Positions 1 to 64,000 of a DNA stretch of 64,000 nucleotides are shown here, in pieces. Origin of the DNA: Pseudomonadota bacterium. GTDB taxonomy: Bacteria > Pseudomonadota > Alphaproteobacteria > UBA2136 > JASBTF01. Location: contig JASBTF010000002.1 of the NCBI GenBank assembly GCA_030148545.1, forward strand, positions 175,218 through 239,217. Reading direction: 5' to 3'. Position 1 is the stretch's first letter; each line of letters begins with the position of its first letter. Below the pieces are notes generated by a model. That model had not been told where the DNA came from, searched no databases, and saw only the letters and a list, made by a program, of their open reading frames with translations. The position numbers and the translations under genes were made by a program.

Positions 1-681
1 CGCCTATGGCACGTTATTATCGCGACATTACCATTATTGCCGTTTGGCTTATTGCTCATGAACTGGGCGACAGATAGTGGCCGCAGCCTGATTGTTATTG
101 GCTGTAGTACTATTTTCTTCGGGTTGGTGTTGTGGGTGGCAGATGCACGTAGCGGCCTGTGGGAGTCCAAGCAAATGGTGGGCTGGTTAGCTAAAGTGTG
201 GCCTGAAAAACTACTACCTAAAGTGTATCGCCGTATCGCAGAGTGGTTGTTCATCCGCGCACGGGAAGAGCAGGGTGGTGAAAAAGATGACATCAGCAGT
301 ATTCATTGGCCGCATGCGCTGGTGTTTGGTGTGTTTCAGGGGTTAGCCCTTATTCCCGGTACATCGCGCAGCGGGTCGTGTATTTCGGCCGGGCGTTTGC
401 TGGGTTTTAGCCGTGGCGTATCCGCTCGTTTTGCTAGCCTTATGGCCATTCCTACAATTACGTTAGCGCTATTGGTAAGCCTATTGCGTAACGAGGCGCT
501 TGCCACGCTTAATTGGTCGGCTGCTGCAGGCACATTGCTAAGCGGTATGGCGTTGGCTTTTGTAGCAGCGTGGGTTGGTTTGTGGCTGCTAATGACTTTC
601 TTCAAAAAAATTGGCTACCTACCGTTCGTTTACTACCGCCTCATGCTAGGTACGGCACTGCTTGTGTGGGGTTTAGCGTGA
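1..681 (+). CDS. uppP: Undecaprenyl-diphosphatase UppP (BacA), 5' end outside window
   Basis: The reading frame is open from base 1, so the gene begins before the window and only about 226 C-terminal residues are seen. UppP is an inner-membrane enzyme that dephosphorylates undecaprenyl diphosphate to recycle the lipid carrier for peptidoglycan and O-antigen synthesis. The family's phosphate-binding signature PGTSRSG is present, followed by a RLLGFSR stretch and several hydrophobic helices running to the C-terminus, as in known UppP proteins. The gene ends at a TGA and is convergent with the tRNA-Leu locus, with repeat DNA between. Family assignment is near certain. Confidence 0.95.
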   Translation, partial: RLWHVIIATLPLLPFGLLLMNWATDSGRSLIVIGCSTIFFGLVLWVADARSGLWESKQMVGWLAKVWPEKLLPKVYRRIAEWLFIRAREEQGGEKDDISSIHWPHALVFGVFQGLALIPGTSRSGSCISAGRLLGFSRGVSARFASLMAIPTITLALLVSLLRNEALATLNWSAAAGTLLSGMALAFVAAWVGLWLLMTFFKKIGYLPFVYYRLMLGTALLVWGLA

Positions 682-730
682 AAATTCCCCAGCGGGTGAT
701 TTTTTCAATTTAAACAAGGGGGGTGCGGGT

Positions 731-825
731 CGCCATCCCAAGGTCGCAGCGCGACTTGGTTGGCGGAGGTCCAGGATACATCCTGGTGCCAAGCGGCGGC
801 TTTGCCGACCGCGAGAGCAATCTAA
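731..825 (-). repeat. Three-hairpin intergenic repeat, copy 1 (tRNA-Leu tail)
   Basis: This is a full copy of a dispersed element seen at least five times in the window. Read on the minus strand it runs: a short ATTAGATTGCTC lead; hairpin 1 GCGG-TCGGCAAAGCCG-CCGC; hairpin 2 CCAGGAT-gt-ATCCTGG; the constant GACCTCCGCCAACC; hairpin 3 based on CCAAG/CTTGG and GTCGC/GCGAC; and the constant end GGGATGGCG. The hairpin arms differ from those of the other copies but remain complementary. It lies directly after a 3' copy of tRNA-Leu. Function is unknown. Confidence 0.85.
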
Positions 826-927
826 TGGTGCCCAGAAGAGGACTGATGGGGTGTGTGCTGCACCCCACCCTACGGGCGTGCCTGTGGCACGTCGCGCTCC
901 GGCATGCTGCCTCGCGCCGAACCTCCA
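824..927 (-). repeat. Split copy of the tRNA-Leu(CAG) 3' end
   Basis: Bases 824-844 are identical to tRNA-Leu(CAG) positions 993-1013 (CCA end, acceptor and part of the T-arm). Bases 918-927 are identical to positions 1014-1023, the next ten bases of the same tRNA. The two pieces are therefore one 31-nt tRNA copy interrupted by 73 bp (845-917) inside the T-loop, between TTCG and AGTCC on the tRNA strand. The copy lies beyond the tRNA terminator. A hairpin CGAACC-tccatc-GGTTCG spans the T-arm piece. The same organisation is seen at two other tRNA loci here. Confidence 0.8.
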
Positions 928-961
928 TCGGTTCGATGGTTAAATCATAAACATCAGGTTA

Positions 962-985
962 CAAAAAAATCCCCTAAAGGGGACA
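962..985 (-). terminator. Intrinsic terminator of tRNA-Leu(CAG)
   Basis: Minus-strand stem TCCCC-ttta-GGGGA followed by seven T residues, starting about ten bases after the tRNA CCA end. A classical rho-independent terminator. Confidence 0.85.
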
Positions 986-994
986 TTTTGTAAA

Positions 995-1081
995 TGGTGC
1001 CCAGAAGAGGACTCGAACCTCCACTCCCTTGCGAGAACTAGCACCTGAAGCTAGCGCGTCTACCAATTCCGCCACCTGGGC
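995..1081 (-). tRNA. tRNA-Leu (anticodon CAG)
   Basis: An 87-nt cloverleaf with a long variable arm typical of tRNA-Leu. The acceptor stem GCCCAGG pairs with CCTGGGC-type 3' bases, the T-arm carries GGTTCGAGTCC, and CCA is encoded. The anticodon stem CTAGC/GCTAG holds the loop TTCAGGT, giving anticodon CAG (reads CUG). Its 3' end is copied, in two pieces, about 150 bp downstream. Confidence 0.97.
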
Positions 1082-1221
1082 AAGTGCGAACCTAGCGCTT
1101 GTAATGCGCGGGCCGGTTCTTGTCAAGCTCACAATGTGCTTGATTGTATGCGAGAGTTGTTTTACTCCTATATAGGAATCGAATCGCCTTTTATTATTTC
1201 ACACAGCCCTAGGAGGCAGTT

Positions 1222-1860
1222 ATGAGTGAAAAACCTTCTTCAACAACGGCAAGTAGTGTCGGCCTTTCTAAAGAAGAGCAGGAAGAAGCTTTTGAAGCAA
1301 TGCTACTGCCCGAAGATTTTCGTAGTTTACTTATTCCTTATACGCGAGCTTTTCATAATGCATCGCTTATGAATGGTATTATGAGTAGCGATGATGTTAC
1401 AGAGTGCACAACGGCAGCTAATATTAATGTTTTTATTGGTTGTTTGCTTGAAAAAACTGATAGTTGTTCTGAGTATATAGCATATTCCTCTTCCGGAAAC
1501 CTAGTTGATGGTGTGTTTATGTTTAGCTCATATCAATTGGCTTTTCACTACGGTGATGTGGTCGTAAAACATACTTTGGGCGCTAATGGATATTCTCTTG
1601 TAATTCTAGTTGAACAGCCGGATAGAGATGGTTCTGATGACCTAGATATCTTTAATGCCCACATTTTTATGCAGGGGCATAGCTCGGTTGATGAAGATTT
1701 AGAGGTTATTGAAAAAATTCTTGAACAATATCCAGTTCTTCTCCAGGTGTTTCGTGCCCATTTGGAGGTTGCTTTGGCTCAGCCTATTGCTACAAAGACA
1801 TCTCGTGACAAAGTTAATGCTGTTTATCAGGCGTTGTTTGTTACTCCAACTTATAATTAA
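1222..1860 (+). CDS. Orphan 212-residue protein
   Basis: No family recognised. The start follows a strong Shine-Dalgarno sequence AGGAGG six bases before ATG. The protein is acidic and soluble, with no signal peptide or membrane segment. The N-terminal 40 residues are Ser/Glu rich, followed by a mixed alpha/beta body with hydrophobic strands such as YSLVILVE and a helical C-terminus. It is followed after a GC-rich hairpin by a second orphan gene of nearly equal length in the same direction, so the two probably share a transcript. Cysteines are relatively frequent. It is more AT-rich than the neighbouring housekeeping genes. Confidence 0.75.
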   Translation: MSEKPSSTTASSVGLSKEEQEEAFEAMLLPEDFRSLLIPYTRAFHNASLMNGIMSSDDVTECTTAANINVFIGCLLEKTDSCSEYIAYSSSGNLVDGVFMFSSYQLAFHYGDVVVKHTLGANGYSLVILVEQPDRDGSDDLDIFNAHIFMQGHSSVDEDLEVIEKILEQYPVLLQVFRAHLEVALAQPIATKTSRDKVNAVYQALFVTPTYN

Positions 1861-1865
1861 CCTTC

Positions 1866-1888
1866 CCCCGGCGCCACTGGCGCCGGGG
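1866..1888 (+). other. Strong GC hairpin between two orphan genes
   Basis: CCCCGGCGCC-act-GGCGCCGGGG, a perfect 10-bp stem, seven bases after the upstream stop codon. It lacks a clear T-tract on the plus strand (tcccgctttacttt follows). It may be a weak terminator, or an RNA-stabilising or attenuating hairpin that sets the ratio of the two genes. Confidence 0.6.
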
Positions 1889-1919
1889 TCCCGCTTTACT
1901 TTTAACAATGGAGGCGCCA

Positions 1920-2549
1920 ATGCCGTCTGGAAAGAGCTCGGCTGAAGATTCTTCAGATTTAGGCCCAAATGTTTTTGTGTTAAGGCCGTGGCAGCGTTTT
2001 CACTCAAAGCTGCATGAACCTATGAGGCGATTGCTGTTTACGCTGTGTCAATACGGTGCGCTGCTTAAGCAAGATGGTGAAGTGCCCTATCAGCAGCAGC
2101 CTGCACATGTCGCTCGCTGGGTTGAAGCTGCTCGTCCTGAAATGTTTGAACTGCTCAGTATTGACTCTGATGCAGGTGCAGAGCAGGAAGACATTGAAGG
2201 AGGTAAGTGCTTTACAATGTACAGCGCCACTTTCCATTACACAGGGTTCAGTGTGATGCACCGTGAAGATTTGGAATCTTCTATTATGGAAATCATCACT
2301 GCGACAGCTGATGAGGATACCTTGGCGTGGTTTAAGTATTATCGTGATGTAGAGTCGATGAATGAAGTTGGTCAGCATCCTGATTTTGGCCGTATGCTCG
2401 AAAGCTCTCCTGAAGCTGTTAAGCTGTTGCAACCACACGTATTGACGCATTCTCACCTTATTGGCTGTCAAGACCACCGGGACCTGGTGGCTACGGCGTT
2501 TAAGCTGCGGCCGAATGATATTGAGCCAAACCAGCCACCATACTTTTAG
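1920..2549 (+). CDS. Orphan 209-residue protein
   Basis: No family recognised. Two in-frame ATGs exist at 1908 and 1920. The sequence TGGAGG at 1909-1914 overlaps the first and sits five bases before the second, so translation most likely starts at 1920. The protein is soluble and mostly helical, with motifs such as PWQRFHSKLHEPMRRLL near the N-terminus and a Pro/Asn-rich tail ending QPPYF. It is about the same length as the preceding gene, but I cannot show homology between them. A good intrinsic terminator follows. Confidence 0.75.
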   Translation: MPSGKSSAEDSSDLGPNVFVLRPWQRFHSKLHEPMRRLLFTLCQYGALLKQDGEVPYQQQPAHVARWVEAARPEMFELLSIDSDAGAEQEDIEGGKCFTMYSATFHYTGFSVMHREDLESSIMEIITATADEDTLAWFKYYRDVESMNEVGQHPDFGRMLESSPEAVKLLQPHVLTHSHLIGCQDHRDLVATAFKLRPNDIEPNQPPYF

Positions 2550-2551
2550 CG

Positions 2552-2586
2552 AAAAAGCCCCCACGCACTGCATGGGGGCTTTTCTT
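2552..2586 (+). terminator. Intrinsic terminator
   Basis: AAAAAGCCCCC-acgcactgcat-GGGGGCTTTTC just after the stop codon at 2549. It ends the orphan two-gene unit. Confidence 0.85.
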
Positions 2587-2621
2587 TTGCGCTGAGGCAG
2601 CACTTGGGCTATGGTCGGCCC

Positions 2622-3248
2622 ATGCAAAAAGTGAATATTACCGTCAGCCAAAATGACCTACCCGCTGGCGTAGAGTTTGAGAGTTTAGTCGCCGTAGATA
2701 CCGAAACCCTGGGCCTTAACCCATTGCGTGACCGCTTATGTGTGTGCCAGCTGGGCGATGGCAAGGGTAACGCATGGCTGGTTCAGTTCGATGGTGAGGA
2801 TTACAGCGCCCCTAATTTACGCAAAGTGCTGGAGGATGACACGCTCACTAAAATGTTCCATTACGCCCGTTTTGATATTGCTGTGCTTAAGCATTACATG
2901 GGCGTGCAAGTAAACCCAATTTACTGCACCAAAATTGCCAGCAAGCTCACCCGCACCTATACCGACCGCCATGGTTTGAAGGCTCTGGTAGAAGAAATTG
3001 TTGGTGTGAATTTGGATAAAGGTCAGCAAACCTCTGATTGGTCGGCGCCTGTGCTGAGTGAAGCACAAAAACACTACGCCGCAAGCGATGTTTTATACCT
3101 ACACGAAATGAAAGAATGGCTAGATGAACGCCTGCGTGTGCTAGGCCGTGTGGAAATGTCCCAGCGCTGCTTCGACTTCCTTCCAACCCGTGCCGAGCTC
3201 GACTTGAAGGGGTGGGAAAACAGCGATATTTTCGCCCATAATTCCTAA
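2622..3248 (+). CDS. Ribonuclease D family 3'-5' exonuclease (short form)
   Basis: A compact DEDDy exonuclease of about 208 residues, the single-domain form common in Alphaproteobacteria, which lacks the HRDC domains of E. coli RNase D. It should trim RNA 3' ends. The three exonuclease motifs are visible: VAVDTETLG (Exo I), FHYARFDIAVLK (Exo II) and YAASDVLYLHEM (Exo III with the catalytic Tyr/Asp). I chose ATG 2622 because family members begin about ten residues before the DLP motif. An in-frame TTG at 2604 has a better-spaced GAGG and remains possible. It precedes kdsD and the lpt genes in the same direction. Confidence 0.9.
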   Translation: MQKVNITVSQNDLPAGVEFESLVAVDTETLGLNPLRDRLCVCQLGDGKGNAWLVQFDGEDYSAPNLRKVLEDDTLTKMFHYARFDIAVLKHYMGVQVNPIYCTKIASKLTRTYTDRHGLKALVEEIVGVNLDKGQQTSDWSAPVLSEAQKHYAASDVLYLHEMKEWLDERLRVLGRVEMSQRCFDFLPTRAELDLKGWENSDIFAHNS

Positions 3249-3273
3249 ATATTTAACATAATAATGGTGCTTT

Positions 3274-4260
3274 ATGAGCAATGTTAAGCCTATTTCTAGC
3301 AATCAAACCGATACATTAGAGCACGGCCAAAATGCGCTACGCCATGCGGCGGATGTGCTCAATACCCTTGCCGATAAGTTGGATGATAGCTTTATTCAGG
3401 CGGTAGATGCTCTTTACAATTGCCAAGGCCGCGTGGTGGTAAGTGGTATGGGTAAGTCCGGCCATATTGGGAACAAAATTGCCGCAACGCTGGCCAGTAC
3501 TGGCACACCAGCGTTTTTTGTGCACCCGGGGGAGGCCAGCCATGGCGACCTAGGCATGGTCACCTCAGAAGATGTGGTGATTGCCATTAGCCATAGTGGT
3601 GGCACTAAAGAGTTATCGGACATGATTGCGCACTGTGCACGCCTTAACGTGGTGCTTATTGCCATTACTGGTAAAGCCGAAAGTGACCTTGGTCGTGCGG
3701 CAACACTGGTGCTTAATAACCATGTTACTAAGGAATCAGACCCTATTAATATGGCGCCAACCAATTCTACCACAGCAAGTTTGGCGTTGGGTGATGCTTT
3801 GGCTGTAGCGCTCATGCAGCGTCGTGGGTTCCAGCCGCAAGATTTTGCAGCATTCCACCCCGGTGGTAAGTTGGGTGCAAACCTTAAAACTGTAGCTGAG
3901 CTGATGATTACTGGCAGCGCCATGCCACTCATTAGCGATGAAGCACGCATGGACGATGCCTTGCTGCTGATGAGTGATAAAAAACTCGGGTGCGTAGGTG
4001 TAACCGATACTGCCGGTAAGTTAGTAGGTATGGTGACCGATGGTGACTTGCGCCGCCATATGTCTGGCCATTTGCTGCAACAACCTGTTACTGCGGTGAT
4101 GACTGAAAATCCAATTACCACCAATACTGAGCAGCTTGCACCAGCGGCATTAGCGCTGCTGCAGGATAAGCAGATTACCGCTGTGTTCGTTGTGGATGAC
4201 CAGCAGCAGCCAGTAGGTTTGTTGCACATTCATCACCTCTTGCAGGCTGGTGTTGTATAA
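3274..4260 (+). CDS. kdsD: D-arabinose 5-phosphate isomerase KdsD
   Basis: Interconverts D-ribulose 5-phosphate and D-arabinose 5-phosphate, the first step to Kdo for lipopolysaccharide. The 328 residues hold an N-terminal SIS sugar-isomerase domain (about 40-180) with GMGKSGHIGNK, HPGEASHGDLG and SHSGGTKE, followed by the family motif AFHPGGKLG, and two CBS domains (about 200-325) with MVTDGDLRRH. Length and order match KdsD/KpsF. It lies 25 bp after the ribonuclease D gene and 13 bp before lptC, consistent with one envelope-synthesis operon. Confidence 0.95.
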   Translation: MSNVKPISSNQTDTLEHGQNALRHAADVLNTLADKLDDSFIQAVDALYNCQGRVVVSGMGKSGHIGNKIAATLASTGTPAFFVHPGEASHGDLGMVTSEDVVIAISHSGGTKELSDMIAHCARLNVVLIAITGKAESDLGRAATLVLNNHVTKESDPINMAPTNSTTASLALGDALAVALMQRRGFQPQDFAAFHPGGKLGANLKTVAELMITGSAMPLISDEARMDDALLLMSDKKLGCVGVTDTAGKLVGMVTDGDLRRHMSGHLLQQPVTAVMTENPITTNTEQLAPAALALLQDKQITAVFVVDDQQQPVGLLHIHHLLQAGVV

Positions 4261-4273
4261 CTATTTGTAAAAA

Positions 4274-4870
4274 ATGAACTTTCGCTCGACATTTAAGTAT
4301 TTTCTGGCGCTATTGGCGTTGGCGTTGGCTGCTGTTTTGTTGTTCTGGCAACGTGAAGATGGTTTGGGTGTGGTGCTAAACGCCCCGATTGAAACAACTA
4401 TTGATAACACGACAATTAGCGCGGATAAGGCCAAGGTTAGCTCCTCTGGTGTGACGGTGGAAGGGGCAAAGTTTAGCGGGCAAGACCTAAGCGGCCGTCG
4501 CTGGCAACTGCTGGCCAACAAGGCTGAGCAAGGCGAACCAACCGAGCCGATTGCGTTGGATTATGTAAACGCAGTTATCAGCCAGCCTAATAAGCCAGAT
4601 ATGCGCTTTAAGGCTCTCACAGGCAGCTACGACCCGGCTCAATCAGTGGTAACGCTAACGGGGCAAGTGGTTTTAAGTATGCAGCAAGCAACCTTAACTA
4701 CGCCAAGCCTAAACGCTAATTTGAGCAATTTAAACGCCGATGCTCATGAGGCCGTAACAGTAACCACACCGCGTGGCACCATGAGTGGCCATAAGCTTGA
4801 AGTGCGCCAAAATGGGCAGCAACTGCACATGGTGGGTCCGGTAAATGCAGTATTCAACGTGAGCAAATAG
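4274..4870 (+). CDS. lptC: LPS export protein LptC
   Basis: A bitopic inner-membrane protein that passes lipopolysaccharide from the LptB2FG transporter to LptA. The 198 residues begin with one membrane helix (about 8-25), followed by a periplasmic beta-jellyroll with repeating short strands typical of LptC (DUF1239). Sequence conservation in the family is low, so the call rests on topology, length and position directly before lptA and lptB. It starts 13 bp after kdsD. Confidence 0.88.
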   Translation: MNFRSTFKYFLALLALALAAVLLFWQREDGLGVVLNAPIETTIDNTTISADKAKVSSSGVTVEGAKFSGQDLSGRRWQLLANKAEQGEPTEPIALDYVNAVISQPNKPDMRFKALTGSYDPAQSVVTLTGQVVLSMQQATLTTPSLNANLSNLNADAHEAVTVTTPRGTMSGHKLEVRQNGQQLHMVGPVNAVFNVSK

Positions 4871-4887
4871 GTGTAGTATAGCGCCCT

Positions 4888-5334
4888 ATGAAGTGGTTTT
4901 TGTTGCTCCCTCTGTTTTTCCCTGTAATAGGCTCAGCAACCGATAAACTGATGGTGGAAGCAGGCGAGCTGTTCATGTGGCCAGCAAGCCAAACGGCATT
5001 GTTTCAGCAATCTGTAAGCATTACCCACCAAGGCCTGCAAATTAATGCCGAACAAGTAAAATTAGCGCTAGATGAGGCGGAAGAAGGCGGCCTTAGCCAA
5101 GTAGAAGCAAACGGCAATGTCATGCTGTTTCGTGGAGAAGATCACGCACAGGGTGATCGGTTAGTGTATCAGCCGCAAACGCAACAAGCAGTGCTAACTG
5201 GTAATGTTTCCTTATTACGCGCAGGTACAACATTGCGTGGCGCCAAGCTGACCTATAGCGTTGCCACCGGTGAGTTACATTTGGAACAAGGTGAACAGCA
5301 GCGCATTAGTGCCGAAGTAGTAAAAACAGAGTAA
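4888..5334 (+). CDS. lptA: LPS transport periplasmic protein LptA
   Basis: Forms the periplasmic bridge carrying lipopolysaccharide to the outer membrane. The 148 residues begin with a signal peptide (MKWFLLLPLFFPVIGSA) and continue as an OstA-type beta-jellyroll with VEANGNVMLFRGEDHAQGDR and LTGNVSLLRAGTTLRGAKL, the repeated pattern of this family. It is 17 bp from lptC and 9 bp from lptB, so co-transcription is very likely. Confidence 0.92.
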   Translation: MKWFLLLPLFFPVIGSATDKLMVEAGELFMWPASQTALFQQSVSITHQGLQINAEQVKLALDEAEEGGLSQVEANGNVMLFRGEDHAQGDRLVYQPQTQQAVLTGNVSLLRAGTTLRGAKLTYSVATGELHLEQGEQQRISAEVVKTE

Positions 5335-5343
5335 GTTAATTTT

Positions 5344-6102
5344 ATGACCCAAACCGTGGCCTCTATCGAAACCGCAGAAACCGGCTTACACATTAGCGGC
5401 GTAAGCAAAAACGTACGCAAGCGTAGCATTTTGCAGGATGTAGCCTTTCATGTGCGTCGCGGCGAGGTTGTGGCACTACTGGGGCCAAATGGCGCTGGTA
5501 AAACGTCCTGCTTTCATACTGTGGTTGGCCTTGTGCAGGCCGACGAAGGTGAAATTGTGCTAGATGGCACCAACATTACTCACTGGCCTATGTACCGCCG
5601 TGCGCGTGCTGGTTTGGGCTATCTTCCTCAGGAAACCTCAGTTTTCCGTGGCATGACTGTGGAGCAAAACCTACTCTCAGTATTAGAGTCCGTTGAGAAA
5701 AACCCACATACCCGCCGCGAACGTTTGGAAGAGTTGTTAGGTGAGTTTGGGCTGACCCGTTTGCGTCGTTCGCCAGCGCCGGCACTGTCGGGTGGGGAAC
5801 GGCGCCGTGTGGAAATTGCGCGTGCTCTTGCTGCCCGCCCAGCTTACATGCTGTTGGATGAGCCCTTTGCTGGGGTGGACCCTATTGCTGTGGGTGAGGT
5901 ACGCCAACTGGTGGCTAACCTTAAAAACCGTGGCATGGGTGTGCTGATTACTGACCACAACGTGCGCGAAACCCTAAAAATTGTTGACCACGCCTGTATT
6001 CTGCACGAAGGGCGTGTGATTAAGCGCGGCACGCCAGAGGAAATTGTAGCAGATAATGCCGTGCGTGAGGTGTATCTCGGCGCCGACTTCCAATTGGCCT
6101 AA
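5344..6102 (+). CDS. lptB: LPS export ABC transporter ATP-binding protein LptB
   Basis: The cytoplasmic ATPase of the LPS export machine. Walker A GPNGAGKTS sits near residue 47, the ABC signature LSGGERRR near 150, Walker B MLLDEPFAGVD near 170, and the H-loop LITDHNVRE near 200. ITDHNVRET together with the C-terminal YLGADF are characteristic of LptB. The first 15 or so residues are an extra N-terminal extension. Its membrane partners LptF and LptG are not in the window. Confidence 0.97.
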   Translation: MTQTVASIETAETGLHISGVSKNVRKRSILQDVAFHVRRGEVVALLGPNGAGKTSCFHTVVGLVQADEGEIVLDGTNITHWPMYRRARAGLGYLPQETSVFRGMTVEQNLLSVLESVEKNPHTRRERLEELLGEFGLTRLRRSPAPALSGGERRRVEIARALAARPAYMLLDEPFAGVDPIAVGEVRQLVANLKNRGMGVLITDHNVRETLKIVDHACILHEGRVIKRGTPEEIVADNAVREVYLGADFQLA

Positions 6103-6153
6103 AACTTTGGTACTGAGCGTTTACGCACATTTTCTGTCGCCTCAGCATAGCTC

Positions 6154-6173
6154 GTGTAGGTTTAAGCTACACG
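6154..6173. other. Hairpin in the lptB-rpoN gap
   Basis: GTGTAG-gtttaagc-CTACAC between lptB and rpoN, without a T-tract. The 238-bp gap otherwise holds no convincing gene and presumably carries an rpoN promoter. The hairpin could be a processing site or operator. Confidence 0.4.
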
Positions 6174-6340
6174 TCGCTACGCCTCGTTGTTGAAAATGCA
6201 CGTAACCATCTCATTACCAAAGTTTTTCCTTCCATTGGAAAGTTTTATGGTGGACATGTTTTGTGGCGATAGTGTCACATTTCTCTTAAATTTTAACCAT
6301 ACCCACTGCCCAAAAAGGGTTGGTATGGTACTATGCTTGC

Positions 6341-7750
6341 ATGTCAAACGGACCTTCCTTACAGCAGAATCTCAGCCAAGGGCTGATGATGACCCCGCAG
6401 CTGCAACAAGCGATTAAATTGCTACAGTTACCTGCGGTGGACCTACAAAGTTTTGTGGCTCAAGAGCTGCTCGACAACCCCTTTTTAAGCGATGAGGATA
6501 GCAATAGCGAAGTTGCTGCCGAGAGCAAGGAAAGTGGTCCTGTAGATAGTGCCGAGGCATTGTCTAGCGGTGAAATGAGCGATGACCAACCCCTCGATTT
6601 TGAGTGGGACAGCATGTACGACAGTGGCCGCGGTGCCAGTACAGGGGCGCTGCCGGATGATGAGCAAGCTTGGGAGAGCATGGCCACGACCGAAACGTCG
6701 CTGAAGGATCATTTGCTGGATCAGCTTAGTGCCATTGCCACTCACCCTGTGGAGAATTTTCTGTGCCGTTACCTAATTGATGCAATTGATGACAGCGGCT
6801 ACCTGCGCGTTGACCTTAAAGAAGCGGTGAAGAAGCTGAGTGTGGACCCAGAAAAAATGGAAGATGCACTGTATGTTCTGCAAAGTTTGGATCCCGCCGG
6901 TATTGGCGCTCGTGATTTAGCAGAGTGCTTGAAGCTGCAGTTAGGGCAGGACCGTACCCCTGCAGAAGACGCAATTTTAAATAACCTCGATTTACTTGCT
7001 CAACGTGATGTAAAAACGCTGATGAAGCTAAGCGGCTGCGATGAAGAGGCTGTGCGTGAAGCGATGGAAACCATTACGACGCTTAACCCCAAGCCCGGCA
7101 TGCAGTTTGGCCGCGGTAATGCCGATACCGTGGTGCCCGATGTAGTCGTGCGCCGTAAGGAAGGGCAGTGGCATGTTGAGTTGAATGCGGAGGCGATGCC
7201 AAAAGTGCTGCTTAACCGTCATGCAGCAGGTTTGGTGGAAGGCGCAAAGGGCGATGCCAAAAGCTACGCTAGCGAGCGCCTCGGCCGTGCTAAATGGTTG
7301 CTCAATAGTTTGGAACAGCGTGCGCGTACTATCCTAAAGGTATCTCGGGTTATTGTGCAAACCCAGCAAGGATTTTTTGAGAGTGGTGTGGAAGCTTTGG
7401 TACCGCTCACCCTTAAACAAGTGGCAGATGTTGCCGAGGTTCACGAGAGCACGGTGAGCCGCGTAACATCTGGCAAGTTTATGCAAACCCCAATGGGTAC
7501 GTTTGAGCTGAAGTATTTCTTCAGCGCTGCTATTAACACCACTGGTGGCCAAGTGACCATTGCCGCTGCTGGCGTAAAGGCCATGATTAAGAAGTTGATT
7601 GATGCCGAAGAGCCAACCAAGCCACTCAGTGATGAAAAAATTGTGAGCCTATTGCAGGACGAAGGGGTGGATATTGCCCGCCGTACCGTGGCCAAATACC
7701 GCGAAGCACTAGGCATTATGAGTTCCTCCAAACGCCGCAAAAAAGGGTAA
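6341..7750 (+). CDS. rpoN: RNA polymerase sigma-54 factor RpoN
   Basis: The alternative sigma factor that needs AAA+ activators and reads -24/-12 promoters. The N-terminal activator-interacting region is visible as LSQGLMMTPQLQQAIKLL. An acidic linker (about 50-110) follows, then the core-binding region, a helix-turn-helix (LKQVADVAEVHESTVSRV), and the diagnostic RpoN box ARRTVAKYRE near the C-terminus. I chose ATG 6341 because family members start about ten residues before the Gln-rich motif; an upstream in-frame TTG at 6320 is unlikely. The usual downstream hpf and ptsN genes are absent; a bidirectional terminator follows instead. Confidence 0.97.
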   Translation: MSNGPSLQQNLSQGLMMTPQLQQAIKLLQLPAVDLQSFVAQELLDNPFLSDEDSNSEVAAESKESGPVDSAEALSSGEMSDDQPLDFEWDSMYDSGRGASTGALPDDEQAWESMATTETSLKDHLLDQLSAIATHPVENFLCRYLIDAIDDSGYLRVDLKEAVKKLSVDPEKMEDALYVLQSLDPAGIGARDLAECLKLQLGQDRTPAEDAILNNLDLLAQRDVKTLMKLSGCDEEAVREAMETITTLNPKPGMQFGRGNADTVVPDVVVRRKEGQWHVELNAEAMPKVLLNRHAAGLVEGAKGDAKSYASERLGRAKWLLNSLEQRARTILKVSRVIVQTQQGFFESGVEALVPLTLKQVADVAEVHESTVSRVTSGKFMQTPMGTFELKYFFSAAINTTGGQVTIAAAGVKAMIKKLIDAEEPTKPLSDEKIVSLLQDEGVDIARRTVAKYREALGIMSSSKRRKKG

Positions 7751-7757
7751 TAAACGT

Positions 7758-7792
7758 AAAAAGCCCCGCACTCATTAGAGTGCGGGGCTTTT
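7758..7792. terminator. Bidirectional terminator
   Basis: AAAAGCCCCGCACTC-atta-GAGTGCGGGGCTTTT between convergent rpoN and the membrane-protein gene on the minus strand. Its A and T flanks allow it to serve both. Confidence 0.9.
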
Positions 7793-7795
7793 ATT

Positions 7796-8272
7796 TCATT
7801 GGTTGGGGCTATGTTCGCGCCGGTGTAGCCAGCGACGCCCCTTCATTAGTGTAACATTGTAGATCCACAGCGAGAGAAACAGTGCCATTGTAATGCGGTA
7901 CTGTTCGCTCAGGTTAGGGTCAACATATTCACGGAAGAAGTCCAGTAGTGCCCATCCCGCAGCAAGCGAGAAAAAGCCAATAATGACCATCACAGCAACT
8001 GAAGGGCGCGCTTGGAGCGTAGTTAACAGTGCAACCGTAATGGTAACAATGAAGGCGGCCCGACCAGGGTGCAGAAAAATCCAGTCAATAAAATACTGAA
8101 AACCACCGTGGAAGGTCGCCAGCATACGACTGGCATCTTCAGGTTGCCAGAGGTGATGGAAAAATGTGCGTAGTCCATCGTACTGTTGGTCATTAACGAA
8201 GTTCAGGAGTGCCAATAGCATTAGCACGCCAACAATAACGGCCACATTGGCCAAAGTTTTTGTGATTCCCAT
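7796..8272 (-). CDS. Orphan four-helix inner-membrane protein
   Basis: No family recognised. Start ATG 8272 is preceded by GGAG at the right distance; an upstream in-frame GTG at 8287 lacks support. The 158 residues contain about four hydrophobic segments: an N-terminal helix after MGITKTLANV, one around FIDWIFLHPGRAAFIVTI, one around VAVMVIIGFFSLAAGWALL, and one near ITMALFLSLWIYNVTL. A basic tail (KGRRWLHRREH) should face the cytoplasm. It is a single gene facing rpoN, divergent from the SIMPL-domain gene. Confidence 0.75.
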   Translation of the reverse strand: MGITKTLANVAVIVGVLMLLALLNFVNDQQYDGLRTFFHHLWQPEDASRMLATFHGGFQYFIDWIFLHPGRAAFIVTITVALLTTLQARPSVAVMVIIGFFSLAAGWALLDFFREYVDPNLSEQYRITMALFLSLWIYNVTLMKGRRWLHRREHSPNQ

Positions 8273-8465
8273 GGTTTTCTCCACCATCCTATCCGCGATC
8301 GCATTCTGCGGCAGAAAAGGGAGCGGGGTTGTAACCCCGAGTTGTTGAGCACTGTTCTAGCGCTCTTAATGGGTGGGTTATCAACTATTCGTATACAAAT
8401 GTCAAGTCCCTTGTGTGTGTCGCATGCTTGGGGCATCATCACCTCAACAAAAAAGGATTTTACGC

Positions 8466-9191
8466 ATGCGTTTATTACTGGGTTTATTCACCTTAGCCAT
8501 GGCAAGCACCAGCGTGGCAGAGGGCCGTACCCCACCAGTTGGTGTTACTGTGGTGTATCTACAGGCAGATGCCCAGCAGGATGTGGTGCAAGATACACTA
8601 CACGCCAACCTCCAAGCTGAAGTAACTGAGCTGAGCCCACGTAAGGCGCAAGCAGCGCTTAATTTATTAGTGAGCAAAGCGCTGGGCGCTTCTCGTGGCG
8701 CAGTGGGAATATCGGTAACAACGGGTAGCTACCGTGTGCACGAAATGCACCGTGGTTATGACAAAAACGGTAACCTACGCGAGCCAGTGCAATGGCGTGC
8801 ACAGCAAAATATTATGTTAAAAGGCACCGATTTTGCCAATTTGCTAGAACGCATGGCAGACCTGCAAGACCTTGGTCTTAAAATGCAGGGTATGTCGTTT
8901 AGCTTATCGAGCAATGCTTATGAAAAAACCAGTGATAGCTTGTTAGAGGGAGCGCTACAGGAGTTACAAACCCGTGCCGCCAGTATTGGTAAAGCGCTGG
9001 GCAAGCCCAGAGTGAACCTTGCCGAAGTACATGTAAATAGTGGCTATAATCGCCCTCAACCAATGGTAAAGGCGCATATGATGCGCGCCGAAGGGTTGGC
9101 CATGGCAGCCGATATGCCTGCTCCCAGCGCTGCTGCGGGGGAAACCACTGTACAGGTAAATGTGAGTGCTCAGGCGTGGCTGAGCCAATAA
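8466..9191 (+). CDS. Periplasmic SIMPL-domain (DUF541) protein
   Basis: A 241-residue exported protein of the SIMPL/DUF541 group, which includes Brucella BP26 and E. coli YggE, linked to stress tolerance but without a settled biochemical role. It starts at ATG 8466 after an AAAGGA sequence, with a signal peptide (MRLLLGLFTLAMASTSVA). The body shows the family layout of an amphipathic helix with alternating strands, including LLVSKALGASRGAV and the C-terminal VQVNVSAQAWL strand. The open frame extends upstream to 8373, but that part has no signal peptide or ribosome site. A terminator follows. Confidence 0.8.
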   Translation: MRLLLGLFTLAMASTSVAEGRTPPVGVTVVYLQADAQQDVVQDTLHANLQAEVTELSPRKAQAALNLLVSKALGASRGAVGISVTTGSYRVHEMHRGYDKNGNLREPVQWRAQQNIMLKGTDFANLLERMADLQDLGLKMQGMSFSLSSNAYEKTSDSLLEGALQELQTRAASIGKALGKPRVNLAEVHVNSGYNRPQPMVKAHMMRAEGLAMAADMPAPSAAAGETTVQVNVSAQAWLSQ

Positions 9192-9212
9192 ATTCTTGCC
9201 ATAGCAGCTAGG

Positions 9213-9239
9213 CTCCCCTACAAGGGGAGTCTATTTTTT
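9213..9239 (+). terminator. Intrinsic terminator after SIMPL gene
   Basis: CTCCCCT-aca-AGGGGAG followed by TCTATTTTTT. Confidence 0.85.
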
Positions 9240-9277
9240 CTTTCCGTTCCTAACTTATGACCATGAGGGAGATAATC

Positions 9278-10027
9278 ATGGCAGTAAAAACTACAACTGT
9301 GCCCGCGCGCAATATTTTGCAAGTTTTGGGGTACGAGCGTTATGGCAACGATCAAAAATACGCTGCTTGGGGTGTGCTCAAGCTGGAAGTGCACGATATG
9401 CCAAGTAAGCTACCACTCAACCAGGCGTTTGAGCTTGAATTTGCACAAGAGCTACGAGACCAAATTGCTGTTTTCAATATCGAAACAGGCGATATGGTGA
9501 TGCTTGTAGATCAGTATTTGAATGAGCTGGTGCTGGATATTCATCGTATTCATGATCGTACAAATGTTTTGGTACTAGAATGCCGGGCAAGTGTGCATAG
9601 TCTAGATGAACTTTTTTATGCAGATGAAACGGCCGACGGTGATTTGATTCCGCGTATTGAGCATACGTATATTCAGGGTGATGATGTCATGTGCTATACG
9701 CAGCTTTCTTTGGCTAGTGTGTTGGGTGATATGCACGACCTAAACATCGTGCGTGATAATATGTTGCCATATTTGAAGGGTGTGCAGGGGCCGATTGTCG
9801 TGCTTGATGCAAAGTCTAAAAGGCAAGGTAAGCGTGGGCAGTTTCATTTGATTAATCTAGGTTCAGTATTTGTTTGGGCCCGAGAACGAAAGTTGCAGCA
9901 TTTTAGTGTGACGATGCATACTAATTGTGAGACTGAGCAAGTGGAGCTTTGTGAAGCATTGTTTGTGCGTCATGGCTCAAAGTGGGAGCTTAAAAGCATT
10001 GCAACGCCTCAAAAAGCTGCTGCTTAA
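9278..10027 (+). CDS. Orphan 249-residue protein
   Basis: No family recognised. Three in-frame ATGs lie close together; GAGGGAG at 9265-9271 places translation at ATG 9278. The protein is soluble, acidic in the first two thirds and more basic near KSKRQGKRGQ (about 190), and ends in an Ala/Lys-rich tail. There is no signal peptide. It has its own terminator, is transcribed alone, and its base usage is more AT-rich than hemF beside it. It resembles the 1222 and 1920 genes only in being a medium-sized solitary soluble orphan. Confidence 0.75.
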   Translation: MAVKTTTVPARNILQVLGYERYGNDQKYAAWGVLKLEVHDMPSKLPLNQAFELEFAQELRDQIAVFNIETGDMVMLVDQYLNELVLDIHRIHDRTNVLVLECRASVHSLDELFYADETADGDLIPRIEHTYIQGDDVMCYTQLSLASVLGDMHDLNIVRDNMLPYLKGVQGPIVVLDAKSKRQGKRGQFHLINLGSVFVWARERKLQHFSVTMHTNCETEQVELCEALFVRHGSKWELKSIATPQKAAA

Positions 10028-10045
10028 TTTAAGCTAAAAACTTAA

Positions 10046-10077
10046 ACCCCCCAGCCATGTGCTGGGGGGTGTTTTTT
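10046..10077. terminator. Bidirectional terminator
   Basis: ACCCCCCAGC-catgt-GCTGGGGGGT with seven Ts on the plus strand. It lies between convergent genes and almost touches the hemF stop codon. Confidence 0.85.
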
Positions 10078-10928
10078 TACCAACGTACCTCTGGTGGCAT
10101 GCTCATCAAAATGGCTTCAGGGTTGCCGCCGGTGGCAAAGCCAAATTTGGTGCCACGGTCGTAGAGTAGGTTAAACTCCACATAGCGCCCACGTTTGTAT
10201 AACTGCGTGGTTTTTTCAGCTTCGGTAAACGGTTGCGCCATGCGTTGCGCTACCAGTTGCGGGTAAATGGTGAGGAACGCTTCACCCACAGCTTGCACAA
10301 AGGCAAAGTCTTTATCTTCATCATTGCTATTCACGTTGTCGAAGAAAATACCACCCACGCCGCGCGGTTCATCCCAGTGTTGAATGTGAAAGTACTCATC
10401 GCACCACTTTTTATACTCGTCGTAAGCGCCATCACGATAGCCATCACACGCTTGTTGCATAGCAGCGTGGAACGCTTGCGTATCTTCATCATAAGCAAAA
10501 GTAGGGGTTAGATCAGCGCCACCGCCGTACCAGCTTTGGCTTGTTTCAATGCGGCGTACGTTCATATGCACAGTGGGCACATGTGGGTTGCTCATGTGTG
10601 AAACAAGGGAGACGCCAGTGGCACGGAACTTACCACCATTTTCTAAAGCACCAGGAATTTGCTTAGCAAACTCAGGGGAGAAGGTGCCATAAACATCAGA
10701 GAAATTCACACCTACTTTTTCAAACACCTCGCCACGCATGAGGCGCATTTCGCCGCTGCCTTGCAGTTGTGCGTCAGGATCTTTTTCCCACGGTGTCACA
10801 TCAAACGTTGCGCCATTAGGTTCAAGCGCTTCAAAGGCCTGACAAATCCGCTCCTGCAAATCCTTAAAATAGCTGGCAGCAGTTTGTTGTGGGTCGGCGG
10901 TAGGTGTGGTTTGTGCTTGTGTGTTCAT
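10077..10928 (-). CDS. hemF: Oxygen-dependent coproporphyrinogen III oxidase, short C-terminus
   Basis: Decarboxylates coproporphyrinogen III to protoporphyrinogen IX in aerobic haem synthesis. The family signatures are clear: the MNVRR/WYGGGADLTP block near residue 150 and the RGRYVEFNLLYDRGTKFG block near 240. The protein stops right after MSMPPEVRW. In E. coli and other HemF proteins a conserved tail of roughly 25 residues ending near a DW(V) motif follows this point, so the C-terminus appears clipped. The terminator starts at the stop codon, suggesting the end was redrawn rather than misread. Catalytic blocks are intact, so activity is still plausible. Confidence 0.95.
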   Translation of the reverse strand: MNTQAQTTPTADPQQTAASYFKDLQERICQAFEALEPNGATFDVTPWEKDPDAQLQGSGEMRLMRGEVFEKVGVNFSDVYGTFSPEFAKQIPGALENGGKFRATGVSLVSHMSNPHVPTVHMNVRRIETSQSWYGGGADLTPTFAYDEDTQAFHAAMQQACDGYRDGAYDEYKKWCDEYFHIQHWDEPRGVGGIFFDNVNSNDEDKDFAFVQAVGEAFLTIYPQLVAQRMAQPFTEAEKTTQLYKRGRYVEFNLLYDRGTKFGFATGGNPEAILMSMPPEVRW

Positions 10929-11061
10929 GTGGGCAGCCTACGCCTGAGCTCTACGCAAATCAAGAATAATCACTAACAAAATCATGCAATTAAGTAGAGT
11001 GTTTTGCTCCAAATTTGTAGCCTAGTGTAGCTGCGGCAAAAACGCATCAGCAGGTCGCAAA

Positions 11062-11083
11062 TGTCAGCCAAGGTATGCTGACA
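11062..11083. promoter_or_regulatory. Dyad upstream of the HdrB-like gene
   Basis: TGTCAGC-N8-GCTGACA, a perfect 7+7 inverted repeat about 55 bp before the start codon at 11136 and next to possible promoter bases (TTGCAT, CATAGACT). It could be an operator for the downstream gene. No regulator gene is adjacent. Confidence 0.45.
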
Positions 11084-11135
11084 AATTGCATAAAATCACA
11101 TAGACTAACGCTACAAAAATAAGGAATTTAACACC

Positions 11136-12038
11136 ATGGGCCTGAGTAAAGACCTCAACTACGCTTATTATCCCGGCTGTGCCGCTAAGCAAATCCAGAA
11201 GGAAGCCGATTGGTCTGCCCGTGAAATCTCGCAAAAAATGGGCATTAAACTGCACGACATGCACGATGCCACCTGCTGTGGTGCCGGTAACTTGCAAGAG
11301 CATGACCTGGCAGCAGCACTAGCCATTAACGCGCGCATTTTTAGCCAAGCAGAAGAAATGGGCATGGACATTGTCACCATTTGTAACACCTGTTTGCAAA
11401 CATTTACCTTTGCTAATGAGCGCTTGAAGAACGAGCCTGAGCTGCGCGAAGACATTAATAACATTCTTAAGCAGGCAGGTGTACGCCCGTACGAAGGTAC
11501 GATTGATGTAAAACACCTAGTATGGGTAATGGTAGATGATTTGGGCGTGGATAAAATTAAACAACACGTAACCAATCCTCTTAATGGCCTCAAGGTAGCG
11601 CCGTTTTATGGCTGCCACTCCATGCGCCCGTACGAGGTGTTTAACGGCCGCGGTGGCGAGGTACCACCGTACCTAGACACCATTATTGGCGCCCTAGGTG
11701 GCGAGAGCGTGAACTATCACGGTAAGGACAAATGCTGTGGGTTCCACTACATGCTGCTAAACGAGAAAGAGTTTTTGAACATGTCTGGCGGCCATAGCTT
11801 AGAAGCGAAGCAACAAGGTGCCGAGGTAATGGTTAGCCCCTGTACCCTGTGTGATATGGCGCTAGGTGCCTACCAAAGCCGTAGTGAGAAGGCTATTGGC
11901 CAAAAAATTGGCCTACCAGAAATGAGCATCAGCCAGCTGGTTGGCGCCGCTTTTGGTATTGATAAAAAATCGCTTGGCTTTAACCGCCTCCACCAAGACC
12001 CACGCCCAGCTTTCCGTAAGCACAACATTGCTGCTTGA
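11136..12038 (+). CDS. HdrB/SdhE-like protein with two CCG (cysteine-rich) domains
   Basis: Similar to heterodisulfide reductase subunit B and to the SdhE/SdhC-type subunit of non-classical succinate:quinone reductases. Two cysteine-rich CCG repeats are seen: CCGAGN with CNTCLQTF in the first half, and CCGFHYM with SPCTLCDMALGAYQ in the second. In HdrB these ligate unusual [4Fe-4S] clusters. A YYPGCAAK motif near the N-terminus and GCHSMRP in the middle complete the pattern. The gene stands alone: no HdrA, HdrC, SdhA or SdhB is nearby, so its electron partner must be encoded elsewhere. A ribosome site AAGGAA precedes it. Confidence 0.85.
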   Translation: MGLSKDLNYAYYPGCAAKQIQKEADWSAREISQKMGIKLHDMHDATCCGAGNLQEHDLAAALAINARIFSQAEEMGMDIVTICNTCLQTFTFANERLKNEPELREDINNILKQAGVRPYEGTIDVKHLVWVMVDDLGVDKIKQHVTNPLNGLKVAPFYGCHSMRPYEVFNGRGGEVPPYLDTIIGALGGESVNYHGKDKCCGFHYMLLNEKEFLNMSGGHSLEAKQQGAEVMVSPCTLCDMALGAYQSRSEKAIGQKIGLPEMSISQLVGAAFGIDKKSLGFNRLHQDPRPAFRKHNIAA

Positions 12039-12076
12039 TTTGGAGCTAGCTTGAGGATAGACAGAAAAACTGAAGA

Positions 12077-12454
12077 ATGACAGACAGTGCTCAAACTATA
12101 AAAAACAAATCTATAGATAGTTACAAATCGTTCTTAATAGAGAAGTATAGGCCACCTAGCAAAGGTGGGAATACTAAGGCATTGCATCAGCACATTATAA
12201 CAGTTGAGGGTGATACATACTCCTTTTTGGCGCTTGGAACAAAGCAGTGGGTTTATAAAAGCGACTCTGTAAGCTTTGATTGGGAATGGGACGCCGCAAA
12301 AAAATACCGAAATATAAAGAAAGAAACAATTCAAACGTATGATTCAAAACAACATCCAGTAGTACGAGGTCATAGAGAATATAAAAAAACATTACGTATT
12401 GCTCAAACTAGAACCCCAGTATCTAGAAGAGAGGATAGTGGGTTCGAAAGCTGA
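12077..12454 (+). CDS. AT-rich orphan 125-residue protein beside a tRNA tail
   Basis: No family recognised. The protein is basic, without signal peptide or membrane segment, and clearly more AT-rich than its neighbours, suggesting recent acquisition. The last dozen or so codons overlap a tRNA-like hairpin (GAACCCCAGTATC...GTGGGTTC), and the split copy of the tRNA-Arg(ACG) 3' end begins eight bases after the stop codon. The C-terminus RTPVSRREDSGFES may therefore be encoded by tRNA-tail DNA. The ribosome site is weak, so expression is uncertain. Confidence 0.55.
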   Translation: MTDSAQTIKNKSIDSYKSFLIEKYRPPSKGGNTKALHQHIITVEGDTYSFLALGTKQWVYKSDSVSFDWEWDAAKKYRNIKKETIQTYDSKQHPVVRGHREYKKTLRIAQTRTPVSRREDSGFES

Positions 12455-12461
12455 ACAAGAA

Positions 12462-12512
12462 GCGCGCCCGAGAGGATTGTCTTCCTGCGGTTGACAGCCT
12501 TCGGCCGAACCC
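12462..12512 (-). repeat. Split copy of the tRNA-Arg(ACG) 3' end
   Basis: Bases 12462-12478 are identical to tRNA-Arg(ACG) positions 12597-12613. After 27 bp (12479-12505) the sequence CGAACCC at 12506-12512 supplies the next tRNA bases, so the copy is interrupted in the T-loop. A hairpin CGAACCC-ttttgatt-GGGTTC overlaps the T-arm piece. The copy lies beyond the tRNA terminator. Unlike the Leu and Arg(TCT) tails, it is not followed by the three-hairpin element. Confidence 0.7.
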
Positions 12513-12559
12513 TTTTGATTGGGTTCTCATCCTGGTCGCACAGAGTAACAGAGTAAATT

Positions 12560-12585
12560 AAAAAACCCGCCCAATGGCGGATTTT
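12560..12585 (-). terminator. Intrinsic terminator of tRNA-Arg(ACG)
   Basis: Minus-strand AATCCGCC-attg-GGCGGGTTTTTT, ten bases after the tRNA. Confidence 0.85.
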
Positions 12586-12594
12586 CAAATTTAA

Positions 12595-12671
<77 letters not shown>

Positions 12672-12767
12672 ACGCGAATGTGGTGAATAGCAGATGCTTT
12701 CTAAAAGGGCAACACTTTTTATTTTCCCTATTTGCTATTCCGTATCATCAGTCTTAAACTGCAGCCC

Positions 12768-14171
12768 ATGGAAAACAAAGCATCAGCAGCGCTGCAACAG
12801 GCTTATGCCGCTAAAAACTGGGTGGAGGTAGAATCTCTCTACACAAAATTGCCAGCCGAGTTACAAAAAAGTGGAGATATGCGTAATGCGTTGGGTGTGG
12901 CCTACCATTTTCAGGGCAAGTTAGAGCCAGCTAAAAAATTATTCTTAGAAGTAGATGTAGATTTTCCCAATAACCCTGGCGTGATTAAAAATTTGGGTAT
13001 GAACGCCATTGCACGTGGTGACGCGGCGGGAGCAGAAAAATGGTACCAGCAAGCATGCGAGCTAGATAGAGCAGATGCAGACCCCGCGTTTCAGCTAGGC
13101 CAAATGTATTTTAAACATGGTGATTTTGCCAAAGCAGGGCAGTGGCTGGGCATAGCGCTAGAGCGTGACCCAAACCACAGCAATAGCCAACTGGTGCAGA
13201 TGTCGATGTATATTGATGTATTACCGCCAGAGCGTTGGGCAGCCTTGTTAAACATGGTGACACATCCAAGCGGTTTAAGCCCCTATATGACAGCTATTTA
13301 TCAGCTGCGCCAACTGGTGGTGGGTTGGGTAACAGGCGCCAAAACGGAGGATATGCAGCAGTATTTAGCCGCCATTAGTGCATCGGCAGAATATTTGGAC
13401 CAGCATGGCCACAGCACAGTGGGTGCCGATGTAAAAGCCAGCGACGCAACGGTCCGTTCTGTTAATGGGTATAAAAATTACTTTAAAGGGTTGCTCAGTG
13501 TGCAGGGTGAAGTACCAGCACGGGATGAAGCTTTACCGGTATTTTACATGGTGGGTGATAGCCATACATTAGCGCCACACCACCAAACTACTATGTGGCA
13601 GGGTCAAAAACATCAGCTATGCAGCCACTTGGTAACAGGATTAAAGCTATGGCACCTCATGCAGCCCAAAGCAAACCCACAGCGCAGTAGCTTTTTGGCG
13701 CGCGTACAAAAAATTCCAACCGATGCGCCGTTGCTTATTTCAGCAGGAGAAATTGATACACGCCTGAACGAGGGTATTATTGAGGCAAGCGAAAAGCTGA
13801 ACCAACCGCTAGATGTTACCATGCGCAACACGTTTGAAGGCGCTATGCAGGTGCTCAGCAAAGTGCTAGTTGGTCGGCCAAATGTGGTGCTTAATGGTAT
13901 TCCAGCACCTCACCCCGATAACATGCAAAAAATCAGCTTCCCCGAGTCAGAGTGGAATGCTTACGGTCGTTTAATTCAGCTGGCTAATCAAATTATGGCC
14001 GAATATGCCGCTAAAGCAGGTTTTTACATGGCTGATGTACATAGCATGACAGTAAACCCAGAAACCATGGTATTTAACACCGATACACCCTACAACCTTG
14101 ATAGTCGCCACTTAGCGCCTAATGCTTTGTCAACAGCGCTGGAGAACCACTTAATTAAGCCAACCACATAA
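12768..14171 (+). CDS. TPR protein with C-terminal SGNH-hydrolase-like domain
   Basis: A predicted cytoplasmic protein of 467 residues; exact role unknown. The first 150 or so residues form tetratricopeptide repeats (for example ALGVAYHFQGKLEPAKKLF and DPAFQLGQMYFKHGDFAKAG). The second half begins with YMVGDSHTLAP, which fits the nucleophile block of SGNH hydrolases in the form GDSH. A late DSRHLAPNAL stretch supplies a His of the kind used in their catalytic block V. There is no signal peptide. I start it at ATG 12768; an upstream TTG is less likely. SGNH domains often act as sugar esterases or acetyltransferases. A terminator follows. Confidence 0.7.
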   Translation: MENKASAALQQAYAAKNWVEVESLYTKLPAELQKSGDMRNALGVAYHFQGKLEPAKKLFLEVDVDFPNNPGVIKNLGMNAIARGDAAGAEKWYQQACELDRADADPAFQLGQMYFKHGDFAKAGQWLGIALERDPNHSNSQLVQMSMYIDVLPPERWAALLNMVTHPSGLSPYMTAIYQLRQLVVGWVTGAKTEDMQQYLAAISASAEYLDQHGHSTVGADVKASDATVRSVNGYKNYFKGLLSVQGEVPARDEALPVFYMVGDSHTLAPHHQTTMWQGQKHQLCSHLVTGLKLWHLMQPKANPQRSSFLARVQKIPTDAPLLISAGEIDTRLNEGIIEASEKLNQPLDVTMRNTFEGAMQVLSKVLVGRPNVVLNGIPAPHPDNMQKISFPESEWNAYGRLIQLANQIMAEYAAKAGFYMADVHSMTVNPETMVFNTDTPYNLDSRHLAPNALSTALENHLIKPTT

Positions 14172-14173
14172 AA

Positions 14174-14200
14174 AAACGCTGCTGAATTTCAGCAGCGTTT
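14174..14200. terminator. Bidirectional terminator
   Basis: AAACGCTGCTG-aattt-CAGCAGCGTTT between the TPR-SGNH gene and the convergent cold-shock gene, with A/T runs on both sides. Confidence 0.85.
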
Positions 14201-14217
14201 AAAAAGCTTGGTGTGTA

Positions 14218-14424
14218 TTAGTCAGCCAGCTTTAGCTCTTCAGCAGATGATTTGCCTTTGTTCTCAACCAGTTCGTAGCTGATTTTTTGGCCATCATCCA
14301 AGCCACGTAGGCCTGCTTTTTCTAGTGCAGAAATATGCACAAACACATCTTTACCACCATCTTCTGGGGCAATAAATCCGTACCCTTTGGTTGTGTTGAA
14401 CCATTTTACTGTTCCTTGAGCCAC
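14218..14424 (-). CDS. Cold-shock domain protein (CspA family)
   Basis: A 68-residue OB-fold nucleic-acid chaperone. RNP1 (KGYGFI) and RNP2 (VFVHIS) are intact, and the length is normal. The start codon appears to be GTG (14422-14424), seven bases after AAGGAG; the next codons give AQGTVKWFN as in the family. About 170 bp of gene-free DNA upstream, before mutL, is long enough for the kind of 5' leader that often controls csp genes by temperature. Confidence 0.95.
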
Positions 14425-14598
14425 AATATTTCTCCTTGTACATGGCTATTTGTTATATCAGTACGCTTGCCGCTGATTAAATACTGGGAAAGTTGGTTAA
14501 GGAACAATCTTCAGAAACTTATCACGCCACGTCATGCGTACTATGCTTGTATGCCATTTAAGTTAAATATACAAGGGTGAGTTTTAGCGGCGCACGTA

Positions 14599-16431
14599 TT
14601 AGTGCCGGTCAAAGATTTTCTCTAAATCTTTTAGCGAGAGCGTTACATACGTAGGGCGGCCATGGTTGCATTGCGCACTGTTGGGTGTTTGTTCCATTTG
14701 GCGCAGCAGAGCATTCATCTCGTCACGGCTGAGCGTTCGGTTAGCGCGAATAGACCCATGGCATGCCATGGTGCTTAAAGTTGATTCTAAACGCTCCTGT
14801 AGCGATGTGGTGGCCTTTAGCTGGTGTAGGTCTTCCACCAAATCTTTCACCATACTTTGCACATCACTACGGCCAAGCAGGGCAGGGGTGGCACGCACTT
14901 GCACTGCGCGTGGGCCAAATGGTTCTACTTCCAATCCAAAAGCAGCAAGCTCTACTGTGCGGGTGGTTATCAGCTCTACATCTTCTGGCGCTAGCTCCAC
15001 CACTTCTGGCAATAGTAGCTGTTGTTGCTCCACGCCATCAGTTGCCATTTGGTGCTTAAACTTTTCATACACCACACGCTCGTGTGCGGCGTGCTGGTCC
15101 ACCACCACTAGGCCATCGGCGGCTTGTGCCACAATAAACGTACCATGCACCTGCGCCACAGCAGCACCAAGGGGATAAGTGGTACTATCAATTTCAGCAA
15201 AGGGTTGTTCATCCCCTTTAGTTTTAGGCTGTGGTGGGGCAGTAAAATCTAACGCTGCTGTGCGTGGTGCTTCGCGCATGCCAACAGCTTGTGGGGCATA
15301 GCTCGGCCCAGCAGATGTAACCGAATGCACGGTTGGCGCCATTGGTAGTGGCGCCATAGGCGCTTGGAACGCTTGCGTAATTTCCTGTGTGCCAGCTGCA
15401 CTACCTTGGGTGCTGTGTTGTTCCAACACATGCCGGATACTACTATACAGCAGGCCATACACATCCACGCCATGCCTAAAACGCACTTCTGCTTTGGCTG
15501 GGTGCACGTTTACATCTACCAATTCTGGTGGCAGCTCTAACAACAGCACAGCCAGTGGGTGGCGGTCCTTCGCCAAACGGTCGTGGTAGGCTTGCTTAAG
15601 CGCACCCAGCAAACGCCGGTCACTTACGGGCCGGCCGTTTACAAAGGCAAATTGCTTGCGGTTGCTCCCCACATGAAAGGTCGGGTGACTCACCCAACCA
15701 CGCAGGCGCAAAGCATCACGTTGTACATCAATTGCTAGTGCATTTTCAGGAAAATCTTTGCCCAATATGGCGCCCAAACGCTGTTCTCCAGCAGCAAATA
15801 GGTCACCGCTTAATGGCGGTAAATCTAGGCGTACGGTACCATCTAGCTCTAGCCGAAAACCCACCTGTGGCTGCGCCAATGCAACTTGCTGCACCAGGCT
15901 GGTAATTTGCATTTTTTCGGTACGATCGGTCTTGAGGAATTTGCGCCGCGCTGGCGTATTAAAAAACAGCTCGCGTACTTCTACCTCGGTACCTACGTTG
16001 AGCGCTGCGGGCGCCACATCATCGGCTACACCGCCGCGTACATGTACCTGCCATGCGTGCTCGCTATTGGGTGTACGGCTGCTGATGGTAAAATCACTGA
16101 CCGAGGCAATGGCCGGCACGGCTTCGCCACGAAAACCAAAGCTATGAATGCTAAACAAATCATCGGTGGTTGCAATTTTAGATGTAGCATGGCGCAGCAA
16201 AGCTTTAGGCAAATTCTCACGGTCAATGCCATGGCCATTATCAGTCACGCAAATGCGTTCCAGCCCTGCACCATCAACCTGAATCGTAATTTGCGTTGCA
16301 CCAGCATCCAGTGCATTTTCTAGTAGCTCTTTCACCACGCTGGCGGGGCGCTCCACAACTTCACCAGCTGCAATTTGGTCTGCTAGCGCGTGGGGGAGAA
16401 TATTAATGGTGGTTGGCTGTGCTTGGCTCAT
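14599..16431 (-). CDS. mutL: DNA mismatch repair protein MutL
   Basis: A 610-residue MutL. The GHKL ATPase is at the N-terminus (IAAGEVVERPASVVKELLENALDAG, DNGHGID, GFRGEA) and a dimerisation domain at the C-terminus. The latter contains DQHAAHERVVYE, matching the DQHA(X)2E(X)4E metal site of nicking MutL proteins, together with ACHGSIR and CNHGRPT. It is therefore predicted to be an endonuclease-type MutL as in most non-enteric bacteria; the CNHGRPT motif has Asn where CPHGRP is usual. I start at ATG 16431 rather than the upstream GTG because MSQ-PTTINILPHALADQIAAGE fits the family. Confidence 0.95.
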   Translation of the reverse strand: MSQAQPTTINILPHALADQIAAGEVVERPASVVKELLENALDAGATQITIQVDGAGLERICVTDNGHGIDRENLPKALLRHATSKIATTDDLFSIHSFGFRGEAVPAIASVSDFTISSRTPNSEHAWQVHVRGGVADDVAPAALNVGTEVEVRELFFNTPARRKFLKTDRTEKMQITSLVQQVALAQPQVGFRLELDGTVRLDLPPLSGDLFAAGEQRLGAILGKDFPENALAIDVQRDALRLRGWVSHPTFHVGSNRKQFAFVNGRPVSDRRLLGALKQAYHDRLAKDRHPLAVLLLELPPELVDVNVHPAKAEVRFRHGVDVYGLLYSSIRHVLEQHSTQGSAAGTQEITQAFQAPMAPLPMAPTVHSVTSAGPSYAPQAVGMREAPRTAALDFTAPPQPKTKGDEQPFAEIDSTTYPLGAAVAQVHGTFIVAQAADGLVVVDQHAAHERVVYEKFKHQMATDGVEQQQLLLPEVVELAPEDVELITTRTVELAAFGLEVEPFGPRAVQVRATPALLGRSDVQSMVKDLVEDLHQLKATTSLQERLESTLSTMACHGSIRANRTLSRDEMNALLRQMEQTPNSAQCNHGRPTYVTLSLKDLEKIFDRH

Positions 16432-16462
16432 CAGATGAAGCACTCTAGCCGAAAATGACTAC

Positions 16463-16981
16463 TTAAGCGAGCGCCTTCACCATGCACCACTGTGCCGCAC
16501 GGTCTAGCACCAGTAAATCGCCTTGGCTAGCAGGTTTACCTTGGTAGTACAGGCCATGTGTGTCGGGCAGGTAGCCAAGTTTAGCGTAAAGCCGCTGTGC
16601 AGCACCGTTGGTGGCACGCACGGTAATACCAATTTGGTTATGCCCTTGTTTTTGTAGTTCTTGCTCCAACGCTGTTACCAATGCCTTAGCAACACCTTGC
16701 TGGCGTGCTACTGGGGCTACTTGCAGCGCCTTCATTTCCGGAATTTTTTGTGTTTCAAAAGCTGGCAGCATATCCGCCATCGGTGCTTTTTGCGTATAAG
16801 CTGTAACCATGCCTACTACGCTACCATCTGCCTCAGCTACTAAAAATGTAGCAAAACCAGCGTCGCTATCAGCAAGGTGCCCAGCAAATTTTTCGGGTGG
16901 GTCATAGTCGGGCGCACTACCAAACAGCTGGTGCAGGGGTGCTAAATCTGCTTTTACTGCTGGGCGTACAAAAATATTCAT
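16463..16981 (-). CDS. GNAT family N-acetyltransferase
   Basis: A 172-residue acetyl-CoA-dependent acyltransferase of unknown substrate. The GNAT fold is seen in VGMVTAYTQ, the acetyl-CoA-binding V-A-RQQGVAKALV segment (motif A, Q/RxxGxA) and the NGAAQRLYAKLGY motif B region. It lies 31 bp before mutL and 6 bp after tatD on the same strand, so it is probably part of that transcript. Confidence 0.9.
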   Translation of the reverse strand: MNIFVRPAVKADLAPLHQLFGSAPDYDPPEKFAGHLADSDAGFATFLVAEADGSVVGMVTAYTQKAPMADMLPAFETQKIPEMKALQVAPVARQQGVAKALVTALEQELQKQGHNQIGITVRATNGAAQRLYAKLGYLPDTHGLYYQGKPASQGDLLVLDRAAQWCMVKALA

Positions 16982-16987
16982 TACATT

Positions 16988-17776
16988 CTAGTGGGGCACA
17001 CGACTAAACAGTTGGTGGAAGTTTTTTGTAGTAACATCTGCCAGCGTTTCCATATCAATTTGTTTGAGTTCAGCTAGTTTTTCTGCTGTGTATTTAACAT
17101 AACTAGGCCTATTTATCTTGCCGCGGTTTGGCTCCGGCGCAAGGAAAGGGGCGTCTGTTTCCACCAGCAGTAGCTCTAGCGGCACGGTGCTGAAGGTATT
17201 GCGTAATGCATCTAGTTTTTTGTTTTTAAAGGTAATAATACCGGGTGCGGAAATATAAATACCGTTTTCAACACCAAAATCAGCTAGTTCTTGGCTAGCT
17301 GTAAAGCAGTGAAACAGCAGGCGCAGCGGCCCATCAGCCAAGGCATTTTTCAACACAGCTATGGTGTCTTCCTCTGCATCACGGGTGTGGATCACCACCG
17401 GCACGTCATGCTTACGTGCTTTTTGTAAATGCAGTTCAAAACTGGCAATTTGCTCATCGCGCGGCTGTTCATTACGAAAATAGTCCAGCCCTGTCTCGCC
17501 CACACCTACGCAGTTTGGGTCGGTGAGCGCATCATCAAAACTTTGTGCTACTAATGGGTCAGCACCGGCGCTGTGTGGGTGCACTCCAAAGGTGCAAAAT
17601 ACATTGGTATGGCGTGCGGCAATACCTTGTAGTTCAGCAAACTCACCTTGGTGGGTACAAATGGTGAGCAATTTACCCACGCCATTTTCTGCCGCTTCAG
17701 CAATCAGCGTATCGGCATCAATGCCTTGCTCCTTAAAGGTGGCATAATTCAAATGGCAGTGGCTATCAATCAGCAT
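16988..17776 (-). CDS. tatD: TatD family metal-dependent hydrolase
   Basis: A 262-residue amidohydrolase-fold protein; relatives act as 3'-5' exonucleases or deoxyribonucleases in DNA repair. Metal ligands are visible: IDSHCHLNY at the start, VGETGLDYFR, VIHTRDA, LFHCFT and LVETDAPFLAP. It follows metG, as in other Alphaproteobacteria, but here a hairpin repeat sits between the two genes. The metallo-beta-lactamase gene often found after tatD is absent. Confidence 0.93.
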   Translation of the reverse strand: MLIDSHCHLNYATFKEQGIDADTLIAEAAENGVGKLLTICTHQGEFAELQGIAARHTNVFCTFGVHPHSAGADPLVAQSFDDALTDPNCVGVGETGLDYFRNEQPRDEQIASFELHLQKARKHDVPVVIHTRDAEEDTIAVLKNALADGPLRLLFHCFTASQELADFGVENGIYISAPGIITFKNKKLDALRNTFSTVPLELLLVETDAPFLAPEPNRGKINRPSYVKYTAEKLAELKQIDMETLADVTTKNFHQLFSRVPH

Positions 17777-17840
17777 GCAATATGCCTAACACAAGCATTT
17801 AGCGCTGCCAACTATCATTCTGATTGTTCAGAGTATGCGG

Positions 17841-17935
17841 GCCGGCATCCCAATTGCGGATGCAATTGGTTGCCGCGGTTCCAAGGTGCCCTTGGTGCCA
17901 ACCGGCGGCTTTGCCGACCGGTTGAGCATTCTAAA
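17841..17935 (-). repeat. Three-hairpin intergenic repeat, copy 2 (after metG)
   Basis: A full copy abutting the metG stop codon. On the minus strand: lead ATTTAGAATGCTC, hairpin 1 AACCGG-TCGGCAAAGCCG-CCGGTT, hairpin 2 CCAAGG-gca-CCTTGG, spacer GAACCGCGGCAACC, hairpin 3 CAATTGC-atcc-GCAATTG, end GGGATGCCGGC. All three stems differ in sequence from copy 1 yet pair fully. It lies inside the metG-tatD transcription unit, so it is probably transcribed. Confidence 0.85.
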
Positions 17936-19465
17936 TTACGCAGCCTGTTCCAATTCAAATCTTTGGAAAACACCCTGTGGCGCAGGGAGAGCAGTGCCCT
18001 CAGTGAGTCCTATTTGCCCGGCTTGCTCTAGTTCTTCCAGTGTTATTACGTGGTAGTTGAGTTGTGTTTGCAGCGTTTGTGCGCTAGCAGGCATAAATGG
18101 CGCCAACAGCACAGCTAGCGGGCGGAAACACTCCAACAGCACGCGCAGCACATGTGCCATTTGCTCTGGGTTTTCCTTGCGCAAGGTCCACGGTGCTTGG
18201 GTATCCATGTACTTATTTGCAGCGCCTACCACATCCCAAATAGCTGCCAGTGCTTTGTGGAAGTTAAGTTGGTCAACATGGCCGCGTACCAGCGCTGGTA
18301 ATGCAGCTGCTTGCTGTAGTAGTGCTTCGTCTTCAGTGCGGAGCGTACCTAGTGCTGGCACTTGGCCAGCACAGTTTTTCGCGACCATGCTCAACACCCG
18401 CTGGAACAAATTCCCCACGTCGTTAGAAAGGTCAGTATTACAACGCTGCACCATGCGTTCGTGGCTAAAATCACCATCGTTACCAAATGGTACTTCCCGC
18501 AAAAAGAAGTAGCGCACCGCATCAATACCGTATTGGTTAATGAGCTCTTGTGGATCCAGCACATTGTTGTTGGATTTACCCATTTTAGTGCCATCTTTAG
18601 TGAGCCAACCATGTGCCCAAATTTGCTTTGGTAATGGCTCGTTAGCGCCCATTAAAAACGCAGGCCAGTACACCGCGTGGAAACGCAGAATATCCTTACC
18701 CACAAGGTGAATCGCCTCGTTGAAGAAAGGCATCTCACCCGGGTAACCATCGCCAGTGGCATAGTTCGTTAGTGCATCTAGCCACACGTACATCACGTGT
18801 TTATCGTCGCCCGGTACCGGCACACCCCAGTTAATGGTTGTGCGCGATACAGAGATATCCTCCAGCCCACCTTTTACAAAGCTCATCACCTCGTTACGGC
18901 GGCTTTCTGGCTGAATAAAAGTTGGGTTATTGGTGTAGTGCTCAATCAGCTTGTCCTGAAACGCCGATAGCTTAAAAAAGTAGCTTTCTTGCTCCAGCCA
19001 TTCTACAGGGCGGCCTGTTGGCGCCATGCGCTCGCCATCTTTTTCAATTAGCTCGGCTTCGGTGTAGTAGGCCTCGTCCGCCACGCAGTACCAACCGGCA
19101 TAGCTATCTTTATAAATATATCCAGCATCAACCAGCTTGCTCCACAAGTGCTGTGCTGCCGCGTAGTGGCGTGGCTCTGTAGTGCGAATAAAATTGTGGT
19201 CACTCAAGTTTAGCAGCGGTGCTAAATCTCGGTACGCGGCTGACTGCTCATCCACAAATGCCTGTGGTGTCATGCCCAGTTTTTCGGCTGCATGCTGCAT
19301 TTTTTGGCCATGTTCATCGGTACCGGTTTGAAAGCGTGTATCGTACCCATCTAGCCGCTTAAAGCGGGCATAAACATCTGCAGCCATGGTGGTATAAGCA
19401 CTGCCCATGTGTGGTTTGGCGGTTGGGTAATAAATAGGTGTGGTTATGTAGGCACGTTTTGTCAT
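17936..19465 (-). CDS. metG: Methionyl-tRNA synthetase
   Basis: Charges tRNA-Met. The 509 residues start at ATG 19465 with MTKRAYITTPIYYPTAKPHMG, the class I HIGH-like region; an upstream in-frame codon at 19501 adds nothing conserved. The second class I signature reads KMGKSNNNVLDP, with Gly at the third position where KMSKS is usual. The C-terminus is the alpha-helical anticodon-binding domain, and no tRNA-binding (EMAP) tail is present. It lies between holB and tatD as in other Alphaproteobacteria, but an antisense-oriented orphan gene now separates it from holB. Confidence 0.97.
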   Translation of the reverse strand: MTKRAYITTPIYYPTAKPHMGSAYTTMAADVYARFKRLDGYDTRFQTGTDEHGQKMQHAAEKLGMTPQAFVDEQSAAYRDLAPLLNLSDHNFIRTTEPRHYAAAQHLWSKLVDAGYIYKDSYAGWYCVADEAYYTEAELIEKDGERMAPTGRPVEWLEQESYFFKLSAFQDKLIEHYTNNPTFIQPESRRNEVMSFVKGGLEDISVSRTTINWGVPVPGDDKHVMYVWLDALTNYATGDGYPGEMPFFNEAIHLVGKDILRFHAVYWPAFLMGANEPLPKQIWAHGWLTKDGTKMGKSNNNVLDPQELINQYGIDAVRYFFLREVPFGNDGDFSHERMVQRCNTDLSNDVGNLFQRVLSMVAKNCAGQVPALGTLRTEDEALLQQAAALPALVRGHVDQLNFHKALAAIWDVVGAANKYMDTQAPWTLRKENPEQMAHVLRVLLECFRPLAVLLAPFMPASAQTLQTQLNYHVITLEELEQAGQIGLTEGTALPAPQGVFQRFELEQAA

Positions 19466-19623
19466 AGGCGCCACTGTAACAAGCTTTACTACTCTCGCCA
19501 ACGGTTCTGCTCAGTGAACTTGACCTTAGTAACAATACTGTATATGTATACCGTTATGTTTTGGCCGTATGGCTATGTCTTTTTCTATCGCCTATAGGCG
19601 AAAATCTCTGGAGGTCTGTTATT

Positions 19624-20007
19624 ATGCAGCGGAACCTTGTTTTAAACACCCTGTTTGGGCTTGCTACTCTTCCAGTTATCGTTGGGTTATACGCCCTATT
19701 AGCAAACATGATAGCTGTTGGTGTAACACAACCGTTGTCAATTTTCCCAGACCACTGGAGTGAGCCTGTACAGCATTCTTTGCGCATCTATCTGGCTATT
19801 TACCTTCTCTTGCCATTTGTTGTAGTGAACGTGCGCGTTGCCAAGTTATTTATTGCTTCCGACCGTGAGAAATGGGCGGTTGCAATTACACTACTGTTGG
19901 CAATTGTAGTTGCAATTTGTTTACTGTGGTGGTCTGTTCTTGCGAGTTGGCTGGTAGTTCTTGGATATTGGTGTGCTTTGTTTATTTGGAATGTAGCTTT
20001 AGAATAA
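19624..20007 (+). CDS. Orphan multi-helix membrane protein inserted between metG and holB
   Basis: No family recognised. GGAGG nine bases before ATG 19624 fixes the start. The 127 residues form about four hydrophobic helices (LVLNTLFGLATLPVIVGLYALL; YLAIYLLLPFVVVNV; VAITLLLAIVVAICLLWW; LASWLVVLGYWCALFIW). It runs opposite to the surrounding metG/holB operon and has its own terminator. A possible promoter TTGACC-N17-TATGTA lies at about 19519-19547 in the metG-facing gap. Confidence 0.75.
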   Translation: MQRNLVLNTLFGLATLPVIVGLYALLANMIAVGVTQPLSIFPDHWSEPVQHSLRIYLAIYLLLPFVVVNVRVAKLFIASDREKWAVAITLLLAIVVAICLLWWSVLASWLVVLGYWCALFIWNVALE

Positions 20008-20017
20008 AATTATGTTC

Positions 20018-20045
20018 AAAAGCCCCCACCAATGTGGGGGCTTTT
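20018..20045. terminator. Bidirectional terminator
   Basis: AAAAGCCCCCAC-caat-GTGGGGGCTTTT between the orphan membrane gene and convergent holB. Confidence 0.9.
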
Positions 20046-20046
20046 A

Positions 20047-20913
20047 CTATGCACTACGAATGTCAGTAATGGTACTATCAAGCACAACTTGGGCCGGTAG
20101 GTTTAGGCCTTGCTGCTGTTGTTGCTTGGTGAGCGTGTGTTGGTACAGGGCTGCCAGTTGTGGCTGTGTGGGTGCAGCATGGGCCAAAGCCTGTAAGAGT
20201 GCATCTAGGTTTGCTACGGCATCGCCTTTAGGAACAGGGCTGTTAGGGCTTGCCAACCACGCTTGCCATGCCGGCAGTGGGTCATCATCGCCTAGGTTAA
20301 TAATTTGCCCAGGAGCACCAAGTTTTAGGCGTTCAGGCGCAATGTTTGCCGTATCTACATCGTTTTGTTGCAGCACAGTTTGCGTTTCTTCCAAGCTGAG
20401 CCCACCGCAGTGAAAACGCCGACAACGGGACACAATAGTAGGCAGCAAGCCGCTCATGCGGTGGCTAAGCAGAATAAAATACACACCGGCATTTGGCTCT
20501 TCCAAATGCTTCAAAATAGCGTTGGCAGCAGCACCGCTGAGGTTGTCGGTACTATCAATAATCACAAAACGGTCGTGGTCAGCGCTTAGGCTGAGCTTTT
20601 CCATAGCGTTACGTACCTGCTCCACCGCAATGCTTTTCTTTTTCTCCTGCACTTCTACCACTGTGAGCCCCACGCTACCGCCAGCATCCAGCTGGGCAGC
20701 AAGAGGGTGGTTCACATCATGGCCGAGCTGTTCAGTAGCAACCAAATCGTTACTGGGGCATAGCACGTGGTAGGCCAAGCGCTCTGCCAGTTGGCGTTTA
20801 CCAACACCTTTTGGCCCATGGAACAAAAGCGCATGCGGCAACCGCCCTGATGCAACAAGTTGCATCAGGGCGGTTTGGGTGGCTTCATGGCCAATGTGTG
20901 GGTTAGGCAGCAC
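20047..20913 (-). CDS. holB: DNA polymerase III subunit delta prime
   Basis: Part of the clamp-loader complex. The 288 residues have an AAA+ fold with FHGPKGVGKRQLAERLA (P-loop) and VIIDSTDNLSGAAANAILKHLEEP (Walker B and following helix), then LLSHRMSGLLPTIVSRCRRFHC (sensor 1 and SRC-type motif). The coding frame overlaps the end of tmk. A TTG at 20931 would add six residues, but GTG 20913 has GGAG ten bases upstream, so I prefer it. The cysteine residues of the zinc-binding module of gamma and delta prime are not obvious. Confidence 0.9.
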   Translation of the reverse strand: MLPNPHIGHEATQTALMQLVASGRLPHALLFHGPKGVGKRQLAERLAYHVLCPSNDLVATEQLGHDVNHPLAAQLDAGGSVGLTVVEVQEKKKSIAVEQVRNAMEKLSLSADHDRFVIIDSTDNLSGAAANAILKHLEEPNAGVYFILLSHRMSGLLPTIVSRCRRFHCGGLSLEETQTVLQQNDVDTANIAPERLKLGAPGQIINLGDDDPLPAWQAWLASPNSPVPKGDAVANLDALLQALAHAAPTQPQLAALYQHTLTKQQQQQGLNLPAQVVLDSTITDIRSA

Positions 20914-21586
20914 GGCTTTTACGCTCCACAAAGTTAATCAATGCCTGCTGAATACTCTCAAACACAGTATCTGGGTCTGGGGAGGCATTTACCACAGTGT
21001 AACGCTGTGGCACGGCTTTGGCGCGTTCCAACAAGCCGTTGCGCACGTTTTTATGAAAATCATGACCTTCGCTCTCCATGCGGTTTTCATCCAAACCGTC
21101 CAAGAACATTGGGTTTTTGCGGCCTAAACCAATGTCTACCGGTACATCCAGCAGCAAAGTTTGGTCTGGCCAGTCATCACCAATCACCATTTTTTCTAGT
21201 GTGTGGATTTGCTCCATCGGCACACCTTTACATACACCTTGGTACACAGCTGTGGCGTCGGCAAAACGGTCGCACAATACCCATTTTCCAGCAGCAAGAG
21301 CAGGTCTCACCACTTGTTCAAGGTGTGCGCAACGGTCAGCATAAAACAGCAGTGTTTCGGTGAGAGGGTCCATTTTGTCGCTATCACCAGTGAGCAGGAT
21401 TTTGCGAATACTCGCGCCAACTTCGGTGCCACCAGGTTCACGGGTGGTAATGTGGTCAATACCCATTTCGGTAAACCAGTTGGAAAGTCGTTTGATTTGC
21501 GATGTTTTACCCGTACCATCACCACCTTCTAGTGAGATAAAGAGCGGGCGACTTTGTGTGAAAGCAGTAGTCAGATTATCAGTCAT
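20903..21586 (-). CDS. tmk: Thymidylate kinase
   Basis: Phosphorylates dTMP to dTDP. The 227 residues show the P-loop SLEGGDGTGKTSQ, the TREPGGTEVG motif, and WVLCDRFADATAVYQG, which corresponds to the DR(Y/F) block. Slightly longer than usual because of an N-terminal extension of about 15 residues. Lies in the dacA-tmk-holB order typical of Alphaproteobacteria and overlaps holB. Confidence 0.97.
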   Translation of the reverse strand: MTDNLTTAFTQSRPLFISLEGGDGTGKTSQIKRLSNWFTEMGIDHITTREPGGTEVGASIRKILLTGDSDKMDPLTETLLFYADRCAHLEQVVRPALAAGKWVLCDRFADATAVYQGVCKGVPMEQIHTLEKMVIGDDWPDQTLLLDVPVDIGLGRKNPMFLDGLDENRMESEGHDFHKNVRNGLLERAKAVPQRYTVVNASPDPDTVFESIQQALINFVERKSRAA

Positions 21587-21654
21587 GAGTGACTCCTAAA
21601 CTAAAAGCGAGTAATGCTGTGCGTTGTCTAACATGAGGGTAGGGACCTGTCAAT

Positions 21655-22770
21655 TTACTGGCCAGCCTTGCCTGTCACACGGCGTAGCAGCATTTCATAC
21701 CATGGTGCTTTGGCAATATTTGCGCTTACCACAAGCGGCGTTGTAAATGTCCCTTCAGACGTTTCAAAACGTGCTTCACCCACCACTTGTCCAGCTTGTA
21801 GTGGTGCTGGCGGTAGGGTGTAGCTCACGCTGGTTTGGTAGGTTTGTTTGCGGCGGTCAATCAGCTGCACCACATCTTCCGCCACGGCCAGCTCAACTTG
21901 GTTTGGCAAGCCATCGGGCACGGCTACGGTTTCTAGCACTTGGCCATTGGTGGCGAGTGTTAGTGGCTCGTAACGCCCATAAGAGTAACGCAGAGCAGCC
22001 ATACTTTGCTGCTCACGCGCAGCTTGGCTGCCGGTGCCTAGCACCGCAACATACAGGCGCAAATCACGCTGCATGGCGCTACTTACCAAGTGGTAGCCCG
22101 CATCTTCAATGTGGCCAGTTTTCATGCCATCCACGCCAATATTACGGCGTAGCAGGCCATTGCGGTTAAATTGACGAATGTTGGAGTAACTAAACTCACG
22201 CTGGCTAAAAACATCCGCATGGTGGGGGAAGTCACTGCGCAAGCGGTGCGCCAGCAGTGCCATGTCGTGTGCGGTGGTGTATTGCTCAGGGTTTGGCCAA
22301 CCGCTGGCATTCATAAAATTACTATTGGTCATGCCCAACTCTTGCGCTTTGCTGTTCATCAGTTCGGCAAAGCTTTCTTCGGTGCCGGCCATGTATTCGG
22401 CTACTACAAGGCAAGCATCGTTACCACTAATGGCGGCAATTCCCGGAATCAAATCGGCAACCTTTACCGTTTTACCTACTTCTAGGAACATTTTGGAGCC
22501 ACCTTTGCGCCATGCTGCTTCGCTAATGGGGAGTTCTTGCTCTAGCGATAGGTCGCCACGGTCAATGGCTTCAAACAGCAAGTACAACGTCATCATCTTG
22601 GTGAGGCTAGCAGGGCCAATTTGCTCATCCGCATTGTGGCTGACCAACCATTGGTTATACGCAGGGGCATAAACCGTGTAGGCCTTGGCATCTAGCTTTA
22701 GCGCGAGAGCAGGTAAACTTAGGGCAATGACGGAACAAAGGGCAAACAGAGTTGTGAGCAGTTTTTTCAT
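21655..22770 (-). CDS. dacA: D-alanyl-D-alanine carboxypeptidase (PBP5/6 family)
   Basis: A periplasmic serine peptidase that trims peptidoglycan pentapeptides. Start ATG 22770 gives a signal peptide (MKKLLTTLFALCSVIALSLPALA). The three penicillin-binding motifs are present: ASLTK (SxxK), SGN (SxN) and MKTG (KTG). The C-terminal part is the PBP5-type beta domain ending in an amphipathic stretch (APWYEMLLRRVTGKAG) that would anchor it to the membrane. It lies between rlpA and tmk, 68 bp from tmk. Confidence 0.96.
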   Translation of the reverse strand: MKKLLTTLFALCSVIALSLPALALKLDAKAYTVYAPAYNQWLVSHNADEQIGPASLTKMMTLYLLFEAIDRGDLSLEQELPISEAAWRKGGSKMFLEVGKTVKVADLIPGIAAISGNDACLVVAEYMAGTEESFAELMNSKAQELGMTNSNFMNASGWPNPEQYTTAHDMALLAHRLRSDFPHHADVFSQREFSYSNIRQFNRNGLLRRNIGVDGMKTGHIEDAGYHLVSSAMQRDLRLYVAVLGTGSQAAREQQSMAALRYSYGRYEPLTLATNGQVLETVAVPDGLPNQVELAVAEDVVQLIDRRKQTYQTSVSYTLPPAPLQAGQVVGEARFETSEGTFTTPLVVSANIAKAPWYEMLLRRVTGKAGQ

Positions 22771-22880
22771 GCCCACAGTGATAATACGAATCAAATTTTT
22801 TTACCAGCAGAACACTTGAAATTTCATCATCTCGCCCTAAATAGAATGTTAATCAAAATCACGCATGTCGAACTCTTTAG

Positions 22881-22901
22881 GGTCCTCCATGCGGGAGGAT
22901 C
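22881..22901. other. Hairpin with an anti-Shine-Dalgarno-like arm
   Basis: GGTCCTCC-atgcg-GGAGGATC lies about 40 bp before the orphan gene at 22941 and upstream of dacA on the other strand. The GGAGGA arm is paired to TCCTCC. There is no T-tract, so it may be an RNA structure or operator rather than a terminator. Confidence 0.4.
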
Positions 22902-22940
22902 TTAATCGTTTCTACATGCTAGCCTAGAAAGGGGCTAAAC

Positions 22941-23282
22941 ATGAAAAAAGTTAATTTCGATGGTGCCTGGGGCGAATCCGCACTGGTTTTGGCAGATAAT
23001 GATGAAAAGGGTCGGTCCATGATTCTGGGGATTCTGCCACGCCTAGGTGACGCACGCTGGCAAGCTGCTGCTATCATGCATGACATGGGTATGAGCGGTC
23101 GGCAACTGTGGTTTGCCTACAAGAACTTTGCAGATCGCAGTTTGCACACCCTGGTCACAGCACTGGAAGAACGCTCGCAGGAGCTGGTTGATGTGGTTAA
23201 CCATTGCAGCCGGGAAGCTGGGTTGGAGGCAACGGCGGTTCAGCGCGGTAATGCGCCTCAGCTGATGGCACGGTTTACGTAA
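22941..23282 (+). CDS. Orphan 113-residue protein inserted between dacA and rlpA
   Basis: No family recognised. A small, probably soluble helical protein (LVTALEERSQELVDVVNHC) with a start after AGAAAGGGGC. It runs against the rlpA/dacA genes, which are normally adjacent, and ends in its own strong terminator. The gene looks real because codons are well used over the whole length and start and stop signals fit. Confidence 0.7.
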   Translation: MKKVNFDGAWGESALVLADNDEKGRSMILGILPRLGDARWQAAAIMHDMGMSGRQLWFAYKNFADRSLHTLVTALEERSQELVDVVNHCSREAGLEATAVQRGNAPQLMARFT

Positions 23283-23290
23283 ATATGGCG

Positions 23291-23320
23291 ACAGGCCGGG
23301 GGAGATCCCGGCCTGTTTGC
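23291..23320. terminator. Terminator between convergent genes
   Basis: ACAGGCCGGG-ggagat-CCCGGCCTGTTTGC, a perfect 10-bp GC-rich stem between the 113-residue orphan gene and rlpA. Confidence 0.8.
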
Positions 23321-23330
23321 ATGTGTGTGG

Positions 23331-24380
23331 TTAGTTATTTTTCTCAACTACAATAACAGCGGTGTTGAACCCAGCTTCCACCAGTTTGGCAAGTGCGGCA
23401 TCGGCGGCTTCCACACTGTCGTATGGGCCGCTGCGTACGCGGTGCAGGGTGCGGCCAGCATGCTCAAAGTCAGCAGTGAAGGCATTTGGCTCACGCTCTG
23501 CCAGCAGTGCACGCTGGCGCTGGGCATTATTGTGGTCGCTAAAAGCACCTACCTGAATATAAATTTTTGTCTTTTCAAATTTGTGCTCGGTAATTTTTGG
23601 GTCTGGGCCAGCTGGTAAGTCTTCATAGGCAATGTTTGGCACAGTTTGTTGTGGCGTTGTTTCTACCTGAATTGGTTTACCAGCGCTTAGGTCCACACTG
23701 TCATCACGTTGGCTAATACGGTGGGTAAAGCTGCCGCCAGTTGTTTTTTCTTGTTGTGGTTGGGTGCGGTTTGCGGTGAGGCGGTAATTACTAGAGCTAT
23801 GAGCTTGCGATTTTGGTGTGGCACGTTGCACAATTTGCGTGCCGCGGGCATACATAATTTTATCATCACGCCAGCCTATTGGCATGCCCGGTAGGGCTTC
23901 CACCTCCACCGGGGCCACACCTTGTTCGGCAGTACCTAGTGCTTGTGCTGCACGGTAGGAAAGGTCAATAAGGCGGCCACGAGCAAAGGGGCCACGGTCG
24001 TTTACACGTAGAATAACCGCTTTGTTATTTTCTAAGTTGGTTACTTTTACCCATGTTGGTAGCGGCAGTGTGGGGTGGGCTGCGGTCATCGCAAACATGT
24101 TGTAGCACTCACCATTGGCAGTGAGCTTGGCGTGAAAGTCGCGTCCGTACCAGCTGGCAATCCCCTGTTGTTTATAGCCAGCTGAGCTTTTAAGCGGATA
24201 ATAGGTTATGCCACTAATGGTATAGGGGTTACCGGTTTTTTCATAGCCTTCAAGCGTGCCGGGGGTGCATTCCTTACCGCCAATGCCAGATTTTTTCCAG
24301 GCGTGGCTGGCCAACTGCATGGAGGAGGTACAGCCTGTTAAAACCAAGCCTGCTACTGCAATGGTAAAAAGCTTGTTCAT
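23331..24380 (-). CDS. rlpA: RlpA septal/lytic lipoprotein with SPOR domain
   Basis: An outer-membrane lipoprotein that cleaves denuded glycan strands during division in relatives. The lipobox is LTGC near residue 16. The double-psi beta-barrel follows, with GIASWYGRDFHAKLTANGE, HPTLPLPTWVKVTNL, VNDRGPF and RLIDLSYRAAQALG. A Thr/Gln-rich linker leads to a C-terminal SPOR domain (YIQVGAFSDHNNAQ, RSGPYDSVEAADAALAKL) that should bind septal peptidoglycan. Its start overlaps the stop of the lytic transglycosylase gene (ATGA). Confidence 0.95.
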   Translation of the reverse strand: MNKLFTIAVAGLVLTGCTSSMQLASHAWKKSGIGGKECTPGTLEGYEKTGNPYTISGITYYPLKSSAGYKQQGIASWYGRDFHAKLTANGECYNMFAMTAAHPTLPLPTWVKVTNLENNKAVILRVNDRGPFARGRLIDLSYRAAQALGTAEQGVAPVEVEALPGMPIGWRDDKIMYARGTQIVQRATPKSQAHSSSNYRLTANRTQPQQEKTTGGSFTHRISQRDDSVDLSAGKPIQVETTPQQTVPNIAYEDLPAGPDPKITEHKFEKTKIYIQVGAFSDHNNAQRQRALLAEREPNAFTADFEHAGRTLHRVRSGPYDSVEAADAALAKLVEAGFNTAVIVVEKNN

Positions 24381-25339
24381 GATGCTAAATTCTCCGCTAG
24401 CTTAGCCACTGCAAAAGCAAAGAACGCACTGCGGTTCCAGCGCATAATCACATCAAAATTAGGGTAGGTGAGGTACACCTTGCCGCTTGGCCCTTCCGGA
24501 ATAAACAAGTGTGCCTTGGTATCAGCCGGTAGAGCAAAGCCACCCTTGGCAGCAAACACGCCTAGTTCTTCCCATTCGGCAATTGTTTTACCTTCGGTCA
24601 GGGCGCGAGCACGATACTCCAGCTTGGGCAGAACTTCGCCCAACACCACACGCTGCACAATAGGTTGTCCAGTTTGCCATTTATGTTGTTTTAGGTAGTT
24701 ACCAGCGCTGGCAAATACATCGGCCTCGGTGTGCCAAATGTCCTTTTTGCCATCGCCATTACCATCGGCAGCATAGTTAATAAAACTAGTTGGCATAAAT
24801 TGGCATTGGCCCATTGCCCCCGCCCATGAGCCAGTGGCCTGTGGCGTGGTGTGCCCTTCTTCCACCAGTTGTAATACGGCAAACAATTCTTTACGGAAAA
24901 ACTCCTTACGGTGAGACTCGTACACCAGTGTGGTTAGCGCCGGGATAACCTCAAACCCGCCGGTGAGTTTGCCGTAGTAGGTCTCAATACCCCACAGTGC
25001 AGTAATAACTTCCGCCGGCACGCCTGATTGCGCAGCGGCGCGGTTTAGGTCGTCAGCATAGGTCGCCATTTTCTTTTTACCGCGGGCAATGCGTTCGTCC
25101 GATACAAGGCTACCGTGGTAGCGCTTAAAGCTAAATTTACTTTCTGGCTGGTTGGTACGTTTCTTTTGCACGTGTTCTAGCGGTTGTGGGTTATCACCCA
25201 GGCCTGCATCCAGAATGCTCACGCTCAAGCCAGCGGCGGCAACGTCCGCACGTAGTTGTTCCAAAAAGGTGTCAAAGCCTTGGCTATGGCACACGTTGGC
25301 GGTTAAAATTAGGCCCGTAAAAAGAGATAAAAAACGCAT
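24377..25339 (-). CDS. Membrane-bound/periplasmic lytic murein transglycosylase (MltB/SltB family)
   Basis: Cleaves peptidoglycan glycan strands. I start at ATG 25339 because it gives a signal peptide (MRFLSLFTGLILTANVCHS); the open frame extends 36 bases further. The catalytic segment WGIETYYG contains the active-site Glu, and QFMPTSFINYAADGNGDGKKDIW is the family's conserved Ca-binding-like stretch. Lacks a lipobox and a C-terminal peptidoglycan-binding domain, so it is the SltB-type soluble form. Translationally coupled to rlpA. Confidence 0.93.
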   Translation of the reverse strand: MRFLSLFTGLILTANVCHSQGFDTFLEQLRADVAAAGLSVSILDAGLGDNPQPLEHVQKKRTNQPESKFSFKRYHGSLVSDERIARGKKKMATYADDLNRAAAQSGVPAEVITALWGIETYYGKLTGGFEVIPALTTLVYESHRKEFFRKELFAVLQLVEEGHTTPQATGSWAGAMGQCQFMPTSFINYAADGNGDGKKDIWHTEADVFASAGNYLKQHKWQTGQPIVQRVVLGEVLPKLEYRARALTEGKTIAEWEELGVFAAKGGFALPADTKAHLFIPEGPSGKVYLTYPNFDVIMRWNRSAFFAFAVAKLAENLAS

Positions 25340-25416
25340 GGCCAACATGGTAGCGGCTTGCTCTTCTGGTCGCAATGTTAATCGGCTTAAAGCGTTGCGA
25401 GTTTATGTTTAACAAG

Positions 25417-25447
25417 TAAAAAACCGCCCATAGTGGGCGGTTTTTTT
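25417..25447 (-). terminator. Terminator after the TonB receptor gene
   Basis: AAAAAACCGCCCA-tag-TGGGCGGTTTTTTT, 15 bases after the receptor stop codon; probably works in both directions. Confidence 0.9.
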
Positions 25448-25461
25448 GAGTGCGTACAGTA

Positions 25462-27477
25462 TTAGAACTGACGACGTACACCAAACAGGAAGGTTGTTCC
25501 AATGGTACTGGTTGCTGAATTACCCAGTGTCGCATTTTCACGGTAACCCCAGTCGCGGTAGTTATCGATCAGGTTACGACCGGTCAAGCTCAGCTCAGTC
25601 ATGTCATCCCACTGGTAGATCCCTTTCAGGTTCAGGATGTAGCGATCTTCAATACGCTCTTCCACCAATGATGGTGCACCTACAGGAAGCTGTGCTTCAC
25701 GGCGGTGGTTAATGGCAGATACGTAGTGGAAGTCTCCACCAATGTTCCACTTACTGTTGATGTCATAATCAGCAGCCAAGCTAAACTGGTGTTTAGGCTG
25801 AGAACCTTCAAAGTGGAGCTCGCGGTTGTTTACAGCTTTGTCTTCCATTGCCATAAAGGTATAAGCGGCCATCCAGTCAATACCCTTGTGCGTACCATCC
25901 AGAGTTAGCTCCAAACCGTAGTTTTCAACTTTACCACCGTTGGCAAAGTAGTACTGTGGTGTAAAGCCGTTCAGGTCAATCTCAGGCACAATTACATCTT
26001 CAACACTTTGGTGGAAAATGCTTGCTTTGAAATTGCTCTGATACTCAGGTAGAGCACGGTTGTACGCTAGCTCGTAAGAGGTTAGCTCTTCCGGCTGAAT
26101 GTATGGATCACCGTAGAAACCAAGCGCACCACCCAACAGTGATACATGGCTACCCATTTCTACCAAGCTTGGTAGGTGTTGGCCACGTGCTACTGTTGCG
26201 CGGAAACGGTCTTTATCAGTCATTTTGTAAACCAAAGAGCTGTTAAAGGCGATGGCGCTGTGGGTTTGGTTAAAGTCCTCAGTAGTCATTGGGCCAAATA
26301 CGGCATCAGTGTCAGATTGAGAATCTAGGTGGTCAAAGCGAATCGCGTTGGTGAATGACCATGCATCATCAATTTGCCAGTCCCACATGGCATTAGCACC
26401 AATCACGCTGTAGTCAAAAGTTTGGCTACCAGCAAACTGGCCGCTAAAATTGGTTTTGCGGTATTCTGTACCCACACGCAGACTGTGTTGAGCATTCAGC
26501 TTACGCAGATTTTCCAACTTTAAAGAAGTCAGGTTTACCTGCATCCCAAAACCCTTAGCGTCCTGAGTGGTGTGGTAGGCTGTTGCGGTAACAAGTCCAT
26601 GTTTATCGGTGTTATGGCTATAGGCAATTTTCAAGGCGCCTAGGTCTTGACCAGCACCAGCAGAGTCATAAGGTACAGCATTTTGTGCATCACCCAATAC
26701 CATAGAACCTTCTACACGTAGCTCACGATCACTATCAATTTGCCACAAGTAGTCAGCAGCTACGCTACGGTTGAATACTTCGTCGTTGTTGTCTGTTTCT
26801 GGGTTTTGGTTAGCACGTTGGTTGCTGTGGTTGTTTTCAAAGCCATCGCTTTCAACATAACCAGCAGAAAGGCGAATACCCATGTCGTCACGCAGGCGTT
26901 GGGTGGTTACACCATTTACTTCATAGCGGTTGTAGTTACCAACACGTGCCTGTACTTCATCAATATCCATGTTGAGTGGATCAACAGTTACAATGTTAAT
27001 TACACCAGCCTCAGCATTAAATCCAAACAGTGATGAGTTTGGCCCACGAACTACTTCAATTTGCTGAATCTCATTCATTTGAATCGGCATGTGGTTCCAG
27101 TACATTGCGCCATAGCTGTCAGCGCTGAGCTGGCGGCCGTTCAATAGTACCAAAATACGGTTAGATGAACGGGTGTTAAAACCACGGATAGAGACATCAG
27201 AACCGGTAATGCTACCACGTGTTACTTCCACACCAGCAAACTTGCGCAGTAGTTGTGGAATATCTTCAGCTTTGCTTTTCAGGATATCTTCACGGGTGAT
27301 AATTTCCATAGAAGCAGGTGCTTCAGACGCACGCTGTGGTTTACCAGTAGCACTGGTGGTTACTGGCTCGCCAAAAATGCTTTCCAGCACGTTATAGTTA
27401 ATTGTCTTTGCATTTGCTGCTGCGCTTACCATAAGCACAGAAGTTAGTGCAGAAGTAACAATAAGTTTTTTATTCAT
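25462..27477 (-). CDS. TonB-dependent outer-membrane receptor
   Basis: A 671-residue outer-membrane beta-barrel with a signal peptide (MNKKLIVTSALTSVLMVSAAANA). It has a plug domain (ASMEIITREDILKSKAEDIPQLLRKFAGVEV, SIRGFNTRSSNRILVLLNGR, EVVRGPNSSLFGFNAEAGVINIVT) and the terminal aromatic residue needed for barrel assembly (GVRRQF). The ligand cannot be read from the sequence; plug and barrel resemble the vitamin B12/colicin I receptor class. It lies 16 bp after a YfiR-like periplasmic gene, a pairing seen in signalling loci. Confidence 0.95.
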   Translation of the reverse strand: MNKKLIVTSALTSVLMVSAAANAKTINYNVLESIFGEPVTTSATGKPQRASEAPASMEIITREDILKSKAEDIPQLLRKFAGVEVTRGSITGSDVSIRGFNTRSSNRILVLLNGRQLSADSYGAMYWNHMPIQMNEIQQIEVVRGPNSSLFGFNAEAGVINIVTVDPLNMDIDEVQARVGNYNRYEVNGVTTQRLRDDMGIRLSAGYVESDGFENNHSNQRANQNPETDNNDEVFNRSVAADYLWQIDSDRELRVEGSMVLGDAQNAVPYDSAGAGQDLGALKIAYSHNTDKHGLVTATAYHTTQDAKGFGMQVNLTSLKLENLRKLNAQHSLRVGTEYRKTNFSGQFAGSQTFDYSVIGANAMWDWQIDDAWSFTNAIRFDHLDSQSDTDAVFGPMTTEDFNQTHSAIAFNSSLVYKMTDKDRFRATVARGQHLPSLVEMGSHVSLLGGALGFYGDPYIQPEELTSYELAYNRALPEYQSNFKASIFHQSVEDVIVPEIDLNGFTPQYYFANGGKVENYGLELTLDGTHKGIDWMAAYTFMAMEDKAVNNRELHFEGSQPKHQFSLAADYDINSKWNIGGDFHYVSAINHRREAQLPVGAPSLVEERIEDRYILNLKGIYQWDDMTELSLTGRNLIDNYRDWGYRENATLGNSATSTIGTTFLFGVRRQF

Positions 27478-27492
27478 TGTTCTTACCCCTTA

Positions 27493-28023
27493 TTAAATTT
27501 CTTTAACCATAAATTCAAAGGCGCTATCGAAGCTCAAACCACTATCGCGGTACAAACTACCGTTTAGTGTAATGTTCACCGAACTACCTACATCAATGCC
27601 CAAAGTACAATTTCCAGCTTCTACACAGCCCATATCGCTTGTTACAATAAGAGACTTATTGCTGGTTGCATTGTCTTTTAGTGCAGCTTGTGCTCCTGCA
27701 GAAACGCCGCTTGTTACAAATACTAGCGGGTTATTTGCACTTGCAGCCTGGTCTTCAGTTACCTCTTTAATGGTAATGGTGTGCTTAGGTGCACTGTAGC
27801 CACCACCAATAATAGATTTAATGCTGTCTAAATCAGCTTTACTACCTGCATCCGCAGGGTTGTAAACAACCGCCATTTCAACAGAACCTGCAGCAATATC
27901 CTTAGATAGCAGCAAGATTTTGCCCATGGAGGCCAACTCGTTGGCATTGACTTCTGCCTGTGCTGTGCTGCTCATCAACACAGAAGAGGCAAGAGCCATT
28001 GCGGTAAACAAATGTTTTTTCAC
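27493..28023 (-). CDS. Periplasmic YfiR-like (DUF4154-like) protein
   Basis: A 176-residue exported protein with a clean signal peptide (MKKHLFTAMALASSVLMSSTAQA). The mature part alternates strands and helices, and its second half (SLIVTSDMGCVEAGNCTLGIDVGSSVNITLN, then a late hydrophobic strand) follows the layout of YfiR/DUF4154 proteins. YfiR represses a diguanylate cyclase in Pseudomonas. Homology is weak by eye and the call is tentative. Two cysteines (GCVEAGNC) could form a disulfide. It is the first gene of a unit with the TonB receptor and faces a divergent chemoreceptor. Confidence 0.5.
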   Translation of the reverse strand: MKKHLFTAMALASSVLMSSTAQAEVNANELASMGKILLLSKDIAAGSVEMAVVYNPADAGSKADLDSIKSIIGGGYSAPKHTITIKEVTEDQAASANNPLVFVTSGVSAGAQAALKDNATSNKSLIVTSDMGCVEAGNCTLGIDVGSSVNITLNGSLYRDSGLSFDSAFEFMVKEI

Positions 28024-28096
28024 GCTACCGACCTTACTTTGTTATTATTAATTCCATTTTTTCGTTTGCTACTACCGCCAGAAGCCTTTGACTTTA

Positions 28097-28117
28097 ACGT
28101 AAAAGCTCGTTACGTTG
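28097..28117. promoter_or_regulatory. Perfect dyad in the YfiR/chemoreceptor divergent promoter
   Basis: AACGTAA-aagctcg-TTACGTT, a 7+7 inverted repeat midway between the divergent start codons (28023 and 28203). A second small dyad GCTAaatatgTAGC follows at about 28118. Position suggests a shared operator. Confidence 0.45.
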
Positions 28118-28202
28118 CTAAATATGTAGCAAGCAAAGTATTGCGGAATTGCTATTAAAAAGAAAGACGCACCAAAGAAAAATAAATAAGCGCTTATCAC
28201 AT

Positions 28203-30002
28203 ATGAATGCTCGTAATATCTTGATCACGGTTGGTTTTTTACTTGTTGGGGGGATTGTCACCCTTGGTATTCTTTATATGAATACTGTGACACAACAACA
28301 ACATTTGGCCAGCCGGTTACAATTACAAAATGTAGTTTATGATGTTGCCTCTCAAAAAGAATATAACAATTACAAGCAGATAATCGAAGGTGTGGTGAGA
28401 AAAAGCCCTGCCAACACAAATATCACACCCAGCCAGCTTGAACAAATCAACCGCTTTTTAGAAGAGGCTAACATCCCTCGCAAAAAAGCTTGGAATGATC
28501 TGGAAAAGCTGGAAACAAGTGGTGCTCTACAAGGTTTAAATGCTGCCCAAGCACAAAGTACTTTTGGTGATATTAAACTAATGATGGATCACCTGCAGGT
28601 TGCATTGTTCGAAACAGAAAGCTTTGCAGAAGAAGGTTTATACCAAAACTTGCTGGTTAAACCTATTCTACGCAACGTAATTTATTATACGAGCTTAGAG
28701 CAGCTGTTTATGACGCTATTGATCAGCAAAAAAATTACACTCAACGATGAGGTTAAAAACCAGCTTTTACAATCACGTAAGTTTGTAGAAAACGATTTAG
28801 AACAACTGAAGTATCTTCAAGAGCTAGGGCAAGTGTCAGAAGATGTTTCTGATCGTTTAAATGTTCTGGAAGAAAGCTTTGCAAGCTTTGAGGACTTAAA
28901 GCGTAAGGTTTACGCAGCCTCACTACTTGATTTACCACTACCAATGAGTACCGAAGAGTGGCTAGCCCAGTCCAGCAATATTCTGCAGCAAGTACAAGAT
29001 GTGGCAACAGCAGTGAGCCAACCTGTAGCGGAGCTCATGTCTGAAACAGCAGAAGAAAAGCAAAGCTTAATGTTGATGATTATTGTAGCGGCTGTTGTTG
29101 GTGCTTTGCTACTGTTGGGTTTAATGGTGCTGGTACAGCAAAAAATCTTGAACCCGCTCTCTAAACAAAAAGAGCTCCGGATAGAGTTTGAAACCAGCAT
29201 TGCTAGTGTTATTCGGTCATTAAAAGAAAATTCAACGGAGTTAGATGGTACCGCTGTAGCTATGCGCAGCGCATCTGACCAACTTACCAGTGAATCTACC
29301 AAAGTAGCACGTGAAGTGCAAAATTCTGCGGCTAATGTAGACAGCGTGGCAAATGCCATTCATGAGCTAAACAGCACCGCAACGCATATCAATACCGAGG
29401 CACAGCGCGTAGCGACATATATTGGCTCTGCAAATGGAAAAATGGAGCACACCGAGCATATGATGCAGTCCATGGTAGATGCTTCTAACAAGGTGGGTGA
29501 AGTAGTGAATATGATTAGTGATATTGCGCAGCAAACCAACCTACTTGCACTAAACGCATCTATTGAAGCAGCACATGCTGGAGAATCTGGCCGTGGCTTT
29601 GCTGTAGTGGCAGAAGAAGTGAAAAAACTATCTGAAGAAACCGATACCGCAACACAACAAATTCGTACTGTAGTATCGGAAATCCAACAGCACTCTGCCC
29701 AAGCTCACGAAGCTATGTCTGACGTTGCAGAAACAATGGGCGAAGTTGACGCAATTTCTAACAAAATTCGTGCTTCTATGCAGGAACAGTCAGCAGCGAC
29801 TGATCATATTGCTTCCAATGCAATGGAAGCTGGCGAAAGTACCAATAAGGTGCAAACCAGCATTGCTTTAGTATCGAGCGAGGTAGAAAAAAACCAAAAT
29901 GCTAGCAACAAAGTAACGACCTCTGTAGAAGGGTTACAGCGTCAAGTTGCTCAGCTTGATGATGTTTCAAACCGCTTTATGGAAGTAATGCGTAAGTTGT
30001 AA
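28203..30002 (+). CDS. Methyl-accepting chemotaxis protein without HAMP
   Basis: A 599-residue transmembrane chemoreceptor. The first helix is at about 4-25, a long helical periplasmic sensor follows to about 295, the second helix is around [21 protein letters not shown], then a cytoplasmic coiled coil. The signalling tip reads [34 protein letters not shown], the most conserved MCP segment. I see no HAMP domain between helix 2 and the methylation region. There is no C-terminal CheR-binding pentapeptide. Start ATG 28203 is chosen because the first helix follows directly. The facing YfiR-TonB genes suggest a shared stimulus. Confidence 0.93.
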
Positions 30003-30020
30003 TAGCTATATTTTTTGGTA

Positions 30021-30050
30021 AAAAAGGCCACCCTATTGGGTGGCCTTTTT
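30021..30050. terminator. Bidirectional terminator
   Basis: AAAAAGGCCACCC-tatt-GGGTGGCCTTTTT between the chemoreceptor and the convergent MFS gene. Confidence 0.92.
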
Positions 30051-30056
30051 CAAGAG

Positions 30057-31235
30057 CTAAATCACCTTGTGGTGTTTAAGGCAAAAGGTTGCAGCACCCA
30101 AGCCCACAAAGCACAGTAAGCCAATAACCAGCATGGCACTTTGCACGCCAGCATTATCGCTAGTAGTGCCCACCAGCGGCGCTACAACAAAGAACATCAA
30201 CTGCGGTGCCAACATAGCAGTAGAGCTAATGGTGGCACGTCGTGGGGCCCATTTTTCACATAAACGACTATGAATCGCATGGGTCAAAATAGGGCGTGCA
30301 ATACCAAACAAGCCGCTACAGCTCATCAGTAGAGCAATACCAATGCCCCCAGCCCAAAAACCAGCGGTGAAGAAAACCACAACAGGCAGTAGGTAAAAAC
30401 CACCTATTACCAGCCATTTCAAGCTAAGGTGTTGCTCAATTTTGTGCGATAGCTCGCCACCCAGCCAGCCCAAAAACAGGCCACCAGCAACCAACCAGCC
30501 AAACCACTGCGGGTTAATGTTGAGCGATGCGTAATACGGCTGTTGCAACCACACACCTGTTTTTGTGAGCGCAAACATTATCCCAATAAACAGAATAATG
30601 CACGCAATCTCACGGTGAGTGAGCGCATAGCGCACGCTGTTGAGCATGTCCTGCAGCGGGTGGCCTTTCACAGCACGTTTGTGTCGCTTGGGCTCACGTA
30701 GCATCAGCGCTGGTATCGCTGCCAAAGCACACGTTGCAGCACTAAGCAGAATCGGCAAGTGCGGGTTATAGGTGTACATAATGCCCCCAATTACTGTTGC
30801 CACAGCGGTGGAGAGCAAACCCAACCCAACCATACGACCAGTCATGCGTTTGTATAATGCATCACGGTCGTGGCGGTGGTTTACCGTATCATACAGTAGC
30901 GATGTATCAGTACCCGAAACCAGCGATATACCAATAGCGGAAACCACTTGGCCCAGTACCCACATCTCAAAGCCAGGAGCAAAAGCCAGTATCACTATGC
31001 CAATTGCATCAATCAGTGCGCCAAGGACAATAACGTATTTGCGTTTCCACATGTCCGAGAGCCAGCCAGAGGGAATCTCAAACACCATCAGTGCAAAGGC
31101 AAATATAGCTTCCGCCAGCATAAACTGCGCCACGGTTAAGCCTTTGTAGGTCATGGTGTAAAGCACCAAAACCGGCAGTACAAACAAGGTATTACGCAAA
31201 ATCGCAATAGCTATCAGCAAGTAAATGTTCCGCAT
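30057..31235 (-). CDS. Major facilitator superfamily transporter
   Basis: A 392-residue inner-membrane protein with about 12 helices. GGAGG five bases before ATG 31235 decides the start; the open frame runs on for another 117 bases upstream. The loop after helix 2 reads EIPSGWLSDMWKRKYVI, a variant of the GxLaDrxGrr motif of MFS carriers. Substrate unknown; such families often export drugs or metabolites. It is transcribed alone. Confidence 0.9.
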   Translation of the reverse strand: MRNIYLLIAIAILRNTLFVLPVLVLYTMTYKGLTVAQFMLAEAIFAFALMVFEIPSGWLSDMWKRKYVIVLGALIDAIGIVILAFAPGFEMWVLGQVVSAIGISLVSGTDTSLLYDTVNHRHDRDALYKRMTGRMVGLGLLSTAVATVIGGIMYTYNPHLPILLSAATCALAAIPALMLREPKRHKRAVKGHPLQDMLNSVRYALTHREIACIILFIGIMFALTKTGVWLQQPYYASLNINPQWFGWLVAGGLFLGWLGGELSHKIEQHLSLKWLVIGGFYLLPVVVFFTAGFWAGGIGIALLMSCSGLFGIARPILTHAIHSRLCEKWAPRRATISSTAMLAPQLMFFVVAPLVGTTSDNAGVQSAMLVIGLLCFVGLGAATFCLKHHKVI

Positions 31236-31357
31236 AGGAACCTCCATTAAGAGCTTCGTTCTATCAGTTGTTATCCAACAGCAAAAAAACAACCTTATTT
31301 TTGCTGTCACATTGCACTGTGGGAACCTTAGCAAAGCAAAGGTTGTCCTCATGCATG

Positions 31358-31378
31358 GGTCGTGAATACGTCACGACC
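31358..31378. promoter_or_regulatory. Dyad upstream of the MFS gene
   Basis: GGTCGTGA-atacg-TCACGACC, an 8-bp perfect inverted repeat 120 bp upstream of the MFS start. A second small one, TGGGT-ttat-ACCCA, is at 31482-31495. The roughly 380 bases between the MFS gene and the repeat at 31618 contain no gene I can support; these dyads may be operators. Confidence 0.35.
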
Positions 31379-31617
31379 AAGCTACTTGCTTAAATAGCTT
31401 TCATATTCGCAGTAGGAGACATCTAGACCGGGAAACGGGAGCGTGATGCCCCCCATCAACATATAACAGTAGTAGACCCACTGGGTTTATACCCACGTAG
31501 GACCCCACAAGTTCGTGATACTGTCTGTTGTATGTTCATATAATTAGTGTGGATACAATTCGCCCCAAATGCAAGCTCTAAAATGAAAAAATGTTTTTCA
31601 GTGTATAAAATTTTTTT

Positions 31618-31758
31618 CGCCATCCCTAGTTGGCGGAGGTCCAAGAAACTTCTTAGTGCCAGCTTTAGGATGATGGGGTACTAGGGGGTTCGCAGCCCGC
31701 TAGGGCTGGCACCCCTAGGAGCAAGGGGCGGCTTTGCCGACCCCGCAGCGAATCTAAA
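31618..31758 (-). repeat. Three-hairpin intergenic repeat, copy 3 (tRNA-Arg tail, with insertion)
   Basis: Minus-strand order: lead ATTTAGATTCGCTGC, hairpin 1 GGGG-TCGGCAAAGCCG-CCCC, about 60 bp of extra palindromic DNA (31664-31726, itself with CTAGGGG and CCCTAG pieces), then GGCACTAAGAAG-TTTCTTGG (hairpin 2 CTAAGAA/TTCTTGG), the constant GGACCTCCGCCAAC, and the end GGGATGGCG. Hairpin 3 is missing. It follows a split copy of tRNA-Arg(TCT), mirroring copy 1. Confidence 0.8.
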
Positions 31759-31761
31759 TCA

Positions 31762-31856
31762 CGCCCGCTCGGCAGGACTGACGCTCGCCATGCTGCCTCG
31801 CGCCCTACGGGCTGCTACGCCGTCCCAAAGTGACGTGCTATCACTTTGGCGAACCT
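31762..31856 (-). repeat. Split copy of the tRNA-Arg(TCT) 3' end
   Basis: 31762-31779 matches the tRNA-Arg(TCT) 3' end at 16 of 18 bases. CGAACCT at 31850-31856 supplies the next seven tRNA bases. The 70 bp between (31780-31849) interrupt the copy in the T-loop, as at the Leu and Arg(ACG) loci. CGAACC-tata-GGTTCG forms a perfect hairpin at the T-arm piece. The insert contains the hairpin CCAAAGTGA/TCACTTTGG and the motifs CGCGAGGCAGCATG and CCCGTAGGG shared with the Leu insert. Confidence 0.65.
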
Positions 31857-31885
31857 ATAGGTTCGATCCTACACGGAACGAACAA

Positions 31886-31928
31886 ATGAATTAACCGAAG
31901 CAAGCTTCACTTACTTCGGTTAATTCAT
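31886..31928 (-). terminator. Original tRNA-Arg(TCT) terminator, now 3.8 kb from its gene
   Basis: A 15-bp stem ATGAATTAACCGAAG / CTTCGGTTAATTCAT directly after the displaced tRNA 3' fragment. The arms are AT-rich without a long T-tract, but position matches the terminators after the other tRNAs. Confidence 0.6.
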
Positions 31929-31985
31929 GGCCCGCCCGGCAGGACTCGAACCTGCAACCGTCTGCTTAGAAGGCGCATGTTCTAT
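31928..31985 (-). repeat. Displaced tRNA-Arg(TCT) 3' fragment (attachment-site copy)
   Basis: 31928-31974 is identical to 35731-35777; the next 11 bases match at 8 positions. It lacks the D-arm and 5' acceptor strand, so it is not a functional tRNA. Read as the far attachment site of the island. Confidence 0.85.
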
Positions 31986-32092
31986 ACATTTAATATCGAC
32001 GCAATATCCAATTAATACCAAGCTCAGCTTAACCTTTAAGTTTTTATATGGTTTTTAATACGTCCCTTTTTGGAGGTGTTTTTAAAATAAAT

Positions 32093-32106
32093 GGTGACCG
32101 TTTGGT
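32093..32106 (+). repeat. GGTGACCGTTTGGT repeat, left island end
   Basis: A 14-bp sequence identical to that at 35642-35655 near the right end, in the same orientation and about 120 bp from the core copy. Probably a recombinase arm-type site. The 32000-32240 stretch otherwise holds no convincing gene; a 68-codon plus-strand frame there has no ribosome site. Confidence 0.6.
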
Positions 32107-32243
32107 ATAAACCAGCTAGTATCATGAGAGAAAAATCTAATATAAAAATACAATTTACTCTTACTTTAATAGCAAAAACTCAGTGCTCTCAGGCTATCAT
32201 TTCTTTACAAATATTGTGCTTTTTGGTGCTTTATCAGGTTTTT

Positions 32244-33662
32244 TTATTGGTCAACTTTGAACCTTTTGCGGATATTGTTCAAAAATACATAGATTAGAAA
32301 GCTAGCAATTAGACTCAGGATAACAGAGAGCATAGAAAGCCATGGATTTATAGGCTCTAAATCAGTAAATAGGGTTAACCTAAGTGGGCCAAGCATTGTT
32401 TTAAAGGTATAAATTGAGGTATATGTTTTATCATTAAGCTGAGGTTCTTCGAAAAGACCTCGTTGATGCCAACCACTATCAAAATTAGACAGCGCAGAAA
32501 ACATGATTGCTCCAAGTAAACAAAGCAGTAGGAAGGGTTGTAGCAGATAAGTTCCAAATCCTGTTACTCTATCAATTAGGAATGATAGCCAATATTCAGG
32601 GTTAGTTTTGCTCATTACTTTCCGCAAACACCGCTGTTCTAAGGAGTGGAGATAGAGTATATCCCTTGTGGGCATGGTTCTCTCACTAATCTCTCGTAAA
32701 ACCTTCATATGGCCAGCGCTGGAACTGTCAGTTTCTTTGATAGAGTAATTGCTCATATGAAAATGATCAGGCAGTGCCAGGGGTTGATAGAAAATGGGGG
32801 GGTAATTGAATTCTACACCATCGATTAGAAAGCTTAACTCATAATTCCCTTGAAATTCAGCTGTCCTTATAATCCTAGCATAGCCTAACTCAAATTTACG
32901 TATACCTTTGTGCCCTAAATCATTTCTAGTTAATGAATTTACACTCAACGAGCCTATTTCTGCTTTTACATCAACACCGTAACTGTAAATTGATAACATT
33001 TCACTGTCTGTATTGATTTCCATATATTTAGCATGGTTTATTTCAATAAATGAGCTTGTACATTTTTCCAAATCTAGCTTTATATATGACCAGTGACAGG
33101 AATCTCTCATTCTAAAATTTTCTGCACCCGCCTTAATTTTTAACTGTGAGCCAAAGCAGTCATGGATACTTAGATTTTCAAATGAACCCTCGATAGTATA
33201 GTCTAATGTACCCCTTATATTGGGTTGAAATTCACACGAACTAAAATCAGCAGTACTGCATACTCCGAATCTAATAGGGAATTGAAAAACCTTATGGTTA
33301 ACCTCCAGTGATGTTTGAAAGTCTACAATGTTTTTGAAGTCATAGTTGAGATCGAGTGCCTTAATAGCACTAGCATTCCTTGCATCGAAGCTCTGTATTA
33401 TGAAATCTACTTCTGAAACATAGGTCTCGAAAACCTTTTTTGCTATATCGGGGGAGTCAATATGGTGGAGGTTTCCACCAATACTTTTTATTGAATTGGG
33501 AGGTGTTCTCTTGTTAGCAATATCCTCTAAAACTAAGCGTAGCAAAACCCTGAACAGGGTTTTAACCTCGGAATCTAGCTGTTTAAGAGTAAAACTGGTA
33601 TGCTTAATATTATCAAATAGGGTTTTTATTTCTTGTTTACCAAGATACTGGCCAATAATCAT
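32244..33662 (-). CDS. Island membrane protein with beta-helix-like domain
   Basis: 472 residues; exact family not recognised. The N-terminal 100 residues are helical. Residues of about 110-270 form short regular strands with alternating hydrophobics (SIHDCFGSQLKIKAGAENFRMRD style), suggesting a right-handed beta-helix like pentapeptide or bactofilin-type folds. A helical stretch (LREISERTMPTRDILYLHSLEQRCLRKV) then leads to two C-terminal membrane helices (LQPFLLLCLLGAIMFSAL and LSMLSVILSLIASFLIYVFL). The layout resembles membrane-anchored beta-helix proteins common in genomic islands. It overlaps the cyclase gene by four bases and is markedly AT-rich. Confidence 0.7.
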   Translation of the reverse strand: MIIGQYLGKQEIKTLFDNIKHTSFTLKQLDSEVKTLFRVLLRLVLEDIANKRTPPNSIKSIGGNLHHIDSPDIAKKVFETYVSEVDFIIQSFDARNASAIKALDLNYDFKNIVDFQTSLEVNHKVFQFPIRFGVCSTADFSSCEFQPNIRGTLDYTIEGSFENLSIHDCFGSQLKIKAGAENFRMRDSCHWSYIKLDLEKCTSSFIEINHAKYMEINTDSEMLSIYSYGVDVKAEIGSLSVNSLTRNDLGHKGIRKFELGYARIIRTAEFQGNYELSFLIDGVEFNYPPIFYQPLALPDHFHMSNYSIKETDSSSAGHMKVLREISERTMPTRDILYLHSLEQRCLRKVMSKTNPEYWLSFLIDRVTGFGTYLLQPFLLLCLLGAIMFSALSNFDSGWHQRGLFEEPQLNDKTYTSIYTFKTMLGPLRLTLFTDLEPINPWLSMLSVILSLIASFLIYVFLNNIRKRFKVDQ

Positions 33663-35401
33663 CGTCCATCACCTGATTTATCCTCATACATGCGTTCATC
33701 AGCCCCACGTAGTAGCTCATCAACAGCTTTACCATCTTCTGGATAAGTAGCAATACCAATACTAGCAGTAACCTCTAATGGCTCTTTAATGCCTTCAAGC
33801 TCCATCGGCTTAGCAACAAGTTCACGTATTTCAGCTGCGGTTTCTTCAGCGGTCGATTTATCAATACCATAAATCATCAGCACAAATTCATCTCCACCAA
33901 TACGGGTAACAATATCACCTTTATCAATATATTCCTCCAACCGATTTCCAACCGTTTGCAGCACACGGTCACCAGCGTCATGACCATAGGTGTCATTGAT
34001 AGGCTTAAACTTATCCAAATCTACAAACAGCAAGCTGAATATTTTACGTTCGCCAATGGTGCGGCGAATCTTACCTTTAAGGTAGCGGCGGTTTCTTAAC
34101 CCAGTTAATGCATCTGTATTAGCCACATTCTGGCGGTAGTTACGTTGTAGGGTACGCATCACTTCAGGTTTAACAGTAAGCTCGCCAGTAGCATCACTAT
34201 CAATGGCGGTGATTACTTCCTGTGGAACGCCAAGCAGGTCAGCCACCTTTGGTACATAGCGTTGAAATGTTTCCATAGTTTCTTCCACAATGTCGTGGCA
34301 GTCCATGCTGTCTTCTAAAATATCTTCATAGCGGCGGCGTTTGGTCTCTTCACTTAGCGCCCGAACACGTTGGGTGTCTTTAGCCTCATCCGCCACCTTA
34401 TTCATATATTCGTACAAATCAAAGTGGCCACCCATTTCACGCTTAATACGTATATAAACGGTGAGCAATGCACCACCAGTAATCAGCACACCAGCCAGTA
34501 AGTCAATTTTGGATAGTTGGCGAATTTCCAGTAAACCGAGTCCTGCGAATGCTGATTCCCAAAAAATAACTGCTATGGGTGTAAGCGCTGCTACGGCAAA
34601 GTAGTTTTCCGATTTTATAAGGCGAATACTGCTGAATTCTAAGTAACGAATAGGAGCAACAAACAATACGCCCAACACAAAGCCACCATAAACTGTACCG
34701 CGGTGGGTAAAGTCCGATAGTTCAGGTAAGAATGCAATAGGTGCATCTGAAAGTGTTTGTAAGTAGGCAATAAGAACGGCCACAACCGTCAAAAATATAC
34801 TAGTTACTGCCGTAACAATACCAGCCATGCAGCAACGTGAATGAAAACCAATATGGGCATTATTCTCAGGGTGGAACTCAGCCACAAAAATACGAATTGC
34901 GCCAATTAATGAAATAATAGCAATACTAGTATAAACAAATGCTTTTTGCTCAGTCGCTATATTAGTGAGGATAAGCAACACACCCAGCATAATCATTAGT
35001 GCACTTAGTGCTCTATCCCACCCTTGTTTGCGGTTAAGGAAAAACCAGCCAATCAAAAACCCAAGTAGCAGGTTAATACGGTGTAGCAGCGTTACTTCAG
35101 TTGAGGTGATTTGCTGAAACAGAAAGGTGTTAATAATAGCAATAGTGATAAGGAAAATACCAAATACCCACGTATGCGGTCGCCGCAAAACGTCACCTGC
35201 GACTTGGCCTTTTTGCCCTACAATTAATAAAACTAGTGCTGCACCCATGAACGCTGAGCAACCCCATACCATTGGATCAACTTCCCACCGCACAGCGACT
35301 AAACGCTGGGCAATATAGCCTAAACCCAAAAAGAAGAAGATTTGTAGAAACGCCTGAAACCAGCCAAGCAGTCCAGGCTGAAAGTTTTTAAGAGAAGGCA
35401 T
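33659..35401 (-). CDS. Diguanylate cyclase with EamA/DMT-transporter-like membrane domain
   Basis: 580 residues. The C-terminal 170 form a GGDEF domain with ALTGLRNRRYL, FVDLDKFKPINDTYGHDAGD and the exact motif GGDEF, so it should make cyclic-di-GMP. The inhibitory RxxD site is not intact; the corresponding residues read DKGD. The first 330 residues contain about ten hydrophobic helices in two halves. Each half ends with EamA-like patterns (VTLLHRINLLLGFLIGWFFL...ALMIMLGVLLIL; AALTPIAVIFWE...LLAGVLITGGALL). A helical linker connects both parts. It is the middle gene of the island operon. A transporter-like sensor controlling a cyclase is the natural reading. Confidence 0.88.
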   Translation of the reverse strand: MPSLKNFQPGLLGWFQAFLQIFFFLGLGYIAQRLVAVRWEVDPMVWGCSAFMGAALVLLIVGQKGQVAGDVLRRPHTWVFGIFLITIAIINTFLFQQITSTEVTLLHRINLLLGFLIGWFFLNRKQGWDRALSALMIMLGVLLILTNIATEQKAFVYTSIAIISLIGAIRIFVAEFHPENNAHIGFHSRCCMAGIVTAVTSIFLTVVAVLIAYLQTLSDAPIAFLPELSDFTHRGTVYGGFVLGVLFVAPIRYLEFSSIRLIKSENYFAVAALTPIAVIFWESAFAGLGLLEIRQLSKIDLLAGVLITGGALLTVYIRIKREMGGHFDLYEYMNKVADEAKDTQRVRALSEETKRRRYEDILEDSMDCHDIVEETMETFQRYVPKVADLLGVPQEVITAIDSDATGELTVKPEVMRTLQRNYRQNVANTDALTGLRNRRYLKGKIRRTIGERKIFSLLFVDLDKFKPINDTYGHDAGDRVLQTVGNRLEEYIDKGDIVTRIGGDEFVLMIYGIDKSTAEETAAEIRELVAKPMELEGIKEPLEVTASIGIATYPEDGKAVDELLRGADERMYEDKSGDGR

Positions 35402-35603
35402 TATTTACCTCCACCACAATTACTAATCCTAGAATACAAAAACTAACGAGTATAGTTATGACAAGCCACATTTTACTATTATAGACTTGGCTCTGTTCTT
35501 CAAGGTAGTCAGCTTTGCGGCGTATATAATTTTTGACATTAGCATCAGTAATATTCTGATCACTTCTTTTTGTTGCGTATGATGGCTTACCGTTTTTTCT
35601 CAC
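35388..35603 (-). CDS. Small single-helix membrane protein, first gene of island operon
   Basis: 71 residues. The basic N-terminal half contains a charged helix (NVKNYIRRKADYLEEQSQVY) and is followed by one membrane helix (MWLVITILVSFCILGLVIVV). The stop overlaps the cyclase start by 14 bases, so the genes are translationally coupled. A small partner or regulator of the cyclase is possible. Confidence 0.65.
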   Translation of the reverse strand: MRKNGKPSYATKRSDQNITDANVKNYIRRKADYLEEQSQVYNSKMWLVITILVSFCILGLVIVVEVNNAFS

Positions 35604-35641
35604 GCGGTGAGTGTAGAGGGTTACGAAAAAGTAATCAAATC

Positions 35642-35664
35642 GGTGACCGTTTGGTGACCGTTTT
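35642..35664 (+). repeat. GGTGACCGTTT double repeat, right island end
   Basis: GGTGACCGTTT occurs twice in an 11-bp period (35642-35664). The first 14 bases equal the left-end copy at 32093-32106. It lies 67 bp from the tRNA. The 38 bases between the small membrane gene start (35603) and this repeat probably hold the operon promoter. Confidence 0.6.
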
Positions 35665-35730
35665 GTATTTTAGTATATTTGCGCATGGTATGATTTTATA
35701 GTGATATGGCTATCATAAAGACTTTTGCAG

Positions 35731-35807
35731 TGGCCCGCCCGGCAGGACTCGAACCTGCAACCGTCTGCTTAGAAGGCAGATGCTCTATCCGGTTGAGCTA
35801 CGGGCGG
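35731..35807 (-). tRNA. tRNA-Arg (anticodon TCT)
   Basis: A 77-nt cloverleaf: acceptor CCGCCCG/CGGGCGG, anticodon stem TCTGC/GCAGA around loop CTTCTAA giving TCT, T-arm AGGTTCGAGTCCT, encoded CCA. It serves as the attachment site of the adjacent island, so the 3' half now present is probably supplied by the element. Confidence 0.97.
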
Positions 35808-35894
35808 TCAGCTATGCTCTATGTAAAGTATTGTGTGCCCCAACACAAGGATGTGTCGCTTGTGATAGGTAAAATAGAGAGATATAATGAGACC

Positions 35895-36365
35895 ATGGAA
35901 ACACCGAATCTTATTAAAAATGCTGCCAAAGCTGGTAGTGAACAAGAACAGTTTAGCCGCCTATTGGCCGATGGTTGTGGCGAGTTTGGTCTGCCTATTG
36001 GTATCATCAGCTATATTAATAGTGGTGCCTACACTGTGGTTGCTAGTGTAAGTACGGTGGTGGATATTGAGCCTGGCACCAAGTTTGACCTTTCCAACAC
36101 ATATTGTTTCCATACCCTAGCTGCAGGTAAGCCAACTGGCTTTCATCACGTAGGTAATAGCGAAATTCAAACTCACCCTTGCTACCAAGCTTTTGGGCTA
36201 GAGGCCTACATTGGCGCCCCTATTATTATTGATGGTAACGTAGTGGGTACCATTAACTTTTCCAGCCCTACTGAGCGTAGTAGCGAGTTTACCGATGCAG
36301 ACTATGCGCTGGTGCAAGCCATGGCCGAGTGGTTAGCAACCAAACACGCAAGTGCGTTTTGTTAA
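35895..36365 (+). CDS. Stand-alone GAF-domain protein
   Basis: 156 residues, a single GAF domain of the type found in sensor kinases and photoreceptors: GTKFDLSNTYCFHTLAAGKP, then THPCYQAFGLEAYIGAPIIIDG, then GTINFSSPTERSSEFT. No output domain is attached, so it may bind a small ligand or act on a partner. The open frame extends back through the tRNA, but ATG 35895 is the first sensible start, preceded by GAGA. It lies just outside the island. Confidence 0.85.
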   Translation: METPNLIKNAAKAGSEQEQFSRLLADGCGEFGLPIGIISYINSGAYTVVASVSTVVDIEPGTKFDLSNTYCFHTLAAGKPTGFHHVGNSEIQTHPCYQAFGLEAYIGAPIIIDGNVVGTINFSSPTERSSEFTDADYALVQAMAEWLATKHASAFC

Positions 36366-36419
36366 CTTTTAAATTTCTCAGAATGGCCTAGTTTTTCGCT
36401 AGCCGTGAGAGCAGAGCAG

Positions 36420-37082
36420 CTAAGCTTTTTGAATCACCACAGCACTAATTTTATAAGGGCGGAACAGATAACTCCAACGGCCGAGCCGGTACAGGTATTT
36501 TTGTGGCTTGGTGAATAGTTGGGGCAGCTTAATCAGCGGGTCAAGAATCCGATGCGGACGCTTCAGCACGGTTCGGCAGTACGTGCCACAATTCAGCACC
36601 ATATGCTGAATTGCAGAATGAGCGGTAGACTCACCTAAAAGGTCAACAATTTCATGTGGTTGTGGGCGAAAAAGCGTGTCAATCGGGTCGGCGTGGTACG
36701 GGTATCGATACGGCACCGTTACCACCAAAATATCTCCAGATTGCTGTAATAGTGAAAAAGCCTTTTGTAACAACTCTTTAGGGTTAGTGACGTGCTCCAA
36801 AATATTACAGCACAGCACCACATTAGGTTGCATATTAGCCAGTTTATTAAAGCCGTTTTTATCCATTAAATCAGCAACAATATCAACACCTTGTGCGTCT
36901 TTTAGGTCGGCATGAACCCACTCAAACCCAGCTTCAGCCAGTGGGGCCACCAGTTCAGCCTCAATCCACGGCTGCTCAACCTGCCTAAACTGCGCAGTAG
37001 AACTACCTAAGTTGATGATTTTACCGGGTTTTGCATGGCTTTGTACGGCCTGTGCCACCCATTGGGCTTCCTGTTTAAACAT
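36420..37082 (-). CDS. Class I SAM-dependent methyltransferase
   Basis: 220 residues. The cofactor site is seen as IINLGSSTAQF (a variant of the GxGxG loop), HADLKDAQGVDIVADLMD (acidic ribose-binding region) and VVLCCNILEHVTNPKELLQKAFSLL, typical of the Methyltransf_11/23 group. Substrate unknown; the divergent glycosyltransferase 20 bp away suggests a role in surface polysaccharide or lipid modification. Confidence 0.85.
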   Translation of the reverse strand: MFKQEAQWVAQAVQSHAKPGKIINLGSSTAQFRQVEQPWIEAELVAPLAEAGFEWVHADLKDAQGVDIVADLMDKNGFNKLANMQPNVVLCCNILEHVTNPKELLQKAFSLLQQSGDILVVTVPYRYPYHADPIDTLFRPQPHEIVDLLGESTAHSAIQHMVLNCGTYCRTVLKRPHRILDPLIKLPQLFTKPQKYLYRLGRWSYLFRPYKISAVVIQKA

Positions 37083-37102
37083 GCTTCAGTTATAGTCCCA
37101 GC

Positions 37103-38071
37103 ATGGAAAACAGCCAACCCCAAAAGCAAATTGTCGTCATCAAATTATCCGCGCTGGGTGATTTTATCCAAGCTACAGGCGCTTTTGCGGATATTCGTGC
37201 CCACCACAAAAACGACTATATTACTCTGCTCACTACTAAAAATTTTGCAAAATTTGCCGAAAAATCTGGCTATTTTGATGCTGTAAAAATTGATGAGCGC
37301 CAACCTTTTTGGAAATTTTGGCAAATGAGCGATTTGTTCGGGTGGCTGCAAGATGTTGATATGATTTATGATTTACAAGGTCAAAGCCGTACTAAGTGGT
37401 ATCAGTTTTTTAGTGGGCAGCAAAATTGGAGCGGTCCAATTAAGGGTATATATTGGCCAGACCGTAACCCGCTACGTCGCCACCAACATGCGTTTGATAT
37501 GTTCCAAGCGCAGCTGCGCCAATGCGCTGTACCTGCCACCCACAGCTTGGATATGCGCTGGGCAGCAGAGCCAGTGCCAGCCGATGTTGAAAAAGATTTA
37601 AAAAAAGCCAAAGGCAAAAAAATTGGCATTATTGCTGGTTGTAGCCCGCAGCACCCGCAAAAACGCTGGCCACATTATGCAGAGCTGATCAAAAAATTTC
37701 AGCAAGATGGTTGCACAGTTTTCCTCTTCGGTACCGATGCCGAGGGTGAGATATTAGATACTTTAGAAAAAGAAACAGGCGCTGCTAATTGGAAAAATAA
37801 GCTGAACTTGCCACAAACTTTTGGCGCAATGCAGCAGCTAGATTTTGTGGTGGGGAACGATACTGGCCCATTGCATATGGCTGCAGCGTGCCATGTTCCA
37901 GGTTTGGGTGTTTACAACCATAGCCATGGCATTAGCGACCCTGTGCGCCATGGTGCGCGTGGTCCAGGGATGAAAATTTTACACAGCACTGGTGGGTGGC
38001 ATGGCTTAGATATAGAAACCGTATGGCAAGCTGTGCAAAGCCATGAAAGCTATGCTAAAGTCAGCTCATGA
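37103..38071 (+). CDS. Glycosyltransferase family 9 (heptosyltransferase-like)
   Basis: 322 residues of the ADP-heptose:LPS heptosyltransferase family. Family signs are VVIKLSALGDFIQATGAFADIR at the N-terminus, DMIYDLQGQSRT, GIIAGCSPQHPQKRWP and the nucleotide-sugar motif VVGNDTGPLHMAAAC. The acceptor is presumably the LPS inner core or a related glycan. The next gene overlaps it by four bases. Confidence 0.93.
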   Translation: MENSQPQKQIVVIKLSALGDFIQATGAFADIRAHHKNDYITLLTTKNFAKFAEKSGYFDAVKIDERQPFWKFWQMSDLFGWLQDVDMIYDLQGQSRTKWYQFFSGQQNWSGPIKGIYWPDRNPLRRHQHAFDMFQAQLRQCAVPATHSLDMRWAAEPVPADVEKDLKKAKGKKIGIIAGCSPQHPQKRWPHYAELIKKFQQDGCTVFLFGTDAEGEILDTLEKETGAANWKNKLNLPQTFGAMQQLDFVVGNDTGPLHMAAACHVPGLGVYNHSHGISDPVRHGARGPGMKILHSTGGWHGLDIETVWQAVQSHESYAKVSS

Positions 38072-39306
38072 ACTCACTTCTGTTACCTGTTTTTAACGAT
38101 CCAAAACGCCCGTCTTTTGAGCGCCATATTCCAGTGATTGCACTACTCCTTATTGCGGCTGGGAGCTACCTTATTTTAGCGCAACATGGTTTTGGGAATG
38201 ATGCTGGCACCTATAACCTGTTGTATTCTTTTGCGACACTCATGTTCGGTGCGGACTACGACCCAGCACGTTACCACGGCGCCCTGGTGGCCGAGCTATT
38301 GGCTGGTGGTGCAGCTTTTTTAGGTGGAGATAATGCCAGCAATACACTGAGTGTTGCGTTTGCGGTGGGTACACTGGGACTGTTCTATCGCTTATTGTTT
38401 CACTGGTTGGGCCGTGCGCAAGTTGCATTTTTGGCTACGGTTGCTTTGGCAGTAAACCCGTGGTTTGTGCTGGTAGCCACCACCACAACGGATTATGTGT
38501 ATGGGCTATTTTTTGCTTTGCTAGGCTTGTGGCTTTGGCGCCGTGGTTGGGGGCCAACGGCTGCGGTGGCTCTGGCATTTAGCGCTAGTGCCCGCTTAGC
38601 GTATGCGCCTATTGGTTTGGCCTTATTGCTTTATCCGTTACTGCGTAGTCAGCCACGCCCGTGGGCGGAGGTACTGCAAAACGTACTAATTTATGCGGTA
38701 ATGACCCTGCTACTGTATTTACCGGCAATGATGGCGAATGGTTTTGAATGGACTTATGCATGGTCTAGCGTGCCACATGATTGGACGTTTATGGAGCATT
38801 TGGCGCGCTTTATTTACAAAATGATTTACCTGTTTGGGCTGCCAGCTACGGTGGTGATCTTCTTCTGGAAAGTGGTGCGGTTGCACCTGATTATGCCGGT
38901 GTTTATGAAACGTAAGGACCCGGTGTTGTGGGTTATGTATTTCCTAATGGTGTATCACGCCGTGTTGTTTTGGTTTGCACCGTTCGAAATTAGCTACCTG
39001 CTGCCAATTTTGCTGATCACGCTGGCGTTTATGGCGCGTGTGAGCAAGGTAGGCCAATGGTTGGTTGCTATTACCTTGTGCTTTGCCGCGTATAATGTGG
39101 TGAAGGTGGAAACACTGGATATTGAGTATGCCAGTGCCGACCCTGCAGCCCCTATTGAAGCGGTGGCGGCAAAGCCGCAGCTTAGCCTACAAAAAGGTGT
39201 GCTATGGGAAGATTTTGCAACCCGTGCAGAACGCCAGGCGTATTATACGGAGCGTCACCAGCAGCGCATGCAAGCGTTGCAGCGCAATAGTAATTTATTA
39301 AAATAA
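38068..39306 (+). CDS. Multi-pass membrane protein, probable GT-C type glycosyltransferase
   Basis: 412 residues with about ten membrane helices. Short periplasmic loops contain acidic residues (HGFGNDAGTYNLLY near 40 and TTTTDYVYGL near 150) in places where PMT/ArnT-like enzymes carry catalytic acids. Family not certain; it could be a lipid-linked sugar transferase completing the product of the preceding enzyme. Overlaps the GT9 gene (ATGA). The C-terminal 60 residues are soluble and Gln-rich. Confidence 0.65.
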   Translation: MNSLLLPVFNDPKRPSFERHIPVIALLLIAAGSYLILAQHGFGNDAGTYNLLYSFATLMFGADYDPARYHGALVAELLAGGAAFLGGDNASNTLSVAFAVGTLGLFYRLLFHWLGRAQVAFLATVALAVNPWFVLVATTTTDYVYGLFFALLGLWLWRRGWGPTAAVALAFSASARLAYAPIGLALLLYPLLRSQPRPWAEVLQNVLIYAVMTLLLYLPAMMANGFEWTYAWSSVPHDWTFMEHLARFIYKMIYLFGLPATVVIFFWKVVRLHLIMPVFMKRKDPVLWVMYFLMVYHAVLFWFAPFEISYLLPILLITLAFMARVSKVGQWLVAITLCFAAYNVVKVETLDIEYASADPAAPIEAVAAKPQLSLQKGVLWEDFATRAERQAYYTERHQQRMQALQRNSNLLK

Positions 39307-39330
39307 TAACAAACACAAGAGAGGGATAAC

Positions 39331-39957
39331 ATGTTGACCCAACAAGATATTTTGAACCAATTGGTACCAATGGTGGTGGAGCAATCTGCCCGTGGTGAGC
39401 GTGCTTACGACATTTACTCTCGTTTGTTGAAAGAGCGCGTTATTTTCCTTACTGGCCAAGTGGAAGACCACATGGCGAACTTGATTGTAGCGCAGTTGTT
39501 GTTCCTAGAATCTGAGAATCCAGAAGCAGATATTTCTCTGTACATTAACTCTCCAGGTGGTGTGGTAACCGCTGGTATGGCCATTTTCGACACTATGCAG
39601 TACATCCGCTGCCCTGTGAGCACCATTTGTATTGGTCAGGCGGCTAGCATGGGTTCTTTCCTGTTGGCAGGTGGTGAAAAAGGCAAGCGTTTTGCGCTGG
39701 AAAATGCCCGCATTATGATTCACCAGCCGTTAGGTGGTTTCCAAGGTCAGGCGAGTGACATTGAAATTCACGCTAAGGAGATTTTGGCATTGAAAGAGCG
39801 CTTGAATAAGCACTTGGCAGACAGCACCGGCCAAACACTAAAAACCATTGAGAAAGATACCGACCGCGATAATTTTATGACCGCGGATGAAGCAAAAGCC
39901 TACGGTATTGTGGACCAAGTATTGGTACAACGCCCTGCAGAAAAGGCAAAGAAATAA
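39331..39957 (+). CDS. clpP: ATP-dependent Clp protease proteolytic subunit
   Basis: 208 residues with the serine protease triad: Ser in GQAASMGS, His in MIHQPLGG and Asp in DTDRDNFMT. Forms the tetradecameric degradation chamber served by ClpX or ClpA. It follows the membrane glycosyltransferase gene and is preceded by AGAGAGGGATAAC. Neither tig nor clpX is adjacent; a terminator follows, so the protease subunit is expressed apart from its ATPase. Confidence 0.98.
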
Positions 39958-39979
39958 CTTTGCCTTGTTAAACGGAAAA

Positions 39980-40006
39980 ACCGGCGCCAAATGGCGCCGG
40001 TTTTTT
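39980..40006 (+). terminator. Intrinsic terminator after clpP
   Basis: ACCGGCGCC-aaat-GGCGCCGGTTTTTT. Confidence 0.92.
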
Positions 40007-40024
40007 ATGGTAAGATAAGGGTTT

Positions 40025-40381
40025 TTAATTGCGCTGCAAATCAGCATCGCCACGTGCGCTACCCCCCAGGTCTTGGAAGGCGCGGACAATATCAAGCAGT
40101 GTTTTATCGTCAGCGCAAATGCCATACTCCACACCACTGTGTGAGAAAATCGCAATATGCTCGCAGTCGTTGGTGACTGTGAATGGTTCAACCACAACTT
40201 CAGTTGCCATTGTTGCAATAAAGTCGGCAATAGCTTTCGGTGCAACTTTTTTGGGAATTTGTATTGCACAAGCCAAGGAAAGGTCATTTTTATCAGAGTC
40301 AACTGTGATGAGCTCACAGCCCAAAGCAGTTAGTAGTTTTTTGATGGCACTAAGCGGCCACGAAACAATGGTAGGTTGCAT
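40025..40381 (-). CDS. Orphan 118-residue protein
   Basis: No family recognised. A strong Shine-Dalgarno AAGGAGAT eight bases before ATG supports it. Small soluble alpha/beta protein, acidic in the centre, with no signal peptide (the first 20 residues are only mildly hydrophobic). Convergent with clpP and divergent from topA. The clpP terminator may act as its terminator too. Confidence 0.7.
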   Translation of the reverse strand: MQPTIVSWPLSAIKKLLTALGCELITVDSDKNDLSLACAIQIPKKVAPKAIADFIATMATEVVVEPFTVTNDCEHIAIFSHSGVEYGICADDKTLLDIVRAFQDLGGSARGDADLQRN

Positions 40382-40567
40382 GGAAAGGTATCTCCTTAGT
40401 AAAGAGTAGATAGATGTAGCACCACTTTAATTGCATACAATAAAACATTCGTCAAGGGGTGTTGACAGGGGCGGGTAAACAACGTAGTGAACTTGAAACA
40501 TGTCGACGCAGGTGTGCCGCCCGCACACAATCGCTTACGACCAACGCCAAATTTAAAGGAGGCAGTT

Positions 40568-42868
40568 ATGGGCAAACATCTTGTTATTGTAGAGTCCCCC
40601 GCGAAAGCGAAAACAATCGAAAAATACCTCGGTAAGGATTACACCGTGCTGGCAAGTTATGGTCACGTGCGCGATTTGCCGAGCAAAAACGGCGCGGTGG
40701 ATGTTGATAACGACTTTGAGATGAACTACCAAGTTCCTGCCGATAGCGAGAAGCAAATTAAAGCCATTACCAAAGTAGCTAAAGAATCCGATACCATTTA
40801 CCTCGCAACGGACTTGGACCGCGAAGGGGAAGCTATCAGCTGGCATGTGCTGGAAGAGTTGAAAAAACGTGTAAAAGGCTTTGGCAGCCGTGCAGTAAAG
40901 CGCATTGCGTTTTCTGAAATTACCAAATCTGCCATTCAAAATGCTGTTTCCAACCCACGTGATTTGAACATGACCATGGTAGATGCGCAGCAAGCGCGCC
41001 GTGCGTTGGACTACTTGGTAGGTTTTAACCTGTCACCAGTATTGTGGCGCAAGGTACGTGGTGGCCTGAGTGCTGGCCGTGTGCAAAGTGTGGCGCTGCG
41101 TTTAATTTGTGAGCGCGAGAACGAGATTGAAGCGTTTGTTCCAGAAGAGTACTGGACCATTGATGGCCAGTTTGCTACCAGCGAAGGCGCTAAGCTAAAA
41201 GGTAAGCTTTGGCATTACCAAGGTAAAAAGGTGGAGAAATTCACCTTTACGAATGAGGCGCAGGCCACAGCCGCTGTACAGCACTTACAGCCACAAACCT
41301 ATACTGTTAAAAGCATTGAGCAGAAGAAGGTTCAGCGCCGTCCTGCAGCACCGTTTATTACCAGTACGTTGCAGCAAGATGCATCGCGCAAACTGGGCTT
41401 TGCCGCCCGCCGTACCATGCAAGCAGCACAACGCTTGTACGAGGCGGGTCACATTACCTATATGCGTACCGACGCGGTAAACTTGGCGAATGAGGCCATT
41501 GCTGCCACGCGTGAGATGATACAAAGCAGCTTTGGTGCAGACTACGTACCAGCTAAGCCAGTTTTCTATAAGGGTAAATCCAAAAACGCGCAGGAAGCGC
41601 ACGAGGCGATTCGCCCTACAAACCCAGGCCTACACCCACGTGATTTACCGGTGAGCGATGCTGACCAAAAACGCCTGTATGACTTGATTTGGAAGCGTAC
41701 CATTGCTTGCCAAATGGCTAATGCCATTATGGACCAAACGGCAATTACATTGCAGGGAGATGGCTCTGATAGCGCGTTCCGTGCCAGTGGTTCGGTATTG
41801 CGTTTTGATGGTTTTCTGCGTGTGTATCGCGAAGGTCGCGACGACAGTAATATTCAAAGCGATGAAGAGGATAACCTGCTGCCAGATGTAAAAGAAGGTG
41901 AGCAGGTAACGGTAGCCCAGGTAGATAGTGACCAGCACTTTACTGAACCGCCACCACGTTACAGTGAAGCAAGCTTGGTGAAAGCGCTTGAGGAGCATGG
42001 CATTGGCCGTCCATCTACATACGCGAGCATTATTGGTACGCTGCAAGACCGTGGCTATGTGCGCATTGAGCAGCGCCGCTTCTTCCCAGAAGATGTTGGC
42101 CGTGTGGTGAATAAATTCCTCACTGAACACTTTGCCCAATATGTAGATGTAGGCTTTACCGCCAAGCTGGAAGATGAGCTAGATGCTATTGCCCGTGGTG
42201 AGGAAAAGTGGAAGCCAATGCTGCGTAAGTTCTGGGAGCCATTTACCAAGTTGGTGGTCGAGAAGACTGAGAGCGTGCGCAAACGCGATGTAACCACCGA
42301 AGAAACGGGCGAGAAATGCCCGAAATGTGATGAGGGTGATGTTGTGATTCGCCTTGGTCGCTATGGTCGGTTTAAGAGCTGTAACCGTTACCCAGATTGT
42401 GATTATGCGGCGCCAATTAATGCCGATGGCACTGAGGTAGTGAAGGAAGAGCCAAAGAGCACAGGCGTTACTTGCCCACAGTGTAATAATGCTGAAATTG
42501 GTGAGAAGAAAAGCCGCCGAGGCAAAGTGTTCTACAGCTGTAATGACTATCCTAAGTGTAAGTACGCTATTTGGGATCCACCACTTAAGGAGGCTTGCCC
42601 TGAGTGTGAATGGCCAATTATTACGCTGAAGAGTAAAAAATCTGGCGATGTGAAGAAATGCCCAAGTTGTGAGTGGCAAGATCCACCAATGACTGAGGCT
42701 GAGAAAAAGCGTAGCCTAGCAGCTAAAGAGCGTTTTGCAAAAATGCGTGAGGCAAAAGCTGCAAAAGCCAAGGCAGCCAAAGCTAAAAAAGCATCTGTGA
42801 AGAAGAAAACAGCAGCTAAAAAGACCACTGCTAAAAAAGCGACAACCCGCAAAAAGACAGCAGCATAA
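40568..42868 (+). CDS. topA: DNA topoisomerase I
   Basis: Relaxes negative supercoils. Start ATG 40568 follows AAGGAGG by six bases; the frame upstream to 40487 is not coding. The 766 residues show the TOPRIM domain (LVIVESPAKAKTIEKYL and TDLDREGEAISWH) and the active-site region YEAGHITYMRTDAVNL. Three C-terminal zinc-ribbon units follow (CPKCDEGDV, CPQCNNAEI, CPECEWPII/CPSCEWQDP). The tail is rich in Lys-Ala repeats (about 60 residues), likely for DNA binding. It is somewhat shorter than the 850-900 residues of many alphaproteobacterial enzymes. No dprA is upstream. Confidence 0.98.
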   Translation: MGKHLVIVESPAKAKTIEKYLGKDYTVLASYGHVRDLPSKNGAVDVDNDFEMNYQVPADSEKQIKAITKVAKESDTIYLATDLDREGEAISWHVLEELKKRVKGFGSRAVKRIAFSEITKSAIQNAVSNPRDLNMTMVDAQQARRALDYLVGFNLSPVLWRKVRGGLSAGRVQSVALRLICERENEIEAFVPEEYWTIDGQFATSEGAKLKGKLWHYQGKKVEKFTFTNEAQATAAVQHLQPQTYTVKSIEQKKVQRRPAAPFITSTLQQDASRKLGFAARRTMQAAQRLYEAGHITYMRTDAVNLANEAIAATREMIQSSFGADYVPAKPVFYKGKSKNAQEAHEAIRPTNPGLHPRDLPVSDADQKRLYDLIWKRTIACQMANAIMDQTAITLQGDGSDSAFRASGSVLRFDGFLRVYREGRDDSNIQSDEEDNLLPDVKEGEQVTVAQVDSDQHFTEPPPRYSEASLVKALEEHGIGRPSTYASIIGTLQDRGYVRIEQRRFFPEDVGRVVNKFLTEHFAQYVDVGFTAKLEDELDAIARGEEKWKPMLRKFWEPFTKLVVEKTESVRKRDVTTEETGEKCPKCDEGDVVIRLGRYGRFKSCNRYPDCDYAAPINADGTEVVKEEPKSTGVTCPQCNNAEIGEKKSRRGKVFYSCNDYPKCKYAIWDPPLKEACPECEWPIITLKSKKSGDVKKCPSCEWQDPPMTEAEKKRSLAAKERFAKMREAKAAKAKAAKAKKASVKKKTAAKKTTAKKATTRKKTAA

Positions 42869-42877
42869 AAACTAAAC

Positions 42878-42900
42878 AAAAGGCGCTATAGGCGCCTTTT
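42878..42900 (+). terminator. Intrinsic terminator after topA
   Basis: AAAAGGCGC-tatag-GCGCCTTTT. Confidence 0.88.
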
Positions 42901-42910
42901 ATAATGAATC

Positions 42911-42945
42911 AGCAAGCAGCGGCTTTGCCGACTGCGCTGCTATCT
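42911..42945 (-). repeat. Hairpin-1-only repeat copy
   Basis: A 35-bp sequence identical to 43075-43109: GCAG-TCGGCAAAGCCG-CTGC with flanks. It is the first hairpin of the three-hairpin element without the rest, 164 bp from its twin. The DNA between 42946 and 43014 shows nothing else recognisable. Confidence 0.85.
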
Positions 42946-43014
42946 TTCTTAACACTGTTTTGTGTGTTTAGTAAAAGCTGGCCAAAGAAGATTCTGCAAA
43001 TAATAGAAAAGTGG

Positions 43015-43110
43015 GCCGCCATCCCCAGCTCGCGTTAGCGAGTGGGTTGGCGCGGGGGCTGGGGTGTCCCCAGTAGCAAGCAGCGGCTTTGCCGACTGCG
43101 CTGCTATCTC
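43015..43110 (-). repeat. Three-hairpin intergenic repeat, copy 4 (after globin gene)
   Basis: Minus strand: GATAGCAGC lead, hairpin 1 GCAG-TCGGCAAAGCCG-CTGC, hairpin 2 CTGGGG-aca-CCCCAG, spacer CCCCCGCGCCAACC, hairpin 3 CTCGC-taac-GCGAG, end GGGGATGGCGGC. Again the stems differ from other copies but pair. It begins at the globin stop codon. Confidence 0.85.
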
Positions 43111-43560
43111 CTAATTAATCGGCTGTTTCATATGGTTGGCAATGGTGTCGTAAAACTTGGTCCACACAGCAACGTCAGCTTCTGTCAGCGCATCACCCAT
43201 GGCTTCAGTAATAACATGGAACATCACCTCTTTCAGCACATCGTAATGAGCTGCTTCAACGCCATAGTCAGCGTGGGAGTAACGCAAGCGTTCTAAGTGT
43301 TCATTAAATTTACTCGGGTCGCCAGCAAAGTTTACCAGTGTGGTGAGCATGGCTAGCAGCTTGTTAGTTTGCATGTCCATGTTGGGGGAAAACATGCTGC
43401 GCACCTGTGGTGCTATTTCAAACAGGCGCTCATAAATACGTTCGGCCAAGCTAATAGGCGGTGAAAAATTAGCAACCAAGTTAACAAGGTTTTCGCGCAG
43501 GCGTGCTGCTTCTTCCGGATTTAGTGCTTCACTTTGTACAACATTACTCATGGCGGCCAT
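43111..43560 (-). CDS. Single-domain globin
   Basis: 149 residues of the flavohaemoglobin-like (M/F) globin class without a reductase domain. The proximal haem His fits in RYSHADYGVEAAHY (the HxxYGV pattern), and the CD-corner Phe in RSMFSPNMDMQTNKLLAML. Likely roles are oxygen or nitric oxide handling. Two in-frame ATGs (43560 and 43551) are possible. It lies downstream of accA with a 44-bp gap. Confidence 0.9.
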   Translation of the reverse strand: MAAMSNVVQSEALNPEEAARLRENLVNLVANFSPPISLAERIYERLFEIAPQVRSMFSPNMDMQTNKLLAMLTTLVNFAGDPSKFNEHLERLRYSHADYGVEAAHYDVLKEVMFHVITEAMGDALTEADVAVWTKFYDTIANHMKQPIN

Positions 43561-43604
43561 TATAACTGTAAATGGAGTAAATGACTACGCAATATGGCGT
43601 AAGA

Positions 43605-44588
43605 TTAAGCAGCTAAGTCGAGGAAGCGCTGGCGGCGACTCAGGTGAAGATCTTCTTTTTTCAAGAGCGGCTTTAGCGCAGTAACTAAAGCGTTGTGTAG
43701 GTTTGTTGCTACATCCTGTGGGTTGCGGTGTGCACCGCCTGTAGGCTCTTGAATAATTGTATCAATGATTTTGTTTTTCATCAGATCTTGTGCGGTGAGC
43801 TTAGCATTTGCCGCGGCTTGCGGTACGGTGGTTTTGGTAGATTCTCCCCACAAAATAGCGGCTGCCCCTTCAGGGGAAATAACGCTATACACGGCATGCT
43901 CCAGCATCAGTACAGTATCAGCCACGGCAAGTGCTAGGGCACCACCGCTACCACCTTCACCAATCACAGTTGCTATTACAGGTGTGCTTAGGCAGCTCAA
44001 ACGCTCAATACAGCTGGCAATAGCTTCTGCTTGGCCGCGTGCTTCAGCTTCCACACCGGGGTAAGCACCAGGTGTATCAATGAGTGTAATAAGCGGTAGT
44101 TTAAAGCGCTCAGCCATATCCATAACGCGCAATGCTTTGCGGTAGCCTTCTGGCTTGACCATACCAAAGCTGTATTTCATACGGTCGGCGGTTGAGCGGC
44201 CTTTTTCAATACCTAAAATAGCAACAGGTTGTTCGCCAAGATAGCCAACGCCAGCTTGCATAGCAGGGTCATCTGCATAGCGTCGGTCGCCATGGATGGG
44301 TTCAAAGCCAGTAAATACTTGCCCAATAAAATCTTGTGTGTGCGGGCGGTCTGGGTGGCGAGCAACTTGCACTTTTTGCCATGGAGAAAGTTGGCGATAG
44401 AGGTTCTTGGTTGTTTCAGCAAGTTCTTCATGCAGGCGTGCTAGTTCGTCTGCTAAATATTTCTCAGGCGTTTCGGTACCTTGTGCTTTAGCATTTTTTA
44501 GCTCTTCAATACGGTTTGCAATATCCAGCAAGGGCTGTTCAAAATCCAGCACGTGATGCGGCAGCAGGGGCGATGTAGAGATATTCAT
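43605..44588 (-). CDS. accA: Acetyl-CoA carboxylase carboxyltransferase subunit alpha
   Basis: Catalyses the carboxyl transfer to acetyl-CoA that starts fatty-acid synthesis, with AccD. 327 residues containing LDFEQPLLDIANRIEELK at the start, GDRRYADDPAMQAG, IDTPGAYPGVEAEARGQ and IGEGGSGGALALAVAD, all family hallmarks. Lies 18 bp after xerD, a pairing I associate with Alphaproteobacteria. Confidence 0.98.
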   Translation of the reverse strand: MNISTSPLLPHHVLDFEQPLLDIANRIEELKNAKAQGTETPEKYLADELARLHEELAETTKNLYRQLSPWQKVQVARHPDRPHTQDFIGQVFTGFEPIHGDRRYADDPAMQAGVGYLGEQPVAILGIEKGRSTADRMKYSFGMVKPEGYRKALRVMDMAERFKLPLITLIDTPGAYPGVEAEARGQAEAIASCIERLSCLSTPVIATVIGEGGSGGALALAVADTVLMLEHAVYSVISPEGAAAILWGESTKTTVPQAAANAKLTAQDLMKNKIIDTIIQEPTGGAHRNPQDVATNLHNALVTALKPLLKKEDLHLSRRQRFLDLAA

Positions 44589-44606
44589 GGTCTGATGTTT
44601 AGAGGT

Positions 44607-45518
44607 TTACCCTCTCTTGCGCCAAACCGCAAGTTTTTGCATCAAAGGGTGGTGTTTCTTGAGTGTAGTGTCCAGCTTTTCGCGCAGTACTTTGGTGTAA
44701 ATTTGAGTAGTGTTGAGGTCTGCATGCCCCAACAGGAGTTGCACTAGGCGTAGGTCGGCCTCATTTTCTAGCATATGGGTGGCGCAAGCGTGGCGCAGTT
44801 GGTGAGGGGAAAAATCTTCCAAACCTGCAGCTTCACCACGTGCTTTTAATTGCTGCCAAGCACGTACGCGGCTAAGTGGTTGGTTTTTGCCACGATGCCC
44901 GGCAGGGAACAGCCATTCGCTTGGCTCTTTCAACAACTGAGGGCGCCCGTTTTGCAAGTATTGGTGAATTGTTTCTAGCGCAAGCTCACCCACAGGTACC
45001 AGGCGGGTTTTGCCACGCTTACCCATAATGCGCAGCATGGGTTGTGCGTGTGCATCAGGAATATCCGACACTTTTAAGCTTAATGCCTCGCTAATGCGCA
45101 ACCCTCCCGCATAGAGCAGTGTGGCCAAAGTACGCAGCCGTAGCGATTGCTCATCCTCACCTTGGCAGGATTCCAAAAAAGTAGTGATTTGACCTTTATC
45201 TGGTGCTTTGGGCAGGCTAGTTGTGGTTTTAGGTCGTGCAATATGCTGCATAGGGTCGTCAGCACGTTCTTTACGACTAATAAGGAACTGATAAAACTGC
45301 TTAAGTACGCTGTGGTGCTGAGCCTGTGTTTGCGGGCTTTTATGCTGCTTTTTTAGTGTCTTAAAATGGCTGTTAATGTCGCGTTCTTGCAATTTTTCTG
45401 GTGTGCCATAAGCGCTGAGTTGTTTAAGTACGGTGCGGTAGGTATTAATGGTATGTGCACTAGCACCACGTACCGCAGTGAGGTGTTCTAAAAACTGTTC
45501 CGTATAGGGCGACAACAT
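44607..45518 (-). CDS. xerD: Tyrosine recombinase XerD/XerC
   Basis: A 303-residue site-specific recombinase resolving chromosome dimers at dif. Catalytic residues are visible: Arg in YAGGLRISEALSL, the HxxR in SPHQLRHACATHML, His in LLGHADLNTTQ and Tyr in IYTKV. The N-terminal SAM-like core-binding domain starts at ATG 45518 (MLSPYTEQFLEHL). Assignment to XerD over XerC rests on the accA neighbourhood. It is a housekeeping enzyme and not an integrase of the tRNA-Arg island. Confidence 0.93.
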   Translation of the reverse strand: MLSPYTEQFLEHLTAVRGASAHTINTYRTVLKQLSAYGTPEKLQERDINSHFKTLKKQHKSPQTQAQHHSVLKQFYQFLISRKERADDPMQHIARPKTTTSLPKAPDKGQITTFLESCQGEDEQSLRLRTLATLLYAGGLRISEALSLKVSDIPDAHAQPMLRIMGKRGKTRLVPVGELALETIHQYLQNGRPQLLKEPSEWLFPAGHRGKNQPLSRVRAWQQLKARGEAAGLEDFSPHQLRHACATHMLENEADLRLVQLLLGHADLNTTQIYTKVLREKLDTTLKKHHPLMQKLAVWRKRG

Positions 45519-45555
45519 GCCTACAGTATATGCCAAAAAACGCTTACCGTGAATG

Positions 45556-47187
45556 TTATTGCTGGCTTAGGCTAGGCCGTTGTAATTGTTGAGGAACAAA
45601 CCAATCACTTGCATTGTAGCTGAGGCCTGCTGGTGCGGGTTGAACCCCGTAAATACGCTTATGGACAGCCACAAGTGCCTGTGGCGCATAAAGGAAAAGG
45701 TAGGGTTGCTCAGTATGTATAATTTCTTGGAATTTCCACAGATGTTGCTGCCGTTCTGATTGAACAAATGTCCGACGAGCGGCCTCTATATGCTGATCAG
45801 CTTCAGTGTTTTTGAAGTCGATAATATTAAACTGGCGTGGCCCTGTTTGTGAGCTATGCCAAATGGGGAAAGGGTCTGGCTCGTTACCCAGGTTCCAACC
45901 CAGCAAAATTGCATCAAAATTTTTGGCATTAACAGTATTTTCAATAAAGGTAGACCATTCTTGCACCAAAATTTTTAGGTCCACCCCCAGCTCACGCCAC
46001 GCTGCTTGCAAAATTTGCGCAGTCTGAATGCGTTGGCTATTACCTTGGTTGGTTACCAAGGTAAAGTGGAGTGGCTTGCCATCTTTATCTACCAAGCCAT
46101 CGCCATCTGTATCGCTCCAGCCAGCTTTTTCCAAATAGGTACGTGCCTTTTTCAAGTCGTAAGGTATGGGTGCAAGTTCGGTATTATATGCCCAGCTCCC
46201 CGGCTTAAATGGACAGCACAAAGTTTGCCCTTGGCCACGTAAAATACCATCAATGAGAGCTTGGCGTGGTGTAGCGTAGCTGAGTGCTAAACGTAAGTTT
46301 TTGTCATTAAAGGGGGCGCGTGCAAGGTTAAACCCAACGTAGGTATAGCCATTACCTGGATAGGCATAGGTATTGTAATGCTTGGTGAGTTTAGGGTTGT
46401 TTTGCAAACGCTCAAATTGCAAGGGGGTTAGGCCCATTAGGTCAACTTGGCCATGGCGTAGTTCCATAAACTGTGTGTCTTGGTCGGGAATAACGCGGAT
46501 ACGCTTATGGCTAATATGCGGCGGGTTTACATCATCTTGTGGGTTTGCTTTTAGCTCGGTGAGTTGTTCTCGTTGCCAGTTTTGGAGTGTGTATGGGCCA
46601 TTTGCAAACGGTGTATGGCTTAGGTCGTTTTCATGAATATCATTGGTTTCGGTCAGTTTATGAGCTGGTAACACCATGAACGAGGCCCAGCTGGCCAGTG
46701 CCGGTGCAAAAGGCTCGGCATAATGCACGCTAAAACGCTGAGCATCATGTACGTCCATTTTGGTGATTTGGTGGTAATCATCGCCATATGGTGTGCGGGT
46801 GGTTGGTGCTGTAATCGCATGGAGGGTTGCGCTCACATCAACGGTAGTTAGTGCTGTACCATCTTGCCACTTGGCTTGTGGGTTGAGTGTGAAGGTGATT
46901 TTTTTTCCATCGTCACTCACCACCCAGCTTTGCGCTAAGTCACCAACCAAATTAAGTTCAGCATCATACTTCAACAAACCACGGTAAAGGTTGCCGGCAA
47001 TTTGGTGGGAAGCACTATCCCCAGAAATAAACCAAATAAGGTTGCTGGCAGCGCCTAGGCTAGCGCTGTTTAAGCCACCTCCAGTAACTGGGGTGGCAGG
47101 TACGTCATAATTTGCGTCATCGGGTAAATTGTCTTGCTGGCAAGCTGCTAGGAGCAATGCACTAAGCAAAGGGAGTTTACGCCACAT
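45556..47187 (-). CDS. Peptide/substrate-binding lipoprotein (SBP_bac_5)
   Basis: 543 residues of the DppA/OppA-type ABC binding protein family. A lipobox LAAC ends a short signal peptide. Family landmarks include LAQSWVVSDDGKKITFTLNPQAKWQDG and LRLALSYATPRQALIDGIL. A calcium-loop-like DTDGDGLVDKDG lies in the C-terminal lobe. No ABC permease or ATPase is nearby, so it either serves a transporter encoded elsewhere or has another role. Its start overlaps the DUF1461-like gene by 11 bases. Confidence 0.93.
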   Translation of the reverse strand: MWRKLPLLSALLLAACQQDNLPDDANYDVPATPVTGGGLNSASLGAASNLIWFISGDSASHQIAGNLYRGLLKYDAELNLVGDLAQSWVVSDDGKKITFTLNPQAKWQDGTALTTVDVSATLHAITAPTTRTPYGDDYHQITKMDVHDAQRFSVHYAEPFAPALASWASFMVLPAHKLTETNDIHENDLSHTPFANGPYTLQNWQREQLTELKANPQDDVNPPHISHKRIRVIPDQDTQFMELRHGQVDLMGLTPLQFERLQNNPKLTKHYNTYAYPGNGYTYVGFNLARAPFNDKNLRLALSYATPRQALIDGILRGQGQTLCCPFKPGSWAYNTELAPIPYDLKKARTYLEKAGWSDTDGDGLVDKDGKPLHFTLVTNQGNSQRIQTAQILQAAWRELGVDLKILVQEWSTFIENTVNAKNFDAILLGWNLGNEPDPFPIWHSSQTGPRQFNIIDFKNTEADQHIEAARRTFVQSERQQHLWKFQEIIHTEQPYLFLYAPQALVAVHKRIYGVQPAPAGLSYNASDWFVPQQLQRPSLSQQ

Positions 47188-47764
47188 GGCGCACCTTGCC
47201 TGGCCGGGTGAATAGCCACAATGTTATGTAAAAAACAAAAGGTAGTGCCAATACGCTGGCAACCCCTGTTTGCATGAGCTGACGTCCGTAGAGCTGCAAG
47301 GTGAGGGTGGATGTACCAAATTGCCATGATTTTTCGGGGAAGAGTAGTTCGTGGAAAAGCCCCCATAGTGGTTTCCAAGCGCCCATAAAATATGCAGCAA
47401 CCAACCCAGCAGCAAGCAACACATGCAACGCTGCGGTAATAATAATCGTGCGTTGTGCTTGTGCCCGGTCCCACCATGCAAGCGCTAAGGCAAGGGGGAG
47501 CAAAATAAAGGGTGCTTGGCGTACAATATCTAGGTAGTGGCGTACATCGGCAAAGTGTGCTGCTTCTTCTGGAGTGAAACGCCAGCCATTAATAACAATG
47601 TGCCGTAGCTGTAGTTCGGTGAGTTGGTGGTCAAAAAACTTAAGCACAATGGGGTTGGCTTCAAACAGGTTGAACCACCACGGGCTAAATACAGCGTTAA
47701 TACCTAGCAGTAGGCCACAGCAGAGTATGAGAATAATTAAAACAGGGGTAACAAACAGCATCAT
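47177..47764 (-). CDS. DUF1461-like integral membrane protein
   Basis: 195 residues with four or five membrane helices, matching the TIGR01906/DUF1461 layout: an N-terminal helix, a polar segment with FTPEEAAHFADVRHYLDIV, then helices and an extracytoplasmic FHELLFPEKSWQFG motif (compare F.LFP..W). Start ATG 47764 overlaps the stop of the exchanger gene (GTATGATG), which rules out the upstream TTG. Function of the family is unknown. Confidence 0.8.
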   Translation of the reverse strand: MMLFVTPVLIILILCCGLLLGINAVFSPWWFNLFEANPIVLKFFDHQLTELQLRHIVINGWRFTPEEAAHFADVRHYLDIVRQAPFILLPLALALAWWDRAQAQRTIIITAALHVLLAAGLVAAYFMGAWKPLWGLFHELLFPEKSWQFGTSTLTLQLYGRQLMQTGVASVLALPFVFYITLWLFTRPGKVRHVA

Positions 47765-48687
47765 ACAAAGCGCCACCCAATATACGTAACATAACCAACG
47801 AGCGTGATAGCACCAAGCGCGCGGCCTTTGAGTGGCAGTTGCCAACACAGCAGTGCAGGCACCACAGCAAAAAGCAGCATAGGCAGCAAATCAGGGCGTA
47901 CCACGTGGTCAGGTAATGGTGTAATGAGTGAGCTAAACCCAGCAGCGCCAAGCAAGTTAAACACGTTAGACCCCAGTACATTACCTACTACAAGCCCCAT
48001 CTGCTTTTGGCGTGCTGCGGCAATGGTGGCAGCAAGCTCGGGTAAACTGGTGCCAATAGCAACTACAGAGACGCCAATGACCACCTCTGGTACACCGGCC
48101 CAGCTGGCCACAACAAGTGCACCTTTTACCAATAGCTCAGCACCAATAACCAAAGCCACAAAGCCGCCAAGTAGAGCCACAGCTGCGAGCCATAGCTTGC
48201 TATATACGTCTCCATCTTCTGTTGGTGTGTCTTTAGTGTGGGCAATACGGAATGAAATAAATAAATATGCTGCAAGCAATACCAGTAACCCCAGCCCAGT
48301 TAGCGCATTGATGCCACCTAATAACAGCAAGATAGCGCAAAATACAACGCTGGCTGTAAACATAAGCAGCCAATCTGGCTTGTCTTGCGGACAGTGTTTA
48401 TGCCCCATAAAAAGTAGAGCTACTGCCAAAATAAGGCCAATATTAGCACTGTTAGAACCAACAATGTTCCCTAGCGCCAAACCAGGTGCACCGTTAAGGG
48501 AGGCGCTCATGGTAGCGAGCATTTCTGGCAAGCTGGTGCCAAAACCAATAATGACAATACCAATAAACAAGGTGCCCACACCCCATTTTTTGGCCAGTGT
48601 CACCGCGCCTTTTACCAACAAATCACCACCCCACACCAGGAGTAGTAGGCCAGCAATTAAGGCGCCAAAAGCTAGTGGTAAGCTCAT
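47761..48687 (-). CDS. Calcium/sodium antiporter (CaCA family, YrbG-like)
   Basis: 308 residues with about ten helices. The two inverted alpha repeats are clear: GFGTSLPEMLATMSAS-LGNIVGSNSANIGL and AIGTSLPELAATIAAA-VGNVLGSNVFNLLG. These line the ion path in all CaCA exchangers. Starts within the stop of the CorC gene (TAATG), so the two are translationally coupled. Confidence 0.95.
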   Translation of the reverse strand: MSLPLAFGALIAGLLLLVWGGDLLVKGAVTLAKKWGVGTLFIGIVIIGFGTSLPEMLATMSASLNGAPGLALGNIVGSNSANIGLILAVALLFMGHKHCPQDKPDWLLMFTASVVFCAILLLLGGINALTGLGLLVLLAAYLFISFRIAHTKDTPTEDGDVYSKLWLAAVALLGGFVALVIGAELLVKGALVVASWAGVPEVVIGVSVVAIGTSLPELAATIAAARQKQMGLVVGNVLGSNVFNLLGAAGFSSLITPLPDHVVRPDLLPMLLFAVVPALLCWQLPLKGRALGAITLVGYVTYIGWRFV

Positions 48688-49967
48688 TAATCTTCTTTCT
48701 GTTCGAGTTCAGTTTCGGTTGCAGGGCGTACTTCTAACCGTGTGATAGCCTGCTGGTTGTGGTTGAGCACTTTAAACATCAGCTTATCAATCAGCAAGGT
48801 TTCGCCTGCTTGTGGAATACGCTCTAGCTGTTCAGTCATCAGCCCGCCAAGGGTAACGGCATCTTCTTCTTCGGGCAGGTTCCAGCCAAATTCTTTATTG
48901 GCATCACGTACGGGGAAGAAGGCATCAATATTTACGGTATGATCATCCAACTTAACATAACGTTTGTTTGGGCGATCATGCTCATCTTCAATCTCACCAA
49001 CAATTTCTTCCAAAATATCTTCCAGCGTTACCAAACCTTCTAAGTCGCCATATTCATTAACAATCAGGGCCAGGTGGCTACGCAGGCGACGAAACTCCAA
49101 CAGTTGTTTTTGGATGCTGGTCATCTCCGGCACAAAATAGGGTTGTTTTAGAAGTTTGCGCACATCTACATCTGTGCTGTTGTTACGGCCATAGGCAGCG
49201 TAAAAATCTTTCACGTGCAGTACGCCAATAATATTATCGGGCTCATCTTCCCACATAGGCAGTCGGCTGTGCGGTGTTTGCCGAATATGTTCAAATAACT
49301 CTGCCGCATTTAAAGAAATATCAAAGCTCACCATGCGTTTGCGTGGCACCATCACATCTTCCACAGTAACGGTATCAAGGTGGAGAATGCTATCTAGCAT
49401 GCGGTGCTCGCCCTTTTTAAGCACCCCGCTGGCGAGGCCCATACCAATAGCGCCGCGCACATCATGCGTGCTGTAACCACTACCGCTGTTTGGGTCTTGC
49501 CCAAAAAACTTAAGCACCAGGTTACTGCATTGCCCAATCAACCATGTAGCGGGGGTAAGTAGCCACATCAGCAAGCTCATAGGCCATGCTACAATACGAG
49601 CAAAAGTTTCTGGGTGGCGGCTGGCTACGGTTTTAGGGAGTACTTCGGCAAAAATAAGCACCAGTACAGTCATCATCAATGTGGCAAATAGCACGCCCCA
49701 TTCTTCGCCCAAGGCAGCAACAAAAGCGGTCGTAGCAATGGCTGAGGCCGCAATATTAACCAAGTTATTGCCAAGCAAAATAGTACTGAGCAGTTTGCTG
49801 GGCTGTTCTACCAATTCTCGTACGCGTTTAATACCGGGTGTGCCTTGTTCTTCTAGCGCATGTAGTTTTGGCTTACTGGAGGACATCAGCCCCGTCTCGG
49901 AGCCTGAAAAAAAGGCCGAGCACAGCAATAATAGCGTGAGCAAAATAAAGAGCGTAAATAAATCCAT
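48687..49967 (-). CDS. HlyC/CorC (CNNM) family transporter
   Basis: 426 residues: an N-terminal DUF21 membrane domain (three to four helices, [17 protein letters not shown]), a pair of CBS domains around 200-330 ([40 protein letters not shown]) and a C-terminal CorC_HlyC domain. Relatives extrude magnesium or act in metal tolerance. The pairing with a CaCA antiporter points to divalent cation homeostasis. Confidence 0.93.
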
Positions 49968-50449
49968 TAGTTAATATTTACTTTAACGGTGCTGTTGGGT
50001 AGGCTTTGTGAATAGCCTTGGTCGCGCACATGGCGCATAGAAGGCGGAATCATATCGCGTGCGTCCAGCCATTCTAGTGCGGCTTCCTTCACGCGTTCGC
50101 GTATCCAGCCGCCAGCCAAGCCTTGTTCAAAGGCGGTGTGTAAATCTTGTACGTGCGTTGCATCATCCAAAATGTTTCGCAAATCTTGTTGCACATCATC
50201 CGGTAGCATTTTTATTTCGTAATGGTTACTTATTTCAGCAATAAAACTTTGTGGTAAAGGCTCAATCACATGCCAGTGTTTATTATCATCGCCGTCTTGC
50301 ACATCAGTTGTGTTGGTATCCGCTGTTTCGGCAATGAGCTGCCCATCGCGCGAGCACAACAGCCAGCGGCCGCTATGCGCACTACCGCACAGTGCAGTTA
50401 AAATATCGTCAATGTCGAATTTATGGTCATAAAGCTGGTCGCTAAACAT
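49967..50449 (-). CDS. Unrecognised 160-residue protein at head of the transport cluster
   Basis: Soluble and acidic; no family assigned. The C-terminal half has RERVKEAALEWLDARDMIP, a helical pattern that recalls UPF0158-type proteins, but the match is too weak to call. The stop touches the CorC start, so it belongs to the same transcript of five tightly packed genes running down to the binding lipoprotein and possibly on into xerD and accA. Confidence 0.7.
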   Translation of the reverse strand: MFSDQLYDHKFDIDDILTALCGSAHSGRWLLCSRDGQLIAETADTNTTDVQDGDDNKHWHVIEPLPQSFIAEISNHYEIKMLPDDVQQDLRNILDDATHVQDLHTAFEQGLAGGWIRERVKEAALEWLDARDMIPPSMRHVRDQGYSQSLPNSTVKVNIN

Positions 50450-50530
50450 GGCGCCAGCTTACGCAATTCCCCACATACCCGCAAGAAAAACACCCCCGCC
50501 GTCACCGGGGATGTTCTTGGGGGGAGGGAG

Positions 50531-50962
50531 TTACTCTTCGACGGTGAGGTTTCTGAGGCCCGTTATTTTATCCAGCATTTTATCACTGAGCCGTTCAATA
50601 TGAATCATCATGCAGATGATGAAGCTGATTAATACAATGCTTGCAGCAGCAATGTACAGGAACAGGATATTAAACAGAATGTGAGTAAAAGGCGTAAGGA
50701 AGGCCCTCAGTAGGCAGAAAGCTATCATGACGAACACAATCATGATAACGCCCGTTCTTTTCTTACCAGAGTGGAAGAAAGGAATGGCGAGCAGCAGCGG
50801 CGGTAGTGCAGCTGGTGCTACGTAGTTACGACCATTGCGTAGTGTGTCGAGACTAAAGCCAGCGCTCCAGTCAACTACACTTAGGCCGATGATCCAAATG
50901 ACCAAACCTGTCATAAACAGGAAAATACCAATGTTGCTGGTGACAGTTCGGTTGTTACTCAT
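50531..50962 (-). CDS. Orphan four-helix membrane protein
   Basis: 143 residues, no family recognised. GGAG precedes ATG by eight bases. Hydrophobic helices: GIFLFMTGLVIWIIGLSVV, APAALPPLLLAIPFF, TGVIMIVFVMIAFCLL and LFNILFLYIAAASIVLISFIICMMI. The tail is polar (HIERLSDKMLDKITGLRNLTVEE). A 23-codon leader frame with its own strong ribosome site ends 20 bases upstream. Confidence 0.75.
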   Translation of the reverse strand: MSNNRTVTSNIGIFLFMTGLVIWIIGLSVVDWSAGFSLDTLRNGRNYVAPAALPPLLLAIPFFHSGKKRTGVIMIVFVMIAFCLLRAFLTPFTHILFNILFLYIAAASIVLISFIICMMIHIERLSDKMLDKITGLRNLTVEE

Positions 50963-50982
50963 TGTACTTACTCCATACAGAA

Positions 50983-51054
50983 TTAACTCGTATTAAAGGG
51001 TTTGTTGAAAGGATTCAGGTTGAAGTGAACGGATATTAAAGATTGTCGTGACAT
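50983..51054 (-). CDS. Possible 23-residue leader peptide
   Basis: The sequence AGGAG-ttgtc-ATG gives an ideal start. The frame encodes MSRQSLISVHFNLNPFNKPFNTS and stops 20 bases before the start of the membrane gene. The spacing suits a leader peptide or small ORF controlling the downstream gene. The peptide repeats Asn-Pro-Phe-Asn-type residues (NPFNKPFN). No attenuator hairpin is obvious. Coding is likely but unproven. Confidence 0.45.
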   Translation of the reverse strand: MSRQSLISVHFNLNPFNKPFNTS

Positions 51055-51149
51055 GACAACTCCTTTTAAAAGGGACGCGCACAGGTTGTGCGTGTTTCGT
51101 AGGTGTGTTCTACGTGCAAAAATTGTGCACTGCAAGATAAATTTGCAAA

Positions 51150-51180
51150 CCATTGACAAACATAACTTTTTATGGAATAT
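51150..51180 (+). promoter_or_regulatory. Possible sigma-70 promoter
   Basis: TTGACA followed after about 17 bases by AATATT, upstream of a small plus-strand frame and the gene at 51344. The -35 is perfect, the -10 weak. Confidence 0.35.
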
Positions 51181-51193
51181 TGGAGAAGTTTGC

Positions 51194-51277
51194 ATGGCTC
51201 TGGCGGGGCTAGCTCATGCTGATTTGCAACAATTATGCTTCTGTGTTACAATTGGACTTTCGTTGGTAAATTTCTGA
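51194..51277 (+). CDS. Possible 27-residue small ORF
   Basis: GGAG lies eight bases before ATG 51194. The peptide is hydrophobic (about half Ala/Leu/Val/Cys). It lies between a promoter-like sequence and the 51344 gene, so it could be a leader. Evidence is limited to start context. Confidence 0.3.
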   Translation: MALAGLAHADLQQLCFCVTIGLSLVNF

Positions 51278-51343
51278 CATCTTTTTAATCAGATAGCGGC
51301 AAATCCTTGCCCCATGGCGCGTGGCGGCGTAAAGTACAGCATT

Positions 51344-53338
51344 ATGATGACAATAATCCGTACACTCATCGGTTTGGCCGCTATTATCGTGCTTATTACG
51401 GTTGCGTTTGGACAAACAACACCTAATACACAATTAAGCGACCAAGCCTTGCAGCAACTACTGCAACAAAACACCTTGTTGGCGCCATCCAGCCTCGATA
51501 CCGAGCCACTGGCAGCGCCACAGCCGGTGTCTCAGCAGCCTATTGTTGCCCCAATTCCACAAGATTTGGCCCAACCTGCCGAGCCACAGCAGTCGGTAAG
51601 CATTCCGGTGGATGCTCTGCCACGTACAGCTTCTACTACTATTGACCCATTGAGTGATGCTGAGTTTGAAAGTTTGCTGGATGAAGTAACAGCAAGTATT
51701 CCACAGCTTGTTTCTGCAACAAACGTACAAAAGGAAGAGCTGATTAGCGCGCCAAACCTGCGTCCGGTACTGAAAGATCAAAGCCGGTTAGATGGTTTTG
51801 GTGTCTTAAACATTGATAATGGCGGTTTTCGTGCGGATGTATGGAACAACACCCGTGCCCAGCAAGTTGTGCCGTTGTTGGAGCGCTTGGCCGATAAGCC
51901 GCTGCAAGATGCTGCCGCACGTAATTTGCTACGCCGCTTATTGGTAACGCAAGCGCAGCCACCGCAAGGTGCACAAAACTGGTTGGCGTTGCGCCTAAAG
52001 GTACTCCAAGCCCACCACATGGCAGAGGCAATGCAAGCCTTGCTCATGGGTGTAAACCCTGTTTTGTTACAGCAAAATCCATCGCTTAACCGTTATTGGG
52101 TAGCCAGTAATTTGCTGGTGGGGGAAACCAATACCGCCTGTGATTTTGTAACCGGTTATGTATTAAATAGTGATGACCCCTTTTGGCGTGAAGCTGTATT
52201 GGTGTGCCAAGGTATTAAAAAACAGCTAGGCCCGCTTCAGTTAGGCTTAAGTGCCAACCAAGCGACACCATTACCGGTGCTCACGCGTGACCTGTTGCAA
52301 ACCATTGCTGCAGATGACTTAGAAAGCCCACGCCTACCGCCCGAGGCTAAGTTGAGCTTTTTGCAGGCAGCGTTATATGCCGCACATCCGCACTTGCTTA
52401 CACCTGCGGTTATTCCACTGTTGCCGGATCTAGTTATGCGTCGTGTTGCAGCGGCAACCACATTACCGCTGAGCATGCGCTTGCAGGCTGCAGAACAACT
52501 GGTAGCGCGTGAAGGGTTACCAACCGACCGTAGCTTGTTGTTGAGCTTATACCGCAGCGTGGCGATTGACCCAGCAGCCCTGCAGGACCCTGTAGCTGCA
52601 GCAGCTAAACAAATGGATGGCAGCATGGCACGTGGTGTGCTGTGGCAAGCCGCTGGCGAAATGACTGAGATGTCTACCAGTCGTGCCTTGGCACTACAAG
52701 CATTGTGGCAGCGTGCCTATCAGGATGGTTTGCCAGAACTTGCCGAACAACTTACGCCAGCTGTAGCAGGTTTGCGCCCACAGCCAAGCTTGGCATGGCT
52801 AGCGCCAGCAGCGCTCAACTTGCAACTGCGCCGTGGTGAGCTGGAAGAGGCGAGTGACTGGTGGGAAATGTTTAGCGACCAGCCAGCATTGGCGCAAAGC
52901 CTACAGCAACAGCGTGCAGAGCTTGCTGCCCGTTGGGCCTTGGTTGCTCCCGTAGCAGCACCATTGCTACTCGACTGGGCAGAAACACGCGACCCAAACG
53001 CCCCAATGGATTTAGGCACACAGCGTTTGCTAGCCGTGTTGGAGGCAAGTGATGTAACCGTACCGGCAGAGGTATGGCTCACGTTGGGTGAGGTTCTGGA
53101 TGATACTTATGTAGCACAGCCAGCAGGCCCAGGCCCGTTATGGCTCAAGCAGGTGATGACAGCCTTGGAGCAACTGCAAACCGGTTGGGCAGTATTGCTG
53201 GCTGTTGCACCGTTACAGCATGGCCCTGCAGCGCAAATTAACCCAACGGGTGCGGCTAATATTATTAGCGCCTTGCGTTACCTTAGCCTTAATGAAGATG
53301 CCCGCGTTATGGCGCTGCGCATGTCTGTTGCGCAGTAA
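51344..53338 (+). CDS. Large exported or membrane-anchored helical-repeat protein of unknown function
   Basis: 664 residues. An N-terminal signal or anchor helix (MMTIIRTLIGLAAIIVLITVAFG) precedes a Gln/Pro-rich low-complexity region (about 30-100), then about 500 residues rich in Ala and Leu forming repeated helix pairs (for example AALYAAHPHLLTPAVIPLLPDLV and EMTEMSTSRALALQALWQRAYQDGLPELAEQL), probably an alpha-solenoid. Start at ATG 51344; ATG 51347 follows directly. Alphaproteobacterial genomes often have an uncharacterised Ala-rich protein near xerD/CorC, which this may be, but I cannot confirm it. Confidence 0.7.
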   Translation: MMTIIRTLIGLAAIIVLITVAFGQTTPNTQLSDQALQQLLQQNTLLAPSSLDTEPLAAPQPVSQQPIVAPIPQDLAQPAEPQQSVSIPVDALPRTASTTIDPLSDAEFESLLDEVTASIPQLVSATNVQKEELISAPNLRPVLKDQSRLDGFGVLNIDNGGFRADVWNNTRAQQVVPLLERLADKPLQDAAARNLLRRLLVTQAQPPQGAQNWLALRLKVLQAHHMAEAMQALLMGVNPVLLQQNPSLNRYWVASNLLVGETNTACDFVTGYVLNSDDPFWREAVLVCQGIKKQLGPLQLGLSANQATPLPVLTRDLLQTIAADDLESPRLPPEAKLSFLQAALYAAHPHLLTPAVIPLLPDLVMRRVAAATTLPLSMRLQAAEQLVAREGLPTDRSLLLSLYRSVAIDPAALQDPVAAAAKQMDGSMARGVLWQAAGEMTEMSTSRALALQALWQRAYQDGLPELAEQLTPAVAGLRPQPSLAWLAPAALNLQLRRGELEEASDWWEMFSDQPALAQSLQQQRAELAARWALVAPVAAPLLLDWAETRDPNAPMDLGTQRLLAVLEASDVTVPAEVWLTLGEVLDDTYVAQPAGPGPLWLKQVMTALEQLQTGWAVLLAVAPLQHGPAAQINPTGAANIISALRYLSLNEDARVMALRMSVAQ

Positions 53339-53410
53339 ATATCTTTATTATTAAGAATCACCGCAAAAAAACTTGGCCTTTTGTTGAAACCTTGCTATAT
53401 GTGCGCCAGC

Positions 53411-53495
53411 GCGGTTGTGGCGGAATTGGTAGACGCGCTGGTTTTAGGTACCAGTGTCTTACGACGTGGAGGTTCGAGTCCTCTCAACCGCACCA
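53411..53495 (+). tRNA. tRNA-Leu (anticodon TAG)
   Basis: An 85-nt class II tRNA: acceptor GCGGTTG/CAACCGC, anticodon stem CTGGT/ACCAG around loop TTTAGGT giving TAG, long variable arm, T-arm AGGTTCGAGTCCT, encoded CCA. Its tail has a plain terminator and no 3'-end copy, unlike the other Leu and Arg tRNAs here. Confidence 0.97.
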
Positions 53496-53504
53496 TTTAT
53501 AAAA

Positions 53505-53528
53505 ATATCCCCGGATGGGGATTTTTTT
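53505..53528 (+). terminator. Intrinsic terminator of tRNA-Leu(TAG)
   Basis: ATATCCCC-ggat-GGGGATTTTTTT. Confidence 0.88.
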
Positions 53529-53580
53529 ATGGGTGGATGTGGTTGCAGGCAAAAAGTTAATTATTAATCTCATCGAATTA

Positions 53581-53607
53581 AAAGAGCCCCATAGGGGCCC
53601 TTTTTAT
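53581..53607. terminator. Terminator between tRNA-Leu(TAG) and maoC
   Basis: AAAAGAGCCCC-atag-GGGCCCTTTTT, likely ending the MaoC gene on the minus strand. Confidence 0.8.
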
Positions 53608-53620
53608 AATTGATAGGAAC

Positions 53621-54100
53621 TTAAGCAGCCAGTAGCGGTGCAAGCTCGTCACCCATGTTGTCTTTCACTTTTTGCGGAATAGGGTACAGCACGCCTTCAC
53701 CATCTAGCACCATGTTGCCTTCGGCATCGGCACAAGTTGTGCGGAATTTGGCAAATTTTTCTGTAACTTCAATCACTTCAGCTTTAGCGGTGTATGGTGC
53801 ATCCAGCAGTACTGGTGCCATGAACTTAACACTTTGGCTGGCCCAAATAGCACCCAAGCCTGGCAAATCCATACCAAAAATACCGCTAAACTTAGCTACA
53901 GAGATCATGCCATGCGCAATACGTTGGCCAAACCGAGTGCCTTGAGCATATTCATCATTAAAGTGGGCAGGGTTAAAGTCACCGCTAATTTCACCAAATT
54001 TTTGTACATCTTCATCGGTAACGGTGTAGGGCTGTTCAAAGGTCATCCCCACTTTTAGGTCGTTAATAGTATTACATGCGCGTGGTAGTGGGTTGCTCAT
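53621..54100 (-). CDS. MaoC-like (R)-specific enoyl-CoA hydratase
   Basis: 159 residues with a hot-dog fold. The catalytic segment reads SGDFNPAHFNDEYAQGTRFGQRIAHGM, carrying the Asp/His pair and the hydratase 2 motif. It would hydrate (R)-3-hydroxyacyl chains, as in PhaJ-type enzymes feeding fatty-acid or polyhydroxyalkanoate metabolism. Transcribed alone. Confidence 0.92.
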   Translation of the reverse strand: MSNPLPRACNTINDLKVGMTFEQPYTVTDEDVQKFGEISGDFNPAHFNDEYAQGTRFGQRIAHGMISVAKFSGIFGMDLPGLGAIWASQSVKFMAPVLLDAPYTAKAEVIEVTEKFAKFRTTCADAEGNMVLDGEGVLYPIPQKVKDNMGDELAPLLAA

Positions 54101-54145
54101 GGGTCGTGTTCCTTATTTAGTTCATTTATTTGCCAGTATGAACTG

Positions 54146-54241
54146 GCCGCCATCCCGTTTTGACCTTCACTTGTTATGGGCAAAAAAGGTTGGTGCGGGG
54201 GTTGGGGTGCCCCCAATAGAAAACCAAGTTTGGTTTTCTAT
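54146..54241 (-). repeat. Three-hairpin intergenic repeat, copy 5 (divergent form)
   Basis: Minus strand: first hairpin AGAAAACCA-aac-TTGGTTTTCT in place of the usual CGGCAAAGCCG hairpin, hairpin 2 TTGGGG-gca-CCCCAA, spacer CCCCCGCACCAACC, and the end GGGATGGCGGCC. Hairpin 3 is not clear. The replacement first hairpin sits right after the small membrane peptide gene and may work as its terminator. Confidence 0.7.
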
Positions 54242-54252
54242 GTTCTTAATGG

Positions 54253-54327
54253 TTACCCAAAAAGATACGTTGCGGCATAAATAAGTACAATACCTACCAA
54301 CATATATGGTCCGAAAATTACACCCAT
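54253..54327 (-). CDS. Twin small membrane peptide B (24 residues)
   Basis: Encodes MGVIFGPYMLVG-IVLIYAATYLFG, a single hydrophobic helix. It is exactly the same length as the neighbouring frame at 54359-54433 and shares the ending ATYLFG and the order of hydrophobic residues. Such likeness between two adjacent short frames suggests an ancient tandem duplication kept by selection on the protein. The ribosome site is weak (AAGAAAGTAAAG). Too short for routine gene finders. Confidence 0.6.
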   Translation of the reverse strand: MGVIFGPYMLVGIVLIYAATYLFG

Positions 54328-54358
54328 AACTTTACTTTCTTGTTGTTAGCTATACTAA

Positions 54359-54433
54359 TTAACCAAATAGATATGTCGCGCCAAAAATAAGTGCAAGTAG
54401 CACAATAATGAATGGCAAAAGCTTAATAAACAT
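54359..54433 (-). CDS. Twin small membrane peptide A (24 residues)
   Basis: Encodes MFIKLLPFIIVLLA-LIFGATYLFG, one hydrophobic helix with a basic N-terminus. Paralogue of the peptide at 54253-54327, 31 bp upstream of it in transcription order. It lies between the GntR gene terminator and its twin, so the pair would have its own promoter in the roughly 40 AT-rich bases before ATG 54433. Possible roles include a membrane-complex subunit or a toxin-like peptide. Confidence 0.6.
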   Translation of the reverse strand: MFIKLLPFIIVLLALIFGATYLFG

Positions 54434-54471
54434 TGGACGTTTATAGCATAAAGCGTGAGTTAGATAAAAAA

Positions 54472-54495
54472 TAAAGCCGCCCAAGGGCGGCTTTA
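54472..54495 (-). terminator. Terminator after the GntR gene
   Basis: TAAAGCCGCC-caa-GGGCGGCTTTA with a T-rich stretch on the minus strand. Confidence 0.88.
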
Positions 54496-54513
54496 GAGTA
54501 TTGGGTGTGTTGC

Positions 54514-55203
54514 TTATGCAGTAGCTTGCTGAACAGTTTCTGTTGCGAGCTGTTGTGCCGCTTGGTCGGCGTTCTGCATGGTGCTGGTTTGGCCAGCAAT
54601 GGTTTGGCAGATCTGACGTAGAGTTTTCTCAGCTACATCGCTCTTACCGCGCTTAACAGCGCCCATAAATACTTGGAAATCATTAGCGATTTGTTCTTGA
54701 ACAGAACTGCTTGCCTGCCAGAACTCGCTCATGTTGGTGCGGTTATGAACCATTTCCAAAGCGCTATCTACCATGCTGTTATTAGCAGCGGCCATAATAG
54801 CTTGAACTACGTTTGTTAGAGCATCAACAAACTGTTCGCTGCTTTTGCCTTTAACTTCGCTTAGAGCAGCAATAGTTTGCTCCAGGTTCATGGTTGCTTC
54901 AATTTCGCCTTTCTCAGCAGCCAGGTAACCAGCATTAGCCATAAACAGGCTGTAAGCGGTGTATTGGTCAGCTTGAGTGTTGCTGCTGAACTCACGTACA
55001 AATGCGCCACGGTGTGGAATCATTTCAATAAGGCCATCAGCAGCCAGTGCGCATAGCGCTTCACGCACAGGTGTGCGAGATACATCAAATTCTTTAGAGA
55101 GCTTCAATTCGCTCAGGTGGGCACCACCATTCAACTCACCAGTCAAAATCTGCTGGCGTAGTTCTTCACGTACCCGATCGTCCAAGTTTGCAACACGTGC
55201 CAT
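54514..55203 (-). CDS. GntR family regulator (FCD/FadR subfamily)
   Basis: 229 residues. The N-terminal winged helix reads LRQQILTGELNGGAHLSELKLSKEFDVSRTPVREALCALAADGLIEM, the standard GntR DNA-binding domain. The C-terminal 140 residues form an all-helical FCD ligand domain. Two of the usual metal-binding His positions are not obvious. GAGGAG lies seven bases before ATG. Target and ligand unknown; adjacent genes are a chemoreceptor and the twin peptides. Confidence 0.93.
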   Translation of the reverse strand: MARVANLDDRVREELRQQILTGELNGGAHLSELKLSKEFDVSRTPVREALCALAADGLIEMIPHRGAFVREFSSNTQADQYTAYSLFMANAGYLAAEKGEIEATMNLEQTIAALSEVKGKSSEQFVDALTNVVQAIMAAANNSMVDSALEMVHNRTNMSEFWQASSSVQEQIANDFQVFMGAVKRGKSDVAEKTLRQICQTIAGQTSTMQNADQAAQQLATETVQQATA

Positions 55204-55260
55204 TACTTAACTCCTCAATTACTCTTTGGATTATTATTATTGTGTGCAGTTAATATACCC

Positions 55261-55275
55261 ATTCATATATTGAAT
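55261..55275. promoter_or_regulatory. Palindrome upstream of the GntR gene
   Basis: ATTCA-tatat-TGAAT, about 58 bp upstream of the GntR start. Its location suits an autoregulatory operator. Confidence 0.4.
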
Positions 55276-55328
55276 GCAAGCTATTTTTGTATTCAGAATT
55301 TAAGCGGGTAAAGAGAGCGGCGTTTTGC

Positions 55329-57251
55329 TTAGAAAATGCCGCTGTCGCCAGCTTTGTCAGTCTCGTTGTTTACCAACTCCAGCAAGGTGTTTGCCTGCTC
55401 TTGTAGAGACATACTAGCACTTGTTGCTTCTTCAACCAGAGCAGCATTTTGCTGTGTAAAGCTATCCAACTGGTTAATGGCACCATTAATCTCACCAATA
55501 GAGTTGGATTGATCGGCACTTGCAGTTGCAATACTGGTCACACGCTCGCTCACTTGAGTGGCATTTTCAATGATCTCTTGCAACGCTTGAGCAGTTTTCT
55601 CTACCTGGCTAGAACCATCGCGAATTTGCTGTACGCTTTCGGTGATCAGGTCTTTAATTTCCTTAGCAGCTTTGGCACTACGGCTTGCTAGGGTGCGCAC
55701 TTCACTCGCTACCACGGCAAAGCCTCGGCCTTGTTCACCAGCGCGTGCAGCTTCTACCGCAGCGTTTAGTGCTAGCAAGTTGGTTTGGAAGGCGATTTCA
55801 TCAATCACACCAATAATGTCATTAATCTTCTCAGCGCTTGCGGTAATGCTGGTCATGGCAGTATTAGCTTCACGAGCAATTTGGCCACCTTGGTCCGCAG
55901 CATCGCGCATGCCGTTGGCTAGCTCCAGTGTGCTTTGTGCTTCTTCAGCGTTTTGGTTCACACTTTCGGTAATTTGCTGCATGGAGGCTGTTGTTTCCTC
56001 AATGTTAGCAGCCTGTGCTTCCGTACGCTCAGATAGGTTTGTATTACCTTCTGCAATTTGTGTTGCAGCTTCGTTTACTGAGTAAGATGTTTGGCGGATA
56101 TTGCCTTCCAACTCACGTTTTTGTTCTTCAGCAGCAATACGTTCAATAGCGGCATCCTTAAATACTTGTACGGCCTTGGCCATGTTACCAATTTCATCGG
56201 CACGGTCTTGGTCTGGTACTTGTACTTCAGTATCGTCTTTCGCCAGTTTTTCCATAACTTCACCCATGGCACGTAGTGGGTTTGCCACGCTGCGCGCAAT
56301 GAAGAAGGACATAATGGCAGCAGCAGCCAAAATTGGTAGTGTAATAAGTGCAATAATAATATTGAGCTGAATTTGCCCACGTGCACTTTGTTGGATTTCA
56401 CTCTCAGATGCGTTGATAGACTCAACCAGTAGGTCAACTTGGTCTAGCAGTTTGTGCTCAACTGGTACCAAAGTATCGTTATAAATTTTGTGATATGCGC
56501 GTGTGGCGCTTGCCAAAGCATCAAAGTTACTTACATAGCTTTCTGCTTTTTGTTGCACGGTCGCTAACGTACCGAGTAGAGAATCATTTGTTAAGAAAGC
56601 TTCCAGCTCAAACAAGTAATTTTCAAAAGTGTTAAATTCTTCTTTAGAGCGTGTATAGTATTTTTCCTCAGCAGTTAGCGCAAAACGGTTGGCATAAAAG
56701 CGTAGTAGCATTAGGTTTTCTTGGGCACGGCCAGCATAGTAGGCAGAGTCTACATCACCATCATTATAAGCACCGTCCATAACCTGAGTTACTTTTACGC
56801 GCATATCTGGGCCTAGCTTGTCTAGCTCATTTTGGTGTTTTTGTTTGGTTACTAACTGTTGATGGATAGTATCAAACGCATCTTCATGCTTATCACTTAG
56901 TTGTGCAATTTCTTCTAAAATTGCAGCACGCTCTGGGTGGATAATAGCGTGTGTTGCTTCATCAAAAGCGTGATGAAACTTCTTTTTAGTCTTGAGTACT
57001 TTTTGGTAATGCTTTTCATCAGGGTTGAGCAGGTATTCGTTAATGGCCAACTCTTCTTCCGCCAATGCTTTTTCTAAATGGCTAATCACCACCAAGTCTT
57101 GTGTAATCGCAGAGTATTCACCAAAGGATGTACGCATACCCAACATGCTACCAACCATGGTGAGAGAGGTAAGGGTACCAACCACAACCAGCACTGCAAT
57201 AGCAGAGAGGATTTTGTTCTGAATACTTAGGCGATTAAAAAAAGCAAACAT
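55329..57251 (-). CDS. Methyl-accepting chemotaxis protein with HAMP domain
   Basis: 640 residues. First membrane helix at about 12-34, a long helical-bundle periplasmic sensor (about 35-300) with many charged residues, second helix around [22 protein letters not shown], a HAMP domain ([24 protein letters not shown]), then the signalling coiled coil. Its tip reads [36 protein letters not shown]. No CheR-tether pentapeptide is seen. The sensor looks like the four-helix-bundle or HBM type; ligand unknown. No other che genes are in the window. Confidence 0.95.
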
Positions 57252-57406
57252 GGCTCATTTGTCCAATTTTATTATTATTAGCCCCAGCCTAAAAGTGTCC
57301 CTTCAACTTGTCAAGCTAACAAAGTGGAGTATTACTCTACAAATAATGACTAGCACACTTGGTGGCAGTGACGTGGTGTAAAAAATAAATATGGATAGAA
57401 AGGGTA

Positions 57407-57447
57407 GTGTCGAGCGGCGGCTTTGCCGCCCGCGAGAGCATATAAAA
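57407..57447 (-). repeat. Hairpin-1 repeat copy directly after tRNA-Gly
   Basis: Minus strand: immediately after the tRNA CCA comes TTTTATATGCTCTC and GCGG-GCGGCAAAGCCGC-CGC. This matches the lead and hairpin 1 of copy 1 (ATTAGATTGCTCTC GCGG) but stops there. Confidence 0.8.
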
Positions 57448-57521
57448 TGGAGCGGGTAAGGGGAATCGAACCCCTCTCCATAGCTTGGAAGGCTAATGCA
57501 TTACCACTATGCTATACCCGC
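57448..57521 (-). tRNA. tRNA-Gly (anticodon TCC)
   Basis: A 74-nt cloverleaf: acceptor GCGGGTA/TACCCGC, anticodon loop CTTCCAA giving TCC, T-arm GGGGTTCGATTCCCC, encoded CCA. No separate terminator follows; the CGGCAAAGCCG hairpin comes eight bases after CCA. Confidence 0.96.
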
Positions 57522-57576
57522 GTTCCGAGCAGTCTTTTAAAAGAAAATACGGCTGCTGGCAAGTATGGTCTGATAT

Positions 57577-57870
57577 TTAGCTGTTAACCAACCACAAAAT
57601 AGCCAGGACAACAATAATCCCAATGGCATAATGTGGGTTAGCCGCAACCCATTGCTGAGCTTTATTGAGCGGGCCAATGTTTTCAAAAACTTTATTGTAA
57701 CGTTCGCCAACATTTGCGTCTTTAATCAGGTCTTTTACCTTGGCTTCAATAGCGCCCATATCCACGCCTTTGTGTTGTTCAGCCATTTTGGCTTCCAAAG
57801 TGTCTAGGCGCTTGGCCAGTTGCGCTACAGTTGGGGTTTTGGTGGTGGCAGGTTTTTTTGCAGTCGCCAT
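57577..57870 (-). CDS. Small tail-anchored coiled-coil protein
   Basis: 97 residues. Lys/Thr/Pro-rich start (ATAKKPATTKTPT), a coiled coil (AQLAKRLDTLEAKMAEQ), an amphipathic middle and one C-terminal membrane helix (YAIGIIVVLAILWLVNS). The layout recalls tail-anchored membrane proteins such as the ElaB/DUF883 type, though I cannot assign it. It lies downstream of ftsY on the same strand. Confidence 0.7.
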   Translation of the reverse strand: MATAKKPATTKTPTVAQLAKRLDTLEAKMAEQHKGVDMGAIEAKVKDLIKDANVGERYNKVFENIGPLNKAQQWVAANPHYAIGIIVVLAILWLVNS

Positions 57871-57927
57871 TAGTATAATGTCCTATATTTGGGTGGGTTG
57901 CTTAAATCTCTTGGTCACCATAGCAAC

Positions 57928-58830
57928 TTACGTGGTGCTAAGCAACGCTTCGGCAAAGTCGTTTGCATTAAAGTTTTGTAAATCATCAACGCCTTCACCC
58001 AAGCCAAGGTAATGTATAGGTAGTGCAAATTCTTCAGCCAATGCTAGCACCACACCGCCTTTAGCGCTGCTATCTAGCTTGGTAATAATCAAGCCTGTTA
58101 CTTGGGCAACTTCTTTAAAAGCACGCACTTGCTGTATGGCGTTTTGGCCTACAGTAGCATCTAGTACTAGTAGAGTCGCATCGGGCGCATCAGCATCATG
58201 TTTTTGCACCACACGTACCATTTTACCAAGCTGTTCCATCAGGTCGCTACGGTTTTGCAAGCGCCCTGCTGTATCTACAATCAGTACATCAGCGTTGTGC
58301 GCCTTTGCTTCATCATAAGCGCGGTAAACTAAGCTTGCGGGGTCTGCACCATCTTGTGTGGGTGCTGTGAGTTGTGCTTTAGCTTTATCTGCCCAGTGCT
58401 GGAGTTGTTCTACCGCTGCAGCACGAAATGTATCCGCGGCAGCAATGTGCACCTTTTTACGTTCACGCCCCCACTGCGCTGCAAGCTTGCCCAGAGTGGT
58501 TGTTTTTCCACTACCGTTTACCCCAACCATAAACAGTACTGCAGGTTGTTTGCTGGGTAGGTTAAAAGCTTGCTCGCACGGGGTGAGTAACGTAGCAATC
58601 TCCTGCTGGAGTAGTGTTTTAAGCTCATCAGCGCTTAGCTCTTTGCCACGGGCTTGTTGGCGCACGGCATCTACCAATTTTTCGGTGACAGGTAGGCCAA
58701 CATCCGCTTGGAGCAAAGCATCGCCTAGTTCTTCTAAAAACGCTTCATCAACTTTGCCACCAGTGAGCCATGTACCAAGCTGAGCTGTTGTTTTGCTCAG
58801 CGCTTGTTTAACTTTACTAAAAAATCCCAT
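57928..58830 (-). CDS. ftsY: Signal recognition particle receptor FtsY
   Basis: 300 residues, the short alphaproteobacterial form without the acidic A domain. N domain at about 1-90; the G domain has the P-loop GVNGSGKTTTLGKLA, ADTFRAAAVEQL, VDTAGRLQNRSDLM and ITKLDSSAKGG. Delivers ribosome-nascent-chain complexes to the Sec translocon. An amphipathic N-terminus (MGFFSKVKQALSKTTAQL) fits lipid binding. Confidence 0.97.
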   Translation of the reverse strand: MGFFSKVKQALSKTTAQLGTWLTGGKVDEAFLEELGDALLQADVGLPVTEKLVDAVRQQARGKELSADELKTLLQQEIATLLTPCEQAFNLPSKQPAVLFMVGVNGSGKTTTLGKLAAQWGRERKKVHIAAADTFRAAAVEQLQHWADKAKAQLTAPTQDGADPASLVYRAYDEAKAHNADVLIVDTAGRLQNRSDLMEQLGKMVRVVQKHDADAPDATLLVLDATVGQNAIQQVRAFKEVAQVTGLIITKLDSSAKGGVVLALAEEFALPIHYLGLGEGVDDLQNFNANDFAEALLSTT

Positions 58831-58846
58831 GCCGATGCCTTACCAT

Positions 58847-59218
58847 TTATTTAACGGGTTTGGGTACATAAATTATTAATTCACGCAGCGCTGTGCTGTG
58901 CGCGGCCTGAGTTACCTGAATCGTCAGTTGTGTTAGGTCCGGCGTAGCTGTAGGTGTAGGGGTAATGCGATAGTTAAAGGTGTAACCTGCTTGTTTTTGG
59001 CTACCATTTTCAGCCACTGGTTCAGCATGTTTGTGTGGTGGTACTTGCAGGCGGTAGCGTCCGGCTAGGTTGCGTGCCACAACATCTGCCGCGAGTTTTG
59101 CCTCTAAGTGAGCAACGTTATTTAAGTATTGCCCGCCCAGCACAATGCTGCTGCCCAGCAATACAGCGGCAATGGCTGTGGCAATGAGCACTTCTAATAG
59201 GGTGAACCCATTATTCAT
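58847..59218 (-). CDS. Type II secretion-like minor pseudopilin (GspI-like)
   Basis: 123 residues with a class III signal: NNG|FTLLEVLIATAIAAVLLGSSIVL, the prepilin peptidase site and N-terminal helix of pseudopilins. The globular part is short, as in GspI. I start at ATG 59218; it overlaps the upstream gene by eight bases. No other secretion or prepilin peptidase gene is in the window, so it either serves a system encoded elsewhere or belongs to a reduced one made with its immediate neighbours. Confidence 0.8.
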   Translation of the reverse strand: MNNGFTLLEVLIATAIAAVLLGSSIVLGGQYLNNVAHLEAKLAADVVARNLAGRYRLQVPPHKHAEPVAENGSQKQAGYTFNYRITPTPTATPDLTQLTIQVTQAAHSTALRELIIYVPKPVK

Positions 59219-59594
59219 GGCGCAGCCACCAATCGTTGCGGTGCAAGGGGTCCACATAACGCACGCGGCCTTCGCTAATTACTGTAGCTTTGGGTAGTGC
59301 AGCCTCGCGCCAGTCACGCAATAAACGGTCCACCACCAGCCATATACTTACCGGTAGTTCATGCTTTTGCAGCGCTTGACGTGCATATAAGCTGTTAACT
59401 GGGTAGCCATTGGCGCGCGCACCATCAAAAGTACCAACTTTACGCTGAAAAAACCCAAGTAAGTAGCCAAAGGCGTGGTCATCTTGCGCGGTATGTACCA
59501 GTGGTGTGTGCGGTATCATATCTGGCAATGCTAGTGGGTTGGCGTGGCCTGCCATGCTCCAGCTTAATAAGATGAGGGTTAAAATGCGGCGCAT
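59211..59594 (-). CDS. Exported 127-residue protein of unknown function
   Basis: A signal peptide (MRRILTLILLSWSMAGHA) precedes about 109 residues rich in aromatic and basic side chains (WLVVDRLLRDWREAALPKA, DPLHRNDWWLRHE). No family recognised. It is tightly coupled to the genes on both sides: TAATG overlap upstream and an eight-base overlap with the pseudopilin gene downstream. This suggests the three act together. Confidence 0.7.
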   Translation of the reverse strand: MRRILTLILLSWSMAGHANPLALPDMIPHTPLVHTAQDDHAFGYLLGFFQRKVGTFDGARANGYPVNSLYARQALQKHELPVSIWLVVDRLLRDWREAALPKATVISEGRVRYVDPLHRNDWWLRHE

Positions 59595-60472
59595 TATTGT
59601 TCCAATAACGATGGTGGTAATTGTGGGTGTAGCTGGGTATTGATTGTAAGTGCAATGAGCCGTGCTTCACGCGCTTCGCGCAGTGCTAAGCTGTAGGCAG
59701 AAAACATGGTACCACTCCATAAAATAGCAACCACTAAGCCAAACACAGCTGCATAAGGCCAGTGCCGTTGTTGCCAAGCATATGCTAATGCCCAAATAAA
59801 CAACCCGTTGATGAGGAAAGCAGTAAGCGCCGTGCGCCAGTCCTGCAGGAGTAAATGGCCTAGGCCAGGTATTAAGCTTGCAAAGCCACTAATGGTAGCA
59901 CGTAACTTGCCGTCACCTTGTTGTTGCACAAAATTGCGCAGGGTGGTCACGCTTGCATTTTCGGTGGCTGGAATACGGTGGCCGGCAATAGCAGCATCCC
60001 ACGCTAGGCGATATTGCAGTGCCTGTGTCCACGAGTCTTGCGGGAACAGCTGGCTGGCGCGTTGTACCAGTTCAAATGCGGCTGCGGGGTCAGTTTTGGC
60101 CGCGCTACGGCTCATCCAATATAGAGCTTCTGGCACCAAGGGACTGCTGCCAAACTCCATACCAAATTGTTGAAAGCTTTCCATTGCCAGTTGGTGTTCA
60201 CCTAGGCGTTGGTAAAGCCGAGCCAGGCGGAACAAAGCTTGTGCACGCTCTAGCCCGCTGCTGCTGTGCGCCAGTCGCTGCCATTCTAGTGCAGCGCTGT
60301 ATAGCTCGCCACGGTCTTCTAGCTGGTTAGGGAATGTTGGGTCGGCAAGGCCGCCAGTATCTTCAATGCTAAAGCTGCCCAGGCCGGGTAGTGCTGGTAG
60401 GTTTTGCCCAAAAACAGGGAGGCTAAATAATAAGGTAAAGCTCAATAAAAATCGCAACATGCGATAGAACAT
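59594..60472 (-). CDS. Exported TPR protein with C-terminal membrane domain
   Basis: 292 residues. A signal peptide (ending FSLPVFG) is followed by TPR-like repeats (ALEWQRLAHSSSGLERAQALFRLARLYQRLGEHQLAMESF and following). The C-terminal third (PGLGHLLLQDWRTALTAFLINGLFIWALAYAW) has two or three hydrophobic helices with a PGLG entry motif, as in small membrane proteins of the DUF5683/TM2-like kind. A second ATG at 60460 could be the start. It is first of a three-gene coupled unit with the exported protein and the pseudopilin. Confidence 0.75.
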   Translation of the reverse strand: MFYRMLRFLLSFTLLFSLPVFGQNLPALPGLGSFSIEDTGGLADPTFPNQLEDRGELYSAALEWQRLAHSSSGLERAQALFRLARLYQRLGEHQLAMESFQQFGMEFGSSPLVPEALYWMSRSAAKTDPAAAFELVQRASQLFPQDSWTQALQYRLAWDAAIAGHRIPATENASVTTLRNFVQQQGDGKLRATISGFASLIPGLGHLLLQDWRTALTAFLINGLFIWALAYAWQQRHWPYAAVFGLVVAILWSGTMFSAYSLALREAREARLIALTINTQLHPQLPPSLLEQ

Positions 60473-60526
60473 AGCTTAATAAATAGAGTGGCGGCAATGG
60501 TTTACTGCACGGCTGGTGTTGGTGCT

Positions 60527-60670
60527 AATGTTATTTAGCTTAGTTTAATAAGCTAAATAACATTAGGTTTGTGTGGGATCACACAAACCGCACGCGAGAA
60601 TAGCAGTGGCTTTGCCGGTGATCTCGCAGCGATGCGTGCATAAAAAGAATAACTCTTATTCTTTTTATGC
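60527..60670. repeat. Run of four palindromes between two genes
   Basis: Nearly all of this DNA is palindromic: 60527-60564 (15-bp perfect stem AATGTTATTTAGCTT), 60566-60589 (GGTTTGTGT-gggatc-ACACAAACC), 60590-60639 (nested GCACGC...GCGTGC with CGAGA/TCTCG and a degenerate CGGCAAAGCC hairpin of the dispersed repeat) and 60638-60670 (15-bp perfect stem GCATAAAAAGAATAA). The last has a T-run on the minus strand and probably ends the lipoprotein gene. Confidence 0.8.
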
Positions 60671-60673
60671 CGC

Positions 60674-63600
60674 CTACAACGCTTCCATCGCCTCAAATTC
60701 ATCAAGCTCACTTTCATCAAAAATCACAGGGGTTTCTGGTGGGGTCAGCAACTCTTCTTCACTATTAAACACAGCAGGTACGGTGTCTGGGCGGTTTTTT
60801 TCTTCATAAATTGGCACATCAAAGCGCAGGCGTGGGCTGTTGGCAGAAATCTCACCACGTACAACATGTGCAAAGCGGTTACGTGCCCAGTGGCGGTTGT
60901 GGCCAGCACATTGAATAAACCGTTCCACAGCATGACAACGCACCAAAGCTTCAATATCGCCTTGGCCGAGTGGGTAGCGGTAGGCAAAGTTTACGCTATG
61001 TGTGCTTGGGTTATAAAAACCACGAATAGGCAGTTCTTGCGGTGCTGCAGGGTGTTTAATAGTACCTTCTACCGGGTAAACAATAGGCCCACGCTGGTTG
61101 TTTGCTGCTTTTAGTCGTACTGGTTTTTGGCGCAAGGTGGTAAGGCTGACAACACTACCAATTGGTAAAATATGGTCAGTATCTGGGTTGGCTACCGTGC
61201 GCTGTGTTGTCATGGCGTAAATGCCGTTGGTAAACAGGTTTAGGTTTACTTGTTCACGAATACGCACCAGCTCGGCCATGTCACCGTTAGCGAGCAGCAC
61301 ATCTAGCGTTTTATGTTCGGTATCTACATCTGAAAGTTTTAGCCCTGCCAACTGGCCAATATGTAGCTCTACTTGGCGGATGATATGCTGGTTCTCAATA
61401 GAGTCATCAAACGCAATAGTAAGCTCAGCAGGGTCTAGGCGACCAACTAACGTGTAGGTGTAAACTTTACCGCGGTCGGTGGTGAGTGTTTCTGGTGTTT
61501 CTACCATGTTTTCACCCACGGTACTGGTGAGCTTTAGCTTCACGGCCAACAGGTCGCGTGCATCAATAACGGTGGTGTTAGAGGTATCAGTAGCTACTTC
61601 TAACGGTGTCAGTGGAGAAAGCTCTAGCAGCAGCAATTTATTATTATCTGTTGGTGCGGGGTTAAGGTACATACCGCCAAAGGCGTTTAGTGTTTCCAAA
61701 TAGCCAACAATATAAGGGCGTGCTTGGTTAAGGTAGGTAGATTCAGTTAAGGATGAGAGCAAACGTGCAGCTTTGGCACGGTCGTTTTGTTCAAACGCAT
61801 CTACAGCTTCCATAAAGGATACATATTGCGGACGAATCGCACGCAATGTTTCTAGCCATTGTGGTGGTAAAATTTCCCACAAATCCCGACTGTCTTGCAA
61901 AGAGCTGGTGCGTTGCAAAGCATTGTTGAGCAAAAACAGCGGTGTGAGGTCTGGGTGTTGGTAAGTCAGGTCTTGGCCTAAAATAATCACATCTGCACCG
62001 CGTAGAGATGTATCCTGGTTGAGGCTATTTTGCAGTGAGTTGATGAGAAATTCATGACGCTCAGCGGTAGGGAACTGCTCTTCGCTAAATTTATTCCACA
62101 AGCGCCACAGCACACTGGATTGGCCATACAAGCCACGCGCGTTGATGATAAGCGTTTTAAGCTGGTTATCAATAATTTGTGGGCGATCATCAAAATACTC
62201 TTTCAGGTAATCAAATTTAGGGCCTAAATCCAGCGCAATAGTGGCCGATGGCTGTAATAACACTTCTGGCGTGGTAGCGCTCAGCGCATAGGCAATATCA
62301 CGTGATTTGGTAAACTCTTGGAAGCCCTGAATAATCAAGCTGTCGAGGCTGAAATCAACATTAAGTTGTTCGTTCAAAAAGTCTGCTAGCGGTATGAGGT
62401 CTTCAAATTGATCCTGCTGCCATTTATCGCGCAAAGCGTTGATGAGGAACGGTACCAAAGCACCACGCTGAATAGCACCAACCTCAGGGCGGAACTGTAC
62501 TAAGGTAATAACGCGGTCAACATTATTAGCTTCCAAGGCATCGGTAAGGGCTTGCGATAGAAGGGCGTCGCGCTTCTCTTCCACAGCAGTACTCCCCTCG
62601 GGTGGAATAACCACTTGCTCCAATAGCGGCAGCACATCTTCTTTAGTTTCTAGGCGCTGGTCGGTCAGGTCAAACAGCATTTGGTTATACAAACCGCGAA
62701 CATCTGCAGGTAGTTGCTCAGGGTTAATATTACTGGTGAGGAAGCTAATATCGCCCGTTTTGGCAGTGGCATCACGCAGGGTAGGGAGCAGTGAGCGCCA
62801 TACATCTGGCTGAGCGGGGTCAAAGCTAAGCGCTAGCTTGGCCAATTCTAGTTGAATCATTGTTTGTGGGTTTTCTAAACCCAGCTGGGCTACCTCTGGC
62901 ACAACAAAAGAACTACTCACACTTTCTGTAGCTGTCACAGCAGCGGTAAGGCTAACCTCGGTCAGGCTAATACTAGCAGGCATGTCGCCGCTTAGTGTCA
63001 TTTGCTGAACATTTGGTAGCTGTGCCATTTGGTTAATGGCGCGGGCAAGGGTGCTACGGGCGGTTTCATTAAATAATTTGTTAAGTTTATAACCCTTAAT
63101 TTCAGCGCTAAAGGTATCAATAAAAGCCTGTAATGGTGAGGTGTTTGAGTTGTTTTCTAAGTATTTCAGGTAAACCAGTGGTAGTGCCTCTAGCAGAGCA
63201 GGGGGGTAGCTTTGCTCTTGCCGGCTGCGCAGCGCAATCATGTTACGTTTTAATACACGCGGGTCGTCGTTGAGGTAGCCAAGTAGTAAACCAGCCAATA
63301 GGCCAGATGCTTTAGTACGCTCACGCTTAGCCAGCAGCTGCAGCTGTGTGCGTGCGGCGGCAGGGTTATTGCGTATGAGGTCGGTTTTGGCTTGTTGGGC
63401 CAAGGCGTCGCTCAAAATATGTGTAATGGAAGGGGTGTCCGCAGCTGCGTTATATAGTGCTGTTACAGGGTGTGGGTGGCTCGTCGTTTGCCCCAAGGTG
63501 TAAACCAAGTTGCTCAGCTTTTGCTGCAGTGGAGCGCTTTGCTCTTTGCTTATTTGTAAGGGGTCGCTTAATTGGCGTAGTGGTGTGGTGAGCGATGCGG

Positions 63601-63856
63601 TGTTGAGCGGTGTGTTGCTTACAAAGCAGTCGTTAGCAGCGCATTGGTGCAGGAGGCTTTCCAGCAGTAGCCAGTTAAAATAAGCATGTTGTGGGCTTTC
63701 CTCCACTTCGGACTGAGCCAGCTCTACAGCGCCGCTGTAGTTGCGCTCAGTAAGCATTTTTTCAATGCGTACTTCTGGTGTTTCCCCACAGCCAGCAAGC
63801 CCACCAGCTACAGTAATAGCGAGTAAGGTGCCAATAAGGGGTGTGCGCCACATCAT
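60674..63856 (-). CDS. Very large lipoprotein with helical repeats, unknown function
   Basis: 1060 residues from ATG 63856; the open frame reaches 63904. A lipoprotein signal ends in LAGCGE. The first 400 residues look like TPR-type helix pairs (RNYSGAVELAQSEVEESPQHAYFNWLLLESL; NPAAARTQLQLLAKRER). The middle stays helical. Residues of about 780-1000 turn to beta-rich (VYTYTLVGRLDPAELTIAFDDS; GSVVSLTTLRQKPVRL). Near the C-terminus are GFYNPSTHSVNFAYRYPLGQ and paired cysteines (VRCHAVERFIQCAGH). The tail is acidic. No family recognised. Probably outer-membrane or periplasmic and unusual in size. A secreted-protein gene starts divergently. Confidence 0.8.
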   Translation of the reverse strand: MMWRTPLIGTLLAITVAGGLAGCGETPEVRIEKMLTERNYSGAVELAQSEVEESPQHAYFNWLLLESLLHQCAANDCFVSNTPLNTASLTTPLRQLSDPLQISKEQSAPLQQKLSNLVYTLGQTTSHPHPVTALYNAAADTPSITHILSDALAQQAKTDLIRNNPAAARTQLQLLAKRERTKASGLLAGLLLGYLNDDPRVLKRNMIALRSRQEQSYPPALLEALPLVYLKYLENNSNTSPLQAFIDTFSAEIKGYKLNKLFNETARSTLARAINQMAQLPNVQQMTLSGDMPASISLTEVSLTAAVTATESVSSSFVVPEVAQLGLENPQTMIQLELAKLALSFDPAQPDVWRSLLPTLRDATAKTGDISFLTSNINPEQLPADVRGLYNQMLFDLTDQRLETKEDVLPLLEQVVIPPEGSTAVEEKRDALLSQALTDALEANNVDRVITLVQFRPEVGAIQRGALVPFLINALRDKWQQDQFEDLIPLADFLNEQLNVDFSLDSLIIQGFQEFTKSRDIAYALSATTPEVLLQPSATIALDLGPKFDYLKEYFDDRPQIIDNQLKTLIINARGLYGQSSVLWRLWNKFSEEQFPTAERHEFLINSLQNSLNQDTSLRGADVIILGQDLTYQHPDLTPLFLLNNALQRTSSLQDSRDLWEILPPQWLETLRAIRPQYVSFMEAVDAFEQNDRAKAARLLSSLTESTYLNQARPYIVGYLETLNAFGGMYLNPAPTDNNKLLLLELSPLTPLEVATDTSNTTVIDARDLLAVKLKLTSTVGENMVETPETLTTDRGKVYTYTLVGRLDPAELTIAFDDSIENQHIIRQVELHIGQLAGLKLSDVDTEHKTLDVLLANGDMAELVRIREQVNLNLFTNGIYAMTTQRTVANPDTDHILPIGSVVSLTTLRQKPVRLKAANNQRGPIVYPVEGTIKHPAAPQELPIRGFYNPSTHSVNFAYRYPLGQGDIEALVRCHAVERFIQCAGHNRHWARNRFAHVVRGEISANSPRLRFDVPIYEEKNRPDTVPAVFNSEEELLTPPETPVIFDESELDEFEAMEAL

Positions 63857-63913
63857 GCTGGCAAGCCTAGCACAACGCTTGTGAGATAGCGCTAGCAGTG
63901 CCATAGTTACCCC

Positions 63914-64000
63914 GTGATTTTACGTGTCTTTACTCAACTGACTGTGGCAGTTCTGCTGTTATGCTCACACATACCTGCTATGGCGTGGGATCCAGCACAG
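63914..64000 (+). CDS. Start of a divergent exported protein, 3' end outside window
   Basis: From GTG 63914 the frame stays open to the window edge and encodes a typical signal peptide with a cleavage site after AMA (mature start WDPAQ). The reading frame starts only 57 bp from the lipoprotein start, so the two share a promoter region. Family cannot be judged from 29 residues. Confidence 0.6.
   Translation, partial: MILRVFTQLTVAVLLLCSHIPAMAWDPAQ

Follow-up and report, generated by a model that had tools for sequence, protein, structure and literature searches.

The DNA between a tRNA-Arg(TCT) gene and a second, exact copy of its 3' part is likely a small integrative element that a tyrosine recombinase put into the tRNA gene. 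The element comprises an attachment (att) region and an operon of three genes, none of which encodes an integrase. It was found in a 64,000-nucleotide stretch of an alphaproteobacterial contig (assembly GCA_030148545.1), the whole of which is referred to below as the window. The features that define the insertion are as follows.

35731-35807, minus strand: tRNA-Arg(TCT), intact, the integration target (ARAGORN; Rfam tRNA E=1.8e-14)
35731-35777: proximal att core, 47 bp, inside tRNA-Arg(TCT)
31928-31974: distal att core, identical over 47 bp to the 3' part of tRNA-Arg(TCT); the similarity extends to 31985
31886-31928, minus strand: host hairpin with a 19-bp stem, -26.1 kcal/mol, and a weak T tail

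The direct repeat is exact at 47/47 positions, with 55/58 identities over 58 bp and a spacing of 3,803 bp. The two cores enclose 3,756 bp, and a circle including one core copy has 3,803 bp. The repeat corresponds to tRNA positions 31-77, and its limits are the 3' end of the tRNA and the 5' strand of the anticodon stem, which is the usual crossover zone of tyrosine recombinases. A preliminary description of this DNA had reported the duplicate of the tRNA 3' half, its end in the anticodon stem, and about 3.75 kb enclosed by it; all of these were found, and the exact cores and the anticodon-stem limit support its proposal of a tyrosine-recombinase island at a tRNA gene with clean att sites.

Directly beyond the distal copy is a perfect 19-bp hairpin stem, which that description had overlooked. 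When the host flanks are joined (35807-35778 to 31974 onward), an identical 77-nt tRNA is obtained with the hairpin at +1. The element-side DNA that is now 3' of the tRNA folds with only -3.1 kcal/mol, versus -26.1 for the host hairpin. A short G+C-rich hairpin with a T run stands behind three of the four other tRNAs in the window, and the hairpin at 31886-31928 is probably the tRNA terminator, despite its weak T tail. Because the junction restores both tRNA and hairpin and the fold on the element side is weaker, the host 3' flank is the DNA to the left of the distal copy, displaced 3.8 kb by the insertion. In an integration of the usual kind, a tyrosine integrase would join the circular form to tRNA-Arg(TCT), and positions 31-77 of the present gene would be element-derived. 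No constraint keeps the distal copy from drifting, and since it is still identical the insertion is probably not old. An old duplication unrelated to mobility had been considered at the outset, with the three genes conserved at this spot in all relatives and the repeat decayed; instead, the distal copy is undecayed and the genes were not found at this tRNA in relatives. None of 15 same-order genomes, which are the nearest comparison genomes and share neither genus nor family with this one, has the three genes at tRNA-Arg(TCT) in this form, and the tRNA-Arg(TCT) flanks of these 15 genomes are not syntenic with the window. Searched against the whole genome, the island matched only two places besides itself (~75 to 80 bp, 75 to 77% identity), one of them the window's tRNA-Arg(ACG) gene. 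The tRNA-Arg(TCT) end thus occurs nowhere else in the assembled genome. Left of the island, at 31620-31880 of the window, is G+C-rich non-coding DNA that contains tRNA-like fragments such as GGTTCGATCC; short matches to it of 81 to 90% elsewhere in the genome may represent a repeat family.

A second set of features that had been overlooked lies in the non-coding ends of the element.

31975-32243: non-coding left end of the element, 269 bp
35604-35730: non-coding right end, between tRNA and operon, with the two arm-type sites 5' of the first gene
35642-35663, plus strand: two tandem copies of GGTGACCGTTT (starts 35642 and 35653), at distances of 78 and 89 bp to the core, candidate arm-type sites for an integrase
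32093-32103, plus strand: a third GGTGACCGTTT, oriented like the tandem pair and placed across the core from it once the element is circular

The left end agrees in size with the roughly 250 bp of non-coding DNA given earlier. In the circular form, GGTGACCGTTT stands at -89, -78, and +165 as counted from the core start, with all three copies pointing the same way, and this is the layout of the arm-type sites of lambda- and P4-like integrases. There are four copies of GGTGACCGTTT in the 1.14-Mb assembly, three of them near the element ends. The recombinase would, by this layout, be of the arm-binding (P4/lambda-like) type and bind GGTGACCGTTT. Taken together, the junction that restores tRNA and hairpin, the paired arm-like repeats, and the different state of the site in relatives establish that this is a real site-specific insertion.

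The motif was also sought in the viral sequences of IMG/VR as the tandem GGTGACC(N4)GGTGACC (80 loci), with the reversed pattern as a control (80 loci). The tandem lay at most 500 bp from an integrase at 6/80 loci (control, 0/80) and near a tRNA T-arm-like motif at 8/80 (control, 1/80), and GGTGACCGTTTGGTGACC had four exact matches. In one viral contig (L138), a copy of a tRNA 3' end is followed by the exact tandem and this by an Arm-DNA-bind_3 integrase; in another (L136) the tandem is directly behind the integrase gene, and in a third (L135) it is ~95 bp past a tRNA end. GGTGACC tandems with an 11-bp period were seen beside diverse tyrosine integrases and tRNA-like sequence at L135 to L138, L154, L156, L167, L179, L191, and L215, and the tandem in viral contigs looks like a widespread arm-type motif; a literature search found no published description of GGTGACC in this role. 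The integrases near the motif are diverse, with Arm-DNA-bind_3 in only some, and in L135 and L138 the orientation of the motif with respect to the core is opposite to that in the island. The tandem therefore appears to be good evidence for an att region and weaker evidence for the exact type of integrase. Among 385 genomes of the class, the exact arm tandem was present in this genome alone. Several P4-type integrases beside tRNAs in the same order have G-rich tandems of 10 to 13 bp between tRNA and gene, and those of L010, L457, and L459, for example, have sequences other than GGTGACCGTTT.

The remainder of the element is occupied by three genes on one strand, with overlaps of 14 and 4 nt.

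35388-35603, minus strand: gene 1, first in the operon, a 71-aa basic protein with one predicted membrane helix
33659-35401, minus strand: gene 2, a 580-aa diguanylate cyclase with an EamA-type membrane N-terminus and a GGDEF domain (Pfam GGDEF 2.2e-41, EamA 7.5e-08)
32244-33662, minus strand: gene 3, a 472-aa orphan

The preliminary description had called these genes a signalling operon. This holds for gene 2 alone, which has an intact GGDEF motif and would bring with it a membrane-bound diguanylate cyclase and c-di-GMP signalling; the other two genes are without known function. Searches of Pfam, PADLOC, PHROGs, PDB sequences, and IMG/VR with the orphan found nothing, and it has no relative in 96 related genomes and 397 other genomes of a phylum sample. 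A low-confidence single-sequence structure model (pLDDT 46) predicts a helical N-terminus, a beta-rich middle, and hydrophobic C-terminal helices. A composition different from that of the surroundings had also been claimed, and we found this to be the case: at 36.7% GC, the orphan gene is below all 48 host genes of at least 150 aa in the window (mean 48.8%, standard deviation 3.0), and only two of these 48 are lower than the GGDEF gene (43.4%). The three genes have no Pfam transfer domain, and no conjugation or mobilisation genes were found, nor were integrase, replication, or packaging-interference genes of the phage satellite/PICI kind. Comparison with phages and plasmids gave only matches of GGDEF-domain or tRNA-end size, and a search for viral relatives through an N-terminal alignment had no sufficiently conserved stretch to use.

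The integrase gene of such an element would usually start at the right end, upstream of the first gene. As previously noted, the element contains no integrase gene, and no remnant of one was found in any frame. The assembled genome has three tyrosine recombinases, of which two are Xer-like by length (~316 to 319 aa) and the third belongs to an island at tRNA-Phe, and it has no P4-type integrase or Arm-DNA-bind_3 domain; the assembly is 86% complete, and a helper integrase may sit in the missing part. Arm-DNA-bind_3 (P4-type) integrases occur in 13/17 same-order relatives. The larger, integrase-bearing element at the same site for which the preliminary description had suggested looking did not turn up, as there is no second element at tRNA-Arg(TCT) in the assembled genome and no integrase beside this tRNA in the relatives' DNA examined. 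The tRNA-Phe island (L133:1270-9695; G000:C1 about 497270-505695) is 8.4 kb long with a 33-bp direct repeat and is probably an anti-phage defence island. It encodes an integrase (DUF6538 plus Phage_integrase), a DRT2-like reverse transcriptase, and a GajA/AriA-like ATPase, and 490-aa and 199-aa genes beside the integrase have no match in Pfam or PADLOC.

Relatives of the EamA part of gene 2 are present in 9/18 genomes of the order, with up to seven per genome, and most of the 17 full-length EamA-GGDEF members compared have a small basic membrane open reading frame directly upstream. Genes 1 and 2 thus make up a cassette native to the order, in which EamA-GGDEF proteins form an order-wide paralogous family. 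Two members are arranged tail-to-tail with a P4-type integrase: in OFTM141 (L010, 9905-12773) the integrase has an Arm-DNA-bind_3 domain and the pair is at tRNA-Leu(TAA), and in G008 (L445, same order, 698-3766) the EamA-GGDEF gene is at 698-2344 and the integrase at 2429-3766. The integrase-cyclase pair therefore recurs in two different bacteria. Both loci resemble the island in having the same cargo family with a preceding basic membrane segment and differ from it in the presence of an integrase, in their arm repeats, and in the branches of the gene family to which they belong. In a tree, the window protein groups on a long branch with same-order copies that have no integrase (support 94/93), and the integrase-linked copies are not its nearest relatives. 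A tRNA lies within ~2 kb at about 8/18 EamA-GGDEF loci, compared with perhaps 3 expected if 45 tRNAs per genome are assumed, an association that was noticed post hoc and is only suggestive.

Two further loci of this family were observed. In G003 (L285:7604-11730), two EamA-GGDEF genes are beside tRNA-Gln(TTG); P4-type integrases adjoin this tRNA in several genomes of the order (L448, L453, L454, L458, and L447), and no P4-type integrase domain was found in G003. In G002 (UBA2136; L008:9277-15113), a segment beside tRNA-Arg(TCT) has a repeat at its borders (97% over 59 bp, 89% over 93 bp) and carries umuC and genes for an EamA-GGDEF protein, a UmuD-like protein, and an unknown protein of 240 aa, with a stray umuC start outside the repeat. 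This segment was considered as a second integrase-less island and rejected, as the repeat comprises only 9 nt of the tRNA together with downstream DNA and lies beside the duplicated umuC start.

How the element came to be without an integrase may be explained in two ways: the gene may have been deleted from a larger parent element, or the function may have been supplied by a helper and never carried. Of a derivative stranded by integrase loss and a passenger mobilised in trans, the former is somewhat more likely, and it is slightly favoured because related cargo is found together with an integrase elsewhere and neither a helper nor another copy of the element is known. The element is probably now stranded, since nothing cognate is present in the assembled genome; it would move only if an element with matching specificity arrived, or by recA-dependent recombination between the cores.

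A trans-mobilised satellite is still viable because the att region and the operon look intact. We regard it as possible, if somewhat doubtful, that the element is a present-day hitcher that never had an integrase and is moved by larger elements with tRNA-Arg(TCT) specificity and GGTGACC arms. The compact, translationally coupled operon without a pseudogene, the many P4-type integrases circulating in the order, and the EamA-GGDEF gene of UBA2136, which lies between repeats at tRNA-Arg(TCT) without an integrase, would all fit such a hitcher. However, the arm tandem search of the 385 class genomes revealed no second copy, the 472-aa gene is without relatives in any set searched, none of the integrases observed in relatives could be placed at tRNA-Arg(TCT), and the assembled genome (86% complete) has no helper. 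It is rather unlikely that the element is an obligate integrase-less satellite, in which a c-di-GMP cassette spreads among the tRNA genes of the order by borrowing P4-type integrases. The cassette would then consist of the small basic membrane protein and the EamA-GGDEF protein and would keep only att cores and arm sites. This possibility is raised by the occurrence of EamA-GGDEF genes beside tRNAs or P4 integrases in the window and at L008, L010, L445, and L285.

A duplication of the tRNA end around native genes by slippage or unequal crossing over, with no site-specific recombination, is very improbable. The EamA-GGDEF proteins are indeed a native paralogous family, and the UBA2136 segment, in which repeats enclose a related gene, has a duplicated umuC start and resembles an ordinary duplication; however, such an event would leave unexplained the arm-like repeats on both sides, the exact coincidence of the repeat limits with tRNA 3' end and anticodon stem, the displaced hairpin, the low GC content, and the lack of a homologous left flank. 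Least probable of all is mobilisation by the integrase of the tRNA-Phe island, the assembly's sole tyrosine recombinase outside the Xer type, which has a different target (the repeat takes in the final 26 nt of tRNA-Phe and does not include the anticodon stem), DUF6538 in place of Arm-DNA-bind_3, island end repeats (CTGTTACAAAA) unlike GGTGACCGTTT, and no GGTGACCGTTT nearby except a one-mismatch match inside the gene.

We return to the reading of a small element inserted by a tyrosine recombinase, which can be compared with several known systems. Tyrosine-integrase tRNA islands are reportedly located by Islander through the integrase gene, which the island here does not have. It does have the other features of such islands, namely, an intact tRNA and a duplicate of the tRNA 3' part at the far end. 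The islands mapped by Islander likewise restore their target and leave a displaced fragment to mark the far end (PMC4383910). Tycheposons of Prochlorococcus, which are 4 to 200 kb long, resemble the island in having cargo at tRNA genes of streamlined marine bacteria and are recognised by a tyrosine recombinase gene (PMC10872708); the island is without such a gene. A cis-mobilizable element (CIME) is a decay product of an integrative and conjugative or integrative and mobilizable element (ICE or IME), usually in tandem with another element, that keeps attL and attR and lacks integration and transfer genes (PMC5704250). The island shares these features, with att cores at both ends and apparent arm-like repeats on both sides, but neither ICE/IME ancestry nor a tandem partner, which is usual and not required for a CIME, was found for it. 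We call it a CIME-like (att-only), integrase-less tRNA island rather than a CIME because neither a partner element nor such ancestry was found. Islands without an integration module at ssrA in Dehalococcoides, which were proposed to be cis-mobilizable elements, are likewise small, with an RNA-gene 3' copy at the border, cargo only, and no recombinase (PMC3146451). They differ in involving a serine recombinase, a tmRNA target, and many tandem islands (PMC3146451), whereas the island here is single and its arms are tyrosine-recombinase-like.

Methods that begin with the integrase miss integrase-less islands. Two marks that do not depend on an integrase were available here, the displaced tRNA hairpin and the paired arm-type repeats. 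The family of membrane diguanylate cyclases to which gene 2 belongs is tied to tRNA-targeting integrases, and this would make c-di-GMP genes a cargo that is exchanged within a streamlined order.
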